From: a virus
DNA: 26,782 nucleotides
Virus record (IMG/VR): IMGVR_UViG_3300034375_004677
Coordinates: 1 to 26,782 of that record
Strand: one strand, 5' to 3'
Position numbers and translations under genes: made by a program. The notes beneath the pieces were generated by a model that saw only the letters and a list, made by a program, of their open reading frames with translations, made no database searches and was not told the DNA's origin. Positions 1 through 26,782 of the stretch are shown one piece after another (position 1 is the first letter of the stretch; every line of letters begins with the position of its first letter).

Positions 1-17
1 TGGCCGCCTCAACTGGA

Positions 18-47
18 CTTGACATAAGACCTTATATGTGCTACATA
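18..47 (+). promoter_or_regulatory. Sigma70-type promoter for block 1
   Basis: CTTGACA sits at 18-24 with a perfect TTGACA -35 box. A 17-base spacer after TTGACA leads to TACATA at 42-47. Read as CTTGAC-N17, the -10 is CTACAT. The same geometry recurs at 5004 and 12841, which strengthens the call. A 13-base inverted repeat (TATGT-GCT-ACATA, 35-47) overlaps the -10 and could be an operator. The first gene starts at 130, leaving a leader of roughly 75 bases. Confidence 0.7.
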
Positions 48-58
48 ATAATCCTCGC

Positions 59-116
59 GGGGGTGACTGATTCTGTCGCCCCCAACAGAACCAAAAGAGC
101 GTTAGCTACGGCTAAC
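59..116 (+). promoter_or_regulatory. Structured 5' leader with two hairpins
   Basis: The first hairpin pairs GGGGGTGAC (59-67) with GTCGCCCCC (75-83), nine pairs including one T-G wobble, with a 7-base loop. The second pairs GTTAGC (101-106) with GCTAAC (111-116) around TACG, so the RNA would carry a C(UACG)G tetraloop, a known very stable type. Neither hairpin is followed by a T run, so they are not intrinsic terminators. They lie between the promoter and the ribosome-binding site and may stabilise the mRNA 5' end or tune translation; that role is inference. Confidence 0.55.
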
Positions 117-129
117 ACAAAAGGAGCAA

Positions 130-1227
130 ATGACTATGACTACTACTAATTCCCTTCGCCTGTCCCTGTCGGACTGCGTTGACCTGATCGCCACCACGGG
201 GACGGACGTTACCTACCTGCTGCGCGGCGAGATGGGCATCGGCAAGTCGAGCATGGAGAAACCGCTGATTGCCAAGCTGGAGCAACAGACCAGTGAGGCG
301 TGGCACTTCATCTATATCGACTGCGCGTCCATGTCGGACAGTGCTGACCTGTTCATTCCGTTCCCCGACCGAGACGAGGGATACTTCGAGCGGCTACTGT
401 CCAAGCGACTAAGCAAGTATGGGCCATACGACAACCTTGTTATCATGCTTGACGAGTTCACCAAGGCTAACCGCATGGTGATGCAAGCACTCCACACGAC
501 ACTGGAGAAGCGCAAGCGACTGGGTGATACCGACTTCGAGCAGGGCAGGGTTATCATCTGCGCCACTGGCAACCTGACTGACGAGGGTGTGGGTGACGCA
601 TTGCAAGCGCACACTGGCAACCGAGTAACCGAGGTCGAGGTGCGCAAGCCTAACGCCTCCGAGTGGCTGCTGTGGGCCGCAGATAACGAGATCGACCCGC
701 CTGTCATGGCGTGGGTGAACGAGACAACGCAGGTTCTCGCCAGCTTCCGTGACCCTGACTTCAATGAGGACAATGCCTACGTGCTTAACCCCAAGAAGGT
801 GCAGCGAGCGGTGGTTACACCCCGTAGTCTGGAGAAAGCATCGTTCATTACTCGTGGGCGTAATGGCTTCTCTCGTGATGCGCTGATTGCAGCACTGGCT
901 GGCACCATCGGTGAACCCGCTGCGCGTGGCTTGACTAACTTCATCGAGTTCCAAGACCAGCTACCGAGCCGTGAGGTGATACTGAAGTCGCCGGAGACTG
1001 CGCCTGTTCCTAATAACACGTCAGTCGTAATTACCCTTGTGTTCAACCTGCTGTCTATCGTCGCACGTGATACAATCACCCCACTCATGAAGTATGTGCG
1101 CCGACTACCAGCCGAGCAACAGGCTGTATTCTGTGTCAACTTGGCACGTAACCCGATCAAGTCACCGATTGCGTTTACCAATGCGGAGTTCACCCGCTGG
1201 GCGCAAGAGAACCAAGACATTCTTTGA
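130..1227 (+). CDS. MoxR-like AAA+ ATPase
   Basis: A 365-residue AAA+ ATPase of the MoxR/AAA_5 kind, expected to use ATP to remodel or load a partner protein in the cytoplasm. Walker A is GEMGIGKS at residues 33-40, Walker B is VIMLDEF at 104-110, sensor 1 is the Asn of ATGN at 148, and a TPRSLEKAS stretch near the C-terminal side fits sensor 2. The GGAG at 123-126 lies only 3 bases before the ATG at 130; an in-frame ATG at 136 has better spacing and may be the true start. The next gene encodes a metallopeptidase/VWA protein, the usual partner type for MoxR ATPases, so the two likely form one complex. The substrate is unknown. The gene is more GC-rich than the helicase gene around 11.3-12.8 kb. 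Confidence 0.9.
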   Translation: MTMTTTNSLRLSLSDCVDLIATTGTDVTYLLRGEMGIGKSSMEKPLIAKLEQQTSEAWHFIYIDCASMSDSADLFIPFPDRDEGYFERLLSKRLSKYGPYDNLVIMLDEFTKANRMVMQALHTTLEKRKRLGDTDFEQGRVIICATGNLTDEGVGDALQAHTGNRVTEVEVRKPNASEWLLWAADNEIDPPVMAWVNETTQVLASFRDPDFNEDNAYVLNPKKVQRAVVTPRSLEKASFITRGRNGFSRDALIAALAGTIGEPAARGLTNFIEFQDQLPSREVILKSPETAPVPNNTSVVITLVFNLLSIVARDTITPLMKYVRRLPAEQQAVFCVNLARNPIKSPIAFTNAEFTRWAQENQDIL

Positions 1228-1237
1228 GGAGCAAACA

Positions 1238-2479
1238 ATGCTGACTGCTGAACGTAAACTAACCAAGGCGCGCATGGACATCATGCGTAGCGACATACCA
1301 GCGATACGCTTCTGGGGACCAGTCATGTCCGTGGGTAGCGTATCAGTGAAGAAAGGAGTGCCGACCGCATATACCAACGGACGCGACGAGGTCTATGGCG
1401 AGGAGTTTCTCGACAGGCTGAACGTCAAGGAGACGGGCTACATTGTCCTGCACGAGAACTACCACAAGGCTGGTCAACATCTTAAGATATGGCGTAAGCT
1501 ATTTGAGATCGACCCTGACCGGGCTAATCGTGCTTGTGACTACGCTGATAACCGAGACATTCTCAAGGCTGACCCTAACCAACAAGTCATAGCCATGCCG
1601 CGCAATCCGGATGGTAGCTACTTGGGTTTGTATGACCCCAAGTATGATGACGCTAGTGTGTGGGATGTTAAGCGTATCTTCGATGACCTACCTGCATCCG
1701 GTGGCGGAAGCGGAGGCGGAGGCCAAAGCCAAAACCAAGGCGGAAGCCAAGGTGGTGAAGTCATGGATGACCACGACTGGGAAGGCGCGCAAGACCTGAC
1801 CGAGGAGCAACAGAAAGAACTGGAGCGTGAGATTGATGACGCGCTGCGCCGAGGTGAGATCGAGGCCAAGAAAGCCGGAGCGGGTAAGGGTGACTTGCCT
1901 GCCGTGGTCGGGCAACTACTGCGACCGGAGATTGATTGGCGACAGGCACTACAGGAGTTTATCACTCGCAACTGTGTGCCCGATGACCTGTCAAGCTATC
2001 GCCGACCTAACCGCAAGTATGCGTGGCATGCTGACGTTGTGCTGCCTGTCCGTGATGGGGAATCGCTTACGAACCTAGTGGTAGGCGCAGACTTGTCCGG
2101 TTCTATGTGGGTAGGCGACCCGCCTGACATCAAGCGCGTGTTCACCGAGATCGTGTCCGTTGCCAACATGGTAAAGCCGCAGCAACTTGACCTGCTGTAT
2201 TGGGATTATGAAGTCGCCGGACATGAGGAGTATAAGCAAGGCGACTACCAGCACATGGCTTCCGCTATGCGGCCACGGGGTGGCGGAGGCACTGACCCTA
2301 ACTGCGTAACCCGATACCTCAAGGACAAACACATGGAGCCGGATTGCATCGTCATGATAACCGATGGCGAGACGTTCGGACGCTGGGGCGATGACTGGCC
2401 TGCCCCTGTCCTCTGGGTAATCGTCAACAACCCGAAAGTGACTGCCAAGAACGGCAAGACAATACACGTTAAACTGTAA
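1238..2479 (+). CDS. Metallopeptidase-like protein with VWA domain
   Basis: A 413-residue protein starting at the ATG at 1238, directly behind GGAGCAAAC; the open frame extends upstream inside the ATPase gene but has no comparable ribosome-binding site. The N-terminal half has an HExxH zinc-protease motif (HENYH, residues 72-76, another His at 81). A Gly/Gln/Ser-rich flexible linker spans about 154-173. The C-terminal half is a von Willebrand A domain with a complete MIDAS metal site: DLSGS at 285-289, Thr352 and Asp376 (ITDGE). This layout matches the DUF2201 family (putative metallopeptidase plus VWA-like domain). With the MoxR-like ATPase it forms a classic ATPase-VWA pair, where the VWA protein recruits the target. 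Whether the zinc site cleaves protein is unproven. Confidence 0.88.
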   Translation: MLTAERKLTKARMDIMRSDIPAIRFWGPVMSVGSVSVKKGVPTAYTNGRDEVYGEEFLDRLNVKETGYIVLHENYHKAGQHLKIWRKLFEIDPDRANRACDYADNRDILKADPNQQVIAMPRNPDGSYLGLYDPKYDDASVWDVKRIFDDLPASGGGSGGGGQSQNQGGSQGGEVMDDHDWEGAQDLTEEQQKELEREIDDALRRGEIEAKKAGAGKGDLPAVVGQLLRPEIDWRQALQEFITRNCVPDDLSSYRRPNRKYAWHADVVLPVRDGESLTNLVVGADLSGSMWVGDPPDIKRVFTEIVSVANMVKPQQLDLLYWDYEVAGHEEYKQGDYQHMASAMRPRGGGGTDPNCVTRYLKDKHMEPDCIVMITDGETFGRWGDDWPAPVLWVIVNNPKVTAKNGKTIHVKL

Positions 2480-2501
2480 CCAAACCAAAAGGAGCAAACC
2501 A

Positions 2502-3359
2502 ATGAGCATTTCAACTTCAGCTACAATCGTAGAGCTTAGCCTGTCCGTGTGGACTGCTAACAAAATCGACAAGGACGCGAGCCGTAAGGTGACTGGAGAC
2601 AACTACGCCAGTGATGAGGCCGGACTGTTCCGCAAGAACCTGATGGCTGGCACAAGCAAGCGTAAGGAGATAGCGGACATGGCCGCTGGCATCCGCGAGT
2701 GGAACAACCGCATGACCCTGCCTTGGGCCGACCGAGGTGGCCGACTACTGCCTACGTCTATGTTCCTAGACTTTAAGCGTCAGCTAGACGCACGGCGAGA
2801 CAAGTTCGAGCGAGCGGTCGAAGAGTTTGTGCAGGACTACCCTGTCCTCGTGCAGAACGCACGACAGCACTTGGGCAACTTGTTCAACCCTGAAGACTAC
2901 CCGTCACAGGAAGAGGTGGCATCCAAGTTCGGCTTCCGTGTTGTGTTCTCACCTGTCCCTGATTCGGGTGACTTCCGCTTGGACATACCAGCGCAGGAGT
3001 TAGAGCAGATGAAGCAGGACTACGACGAGGCGTTCGACAACCGACTGAGCGATGCGATGCGGGAACCATGGGAGCGACTGCATGGCATGTTGAGCCGCAT
3101 GTCCGAGAAGCTGGGTAAGGCTATTGAGCAGGAAGGTAAGGGTATGCGCTGGCACGATACGTTCATGACCAACGCTACTGATATGTGCAGCATGCTGACG
3201 CACCTTAACCTGACCAAAGACCCCAAGCTGGAAGCGGCACGGCGTGACCTTGAACGCGCTATATCCGGCGTGGACATCGAGGATGTTAAGGAGGACGCAG
3301 GCGTTCGTGAGGACGTGAAGGGTAAGCTGGACAGCATCCTAAAGAGTTACGAGTGGTAG
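2502..3359 (+). CDS. DUF3150-like protein, third gene of the MoxR-VWA module
   Basis: A 285-residue mostly helical, charged soluble protein with no signal peptide or membrane segment. A stretch around residues 90-150 (pattern of F-E-x-x-V-E-E-F then a Y-P, then a basic/aromatic KFGFRVVFSPV segment) reminds me of DUF3150 proteins, which I recall sitting beside MoxR ATPases and VWA proteins in phages and bacteria; this match is from memory and not verified. It starts at ATG 2502 behind GGAGCAAAC (2491-2499). The C-terminal third is rich in Asp/Glu/Lys helices. A likely role is substrate or adaptor protein for the ATPase-VWA complex, by position only. Confidence 0.7.
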   Translation: MSISTSATIVELSLSVWTANKIDKDASRKVTGDNYASDEAGLFRKNLMAGTSKRKEIADMAAGIREWNNRMTLPWADRGGRLLPTSMFLDFKRQLDARRDKFERAVEEFVQDYPVLVQNARQHLGNLFNPEDYPSQEEVASKFGFRVVFSPVPDSGDFRLDIPAQELEQMKQDYDEAFDNRLSDAMREPWERLHGMLSRMSEKLGKAIEQEGKGMRWHDTFMTNATDMCSMLTHLNLTKDPKLEAARRDLERAISGVDIEDVKEDAGVREDVKGKLDSILKSYEW

Positions 3360-3369
3360 AGGGCAGTCG

Positions 3370-3519
3370 ATGCGTAAGCAATACAACGACGGCATTACAG
3401 TGAACGACCTAAAGCATAGGGAGAACATGCGTAAGGGCAGCGAGCGACTGCTGCATGAACTACAGCAATGGCATCCGGAGATCATCCGGCAGCTAACTAA
3501 AAACAAAGGAGCAAACTAA
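3370..3519 (+). CDS. Small charged protein, 49 residues
   Basis: A short open frame starting MRKQYNDGITVNDLKHREN and ending QLTKNKGAN. A GAGGG sequence lies just upstream of the ATG. Its last codons (AAA GGA GCA AAC TAA) double as the ribosome-binding site of the next gene, and its TAA overlaps the next ATG as TAATG, the coupling seen elsewhere in this genome. The protein is helical and charged with no recognised domain. It fills what would otherwise be the only gap in this part of the operon. No function can be assigned. Confidence 0.6.
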   Translation: MRKQYNDGITVNDLKHRENMRKGSERLLHELQQWHPEIIRQLTKNKGAN

Positions 3520-4448
3520 TGTTTAAGAACCCAGTGACTAACGAGTATTTCGTTACCTCTAACAATCCAGACGTAGTGGTCGAGATACCTAAACCAGTGG
3601 CCGAGGAAGCTAAGAGACGCCACGATATAACTCTAACAGACTCTTACTTCCACGCCGTGCTGGAATTGGCGGAGATGATTAGGTTGGTCCAGAAAAAACG
3701 TCCGCATTGGACGTTTAAAAACACGATTGACTACGCATGGAACTTAGCCCCGCCGCCAGAGGGCCACATAAATATCGAGAAAGTGCAGGTCTATGATGGC
3801 GATGACCACCTTGGGTGGGTAGGCTGGGGCCGGAAAAATGGCTGGGGTAGTAGAGTATACGAGTTCGACAACTTTCGCCTCAGAGGCGCACGGACTCGTA
3901 ACAGTGCTAACTACAGCAGTAAGGTAGAGACTGCCGCTTCACGTATAATCAAGACGTTCCATTCCAAGACCCCCAAGGAACTAATGGACGATGCTGTTAC
4001 TAACGTAAGCAAAGCCGCGCACAACAACGCGTCAGACAAGCGGCATGAATATCACATGGCATACAAGAAAATATCTAATGCGGTCGAAAAGTTCGTAGTC
4101 GCTAACTGGCAGCACATCCAACCGGAGCTAGGTGATATTGCAAGTGCTATGGACTTGCCCGAACTTATCGCAACCGCCAAGCGAGCCAGCGCATTGAACG
4201 AGGTTTATCGGGATGGGCACGGCTGGGTTATCCTAGCGCAGACTAACGGACGCTACATCACTAGGCGCGATGGGATAATCAATACATATACAGACGCAGA
4301 CCTGCCTGACCGGATGCGCATGGGACTTGGCCTACTCAAGATGGTAGAAGATGGCGCTGCTATTGCTGGGATAGGTGTAAGAGGTAAGGACAATGTGTTC
4401 TTCGTCACCGACGAAATGAAGGAGGGAGAACGTGAGACCACCACCTGA
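3519..4448 (+). CDS. Hypothetical phage protein, 309 residues
   Basis: The ATG at 3519 overlaps the preceding TAA by one base and follows GGAGCAAAC (3508-3516). I do not recognise the family. A Gly/Trp-rich segment near residues 100-112 (LGWVGWGRKNGWGSR) precedes a YEFDNFRLRGARTRNS stretch that looks like a beta-rich core with a basic surface. The middle is a helical region with many Ala, Lys and His (about 130-210). The C-terminal 80 residues contain short beta-like repeats (GHGWVILAQTNGRYITRR). No signal peptide or membrane segment is seen. It shares the operon with the MoxR-VWA module, so a related role is possible but unsupported. Confidence 0.8.
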   Translation: MFKNPVTNEYFVTSNNPDVVVEIPKPVAEEAKRRHDITLTDSYFHAVLELAEMIRLVQKKRPHWTFKNTIDYAWNLAPPPEGHINIEKVQVYDGDDHLGWVGWGRKNGWGSRVYEFDNFRLRGARTRNSANYSSKVETAASRIIKTFHSKTPKELMDDAVTNVSKAAHNNASDKRHEYHMAYKKISNAVEKFVVANWQHIQPELGDIASAMDLPELIATAKRASALNEVYRDGHGWVILAQTNGRYITRRDGIINTYTDADLPDRMRMGLGLLKMVEDGAAIAGIGVRGKDNVFFVTDEMKEGERETTT

Positions 4449-4560
4449 CAGCTACTTGCGTAAGTTTAACGAGCGAGTGTTCCAGCATATACACGAGCAA
4501 GATGTAGAGAAATTCCTAAGGAAGGAGATGGGAGATGACCCAATACAGAGTGCTACGTAG
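4432..4560 (+). CDS. Small hypothetical protein, 42 residues
   Basis: Starts with GTG at 4432, inside the end of the previous gene, behind a strong GGAGGGAG sequence; ends at TAG 4558-4560. The product is MRPPPDSYLRKFNERVFQH followed by an acidic/basic helix ending in DDPIQSAT. It overlaps the gene before it by 17 bases and the gene after it by 26 bases. It looks soluble with no known domain. Confidence rests on the ribosome-binding site and the tight packing only. Confidence 0.5.
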   Translation: MRPPPDSYLRKFNERVFQHIHEQDVEKFLRKEMGDDPIQSAT

Positions 4561-4702
4561 CTATACGGTTACCGAGATATACGAGCTAGAAGCAGACGAT
4601 CCAGACACTGCCGCCCAGCGCGTCGAACAAGACGGAGCGGGGTTCGTGAAATCGTATGATGGCGAGTACGAATCAACAGAAGTGGAGACTGTAAATGGCT
4701 AA
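4535..4702 (+). CDS. Small acidic protein, 55 residues
   Basis: ATG at 4535 with AGGAG at 4523-4527, an ideal 7-base spacing. The product begins MTQYRVLRSYTVTEIYELEA and then has a run of Asp/Glu/Ala (DDPDTAAQRVEQDG). The alternating beta-then-helix pattern (YRVLRSYTVTEIYELEADDPDTA) resembles short phage and plasmid proteins with a beta-strand, an acidic turn and one helix that I have seen annotated only as hypothetical. It overlaps the next gene by 8 bases (ATGGCTAA). Confidence 0.55.
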   Translation: MTQYRVLRSYTVTEIYELEADDPDTAAQRVEQDGAGFVKSYDGEYESTEVETVNG

Positions 4703-4841
4703 GACTGTAGGTGCAAGTAAGATTATTTTGAATGACACGCACCGCAAGGGCACGAGCATCGGGCGGGGCAAAATCAAATTCAGCACCATGAACAAACACA
4801 AGAAGCGCAGCTTCAAGAAGTATAGAGGACAAGGGCGATGA
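4695..4841 (+). CDS. Small very basic protein, 48 residues
   Basis: ATG at 4695 behind GTGGAG with 7-base spacing; stop TGA 4839-4841 overlaps the next start as ATGA. The C-terminal half is strongly basic (NKHKKRSFKKYRGQGR), which suggests nucleic acid binding. No zinc ligands or helix-turn-helix are seen. Function unknown. Confidence 0.55.
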   Translation: MAKTVGASKIILNDTHRKGTSIGRGKIKFSTMNKHKKRSFKKYRGQGR

Positions 4842-4999
4842 CTGAAGAGCAAACCACGCGCAGGGGCCGAGGGCCGGGTAAGAAAGCCGCCAAGGTTCAC
4901 ATCACTATGCGCGTGCCTAGGCATGTCTATGACTACTTCGATGGGAGTAAGATCGAGATGCGCGCAGTGTTGGAGGAACACGTAAACAAAAATATGTAG
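4838..4999 (+). CDS. Ribbon-helix-helix-like protein (BrnA-like pattern)
   Basis: A 53-residue product with ATG at 4838 and AGAGGA at 4824-4829. After a basic Gly/Arg/Lys leader (residues 8-19) comes KVHITMRVPRHVYDYF, then an MRAVLEEHV helix. This order of a beta-strand with alternating hydrophobics, a helix beginning with V-P-x-x-V, and a second helix ending in VL matches ribbon-helix-helix proteins, and particularly the C-terminal part of BrnA-type antitoxins. No toxin gene lies beside it, so it is better read as a small DNA-binding regulator. The promoter of the next block starts only 4 bases after its stop, where such a regulator could act; this is inference. Confidence 0.6.
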   Translation: MTEEQTTRRGRGPGKKAAKVHITMRVPRHVYDYFDGSKIEMRAVLEEHVNKNM

Positions 5000-5003
5000 A
5001 GGT

Positions 5004-5033
5004 GTTGACAGGCTGGGGATTTAACCCTAGCTA
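5004..5033 (+). promoter_or_regulatory. Sigma70-type promoter for the nuclease/polymerase block
   Basis: TTGACA at 5005-5010, a 17-base spacer, then TAGCTA at 5028-5033. In the CTTGAC-N17-CTATAT frame this reads GTTGAC (5004-5009) and CTAGCT (5027-5032). The -35 box is perfect and the -10 is weak by E. coli standards, but spacing and TAnnTA form are the same as at 18-47 and 12841-12870. CTAGCTAG at 5027-5034 is an 8-base palindrome over the -10. Confidence 0.62.
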
Positions 5034-5038
5034 GAGTT

Positions 5039-5096
5039 TGGGGGTAGGTGGTTTTTTGGGTTTTAGACATACCCGTTCCTTTCCCACCTACCCCCA
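5039..5096 (+). promoter_or_regulatory. Long leader hairpin upstream of VRR-NUC gene
   Basis: TGGGGGTAGGTGG (5039-5051) pairs perfectly over 13 bases with CCACCTACCCCCA (5084-5096). The 32-base loop contains a T6 run and a small inner stem GGGT/ACCC (5058-5061 with 5071-5074). The hairpin ends 6 bases before GGAGCAAAC, so it belongs to the transcript leader or is a DNA-level element such as a protein site or replication element. It is not a plain intrinsic terminator because the T run lies in the loop. Confidence 0.65.
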
Positions 5097-5112
5097 TCAA
5101 GAGGAGCAAACC

Positions 5113-5415
5113 ATGGCACAAACGCCAGAGAAAAAAGTCAAAGACAAGGTAGTGAGCATCCTCAAAGACGAGGGCGTATACTACTTCTTTCCTGCTACTT
5201 ACGGATACGGACGTAGCGGAGTGCCTGACATCATAGCATGTGCAAGCGGATACTTTGTCGGCATCGAATGTAAGGCTGGGAAGAACAAACCCACTGCCCT
5301 ACAGGTGCGCGAACTGGAAGCCATAAGGGCGGCGCGAGGTGTGGCGCTAGTGGTCAACGAGCAGAACTGGGACTCCGTGCGCGAGCTTGTCCGTAAGTTG
5401 CGGGGACTATCATGA
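5113..5415 (+). CDS. VRR-NUC domain nuclease
   Basis: A 100-residue single-domain PD-(D/E)XK nuclease of the VRR-NUC type (known from phage and FAN1-like nucleases, acting on branched or flapped DNA). The active-site set is visible: Asp39 in GVPD (36-39), then Glu52 and Lys54 in GIECKAG (50-56). A Gly/Tyr-rich segment (ATYGYGRSG) precedes the active site as in other stand-alone VRR-NUC proteins. The start is ATG 5113 behind GGAGCAAAC (5103-5111); the frame is open upstream through the leader hairpin but that part has no binding site. It probably processes replication or recombination intermediates, possibly with the polymerase encoded two genes downstream. Confidence 0.88.
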   Translation: MAQTPEKKVKDKVVSILKDEGVYYFFPATYGYGRSGVPDIIACASGYFVGIECKAGKNKPTALQVRELEAIRAARGVALVVNEQNWDSVRELVRKLRGLS

Positions 5416-5540
5416 CATCTGACAACTGGCTTGCCTTGTTTATGATCGGGGTGGTTTTGGTTACTACTTACGGACTCCTGACCGCACCAGAAATAACCGA
5501 AGAAGAGCGCAAAGACATGGAAGAGGAGTGGTGGGGTTGA
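5412..5540 (+). CDS. Small single-pass membrane protein, 42 residues
   Basis: ATG at 5412 overlaps the nuclease TGA (ATGA). The product has one hydrophobic segment at about residues 6-24 (WLALFMIGVVLVTTYGLL) and then a strongly acidic tail with PEITEEERKDMEEEWW. Its stop codon overlaps the TTG start of the polymerase gene. With N-terminus MTSDN and no positive charge before the segment, the acidic tail orientation is unclear. Possible roles include membrane anchoring or a host-takeover peptide; nothing specific is supported. Confidence 0.55.
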   Translation: MTSDNWLALFMIGVVLVTTYGLLTAPEITEEERKDMEEEWWG

Positions 5541-7381
5541 ATATTCTCACAATCGACTTTGAGACATATTACGACAGGCAATTCTCGTTATCCAAAGTCA
5601 CGACAGAAGAATACATCCGCGACCCGCGCTTTGAGGTTATAGGCGTAGCGGTAAAGGTCGATGACAACGAGTCACAGTGGTTCAGTGGAACTAAGGCGCA
5701 AACACTTCGGTGGCTGCAAAAGTTTGATTGGGCCAACTCCATCGCGCTGGCGCACAACGCCATGTTCGACATGGCTATCTTGTCGTGGGTGTTCGACATC
5801 CGACCCAAGAAGATAGCTGACACTCTAGGCATGGGCCGAGCTTTGGATGGGCCTGATGCGGGTAATAGCCTAGCTGCAATGTCCAAGAGATACGGGCTGG
5901 GCGAGAAGGGCCGAGAGGTAGAGAACGCGCTAGGTAAGCGGCGGTTGGATTTTACCAAGGAGCAGATGGCAAGATACGCTAGTTACTGTCTGAATGATGC
6001 AGACCTGACATACGCATTGTTCGGTAAGTTAGCGCCGAAGTTCCCTGTGTCAGAACTTAATCTTATCGATTTAACCCTACGCATGTTTACGGAGCCAGTG
6101 CTGAGGTTGGATAAATCCATCCTTGAGGATCACTTGGTTGGTGTGAAAGCGAAGAAAGAAAAGCTGATGGCCGCAGTGGATGCGGACAAGTCAGTGATTA
6201 TGAGTAACCCGCAACTCGCAGGGCTACTAGAAAAGCTGGGCGTGGAAGTCCCTATGAAGACAAGCCCTACCACGGGCAAAGAGACATTCGCTTTTGCCAA
6301 GTCAGACGAAGGTTTTAAGGCGCTGCTAGATCACGAGAACCCGAAAGTGCAGGCTGTTGTGGCAGCTAGGCTAGGTGTGAAGTCCACACTTGAGGAGACA
6401 CGCACCGAGAGGTTTATCGGGATTAGTGACCGGGGCTTACTACCCATACCCCTACGATACTATGCGGCACATACAGGCCGCTGGGGCGGCGATGACAAAG
6501 TGAACATGCAGAACCTGCCGAGAGGTTCGCAACTGAAAAACGCCATAGTCGCGCCTGAGGGCTACGTGCTTGTCGATTGCGACTCCAGCCAGATCGAGGC
6601 GCGGACGCTTGCGTGGTTAGCTGAACAGAATGACTTGGTAGAGGCGTTCGATAAAGGCGAAGACGTTTACAAGATCATGGCCTCTAAAATTTATGACAAG
6701 CCCGTAGAAGATATCAACAAGGACGAGCGGTTCATCGGTAAGACTACGGTGCTAGGTGCAGGCTACGGCATGGGGGCAACAAAGTTCAAAGCGCAGTTAA
6801 AAGCTATGTCCGGCGTAGAACTTACAGAGGGGCAGTGTACGCACATCATACAGGTCTACCGCGATGAATACACTAAAATCCCGGGGCTGTGGTCCCAAGC
6901 GGGTAAGGCGCTAAAGGTCATGATAACAAATAACGCCGTGCCAGACGAAGAACCCAAGACATCCAAGCTAGGCAAAAAAGGTGTTCTATCCGTCAAGGCC
7001 AGCGCGATAGAATTACCTAACGGGCTGACGCTGAAGTATCCAAATATAAGAAGCGAACTGGAGCCTGAGACTCAACAGTATGAGACGGTGTATGACACCA
7101 AGAAGGGCAGGGCTAAGATCAGAACGCGCATATACGGAGGTAAGTGCGTAGAGAATGTCTGCCAAGCACTTGCACGTATCATCATAGGCGAACAGATGCT
7201 GATGGTCTCGCGCCGCTACAAGGTAGCCATGACGGTTCACGATGCTGTCGTAGCTGTAGTGCCAGAGGATGAAGCCGAAGAAGGCCGAGAGTTCGTAGAA
7301 CAGTGCATGCGTATACGCCCCAAGTGGGCGAGCGGCTTACCACTGGATTGTGAAAGTAAAATAGGAGTGAGTTATGGGTGA
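5537..7381 (+). CDS. polA: Family A DNA polymerase with 3'-5' exonuclease (Leu762 type)
   Basis: A 614-residue phage replicative polymerase. I chose TTG 5537 because AGGAG (5524-5528) sits 8 bases before it; GTG 5528 or 5531 would place the site inside or against the start. The N-terminus has exonuclease motif I (Asp7 and Glu9 in TIDFETY). Polymerase motif A is D349-S-S-Q-I-E354. Motif B has R398, K402 and Y410, and the residue aligned with E. coli Phe762 is Leu406. Motif C is H568-D569-A570 where HDE is usual. There is no 5'-nuclease domain. In marine phage surveys Leu762 polymerases are linked to slower replication and temperate or pseudo-temperate lifestyles. It shares a block with nucleases and helicases. 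Confidence 0.93.
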   Translation: MNILTIDFETYYDRQFSLSKVTTEEYIRDPRFEVIGVAVKVDDNESQWFSGTKAQTLRWLQKFDWANSIALAHNAMFDMAILSWVFDIRPKKIADTLGMGRALDGPDAGNSLAAMSKRYGLGEKGREVENALGKRRLDFTKEQMARYASYCLNDADLTYALFGKLAPKFPVSELNLIDLTLRMFTEPVLRLDKSILEDHLVGVKAKKEKLMAAVDADKSVIMSNPQLAGLLEKLGVEVPMKTSPTTGKETFAFAKSDEGFKALLDHENPKVQAVVAARLGVKSTLEETRTERFIGISDRGLLPIPLRYYAAHTGRWGGDDKVNMQNLPRGSQLKNAIVAPEGYVLVDCDSSQIEARTLAWLAEQNDLVEAFDKGEDVYKIMASKIYDKPVEDINKDERFIGKTTVLGAGYGMGATKFKAQLKAMSGVELTEGQCTHIIQVYRDEYTKIPGLWSQAGKALKVMITNNAVPDEEPKTSKLGKKGVLSVKASAIELPNGLTLKYPNIRSELEPETQQYETVYDTKKGRAKIRTRIYGGKCVENVCQALARIIIGEQMLMVSRRYKVAMTVHDAVVAVVPEDEAEEGREFVEQCMRIRPKWASGLPLDCESKIGVSYG

Positions 7382-7589
7382 ACCCAAATGCAACACATGT
7401 AAGTTTTGCTGTAAAAGTAACGCATGGCACAGAGCTTTTGAGTGTAGACGGCGTGAACCCGTATATAACTATAAAGCTGAAATGCGGGTCTTCCCAAAAG
7501 TACTTCCAGACGAAGATTGGTGCGGTAGATATATAATGGCAAAACCCACAGTAGAGAAAGACGAGGAGCAAATAAGTGACGGAGTATAA
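7374..7589 (+). CDS. Cys-rich zinc-ribbon-like mini-protein, 71 residues
   Basis: ATG at 7374 overlaps the end of the polymerase gene by 8 bases. Cysteines occur as CxxCxxCC (6, 9, 12, 13), C24 in ECRRREP and C50 in DEDWCGRY. The order CxxC, then C-R-R, then a Pro and finally D-W-C-G is a recurrent pattern of small phage and bacterial proteins that carry a zinc-binding knuckle, usually annotated as hypothetical. The next gene begins within its last 14 bases. Function unknown; a zinc-stabilised protein that binds nucleic acid or another protein is the best guess. Confidence 0.72.
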   Translation: MGEPKCNTCKFCCKSNAWHRAFECRRREPVYNYKAEMRVFPKVLPDEDWCGRYIMAKPTVEKDEEQISDGV

Positions 7590-8172
7590 GTTTACAAAAG
7601 ACTGGTTCGGTTGGGCACCGCCCGTGTGGGAGCAGTTGATCCCTATGCTGCCGGAAGGTCATCGCAACTTCCTTGAGATCGGTTCGTTCGAGGGCCGCAG
7701 TATGGTCTGGATCGCTGAGAATATGATTTCCGGTGAAACTCCTGCGGACATTTACTGTATCGATACTTGGGAAGGCGGCGAAGAGCACGGTGAAGAGGAC
7801 ATGGCCGCAGTAGAGGCTAGGTTCGACTTCAATGCTACCCGCGCACAAGAAGACAACCCGGTGTACGTGACTAAGTACAAAGGTACTTCTACCCGTTGGC
7901 TCGCTCACGCCATTAAAGAAGAGAAGGCCTTTGACTTCATCTACATCGACGGGAGCCACATCGCCAAGGACGTGCTGACCGATGCGTGTATGGCTTGGCC
8001 CCTGCTGAAGACTGGCGGCATCATGGTGTTCGACGATTACTTGTGGGGCAACCCACGTGACGTTCTGCACCGCCCGAAGGCAGCGATTGATGCGTTTACT
8101 ACGCTATTCGCAGAAGAGTTAGAGATTATCCACGTAGGTTACCAAGCGGTTATCAGGAAAAGAGGAGTGTAG
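7576..8172 (+). CDS. Class I SAM-dependent methyltransferase (Methyltransf_24-like)
   Basis: A 198-residue Rossmann-fold methyltransferase. GTG start at 7576 behind GGAGCAAA (7565-7572). Motif I is FLEIGSFEGRS (residues 32-42); Asp63 in IDTWEGG ends strand 2 and should contact the SAM ribose; FDFIYIDGSH (119-128) is the motif IV region, followed by LLKTGGIMVFDDY. This pattern is that of Methyltransf_24/cephalosporin-hydroxylase-like enzymes, which usually act on small molecules or sugars and not DNA. No DPPY-type DNA methylase motif is present. A glycosyltransferase-like gene lies about 0.8 kb downstream, so sugar O-methylation is one plausible use. Confidence 0.85.
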   Translation: MTEYKFTKDWFGWAPPVWEQLIPMLPEGHRNFLEIGSFEGRSMVWIAENMISGETPADIYCIDTWEGGEEHGEEDMAAVEARFDFNATRAQEDNPVYVTKYKGTSTRWLAHAIKEEKAFDFIYIDGSHIAKDVLTDACMAWPLLKTGGIMVFDDYLWGNPRDVLHRPKAAIDAFTTLFAEELEIIHVGYQAVIRKRGV

Positions 8173-8174
8173 AA

Positions 8175-8318
8175 ATGAGACCCACCGCCTTGCTCGTAGC
8201 AGCCTTACTCACAGCCGGATTCACAACTTGGTATCTGACTAGGATAAAGGATGAACTGTTCGATGACATCGACATCAAGTTTAGGCGCGGAGATTTAGGA
8301 GGATGGGGCGATGATTGA
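8175..8318 (+). CDS. Small membrane protein, 47 residues
   Basis: ATG at 8175 with GAGGAG 7 bases upstream. One hydrophobic segment spans about residues 4-20 (TALLVAALLTAGFTTWYL), followed by a charged cytoplasmic-type tail (TRIKDELFDDIDIKFRRGD). The N-terminal Met-Arg then hydrophobic run fits a signal anchor with the tail either side. It overlaps the next gene by 8 bases. It is the second tiny membrane protein in this block (the other is at 5412). No homolog recognised. Confidence 0.55.
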   Translation: MRPTALLVAALLTAGFTTWYLTRIKDELFDDIDIKFRRGDLGGWGDD

Positions 8319-8814
8319 CGATGAAAGCGAGCCGGGTTCATGGAAACTAGCCCTAGAGTTAGGTCCGTGGCGCAGGATCGGTAAGAACACCTACACAAAC
8401 GAGAAGAATGAAATGTCCGAGACAAAGATACGACTACTGAATAAAACGAGTGAACTGTTCGACCTATCGGTGACGGAGTTATCCGGAAACGCTAGATATA
8501 AATACCTTATGCCTGCGCGATTTGCGATGTACAAAACTTTGCGTGAGCGAGGCTGGAGCTACCCGCGTATCGGTAAGCTGTTCGGCGGTAAGGATCACTC
8601 GACAATCATTCACGGCGTTCGTCGTGCGGACTATATGATTGCGAAAGACGCAGACTATGCGGCCAAGGTGAAGGCGTTGACGGAGACACGGCTCACGCCC
8701 ACTGCGTTGACGGAGGAAGAAGTCGAAGAACAACTACTCGCAATGCGTAAGAAGAACGGCATCCCTGAGCTAGAGGAGGATGACGATTGGTTGGAGGATT
8801 TGATACATGACTGA
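8311..8814 (+). CDS. DnaA domain IV-like DNA-binding protein
   Basis: A 167-residue protein with a DnaA C-terminal helix-turn-helix (Bac_DnaA_C) at about residues 46-112. It has LFDLSVTEL, a conserved PARFAMYKTLRE helix and the DnaA signature GGKDHSTIIHG at 92-102 (DnaA itself has GGRDHTTVLHA), which reads DnaA-box DNA. There is no AAA+ domain, so it cannot form an ATP-driven initiator filament alone. The rest is charged, with an acidic C-terminus ending EEDDDWLEDLIHD. AGGAGGA at 8297-8303 supports the ATG at 8311. Likely roles are binding an origin or host DnaA boxes, or acting as a transcription factor; which one cannot be told from sequence. Confidence 0.85.
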   Translation: MIDDESEPGSWKLALELGPWRRIGKNTYTNEKNEMSETKIRLLNKTSELFDLSVTELSGNARYKYLMPARFAMYKTLRERGWSYPRIGKLFGGKDHSTIIHGVRRADYMIAKDADYAAKVKALTETRLTPTALTEEEVEEQLLAMRKKNGIPELEEDDDWLEDLIHD

Positions 8815-8995
8815 CGACTGCAATAGAGACCTTATAGCGCAGGCTAGACGCAATGTGGCTGACCTGTTTCCGCAGACATACCATGTAAATGCGATACTCG
8901 CAGGCGACTGGGACAACGGCTCATACGTCAAGGGCGAGGTTGAACGACTGCTTAAGCAGCCGCCGATATCAAGTGGAGAAGAGACCGATGGATAA
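8807..8995 (+). CDS. Small hypothetical protein, 62 residues
   Basis: ATG at 8807 behind GGAGG (8793-8797), overlapping the previous stop by 8 bases. Soluble, mixed charge, with a helical N-terminus (DLIAQARRNVADLF) and a C-terminal VERLLKQPP segment. It overlaps the glycosyltransferase-like gene by 8 bases at ATGGATAA. No domain is recognised; tight translational coupling to both neighbours is the main evidence that it is expressed. Confidence 0.6.
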   Translation: MTDDCNRDLIAQARRNVADLFPQTYHVNAILAGDWDNGSYVKGEVERLLKQPPISSGEETDG

Positions 8996-9743
8996 CGAGA
9001 AGCGGCCCAAGCTGTTCATCGCCACTCCCATGTACGGCGGTATGTGCTCGGCGCATTATGTGCAAGGGCTGCTGCTTACGATCCAGAAGCTGCGGTCAGT
9101 GGGTGTCGGGGTGCAATGGGCGCAGATGACAAACGAGAGCCTAATCACTCGTGCGCGTAACGAACTAACGAGACAGTTTTTAGCCTCTGATTGCGACTAC
9201 ATGATGTTCATCGACGCAGACATAGGGTTCGACGGGCAAGCGGTAGCTGCATTGTTGGCCGCAGATCGCGACATCGCCTGCGGCATATACTCAAAGAAAG
9301 AGATTAACTGGGGGGCTGTAGAGGCTGCGGCAAAGATAGGGCAAGAGAACTTAGCGGACCACGCCGGGGCGTATGTACTTAACATGGTAGAGGGTAGCGA
9401 GAGCGCCACCACCGATGAAGATGGTATGTTCGAAGTGCGGCACGGGGGCACAGGGTTTATGCTTATAAAGCGCAGGGTCTTTGACCGACTAAAGCCTGAG
9501 GTTCCAACTTACCGCATCTCTTCCCAGAAAAACCCAGACACAGGGGATTACCTGAAGCCTTTAACATACGAATTTTTCGCCACCAGCATCGACGAAAGCG
9601 GAGCACTCTTGTCGGAGGATTACCACTTCTGCGAGCTATGGCGTAAAAACGAGGGTAAGATTTATGCTTGCCCATTCATTCCGCTACAACATGTAGGAAG
9701 CTATGTGTTCGGCGGGGACATCCTAAAAAGTGGAGCAAACTAA
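8988..9743 (+). CDS. GT-A-type glycosyltransferase-like protein
   Basis: A 251-residue protein; ATG 8988 preferred over upstream in-frame starts because it is coupled to the previous stop and begins the conserved core. The N-terminus KLFIATPMYGG is the first strand of a GT-A fold, and FIDADIGF gives a DxD metal/nucleotide-sugar motif at residues 76-78. A central HGGTGFMLIKRRVFD and a late LSEDYHFCELW stretch match phage glycosyltransferase-like proteins common in aquatic viromes. It has no signal peptide or membrane segment, so it acts in the cytoplasm, perhaps decorating DNA, a virion protein or a host glycan. The acceptor is unknown. It is close to a SAM methyltransferase gene. Confidence 0.8.
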   Translation: MDNEKRPKLFIATPMYGGMCSAHYVQGLLLTIQKLRSVGVGVQWAQMTNESLITRARNELTRQFLASDCDYMMFIDADIGFDGQAVAALLAADRDIACGIYSKKEINWGAVEAAAKIGQENLADHAGAYVLNMVEGSESATTDEDGMFEVRHGGTGFMLIKRRVFDRLKPEVPTYRISSQKNPDTGDYLKPLTYEFFATSIDESGALLSEDYHFCELWRKNEGKIYACPFIPLQHVGSYVFGGDILKSGAN

Positions 9744-10276
9744 TGCCTATTAAAATGAAAAGAACTACCAAGCGAGCTATCAAAGTGTTTGCGGACAACC
9801 CGGAGGCTACCTGTAAGGACGTAGCAAAGATATGCGGCATCACTAAGTCTGCCGCTGATAATATCCGTTTTAAATACAAGAGCGAGATTAGGAGGGAGAG
9901 GAACAGGGTGAAGCCGTATGACGTAGAGCCGCAAATGGAGCTTGACCTGAGCCAGTTCCCCACTGCGGATACCGTTGAGCAAAAGCTTCAGCGCGCACCG
10001 CGCATGACCGTAGATAATGTAGTAGACGAACGTGCTATTACGTATGGGAAGTTTGAAAACTTGGCCGAGGTTTCGCAACGGTTCAAGGACTCGCTGCATT
10101 ACTTCCTGATTACCCGTAACAAGTATCTGGCACCCGACCAGCAGGAAGCGATGGAGCTTATCTTCCATAAGTTTGCACGTATCGTGAACGGCGACCCAGA
10201 TCACATTGATAACTGGAAAGATATCGCCGGTTACGCTACGCTAGTAGCAGATAGACTAGAGGGTAACCCCCGCTAA
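9743..10276 (+). CDS. HTH plus DUF6378-like protein
   Basis: A 177-residue protein from ATG 9743, which overlaps the previous TAA as TAATG and follows GGAGCAAAC (9732-9740). Residues about 10-45 form a helix-turn-helix (AIKVFADNP, then DVAKICGITKSAADNIRFKY). The C-terminal region from about 95 has ITYGKFENL, LAPDQQEAMELIFHKFARI and DNWKDIAGYATLVADRL, which match the DUF6378 pattern of phage and island proteins (R-x-x-YG near the start and D-x-W-x-D-I-x-GY near the end). DUF6378 has no established role that I know. The HTH suggests DNA binding or regulation. Confidence 0.75.
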   Translation: MPIKMKRTTKRAIKVFADNPEATCKDVAKICGITKSAADNIRFKYKSEIRRERNRVKPYDVEPQMELDLSQFPTADTVEQKLQRAPRMTVDNVVDERAITYGKFENLAEVSQRFKDSLHYFLITRNKYLAPDQQEAMELIFHKFARIVNGDPDHIDNWKDIAGYATLVADRLEGNPR

Positions 10277-10288
10277 GGAGAACGACTC

Positions 10289-10960
10289 GTGACAGCATGG
10301 TCCTATAGCAGCATTAAGACCTTCGATCAGTGCCCCAAGAAGTACTACCACCTCAAGGTGGCAAAGGATGTGAAAGACATCCCCGGCGAAGCCGCGCTCT
10401 ATGGGACCGCTGTTCACGAAGCCGCTGAACATTTTGTAAAAGACGGGACACCTATACCAGAGAAGTTTGCGTTCATGCGCCCTATAGTGGAGAAACTAGA
10501 TTCCATAGAAGGCGACAAGCACTGCGAGCTTCGATTGGGCGTAAGTAAAACGGATACTGGCTACGTACCTACCACGTTCTTTGGTAAGGATGTGTGGTGG
10601 CGGGGCATCGTTGACTTGGTGGTTATTAACGGGGCGAAGGCGTATATGGTCGATTACAAGACCGGAAAGAACGCCCGCTACGCGGACCCCAAGCAACTTG
10701 ACCTGATGGCGGGCGCACTCTTCGTGCATTACCCTGAACTAGAAACTATTAAGTCTGCTTTGTTATACGTAGTGAGTAACGAGCTTATCCCTAAGACACA
10801 TACGCGAGATAAGATGGGTATGTACCTGTCAGTCTTCGAGGATGAACTTGAGCGTCTTGAAGGGGCAGAGCTTTCCGGCGTGTGGAACCCTAAGTCTGGA
10901 CCTTTATGTGGATGGTGTCCTGTGGTAGAATGTGAGCATCATAGACCCCGTAGAAGGTAA
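10289..10960 (+). CDS. PD-(D/E)XK nuclease, Cas4/RecB-like with Fe-S cysteines
   Basis: A 223-residue nuclease of the PDDEXK_1 (RecB/Cas4) group. GTG start at 10289 with AAGGAG 8 bases before. Active-site residues: His43 in YGTAVHEAAE, Asp109 in GIVDLVV, and Asp122-Tyr123-Lys124 in VDYKTGK; a Gln-x-x-x motif follows (KQLDLMAGAL). Four cysteines fit an iron-sulfur cluster as in Cas4 and AddB: Cys15 near the N-terminus and Cys207, Cys210, Cys215 at the C-terminus. Such phage enzymes act as 5'-3' exonucleases in recombination or in host DNA degradation. No Cas1, Cas2 or CRISPR is nearby, so a Cas role is unlikely. It sits just before a basic HNH-like protein and a helicase. Confidence 0.88.
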   Translation: MTAWSYSSIKTFDQCPKKYYHLKVAKDVKDIPGEAALYGTAVHEAAEHFVKDGTPIPEKFAFMRPIVEKLDSIEGDKHCELRLGVSKTDTGYVPTTFFGKDVWWRGIVDLVVINGAKAYMVDYKTGKNARYADPKQLDLMAGALFVHYPELETIKSALLYVVSNELIPKTHTRDKMGMYLSVFEDELERLEGAELSGVWNPKSGPLCGWCPVVECEHHRPRRR

Positions 10961-10964
10961 CGTC

Positions 10965-11258
10965 ATGCCAGCTAAAAAACGCGACTATAAGAAAGAGTAC
11001 GAGACGTACCACGGCACGGCGAAGCAGAAGAAAAACCGCGCTCAGCGCAACGCTGCTCGTCGCAAGATGGCCAAAGCTGGCAAGGTACGGAAGGGCGACG
11101 GTAAGGACGTTGCTCATAAGAAAGCAATGGATAAGGGCGGCACCAACGGCCACGGGCTGAAGGTAGAGTCAAAGAGTAAGAACCGCTCGTTCCGTAGGGA
11201 CAGCAAGAGCAACCTAGTATCAGAGACAAGCAAGCGGGAGCGCCGCAAACGGAAGTAA
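10965..11258 (+). CDS. Very basic HNH-like protein, 97 residues
   Basis: Start ATG 10965 with AAGG at 10954-10957; an upstream GTG at 10932 lies inside the nuclease gene and lacks a site. About a third of residues are Lys or Arg. A core of KGDGKDVAHKKA, then GLKVESKSKNRSF, resembles a reduced HNH fold (Asp-x-x-His on the first strand, then Leu-x-V-x-S and Asn before an NRSF end) seen in small phage proteins with a VDH-DGN-N pattern. Here the second His/Asn positions are weak, so catalysis is doubtful. The protein could simply bind nucleic acid. Confidence 0.65.
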   Translation: MPAKKRDYKKEYETYHGTAKQKKNRAQRNAARRKMAKAGKVRKGDGKDVAHKKAMDKGGTNGHGLKVESKSKNRSFRRDSKSNLVSETSKRERRKRK

Positions 11259-11276
11259 CGCACAAGGGAGCAAACA

Positions 11277-12836
11277 GTGCGCATAATAGACGACAAGGCA
11301 GTGATACTGTCTACCAGAAACCCTGACCTTATAACTACGAACATCCCTAAAAGCGCCCTGCTGGAGACACATGAGGGTGAAGCCAAGGTAGCCGTACATT
11401 GGGGGCAGAGCGAAATAGAAACGCTATCTGAACTAGACCCTAGTTTTGGGGTGCCATCCCCCATAAACCGGGACTATGAATGGACTGGCAAATTTACTCC
11501 CTTTGAGCACCAAAAGACCACCGCTTCTTTTCTAGCCGCGAACAAAAAGGCTTTTTGTTTTAACGAACAGGGCACGGGCAAGACAGCCAGCGTTATCTGG
11601 GCCGCAGACTACCTCATGAAACTAGGTAAGGTTAAGCGCGTACTCGTACTGTGCCCCCTGTCGATCATGAAGTCTGCGTGGCAACAAGACTTATTTACTT
11701 TTGCTATGCACCGAACATGCAGCGTAGCCCACGGAACTGCCGCACAGAGGAAAAAGATACTGGCCGCAAACGCCGAGTTTGTCATAGTAAACTTCGATGG
11801 CCTGTCTGTCGTAAACGAAGACATAATAGACGGGGGCTTTGACCTTATCGTCGTAGACGAAGCCAACGCATACAAAAATGCGCAGACCAATCGGTGGAAA
11901 GTACTTGCCCGTATATTAAGAGACACGAACCCAAGGCTATGGATGCTCACAGGCACTCCAGCCGCGCAGAGTCCGGTGGATGCGTACGGACTAGCTAAAA
12001 TGGTCAATCCGCGAGGCTGCCCAAAGAGTTTTTCCGAGTTTCGGTCAAACGTCTTGTATAAAGTCACTCAGTTTAAATGGGTGCCCAAGCCGAACGCTAC
12101 CTCATACGTACATAAGGTACTACAACCCGCAATACGATTTGAAAAAGCCGACTGTCTTGACCTACCAGACGTTACATATACCGAACGCGAAGCGCCATTA
12201 TCTCCGCAGCAGCAGAGCTACTATAAAAAGCTAAAGCAGGAAATGACTTTTGAGGCCGACGGAGAACGTATAACTGCGGTCAACGCTGCCACTAACCTAA
12301 ACAAGCTACTACAGATAAGCGGGGGCGCTGTTTACTCAGATGACAAGGAAGTCATAGAGTTTGACGTAGCCAGTCGAATTAAAGTCGTGCTCGAAGCCAT
12401 CAACGAAACTAAAAACAAAGTACTACTCTTCGTCCCTTTTACACACACTATAGGACTTTTAGATGTCGCGCTTACGAAAGCAGGTATAGATTGTGGGGTG
12501 ATTAACGGGAAAGTCCCGCTAAGCAGGAGAACGGAGTTGGTAGACCGCTTCCAAAAGAACAAAGACCCACGAGTGCTTATTATCCAACCACAAGCAGCAT
12601 CGCATGGACTTACTCTTACGGCAGCAGACACAATCATTTGGTATGCCCCAGTAACTTCGGTTGAGACATACCTACAGGCCAATGCCCGTATCGACAGGCC
12701 GGGACAGAAGCACCCCATGACCGTGATCCATGTCAAGGGCAGCCCCGTAGAGGAGCGCCTTTATGGTATGTTGCGCAGCAACATATCTCACCATCAGAAG
12801 CTTATCGACTTGTACAAAGAGGAAATAGGTAAATAA
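11277..12836 (+). CDS. SNF2-type SF2 helicase/ATPase
   Basis: A 519-residue DEAD/DEAH-superfamily 2 protein close to SNF2-like phage helicases. GTG start at 11277 behind GGAGCAAAC (11267-11275). Motifs in order: Q-like motif PFEHQ (75-79), Walker A EQGTGKT (97-103), motif II DEAN (194-197, where DEAH is usual), motif III LTGTP, motif V ASHGLTLTAAD, and motif VI QANARIDRPGQ near the C-terminus. It is an ATP-driven double-stranded DNA translocase, probably working in replication, recombination or displacement of host proteins; there is no attached nuclease or methylase domain. It is the last gene before the third promoter. Confidence 0.92.
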   Translation: MRIIDDKAVILSTRNPDLITTNIPKSALLETHEGEAKVAVHWGQSEIETLSELDPSFGVPSPINRDYEWTGKFTPFEHQKTTASFLAANKKAFCFNEQGTGKTASVIWAADYLMKLGKVKRVLVLCPLSIMKSAWQQDLFTFAMHRTCSVAHGTAAQRKKILAANAEFVIVNFDGLSVVNEDIIDGGFDLIVVDEANAYKNAQTNRWKVLARILRDTNPRLWMLTGTPAAQSPVDAYGLAKMVNPRGCPKSFSEFRSNVLYKVTQFKWVPKPNATSYVHKVLQPAIRFEKADCLDLPDVTYTEREAPLSPQQQSYYKKLKQEMTFEADGERITAVNAATNLNKLLQISGGAVYSDDKEVIEFDVASRIKVVLEAINETKNKVLLFVPFTHTIGLLDVALTKAGIDCGVINGKVPLSRRTELVDRFQKNKDPRVLIIQPQAASHGLTLTAADTIIWYAPVTSVETYLQANARIDRPGQKHPMTVIHVKGSPVEERLYGMLRSNISHHQKLIDLYKEEIGK

Positions 12837-12840
12837 AACG

Positions 12841-12870
12841 CTTGACAGTGTATAAGGTAGGGGCTACCTA
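12841..12870 (+). promoter_or_regulatory. Sigma70-type promoter for the SSB/primase block
   Basis: CTTGACA at 12841-12847, a 17-base spacer and TACCTA at 12865-12870. In the CTTGAC-N17 frame the -10 is CTACCT. The spacer and -10 contain a 15-base inverted repeat AGGTAG-GGG-CTACCT (12855-12869), a candidate operator. It lies in the short gap between the helicase stop (12836) and the gene starting at 12897. Confidence 0.68.
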
Positions 12871-12896
12871 TCAAAAGCTATCTAAGAGGAGCCAAT

Positions 12897-13301
12897 ATGT
12901 CAGATAAACCGAGCGTAGATGCTATGGTCGCTGCGTATCGCAAGATACGGGAGGCCAAGTATGAAAAAGAGGCGGCGCATAAGGAGGAGGTGGCAGAGCT
13001 AAACACTCAGCTTGATGCACTAAGCGCCAAACTACTAGATATATTTAACGAACAAGAAGTCGAAAGCTTACGCACCGCTTCGGGTACCGTTACTCGACGT
13101 GTGATAACTAGGTTTTGGGCGGGTGATTGGGAGTCAATGTATGAGTTTATCAGGGAACATGACGCCCCCTACCTACTAGAACAACGTATACATAGCGGTA
13201 ATATGAAGCAGTTCTTAGAAGAAAACCCTGATTTAGCGCCGATTGGACTTAACACGGACACTCGATACGCTATTTCTGTACGCAAACCTGCAAACAAGTG
13301 A
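12897..13301 (+). CDS. Hypothetical phage protein with coiled coil, 134 residues
   Basis: ATG at 12897 behind AGGAGCCAAT. Residues about 15-50 form a charged helix or coiled coil (REAKYEKEAAHKEEVAELN then TQLDALSAKLL). The second half is a compact region with TASGTVTRRVITRFWAGDWESM, then FIREHDAPYLLEQRIH and FLEENPDLAPIGLN. I recall this two-part layout from phage proteins next to SSB and recombination genes, always unnamed. It is the first gene after the third promoter and is followed at once by the candidate SSB, so a role with ssDNA is a reasonable guess, nothing more. Confidence 0.75.
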   Translation: MSDKPSVDAMVAAYRKIREAKYEKEAAHKEEVAELNTQLDALSAKLLDIFNEQEVESLRTASGTVTRRVITRFWAGDWESMYEFIREHDAPYLLEQRIHSGNMKQFLEENPDLAPIGLNTDTRYAISVRKPANK

Positions 13302-13308
13302 GGTAATT

Positions 13309-14256
13309 ATGAGCAACATTACTATTTTTGAGTCCGGCGAATTGTCTGGTGACTACGTACTCCCAAACCAAGGGCTGTCGGAACTGGCGAAAGCTGTGGC
13401 CCAGCCTTCTGGAGGCACAAACCGCCGTATCCAGACAAATACAAATGGGACGTTCCGCAGAATTGTTAACGGTCAGCAGATTGGTAATGCTATCAGAGGC
13501 GAGTTCTCCGCCATCATTGTGGGCATGCTGCCGAAAGTATCTAGGCAGTATTATGCTTCGGCGTACAACCCAGACGCAAAAGCCACGCTGCCTGACTGCT
13601 GGGCTAACTTGGGCGACAAGCCGGAGAGCAATGCGCCTAACAAGCAGTCCGCAAACTGCGCGACATGCCCTCAAAATATTGTAGGTTCTGGGGCGGGCGG
13701 CAAAGGGCGCGCGTGTAAATATCAGCGACGCGTAGCGTTGATTCTGCCGGGCCGTGGTCCAGAGATATATCAGTTTAACATTCCCGCTACTTCGCTATAC
13801 GGCGAGGGTTCTCACAATGTGCACCCCTTTGAGAGCTATGTTAAGTTCCTGCTCGCGAATAACACATCTATTGACTACGTAGTTACTAAGGTCGCCTATG
13901 ACCTAGAAGCCGACACAATGAAACTTAAGTTTAGCCCCGTTCGGCCTATAACCACGGAAGAGTTAGAAGATGTTAAAGCCGCTCAAGCTGATCCCGCTTG
14001 CCAGCGAGCAACGCAACTTACAGTCGCGCAAACCGATGGTGTAAAAGCGGTAAGTGCACCTAAGGCGGAAGAAACTCCGGCCCCCAAACAGGAAGAAAGC
14101 AAAACTGAAGATTGGGGTGACGAGGTCCAAGAGGCGGAGTTCGAAGAAGTAACTAAAGAAGCCGCCCCTAAGAAACGTAAGACCGCTAAGGCGAAGGTCG
14201 AGCCAAAGGCAGACTTGCAGGATATCCTTGACGCTTGGGCTGATGAGGATGACTGA
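13309..14256 (+). CDS. Candidate ssDNA-binding protein with zinc site
   Basis: A 315-residue protein; ATG 13309 follows GAGGT and is the first start after the previous stop. The N-terminal two thirds look like a beta-rich core with a likely zinc site: Cys97, Cys117 and Cys120 (CATC), Cys136 (ACKYQRR). After residue about 235 comes a long low-complexity tail of Ala/Glu/Lys/Pro, ending in the acidic DLQDILDAWADEDD. An acidic disordered tail on a beta core is typical of phage SSBs such as gp2.5-like proteins, and position next to the primase-helicase fits. No OB-fold motif can be proved by eye. Alternatives include a zinc-binding replication accessory protein. Confidence 0.6.
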   Translation: MSNITIFESGELSGDYVLPNQGLSELAKAVAQPSGGTNRRIQTNTNGTFRRIVNGQQIGNAIRGEFSAIIVGMLPKVSRQYYASAYNPDAKATLPDCWANLGDKPESNAPNKQSANCATCPQNIVGSGAGGKGRACKYQRRVALILPGRGPEIYQFNIPATSLYGEGSHNVHPFESYVKFLLANNTSIDYVVTKVAYDLEADTMKLKFSPVRPITTEELEDVKAAQADPACQRATQLTVAQTDGVKAVSAPKAEETPAPKQEESKTEDWGDEVQEAEFEEVTKEAAPKKRKTAKAKVEPKADLQDILDAWADEDD

Positions 14257-14495
14257 TGACGGTAGGATACTCGCTACATATCCGCAATCTAAACGCGGAT
14301 GCTAAACTCTCTTCGCCGGGGGTGGCCTTAGGCAGATATTGCATCGACAGGGGCATACCCGTTGCGGAAGTAGCCAGAGAGTTTGGAGTCACCCGGGCTA
14401 CAATATATAATTGGTTCTGCGGGGCTACGGTCCCGCAGACTAAACTCCAGCCGCTCTTACACGAGTATATGAGTGAGCACGAATCTGGGCGATAA
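14256..14495 (+). CDS. Small HTH transcription regulator
   Basis: A 79-residue protein; ATG 14256 overlaps the previous TGA as TGATG. A Cro/C1-like helix-turn-helix is clear: IPVAEVAREFGVTRATIYNW, ending with FCGATVP, where ATIYNW is the recognition helix. It is too small for a separate dimerisation domain, like phage Cro. It could control the block's promoter, whose -10 overlaps an inverted repeat. Confidence 0.8.
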   Translation: MTVGYSLHIRNLNADAKLSSPGVALGRYCIDRGIPVAEVAREFGVTRATIYNWFCGATVPQTKLQPLLHEYMSEHESGR

Positions 14496-14497
14496 GA

Positions 14498-14516
14498 TAC
14501 GGCGCACGGGCGCGTA
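14498..14516 (+). promoter_or_regulatory. Small hairpin before the primase-helicase ribosome-binding site
   Basis: TAC-G-GCGC pairs with GCGC-GTA around an ACGG loop: seven base pairs with one bulged G. It sits directly before AAAGGAGCAGTATG, so it could affect translation of the primase-helicase. It is short and could be chance. Confidence 0.35.
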
Positions 14517-14528
14517 TAAAGGAGCAGT

Positions 14529-17402
14529 ATGTCTAATTTTGACTTATTACGGGCAGTGCAGCCCGAGGAAGGTTGGTTTGCTCTAGTCGGCATAGGGGAT
14601 ACGGGGGTACGTCAGTTTCTCGTAGAGACTAGGGAGGAAGCCGATAAAACAATAGCCAAGCTGGTTAGCGAAAAACAAAACGTATTTTTTGGGGTGGCTA
14701 AGTTTACTGATGGGGAGAGCAGGAAGAAGTCTAATGTTCGTGCGCTTAAGGCTATATGGGTAGACATAGATTGCGGCCCCGACAAAGCCAAAAAGAACCC
14801 TAAGACGGGTCGCCCTGACGGGTACGCTTCTCAAGCAAAAGCGCTCGTAGCCCTAAAACAGTTTGTAAGTATAGTAGGGCTAGCAAAGCCGATCATCGTA
14901 AACTCTGGGCGCGGACTGCACGTATACTGGCCGCTTGAACAGGAGGTATCTCCAGCGGAGTGGCAGGTTGTCGCTAACCGTTTGCGAGAGCTATGTGAAA
15001 TACACGACCTGTACGCTGACCCTGCATGCTTTGAACCCGCACGAGTCTTACGTGTGCCCGGCACGAGCAACTATAAAGGCGAAGAGCCTGCACCTGTAGC
15101 TGTTATGCAAGTAGGAGGTGCGACTGATTTTGCTGAGCTTAAGGAGTTACTCGGGGTTAAAGAATCTCTCATTGAAAATTTACCTAGAGCTGAGCTTAGC
15201 CCGCTGGCACAGCAACTACAGGATAACTTAGAGGCAAGCTTTTCAGCTATAATGAAACGAGGCGAGAATGGTTGCGCCCAACTTAACGACTGCTTCATCA
15301 ATCGCGCCTCTCTGGCAGAACCTAGGTGGTTTAGTGCCTTATCAATAGCCAAGTTTTGCAAGGATAGGGACAAAGCAATCCACCTGCTATCAGCCGACCA
15401 TCCAGATTACGACCCTGATAAGACGGAGCAGAAGCTAACCCACATAGCAGGACCCCATAGATGCGAGACTTTTGAGGCGCAAAACCCCGGAGGGTGCGAC
15501 GGATGCCCCCATAGAGGGAAGATAGGCTCGCCTATATCGCTGGGTAAGCAGTTAGTAACAGCTACGGAAGAAGACAACGTAGTAGTAGAAGAGGTAGACG
15601 ATAGCACTACACAGGCCCCAATAGTCCATACAATACCCGAATACCCTTTCCCTTTCGTGCGCGGAAAGCACGGGGGTATATACAAGATGGCGGACAAAGA
15701 CGCGGAGGACCAAACACCTAAGCTGGTGTACGGAGATGACCTATATATAGCCCGCAGGATGCGCGACCCTACGAAGGGGGAAGTGGCGCTAGTTAAACTA
15801 CATACACCCATGGATGGGGTGAAAGAGTTCGTTATTACTAACGAAGCAATGATGGCGGATCGTAAGGAGATGCTCAAAGCCTTAGCTAGAGAGGGAGTGA
15901 GCATGTACGGACCTAAGAAGACCGATTTACTGACTCAGTACATGTCGCTGTCATTTGAGGATTTAAGACGCAAGAAAAAGGTAGAACATATGCGAACGCA
16001 ATACGGATGGACCGACAACTACAGCAAGTTCGTGGTTGGAAATAGAGAAATTACGGCGCAAGGGGTATTCTATAGCCCCCCATCGTCGCTGACAGAAGAA
16101 CTGACGGATAATTTTACGTCTGCCGGTTCTTTTGATAAGTGGAAAGAGGTGTTCGATATCTATGGGCGACCGGGATTTGAAGCCCACGCATTTGCCGCCG
16201 CTATGGCATTTGCGTCTCCGCTGTTCCACATGTCTGGGCATCGCGGAGCATTGGTTAGCCTCATGAGTCCCGAAACAGGTACAGGCAAGACGACAATCCT
16301 ACATATGTGTAACAGCGTATGGGGTCACCCAGAATACCTGTGCGCTAAAGCGGACGATACGTTTAACTCCAAGGTCCACAAGATCGGGGTATACAATTCT
16401 ATTCCGTCCACGTTTGATGAGATGACTAACACGCCCGAAATGGAACTCTCTCGTTTGGCGTACCTAATTACGCAAGGTGAGGGCAAAGACCGTATGAAGG
16501 GGGCGTCCAACGAGCTACGTAAAAATCTAGCTAAATGGCGTACCGTCGCACTCTGCTCCTCGAACTCCTCATTCTATCAGAAACTTAAATCGCTAAAGGA
16601 TAGCCCTGCCGGTGAGCTTGCGCGTATAATTGAGCTAGAGATTAAAGATGTTGAGGGTCCCGGCGCACTCGACGTATCCTACGCAAAAAGTATGTTCGAC
16701 CACCAACTACGCGAAAACTACGGGCATGCGGGACCGGCTTATATAGAGTACGTAGTGGCTAATTACGAAGAGGTAAAAGACCTATTTAAGTCAACCCAAG
16801 GTATTGTGGATGCCGAACTAAAACTTACGCCAAAAGAGCGTTTCTGGTCCGGACTATGTACTTCTGTATCTACGGCTATGCTGCTCATGAGACGCCTAGA
16901 GTTGTGCAGTTGGGATATTGGGCGGATAAACCGGTGGATGCGCCCTATGATTAACAATGTACGGAGTCAGACATCCACCCCGCTCGACAACGACCTGAAT
17001 GTTTTGGGGGACTTTATTAACCGCCACTCCCAACATCTGCTAATCGTAAACGACGGGGCGGATCGTAGGTCGAACCTAAAAGAAGCGCCCTTGCTGGAGC
17101 CTAGGTTTGATACCAAGATTCGGTACGAACCCGACACTAAAAGGCTATACATCGTAGCGGGCGCATTTAGGAAGGACTGCACCGCTTCGCAAATTAACGC
17201 TACAGCCACCTTGGCAAAACTAGAGAAACGGGGTTTGTATCTAGGGAGCGACGCGAAACGCATGAACAAGGGCACTAGGGTAAACTCTCTACCCGTGCAG
17301 GCACTCATATTCGACGGAGGTCATTCTGACTTTACGGACTTGGAAGAGTTCGCGGGGCTAGAGGCAAAGACGGAGTCTGCCGGTGAAAGTGTCGGGAGTT
17401 AG
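14529..17402 (+). CDS. Primase-helicase (AEP primase, PriCT zinc, DUF927-like ATPase)
   Basis: A 957-residue replication protein. The N-terminal archaeo-eukaryotic primase domain shows VDID with Asp79 and Asp81 as metal ligands, then SGRGLHVYW with His131, and DPACFEPARVLRVPGTSNYK. A PriCT-like region follows with zinc ligands Cys312, Cys323, Cys326 and His328 (GGCDGCPH). The C-terminal half is a ring-helicase-type ATPase of the DUF927 kind: Walker A PETGTGKTT (Lys587) and Walker B TFDEM (Asp630, Glu631). This fits a primase that also loads or drives the fork, alongside the Pol I gene. ATG 14529 follows GGAGCAGT. Confidence 0.9.
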   Translation: MSNFDLLRAVQPEEGWFALVGIGDTGVRQFLVETREEADKTIAKLVSEKQNVFFGVAKFTDGESRKKSNVRALKAIWVDIDCGPDKAKKNPKTGRPDGYASQAKALVALKQFVSIVGLAKPIIVNSGRGLHVYWPLEQEVSPAEWQVVANRLRELCEIHDLYADPACFEPARVLRVPGTSNYKGEEPAPVAVMQVGGATDFAELKELLGVKESLIENLPRAELSPLAQQLQDNLEASFSAIMKRGENGCAQLNDCFINRASLAEPRWFSALSIAKFCKDRDKAIHLLSADHPDYDPDKTEQKLTHIAGPHRCETFEAQNPGGCDGCPHRGKIGSPISLGKQLVTATEEDNVVVEEVDDSTTQAPIVHTIPEYPFPFVRGKHGGIYKMADKDAEDQTPKLVYGDDLYIARRMRDPTKGEVALVKLHTPMDGVKEFVITNEAMMADRKEMLKALAREGVSMYGPKKTDLLTQYMSLSFEDLRRKKKVEHMRTQYGWTDNYSKFVVGNREITAQGVFYSPPSSLTEELTDNFTSAGSFDKWKEVFDIYGRPGFEAHAFAAAMAFASPLFHMSGHRGALVSLMSPETGTGKTTILHMCNSVWGHPEYLCAKADDTFNSKVHKIGVYNSIPSTFDEMTNTPEMELSRLAYLITQGEGKDRMKGASNELRKNLAKWRTVALCSSNSSFYQKLKSLKDSPAGELARIIELEIKDVEGPGALDVSYAKSMFDHQLRENYGHAGPAYIEYVVANYEEVKDLFKSTQGIVDAELKLTPKERFWSGLCTSVSTAMLLMRRLELCSWDIGRINRWMRPMINNVRSQTSTPLDNDLNVLGDFINRHSQHLLIVNDGADRRSNLKEAPLLEPRFDTKIRYEPDTKRLYIVAGAFRKDCTASQINATATLAKLEKRGLYLGSDAKRMNKGTRVNSLPVQALIFDGGHSDFTDLEEFAGLEAKTESAGESVGS

Positions 17403-17577
17403 TTTTGATATAGACTGGAGAGAGTTCGTAAAAAACTCCAGTTTTGATATCCCATGCGTAGACCCAGAACAAGCCAGACGTGAAGTGCAGCTAGTGACGG
17501 ATAGGTTAGGCATGAATATCCACACTAAAGTGGTGATTAAAGACGGGGTTAGGGCTTTACGAGTCTGGCGTATATGA
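17383..17577 (+). CDS. Small hypothetical protein, 64 residues
   Basis: GTG at 17383 with GGAG (17372-17375) 7 bases before, overlapping the end of the primase-helicase gene. The product has FDIDWREFV, then SSFDIPCVDPEQARREV, and ends GVRALRVWRI. The last part looks like a beta-strand pair following a helix. It is the last gene of the rightward operon before the terminator. No family is recognised. Confidence 0.6.
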   Translation: MKVSGVSFDIDWREFVKNSSFDIPCVDPEQARREVQLVTDRLGMNIHTKVVIKDGVRALRVWRI

Positions 17578-17623
17578 TACCAAGACTACGGAAGTTTGCT
17601 CCTTCCACTTGCATTTATCCTTT

Positions 17624-17660
17624 ACCCCCCGTCTAATTGGAAGCTGGCGGGGGGTTTTTT
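17624..17660 (+). terminator. Intrinsic terminator between convergent operons
   Basis: ACCCCCCG (17624-17631) pairs perfectly with CGGGGGGT (17648-17655), with a 16-base loop, followed by a run of six T (17655-17660). This is a textbook rho-independent terminator for the plus strand. The minus-strand gene's TAA (17659-17661) lies inside the T run, so the hairpin is also at the 3' end of the opposite transcript, where no T run follows it. The 81-base gap otherwise holds a 5-bp GGAAG/CTTCC inverted repeat (17590-17606) with an orphan minus-strand GGAGCAAAC. Confidence 0.88.
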
Positions 17661-20600
17661 ATCGATACTCTTTCTCTATTGCACGGTATAGCCGGTTGAA
17701 TCGAGCCTGCTCCCGGGAGGCTTCTTCCATATACCTATTACGGATTCTACGCTTAACATCGGGATCGCTATTACGCTCGAGCATCTCTTTGCGCTCCTTA
17801 TAGATATCGTCTAGCCGGTCCTCAGTGAGTTTATAGGCATCTAACAACGTCTTATCAAACAGGTGCGGCGCATCTGCATAGTGGGCGTTGAGTATATCTA
17901 GCGCAGTCTCGACAGTAGAGTTTTCGCCCCTGTAGTTTTTATATACAATCTCCATGGCTGGTTTGCCTTCAATCGGAGTGCCCTTACCAGTCAACTTATA
18001 ATAGTCGTTCATTGGGCCGTACTCAGAACCCTTACCCACAAACGAGTTAAGCACAGGTATCTGCTGGTGCAGGGGTTTTTCCGGGTCTATACCTTTGGCT
18101 AGGGTTTGGTCGGCAATACGGCCCAAGCCGCCGGTGTATTGGGTAAAAACATATCTCCATATTTCCGGCTGCGCATCGAGATACCCCGAAGTATACTTGC
18201 TGCCGAAAGAAGCCTCATTCATAAATGATGCGAATTTTTTATACGCTTCGGGGGTTCCCGGCTTGCCTAGCGCAGACCTAATGCGGTTATCAAATTCGGA
18301 TTGTGACCGGTATATAGGGGAGTTGAAGTAGTTGCGGTTAAAGATAAAAACATCGGTAAGGGGTTTGGCCATGCTTGGCATAAGCGATTGTGCGGCGCTA
18401 GGTACGTCCTCTACCTCGCCCCGTATTGGGCTTGCCGCGTTTAAAGCCCCTGCGACCACCTTGCCTAAAGCATCCGTGATTAAGACCCCTGCTTCTTCCG
18501 GGCTTTTAATTACGCCCAGAGCAGTTTCGGTTGTCACTTCACCTAAGTATTTGGGTAGGGCTAACAAGAACCCCATAGGTATGGCAACGTAGTCATTAGC
18601 GCCGGTGCCATAGAACATGACTAGTCGCGTCTGTTTAATATATGACGGGACCTGTTGGTAATTGGTCCGCCCATCGCCGTCGTCGTCGTTATCTCCAAAC
18701 AGACTATTCCACATAGCGCTAAGTACGCCCAGATAGAATATACGTCTCAGGTATTTAGCGCCGCCCTTTGTACCCATGCGGACTAATTTACGGGCGCTTT
18801 CGACGGTCGGGCTGTAAAAAAACAAAAGCGTATCTAGTATGGGAGCCCATTCGCCCCGGCGGGTCAGGTTAAGCGACGAATCCAACGCTAACCGTGCGGC
18901 GTCTTCCTTACTAAGGTTATTTTCTATAGCTGCTAGGTACGTAGCTAGTCGCGCATTAAGGTCGATAGTTTGGGCGGTGGCGTCTAGCGCCTTGGCCGTA
19001 CCTTTGCGTAGGTTATTAACCCCAGCGCCTAGCTTCCTAGCCCCGCCTTTACGCATGTTTGCGTAGGTTTCCAGTTCAGCTTTAGCTTCTTGCGCTATCG
19101 TTTCCGCAGAAGCAACCATCGCGTGCCCAACGGCACCGCCCTCCTCTATCATCTCTTGCAGAGCAGTCATAAACCGCGCCTCGTCCGGCGTCTGCGGCGG
19201 GCGACCCGTGATAAAGTTTTTAATTGCACCTGTAAGAGGAGAGACAGCCGGACTCTGGACGTATTTTTCTGTAAACGGGACACGCCGTTTCCCTAGCTGG
19301 GGACTTAAGTACTTGAGCATATCTTCAGCAATCTTCGTGCCTTTAGCGGGACCGCCTTCCATGTTTTGAGCCACATATGCAGTCTTAATTGCATCCTGCG
19401 TATCACGAAAGTACGCCGTACCGTAGAGGTATATAGGGCTATACCTCGTCAACATTGACTTAAGTCCGTTGGCTCTATTCTGAACAAATTGAAACCACTT
19501 GCTGGCTTGCGCGGGGGTCATGTTACTAAAGACCCGCTTCATCGCATCCCCAGCGTCTGTGGGCGCAAACTCAATGTAATATGGAGTCCCGTCTTTCTTT
19601 ACTACTAACACATTGCCCTGCTGCACTTCGCGCTGGATATTAGCATTTACTGGCGTACCATCAGGATACGCAAGGTCTTTGGACGGCTTAATCATGGTCC
19701 GCGAATCAAGGTCCGTATATACCCGCGCTATGTTCGCGTGGCCCTCGGGGTCATCTAAAATATTGTCCAGAAAAGTCTGCCCTACCCTATTCTTTTCTGC
19801 ATACATCACCACCTGCTGGGCATCTGCAAACAGGTTGAAAATTGGGTTTAGGGGTATCGTGGTACGACCTTCAACCTGAAAGAACTCGGACTTTCTAGTA
19901 CCTAGCTGACGCATTGCCGCCTTGAGTTTTTTATCGCCGTTCCGCTCTACGTCTTCTTTATACCTACCGAAACCGTCCAACTCCGATTCGCCGAGAAGTT
20001 GCATATCGCCATCTGTCGCGTACCCTTTGAGAGGAGTATAAAACGGTTGTTGTTCCAGTGCGGCATCGGCTTGCTGCTGAGTCAGTAGTCCAGAATCTAC
20101 GCGTAACTTCAGCATGTGGCGGACTAGTTTGTCGTGAAGCTTAGCTATCTTTTGCAGCTTAGGCATTAGCTCGCCATTTTGAGACTCCGCCAAGAATTGC
20201 ATTACCACTTCCGCTTCAGCATTAGTAAGGCCCGAACCGCCGTCCGGCATCGTAGCGTTGCGGATAGCTACCAAAGCGTTGCGGTCTTTCGCCGACCTAG
20301 CCCATAAAAACAGCCCTACATCGTCTGGATTTACATCCAACTCTTTCATCAGGTCAATAATTGGGCGTAGGAATCTTCGCTGAAGCTCCATCTGATTGCC
20401 AGTCTTGCGCGACTCAAAAAGTTCAAATTTGCGGTCCAGCGACATATTAGATGGCAGAGACTCAATGGATACTCCGTACGATCTGGCTAGCGCCTGCGCA
20501 TAATCTACCGCATCTTGGTATTTATAATTTAATTTTCTGGTAATTTTGGACTTCTTGCTCGTGGACCAGTTAATTATATCGGCGATTGCCCCGACCATTT

Positions 20601-23600
20601 GCGGCTTCGATACATTGGGGTTATCGGGCATACGGGATTCTAGTGACGGCTCGGCGGGCATATCCTCTTCTCTTCTGCCCACTTGACGAGGTGCCCCACG
20701 TTGCCCCGGTTGCCCTACACCCATTGCTCCCATAGCCCCTAAAGCTAATGCAGGAGCAGCTTCTTCGGTTACCGCTGTTTCAGGAGCAGCTTCTTCGGTT
20801 ACCGCTACTTCAGGCGCGGCTTCTTCGGTTACCGCTGTTTCAGGAGCAGTCAGTGACGCCATGGTCGATGCCAAGCGCGAAGCAACAAGCTGCGGCAGAG
20901 GAGTGAGGGCAGTAGATTCTGCAAGGACGGCATCTAGATTAGTCTGCTCGTCGGGTACAATCGCGACTACCGCATTGGCAAACTCGTCTATATTGGGCGC
21001 AATGTTCTCGGTAAAAAATTCCGGGCTAGTGACAATACAGCCCATACTTTGCTTACTCTGTGCGGCATCCCCCGACTTAAGCGCCGCTGCTCTCTGCGCG
21101 CTAGTAACTGTATTGCCGTGAAGACCTACAAAAACACCAGTGCCGCGTCGCTCGCCAATACCAACCCTTCTAGTCTTTCCGGGAGACCTTAGCGCTAGAA
21201 CTTTTTGTCCGGGGTAATCGGGGTTATCTACTACGCGGAATGTAAACACGCCCGACGGAGTTACTCGCTCCCCCCGACCTAAATCTTCGTAGCCACGTGC
21301 ATCCAAACGCTCCGCTGAAAGCGTATCACCAGCGTCTCTTCCATATATGGCTATGGTGTCCTGTTGGAAAACTCCATCCTTGCCGAAGATTAGCAGTCTG
21401 CCGTTAGGTTTATCGGCAATCATGAACGAGCGGTTAGACGCTACTGCCGCAGGTGCCAGCGCCTCGTATGTAGCTTGCGCAGCAGGAGACATTACAGCTA
21501 GAATTTCGGCAGGGATGAACTTTTGGTTAGTTACCGCAAACTCTGCCGATGGCTGCGCCGCTTCTAAATTTACTGCAAAATTAGCGGGCGTGTCTACAGT
21601 TAGCGCCGCAGGTGAAAGTACGACAGCACCTGCCAGCACGGATTTTTGTATACGCCGTATGATTCCCCGGATAGCTTTAGCTACAGAATTTATGCCGTTA
21701 GTTACGGCATTGGAAAAGTCCTGTATAAACTGGCGCTTTGCTACTTCGTCGTAAGTCTTACGTCCGTAGTGTTTGGCTAGCCGCTGTTTTTCGTTTTCGT
21801 TTAGCTTGCTGTGTACAGCTTCTTCCTGAACCTCGGGAGCCTGAGGTACTTCTTCGGGCGCAGCTTCTTCGGGCGCAGCTTCTTCTTGAACCTCAGGTGT
21901 CGGAGGAGCACGCCGTTTAGCCGGTGCGTTACGCTCAACTTCTACAGGCGCAGCTTCTTCGGGCGCAGCTTCTTCTTGAACCTCAGGTGTCGGAGGTGCG
22001 TTACGCTCAACCCATCCCGGCAGCGCTTCGAGGGCTTCTTCTTTATTTGTGCCCAACATATCGGGCATACCCATAGCTGCTAGATCAGTCCTGTTTACAC
22101 CTACGGACGCAGGCTCAATGTACCACACGGGGTTACTGGGACCGAACTGGTCGGTATCCCGGTAAATTCTAGCGACCCTGCCATCACTAAGCTCTACTTC
22201 ATAGTAGGTACCCTCGTCCGCAGTACGACGCTGTTTAATGGCTGGTTTGCCTTCAATGGACTTAACCGACAGTTTTTTCGGGGCAGTTTCTTCCTGAACC
22301 TCAGGCGCAGCTTCTTCAGTCAGTGCAGGCTGAGGTGCTGTGACTCCTCCAGTATTGTCGCTAACGTCAGGGCTACTAGCACCCACTCCCCCTCCGAAAG
22401 GCAGTTCAAGTTGTTCGTTAGTTTGCGATTGGACGGCAGGTCTTCCACTAGATGCTGGAACGCTAGGCTCCACTCTTCCGATGTTAGGTGTCCCAGCGTC
22501 AGGGGTAGTAGCGGCATCTGCATCCTGTTCCCTCTCTGCTTGCGTGCGTTCTTGACGCTCAGGGATTCGAGCTTCAAGTTCTGCTACCCCACTAAGCGCA
22601 GCTAACTCCTCGTTTGTGGGCGCGATACCCGCTAGTTCAGGGATTGCCTCAAGCCTAGCGTTAAACTCTCGTACTTTATCAGACATGGGTACGGTGTCGT
22701 CAAGCATAACAGAGTTGAGTATAGCCTGACGCTGCTTACTCATACGCCCTTCAGCGCCGAAGACTTCTTCCGCTACGAGCTGCCCGTACACCATGCGGGC
22801 TTCTTCTTCGGTTAAACTAGGTCTGCCCTCTTGGCTTAGTGCAGCGTCGATTGCAGCTGCCTTCTGGTTGTTGGGTAGCTCGTTAGATACAAGGATAGAT
22901 TCGATAATAGCGAATCGCTCAAGGGCGACATCGCGCTGACGCCGCGCCTCAGTAGATAAGTCAGCGGTCTCTAGCTGGGACTCGAAGCGCAGTATATCTC
23001 GAAGTGCTAACGCCTCTTCCGTTGTTATACCGCCATACCCGCTATCTCGCAGCTTAGTGTCAAACCAAGAAAATATACCATACGGATTATCGGGGTTATA
23101 CGGCTGGGTTCTAGCCTCATCCAACAGCGCCTTTCGTTCAGCACGTTCCTCGGCTTTGAGGCGCAAAGACTCCTCTAGCGCTGCCTTGCTTGCTTCCCGC
23201 GCAAGCTGCGCACTTTCTTCCGTGGGGGTGACTGTGCCTACCTCTACCCCCGGCTGCGCTTGAGATTTACCATAAGCTACTTGGTAGTCAGTTATTGCAT
23301 TACGGGCTTCTTCAAGCACTGCTTGCATGGCTTTATCGCCGGGGGACGCAGTAGTTTTGGCTTTTTTACCTCTTGTGCCAGCAAAGCGAGACTCCAAAGT
23401 AGATATGTAGTTTAAAGCCTCCTGCGGGTTACCAAAGGCTATAGCGTTAGCTACTTTACGGGTTACACCGGTAATATATCTATCCAAGGCTCCGGCATCA
23501 GCGCCCTCTACATTTGAAGCCGCAGCGTCCAAGCGCGTACGTAGAACATCTACAGAAAAATCTTCTGGGGTAGCGAACGCACGGTACCCGGACTCTGGCA

Positions 23601-25110
23601 CAATGCGAGAATCTATTTCGTCAAGGCTCATTCTACCAAGACGCCCATCGGCACGGCGATACAAAACCATATCCCCGTCCATATTCAAGACTTCAACCTG
23701 CTCGATTACTTGCCGCGATGGGTCCTTCAGGTCCCGGACTCTTAGGTTAAAGGTAACGGGGGCTTCTGACTCGTCGCGGGCAGCTTCCAGTTCCTCGCCA
23801 ACGGCAGTGTTAATGCTATTTAGTTTTCGTGTTGCGGCACCGAAAGCTTCCGCACCTCCTCTTACGGTCTTACCTACAAGGCCGCCAAGCAAAGCACTTT
23901 CGCCTACCCCCTCAAAGAATTGCTGGCGCTCGTCGTATGCACCGCGCTGCAAGCTGTTTTGTAGCAGCTGAGATGCACTCTCTTGTACTGCTTCCGGTAC
24001 AAAACCGCGCGTAAACATCCGACCTATCGCCTTAGATTCGATCTGGTCTACCGCTTCTTTTGTAACCTGCCTTACGCCCGCTGCTAGCGCGCTTTGGTTT
24101 GCCGCGCTTTTTATGACATCGTCTAAGCGTCTCTGTATGGCCGCCTTCACTGGCCCCGGAGCTTTATTTAAAAGCGTGTTTATGGTCACTGTTTCGAGCA
24201 GACCGATGGCACCACCCCCTGCCGTTATAAGTCTACGGAGGACAGGGCTTAACTTCTCACCTGTTTCTTTTTCAAAAGCGTCCATGCGGTCGCGGGCTTC
24301 AGAAGCACCCATACCCGAACCTAGAGCAGCTTGGGTAACCGTAGTACCTACGCCAATAGCTTTCGCGGTTTTATCTAGTTTATTAGCGGTGGCTATGGCC
24401 TTAAGTGAAGCGCCAGCAATAGACGTGGTTAGGAAGGGTACCACGCTACCAAGACCTTCGCCGAAGGTAGAAAGCCCCCTAGCAGTCGAATCGAATTGAA
24501 GCGCTTCTTTAGTTCGTTCTGATTGTTCTAAGCCCAAAGCGCTAATTAAAGATTCACCGCCAGCCTCTATAGCGCGGCCAAACCTTTCGCCACCTTCTCC
24601 AAAAATACCCGCCGTAGCACCTAGGTCTGCAACCCCGCGAATAGCTCCCCGAGGAATGCCAGCTAATGGAACACCTGCTGTCTCTAGGGCAGATAGCTGA
24701 GCAGCTGGGCGGCCCTTCTCGGCTAGGAACTGCTCGCGCTTTTGTAGGTCCTCAAGCTCTCGTCTGGCTCGGTCTATTTTAGTATCGTACTGCGCCGTTA
24801 CACCCTGATACTGACTGACGTTACCGAAAAACCCTTCAAAGCGCGGACCTAAACGACTAGCAGCTTCCTCCTCTGCCGCAGCCCTAGCCGCCTCGGCCTC
24901 CGCTATCTGTTGCGTGTATTTCGCTCTGCCACTTTCGATGGCGGCGCGCTCTGTATTTATTTCTGAGGGGGTAACGCTAGGTGCAGTGGATGCAGGTGTA
25001 GGGGCTGTAGCCCCATAAGCCTCGCCTAGCATGCGCAGTTGTTCGGGAGTAACATCATCTGGTACGTTAGTAACAATCGTACCGTCCGGCATCCTAATAT
25101 TTATAGGCAT
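17659..25110 (-). CDS. Giant polyvalent virion protein with YkuD-like and LPD38-like domains
   Basis: A 2483-residue minus-strand protein. ATG 25108-25110 has AGAGG upstream on its strand. It opens with INIRMPDGTIVTNVPDDVTP, a common head of large phage structural proteins. Residues about 60-110 look coiled-coil; Ala/Gly-rich hydrophobic segments lie near 240-320. Long Pro/Glu/Ala-rich linkers (about 900-960, 1030-1100, 1420-1455) separate folded parts. Between two of them is a YkuD L,D-transpeptidase-like domain (about 1255-1390): HGN with His1331 and SMGC with Cys1358; the usual HGC His is Met and the His-to-Cys gap is longer than usual. The C-terminal third has the LPD38-like order SPIYLYGTAYFRD (Arg1902, Asp1903), then LNLTRRGEW, and PMGF. 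Such proteins are typically packaged and injected with DNA. Probable peptidoglycan-acting ejection protein. Confidence 0.82.
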   Translation of the reverse strand: MPINIRMPDGTIVTNVPDDVTPEQLRMLGEAYGATAPTPASTAPSVTPSEINTERAAIESGRAKYTQQIAEAEAARAAAEEEAASRLGPRFEGFFGNVSQYQGVTAQYDTKIDRARRELEDLQKREQFLAEKGRPAAQLSALETAGVPLAGIPRGAIRGVADLGATAGIFGEGGERFGRAIEAGGESLISALGLEQSERTKEALQFDSTARGLSTFGEGLGSVVPFLTTSIAGASLKAIATANKLDKTAKAIGVGTTVTQAALGSGMGASEARDRMDAFEKETGEKLSPVLRRLITAGGGAIGLLETVTINTLLNKAPGPVKAAIQRRLDDVIKSAANQSALAAGVRQVTKEAVDQIESKAIGRMFTRGFVPEAVQESASQLLQNSLQRGAYDERQQFFEGVGESALLGGLVGKTVRGGAEAFGAATRKLNSINTAVGEELEAARDESEAPVTFNLRVRDLKDPSRQVIEQVEVLNMDGDMVLYRRADGRLGRMSLDEIDSRIVPESGYRAFATPEDFSVDVLRTRLDAAASNVEGADAGALDRYITGVTRKVANAIAFGNPQEALNYISTLESRFAGTRGKKAKTTASPGDKAMQAVLEEARNAITDYQVAYGKSQAQPGVEVGTVTPTEESAQLAREASKAALEESLRLKAEERAERKALLDEARTQPYNPDNPYGIFSWFDTKLRDSGYGGITTEEALALRDILRFESQLETADLSTEARRQRDVALERFAIIESILVSNELPNNQKAAAIDAALSQEGRPSLTEEEARMVYGQLVAEEVFGAEGRMSKQRQAILNSVMLDDTVPMSDKVREFNARLEAIPELAGIAPTNEELAALSGVAELEARIPERQERTQAEREQDADAATTPDAGTPNIGRVEPSVPASSGRPAVQSQTNEQLELPFGGGVGASSPDVSDNTGGVTAPQPALTEEAAPEVQEETAPKKLSVKSIEGKPAIKQRRTADEGTYYEVELSDGRVARIYRDTDQFGPSNPVWYIEPASVGVNRTDLAAMGMPDMLGTNKEEALEALPGWVERNAPPTPEVQEEAAPEEAAPVEVERNAPAKRRAPPTPEVQEEAAPEEAAPEEVPQAPEVQEEAVHSKLNENEKQRLAKHYGRKTYDEVAKRQFIQDFSNAVTNGINSVAKAIRGIIRRIQKSVLAGAVVLSPAALTVDTPANFAVNLEAAQPSAEFAVTNQKFIPAEILAVMSPAAQATYEALAPAAVASNRSFMIADKPNGRLLIFGKDGVFQQDTIAIYGRDAGDTLSAERLDARGYEDLGRGERVTPSGVFTFRVVDNPDYPGQKVLALRSPGKTRRVGIGERRGTGVFVGLHGNTVTSAQRAAALKSGDAAQSKQSMGCIVTSPEFFTENIAPNIDEFANAVVAIVPDEQTNLDAVLAESTALTPLPQLVASRLASTMASLTAPETAVTEEAAPEVAVTEEAAPETAVTEEAAPALALGAMGAMGVGQPGQRGAPRQVGRREEDMPAEPSLESRMPDNPNVSKPQMVGAIADIINWSTSKKSKITRKLNYKYQDAVDYAQALARSYGVSIESLPSNMSLDRKFELFESRKTGNQMELQRRFLRPIIDLMKELDVNPDDVGLFLWARSAKDRNALVAIRNATMPDGGSGLTNAEAEVVMQFLAESQNGELMPKLQKIAKLHDKLVRHMLKLRVDSGLLTQQQADAALEQQPFYTPLKGYATDGDMQLLGESELDGFGRYKEDVERNGDKKLKAAMRQLGTRKSEFFQVEGRTTIPLNPIFNLFADAQQVVMYAEKNRVGQTFLDNILDDPEGHANIARVYTDLDSRTMIKPSKDLAYPDGTPVNANIQREVQQGNVLVVKKDGTPYYIEFAPTDAGDAMKRVFSNMTPAQASKWFQFVQNRANGLKSMLTRYSPIYLYGTAYFRDTQDAIKTAYVAQNMEGGPAKGTKIAEDMLKYLSPQLGKRRVPFTEKYVQSPAVSPLTGAIKNFITGRPPQTPDEARFMTALQEMIEEGGAVGHAMVASAETIAQEAKAELETYANMRKGGARKLGAGVNNLRKGTAKALDATAQTIDLNARLATYLAAIENNLSKEDAARLALDSSLNLTRRGEWAPILDTLLFFYSPTVESARKLVRMGTKGGAKYLRRIFYLGVLSAMWNSLFGDNDDDGDGRTNYQQVPSYIKQTRLVMFYGTGANDYVAIPMGFLLALPKYLGEVTTETALGVIKSPEEAGVLITDALGKVVAGALNAASPIRGEVEDVPSAAQSLMPSMAKPLTDVFIFNRNYFNSPIYRSQSEFDNRIRSALGKPGTPEAYKKFASFMNEASFGSKYTSGYLDAQPEIWRYVFTQYTGGLGRIADQTLAKGIDPEKPLHQQIPVLNSFVGKGSEYGPMNDYYKLTGKGTPIEGKPAMEIVYKNYRGENSTVETALDILNAHYADAPHLFDKTLLDAYKLTEDRLDDIYKERKEMLERNSDPDVKRRIRNRYMEEASREQARFNRLYRAIEKEYR
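20751..20849 (-). repeat. 30-bp tandem repeat in the giant gene
   Basis: Three near-identical 30-base units (20751-20780, 20781-20810, 20811-20840) and a 9-base partial fourth. On the coding strand each encodes TAVTEEAAPE with one V/T swap in the middle unit. They form a flexible acidic linker just after the YkuD-like domain. Confidence 0.9.
21857..22011 (-). repeat. Duplicated Pro/Glu/Ala linker in the giant gene
   Basis: A 50-base sequence is repeated exactly at 21857-21906 and 21947-21996. Each copy is followed by GGTGCGTTACGCTCAAC (21923-21939 and 21995-22011), with 16 extra bases before the first of these. On the coding strand they encode VERNAP and PTPEVQEEAAPEEAAP-type repeats. The pattern looks like slippage or unequal recombination that lengthened a flexible hinge. 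Confidence 0.88.
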
Positions 25111-25114
25111 CAGA

Positions 25115-26407
25115 CTACCTCTGTTTTTGGGGGCCGAATTGCTTCATAAAGGCGGCAAAGTCTACCGTTCGGGTACCAGTGGCTCCGCTACCGCCCCCAT
25201 ATAGCTGTGATTCTATTTGGGTTATCTTAGCCTTAGCAGTGTCTATGATGTTTTGCTGGTTAGTAATTTTGTCTTCGTCTTGACGCCAACTCCACTTATC
25301 CTTCTCGTTATCAATCTTGAATTGCGCATCAACTATTTGCCTATTTAAGTCTGTAATTTGCTCGGTTAATGCTGTCCGTTCCCCTGCCGACAGCCCTTTA
25401 TCTCCACCACTACCTCTACTAGCTGCCCCGATTCGCGCGCTCTCTAGGGTGGTGGCTCTGTCTCGCGCGTTCTCCAGAGCTTGGAACTCCTGCCTAGTCT
25501 CCGCCAGACGCACTTCGATTTCGGCCTGAGCCGCCTCGCTAGCTCCCCGACGCTTGGCTTCCGCGAGTTGTAGTTGTAGGCCATAGACTTCACGAGCCGT
25601 CCGGTTGCTCGCCTCTTCGAGTTCAGCGGAAGTCTTGAGGAGTTCCATCTCCTTAGCTTCCATCTCTTTTTTCGACTCTTGTATCTGCTTGCCGCCGCCT
25701 ACGAACCCACTAACGAGAGCCTCCATGGGTGACATACCCGGCTGTATCGACCCAAGACCTGCAAACAGGCCCGCTAGTTCTGCGCGCTTACGCTCCTTTT
25801 CAGGATCAAACCCGGCTCCTAACCGTGCTTTAAGTTTTTCTCTAGCTTCAGATTCGGTAGGCAATACGCCCTGTAGCTGCGCCCCAGCCGCATCTAAATC
25901 AAGCGCAGGATTGATCTGCGCAAGTAGCTCGGGAGGTATGCCCATAATTGTCTGCGGAGCAGCAGTGGTGCCGCCAACATTGTACCCAACAATACCGCCT
26001 GAAGCCATCTGAGCCGGAGCAAAGTCTAGGCCGCCAATACCGCCTTGTGCGGGAGGCATACCCTGCGGAGCGGGGGCACCCATCTGTGGACCCATCTGTG
26101 GACCCATTTGTGTAGGCATGGGAGATGCTGCTTGTGGCATAGCGCCAAGACCGCCGGTGGCTTGCGCCATCTCGGGAAACTCCTCCTGAAGCACGCTCGG
26201 CTGCTGCGCCGCCATGGCGTTGCGCTCAGCTACTACGCTATCTGAAAGGCGCTTAGCCAGAAGACCCTGAGTAACATTGATCTGCCCGTTCATGACGAGC
26301 TTCATGATATCCTGCGGGTTACCCTTAGTGCGGGCAACGATGTCAGGGATACTTAGATCGGCGGAACCCAGTCCTCGTTCGGTACGGTCAAAAGCAGTTT
26401 CAGCCAT
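25115..26407 (-). CDS. Virion-type coiled-coil protein, 430 residues
   Basis: Minus strand, ATG 26405-26407; its stop is 4 bases before the start of the giant gene, so they are cotranscribed. The N-terminus has DRTERGLGS and helical segments. Residues about 95-165 are Met/Gly/Pro/Gln-rich, including three GPQM repeats (12-base DNA repeat at 26079-26114), and carry ASGGIVGYNVGG, a motif I associate with phage structural proteins. Residues about 240-390 are mostly a long coiled coil (ESKKEMEAKEMELLKTSAE and later segments). No enzyme motif is seen. Position beside a giant ejection-type protein makes it a probable internal virion or tail protein. Confidence 0.72.
   Translation of the reverse strand: MAETAFDRTERGLGSADLSIPDIVARTKGNPQDIMKLVMNGQINVTQGLLAKRLSDSVVAERNAMAAQQPSVLQEEFPEMAQATGGLGAMPQAASPMPTQMGPQMGPQMGAPAPQGMPPAQGGIGGLDFAPAQMASGGIVGYNVGGTTAAPQTIMGIPPELLAQINPALDLDAAGAQLQGVLPTESEAREKLKARLGAGFDPEKERKRAELAGLFAGLGSIQPGMSPMEALVSGFVGGGKQIQESKKEMEAKEMELLKTSAELEEASNRTAREVYGLQLQLAEAKRRGASEAAQAEIEVRLAETRQEFQALENARDRATTLESARIGAASRGSGGDKGLSAGERTALTEQITDLNRQIVDAQFKIDNEKDKWSWRQDEDKITNQQNIIDTAKAKITQIESQLYGGGSGATGTRTVDFAAFMKQFGPQKQR
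26079..26114 (-). repeat. 12-bp tandem repeat encoding GPQM
   Basis: Two exact CCCATCTGTGGA units and one variant (CCCATTTGTGTA) in a row. On the coding strand they give T-Q-M-G-P-Q-M-G-P-Q-M-G in the 430-residue virion-type protein. Short repeats of this type vary in copy number between related phages. Confidence 0.85.
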
Positions 26408-26413
26408 AGCTAA

Positions 26414-26782
26414 TTATCCCATTATCTGCCCGGCAGCGAGGGTGCCGAGGCCGCCGGTGAGGTACGAGAGCGGGTTTGTCGGTTGTCTGTAGGTTATTTG
26501 CGAGGTCTGCGACCCGGCAGGAAGACCACGAATGACGTTGCTGTAGAAGCCGAGAGTCTCTTGCGGGTAATCGCGCTGACGTAGGAAGTCGGCATAGAAC
26601 TGGTCGAGGCGCTGTTGTTCAAGAGCCTGCGGTAGCCCCGCTGCCTGCTGCATCATATTCAGGCGCTGGATGTCCGCCTGCTGCTGATACTGGCCTAGGT
26701 TGCCAAGTGTTTGCGCCATCTGCCCGGCCTGAGCAAGACCAGCGAGACCCTGACTAGAACCAAACTGGCGAGATTGCTCTCC
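26414..26782 (-). CDS. C-terminal part of a virion-type protein, cut by the window edge
   Basis: The frame is open from the right edge through the first ATG (26717-26719): 21 more codons (starting GEQSRQFGSSQGLAG) precede it without a stop, so this ATG is probably internal. The visible 122 residues are rich in Gln, Leu, Ala and Tyr, with LPQALEQQRLDQFYADFLRQ and a C-terminal Gly/Leu segment (LSYLTGGLGTLAAGQIMG). This style is typical of internal or tail fibre-proximal phage proteins. Stop TAA at 26414-26416 is 6 bases from the next start. Confidence 0.7.
   Translation of the reverse strand, partial: GEQSRQFGSSQGLAGLAQAGQMAQTLGNLGQYQQQADIQRLNMMQQAAGLPQALEQQRLDQFYADFLRQRDYPQETLGFYSNVIRGLPAGSQTSQITYRQPTNPLSYLTGGLGTLAAGQIMG

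Follow-up and report, generated by a model that had tools for sequence, protein, structure and literature searches.

Results

Layout of the locus

The window, by which we mean the whole analysed stretch of 26,782 nucleotides (positions 1 to 26,782 of IMG/VR virus record IMGVR_UViG_3300034375_004677), encodes a giant protein with a YkuD or L,D-transpeptidase (LDT) domain near its middle and, directly upstream, the last two genes of the stretch (Table 1). Elsewhere in the window, a MoxR-like AAA ATPase gene (phrog_1297) adjoins a gene for a DUF2201 metallopeptidase-like/VWA protein, a chaperone-like pair (130-2479), and the replication region encodes a small protein with a DnaA C-terminal helix-turn-helix (8311-8814; Pfam Bac_DnaA_C, E 3.4e-12).

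Table 1. Features of the giant gene and its upstream neighbours, in window coordinates; rows refer to the 41-row alignment of YkuD domains.
Feature	Position	Strand	Evidence or remark
Giant (polyvalent) protein gene, 2483 aa	17659..25110	-	Uninterrupted single open frame; LPD38 present
LPD38, large polyvalent protein associated domain, residues 2150-2352	18055..18663	-	Pfam E 7.2e-27
Downstream EAP repeat linker, residues 1421-1454	20749..20850	-	
YkuD / L,D-transpeptidase domain, residues 1228-1403	20902..21429	-	Pfam, phage-only profile, AlphaFold2, VIA
Val1360 (Cys+2)	21031..21033	-	Asn in the other 40 rows
SMGC, residues 1355-1358, with Cys1358 as predicted nucleophile	21037..21048	-	S, G and C in 41/41 rows
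Arg1340, nine residues past His1331	21091..21093	-	Invariant, 41/41 rows
His1331, predicted catalytic base	21118..21120	-	Invariant, 41/41 rows
TPSG, the TPxG motif of YkuD domains	21250..21261	-	T and G in 41/41 rows, P in 40/41
Basic stretch and hydrophobic segment VLAGAVVLSPAALTV, residues 1141-1172, signal-peptide-like	21595..21690	-	55 aa before the YkuD domain
Upstream EAP-rich linkers, residues 1038-1099	21814..21999	-	
Stretch of the giant	23743..24459	-	phrog_2206 E 1.5e-6
430-aa protein directly upstream of the giant, in the position of an ejectosome tunnel protein	25115..26407	-	Same position, similar size (430-640 aa), in related loci
Partial DNA-ejection-like protein gene	26414..26782	-	phrog_4287 E 0.0017 on the window piece

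The gene that is cut off by the end of the window is present at full length in a near-identical contig (L003:658-1770), where its product matches phrog_4287 with an E of 1.7e-7. The 430-aa protein next to it gave no family match above noise. The order of an ejection or virion structural protein (phrog_4287/phrog_8003), a protein of 430-640 aa and a giant is kept in loci L003, L004, L009, L010, L016, L024, L011 and L046. The giant gene thus lies beside other ejection-protein genes, as expected of a gp16-like protein, in the near-identical contig as well as in relatives, and its product also has what characterizes polyvalent proteins, namely very large size (2483 aa), a multidomain build and an LPD domain (LPD38). 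Its N-terminal stretch resembles virion RNA polymerases. Between them, the 18 giants that we scanned carry LPD38, LPD39, LPD23, InPase, RadC, DarB-like and vRNAP-like parts, a mix that makes them polyvalent proteins as Iyer et al. (PMC5512222) use the term. The synteny with the DNA-ejection protein and the polyvalent domains suggest that the giant is probably packed in the phage particle and injected.

An SLT domain occurs in one and Phage_lysozyme in six of 18 YkuD-phage records, always in separate ORFs of 149-252 aa, which speaks for YkuD as usually the sole wall-acting domain that these searches recognise in the cassette. An endolysin-family match within the giant itself was found for one of the 18 giants scanned.

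A YkuD domain within the giant protein

A sequence-only reading of the window had proposed a YkuD-like domain between repeat linkers, and had named the Pfam profile and the predicted fold as checks. We confirm that residues 1228-1403 are a genuine YkuD domain. They score above the curated cut-off of Pfam YkuD (PF03734; 25.8 bits, E 1.8e-5, cut-off 23.4), and the flanking linkers are indeed EAP-rich. The span originally assigned to the domain, 20950-21360, was too short; a piece near those coordinates scores 20.8 bits, which is under the cut-off. When the entire 2483-aa protein is scanned with Pfam, PHROGs and NCBIfam, the YkuD domain is not detected. Routine annotation would therefore miss it, and the frequency of YkuD domains in phages is for this reason underestimated. 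A profile built from 40 other domains, with the window copy left out, gives the giant protein 104 bits (E 5.8e-32), as against a top score of 7.1 bits among 200 shuffled sequences, so that the match is not due to chance.

The predicted structure agrees with the assignment. An AlphaFold2 model from the 41-row alignment (pLDDT 84.9, pTM 0.82) superimposes in VIA-align on an LDT of M. smegmatis (4xvo) with Z 13.1 and an rmsd of 1.7 over 107 residues, and scores Z 12.8 with B. subtilis YkuD, 12.4 with Csd6 and 11.8-11.9 with LdtMt2. Among the VIA matches listed, 50 of 50 are L,D-transpeptidases or their carboxypeptidase kin. Foldseek against the PDB was borderline (8da2, E 1.5e-3, probability 0.99), and against the viral library BFVD it retrieved A0A6J5S7V6 (E 7.6e-16, TM 0.84, 30% identity). 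A sequence search of the PDB did not find a close solved relative; the NHL-repeat matches that the profile produced are short repeated hairpins and were discarded. An earlier AlphaFold2 model from 17 rows (pLDDT 64), with which Foldseek was uninformative, was replaced by the 41-row model.

Catalytic motif and divergence of the window copy

Seven residues are invariant in the 41 rows of alignment A6: Thr1284, Gly1287, His1331, Arg1340, Ser1355, Gly1357 and Cys1358. The His, the SMGC motif and the distance of 27 between His and Cys are as the sequence-only reading had described them, and the conservation of Cys1358, on which it had made the proposal depend, holds throughout. In the first two widening searches the conservation of His and Cys does not arise by construction, since their patterns contained neither residue; a later search used a pattern with SYGC, so that among its loci the conservation of Cys is partly by construction, and our claim rests on the two earlier searches.

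The textbook pattern H-x(15-18)-[ST]HGC-h-[NR], which does not define every member of the family, is not matched by the window domain, which has a spacing of 27, Met in place of His and Val at Cys+2. In the viral relatives GC is preceded by Tyr, Phe or Thr, and across cellular and viral relatives in the alignments by Y, F, T or L, but never by His. Nearly all relatives share a His-Cys spacing of 28-29, with 34 in L076, and the standalone LDTs of Comamonas, Variovorax and Sphingomonas have the same motif layout as the phage domains. Because phage and cellular relatives share this layout, Met and the long spacing are mostly traits of the subfamily and not marks of a dead enzyme; a dead enzyme can no longer be argued from these two features alone. 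The earlier doubt whether the site is a variant or dead is in this respect largely answered. What remains of it is Val1360, the only motif oddity peculiar to the window copy, and fast evolution. Of 27 near-invariant positions, 8 are changed in the window copy, the highest number in any row; its loop between His and Cys is two residues shorter than in relatives, and its branch in the tree is the longest (2.12, median 0.24). By these measures it is the most diverged, fastest-evolving member of the family. In the near-identical contig L003, the giant gene differs from that of the window at 3 of 7452 bases, all within the YkuD domain (R1308K, T1313I and one silent change, residues 1308-1313).

A recurrent family of giants

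Searching with residues 1131-1403 brought up distant relatives in three more viral contigs and in one Geobacteraceae MAG, and profile searches extended the set to about 40 domains, about 38 of which lie within open frames of roughly 1,400-4,700 aa, some of these frames ending at a contig edge. Two small frames (L083 and L086) group with cellular enzymes in the tree. Judged from these sequences, the YkuD module is a recurrent family with about 38 other giant phage proteins, and not a one-off. The initial reading had overlooked this recurrence, the hydrophobic segment at a fixed distance from the domain (see below), and the standing of the window copy as the fastest-evolving member, without Asn at Cys+2. 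In tblastn searches of 50,697 phage records and 72,556 plasmids the window domain retrieved nothing useful, whereas a canonical relative used as query did retrieve relatives. Among 297 genomes from the same phylum as the Geobacteraceae MAG, nothing matched except the MAG's own giant gene.

One relative lies on an E. coli record, pSTEC648_2 (CP061838.1, 60.5 kb; locus L087, 31573-55971), and is a 2318-aa giant with a YkuD domain. A GH104 gene adjoins this giant, so that YkuD is not the only wall enzyme there; holin and lysozyme are also present, and a DUF927 protein is encoded close to the giant, as in the window. The record looks like a phage-plasmid in its layout. Megablast with its giant against 5,426 complete E. 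coli genomes and the phage collection gave no match.

The earlier suggestion that the module is mobile is supported by the full-length relatives L004:9899-16588 and L005:3076-9843 (38% identity in the best segment), which are without YkuD, are absent from the reported matches of the window-free YkuD profile, and have a zincin-like HELIH stretch in the corresponding middle portion. In many YkuD giants both occur, with YkuD first and an HExxH stretch after it. Relatives of the C-terminal third of the window giant (17722-20424, residues 1563-2475) occur in phages of Vibrio, Burkholderia and Escherichia, at 22-27% identity; a Pfam scan of two of the Vibrio giants did not find YkuD.

A signal-like segment ahead of the domain

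All giants whose upstream sequence is long enough have a hydrophobic stretch 45-60 residues ahead of YkuD, and in nearly all of them it is preceded by net positive charge. The stretch belongs to the top 2% of windows in all giants, and is the single top window in 13 of 27 complete giants, including that of our window, where it is the most hydrophobic 15-mer in all 2483 residues. Its 19-residue hydropathy of 1.48 is nevertheless below the usual transmembrane threshold, and the hydrophobic segments of the giant, at 1158-1172, 2175 and 2209, have moderate scores. For L004 and L005, which are without YkuD, the top five hydrophobic windows include no mid-protein segment. Standalone cellular LDTs have a hydrophobic, signal-like N-terminal segment 30-59 residues ahead of the domain, and the homology between phage and cellular proteins seems to run slightly upstream of the domain (VVRAWVQETKDNQGQKYIIADK in L087, VAQWIHRTQDNQRLPYLLIDKR in L093). 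We infer that phages captured a whole secreted LDT, and that its upstream segment is still in use.

Discussion

From our data, the most likely role of the YkuD module of phage giants is to remodel the wall of the host in the course of infection. The fold, the conserved dyad, the family, the synteny and the hydrophobic segment are observed; from them we infer the location of the protein, the placement of its domain, its activity and the direction of the reaction. The model that we favor, to which we give an even chance, is that of a T7-gp16-like ejection protein with the LDT as its wall-acting module, periplasmic at entry. The giant would be an internal virion protein that is ejected in place of T7 gp16. 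The signal-like hydrophobic segment, the short pre-domain and the YkuD domain would form a cassette in the middle of the giant that amounts to a whole secreted-type L,D-transpeptidase. While the giant is being ejected, its hydrophobic segment would engage the inner membrane, and the YkuD domain would stay behind in the periplasm, facing the wall. His1331 would then activate Cys1358, which would form a thioester with a stem peptide at meso-DAP3. Transfer would be mainly to water, and hydrolysis after meso-DAP would trim stems and open the L,D bonds of cross-links, loosening the wall for the passage of the DNA tunnel. Several points speak against this model: canonical LDTs link rather than cut, L004 and L005 manage without YkuD, the window copy is strongly diverged, the E. 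coli giant has a GH104 gene beside it, one giant also matches an endolysin family, and the hydrophobic segment stays under the usual transmembrane threshold.

The main competitor is an active transpeptidase that links, and that re-seals the wall after injection, anchors the tunnel to meso-DAP or hardens the wall so as to keep out a second phage. We regard it as unlikely, although transpeptidation is the standard chemistry of LDTs, and LdtA/B/C, which anchor Lpp, provide a model for covalent anchoring of the tunnel to meso-DAP. The relatives of the window domain have Asn at Cys+2, as does LdtMt2, a 3,3-transpeptidase that is among the matches of the window model. Since LdtMt2 is a transpeptidase, Asn at Cys+2 cannot decide between cutting and linking. 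Against linking, DpaA-like hydrolases are marked by Ala or Asn at Cys+2, where E. coli-type transpeptidases have Arg (PMC8263019); the window has Val.

Next comes a weakened copy. The window domain could be catalytically weak or dead, a peptidoglycan-binding or structural module, while its relatives are active. We consider this rather improbable. The long branch, the two-residue deletion between His and Cys and the absence of the Asn, Asp and Tyr that relatives have near the nucleophile are in favor of decay, but His, Arg, Ser, Gly, Cys and TPxG have been retained despite fast change elsewhere, and Met before GC is unremarkable in a family that never has His there.

A bolder version of linking, which we regard as a long shot, takes the internal signal-like segment as a stop that parks the captured LDT in the periplasm, where the LDT fastens the DNA tunnel to the wall or re-seals the wall. 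If this holds, phages would have an injection channel that is covalently anchored or repairs itself, in contrast to the virion hydrolases known so far. It is very improbable that the domain acts in the host cytoplasm as a polyvalent effector on a non-wall substrate (as an isopeptidase or amidase that targets a protein of the host or the phage): polyvalent proteins do deliver many cytoplasmic effectors (PMC5512222), and giants of this family also bear InPase, RadC, DarB-like and other modules, but the closest cellular relatives found have a signal-like N-terminal segment, and the giants have kept a similar one.

For the favored model of an ejected, wall-cutting LDT, T7 gp16 is one of the closest parallels. 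Its wall hydrolase domain swaps between ejection proteins (PMC8954989). Likeness lies in the third place of the gene in the ejection cassette (gp14-gp15-gp16 order) and in a wall-acting domain within a very large ejection protein (PMC8954989). It does not rest on sequence homology, and gp16 has an N-terminal lytic transglycosylase that cleaves glycan, whereas YkuD acts on peptides and is located mid-protein. With the LPD38 polyvalent proteins (Iyer et al. 2017, PMC5512222), the giant shares LPD38, phage-type giant size and mosaic domains. For the wall, their survey names lysozyme, SpoIID-like and DD-peptidase domains, and the words YkuD and transpeptidase are absent from its text (PMC5512222). 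A0A6J5S7V6 from an uncultured Caudovirales phage, which has the same fold, is named "Large polyvalent protein associated domain-containing protein", without LDT annotation.

Other YkuD proteins share fold or chemistry with the module. The T6SS effector Tlde1a (LD-carboxypeptidase / LD-exchange) turns the LDT fold into a weapon on another cell's wall (PMC9638812), but it is a small secreted effector with the HGC His and a capping subdomain; the window domain, with SMGC and not SHGC and with a Pfam match to YkuD alone, falls outside Tlde1. DpaA (LdtF/YafK) is a YkuD member and a hydrolase with a residue other than Arg at Cys+2 (PMC8263019), and was a weak match of the first model (Z 3.2); it is, however, no close sequence relative of the window domain, and cuts the Lpp-DAP amide. 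LDTs from Comamonas, Variovorax and Sphingomonas (e.g. WP_318530293.1, annotated "L,D-transpeptidase") belong to the same subfamily as the phage domains and share with them the FxxxDK start, TTPAGRF, His-x28-Cys or nearly so, and ADNRISYGC[IV]NVP. They differ in being frames of 220-276 aa outside giants, and from the window copy also by its shorter loop, its Met and its Val. The same fold or subfamily occurs in phages outside giants, in Xanthomonas phage XacN1 ORF390, Stenotrophomonas phage DLP_5 and the YkuD endolysins of PhaLP, but as small standalone genes (~115 aa) or lysins and not as modules of ejection proteins. The two from cultured phages (L094 and L095; DLP_5 78133-78483 and XacN1 ORF390) are standalone LDTs of ~115 aa that belong to this subfamily and are mostly annotated as hypothetical.

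Most of the wall enzymes known from virions cleave amide bonds or glycan strands. With a conserved LDT module in giant ejection proteins, phage entry would gain a further wall chemistry, and a one-residue mutation would directly test whether the phage cuts, trims or re-links the wall during injection. Phage LDTs acting on a foreign wall could also be useful tools, since cross-links that depend on LDTs are important in beta-lactam tolerance. The LDT fold, wall enzymes in ejection proteins and polyvalent giants were all known before; as far as our searches of literature and databases show, which covered few subscription papers and preprints, an LDT within a giant ejection protein is a new combination of them.
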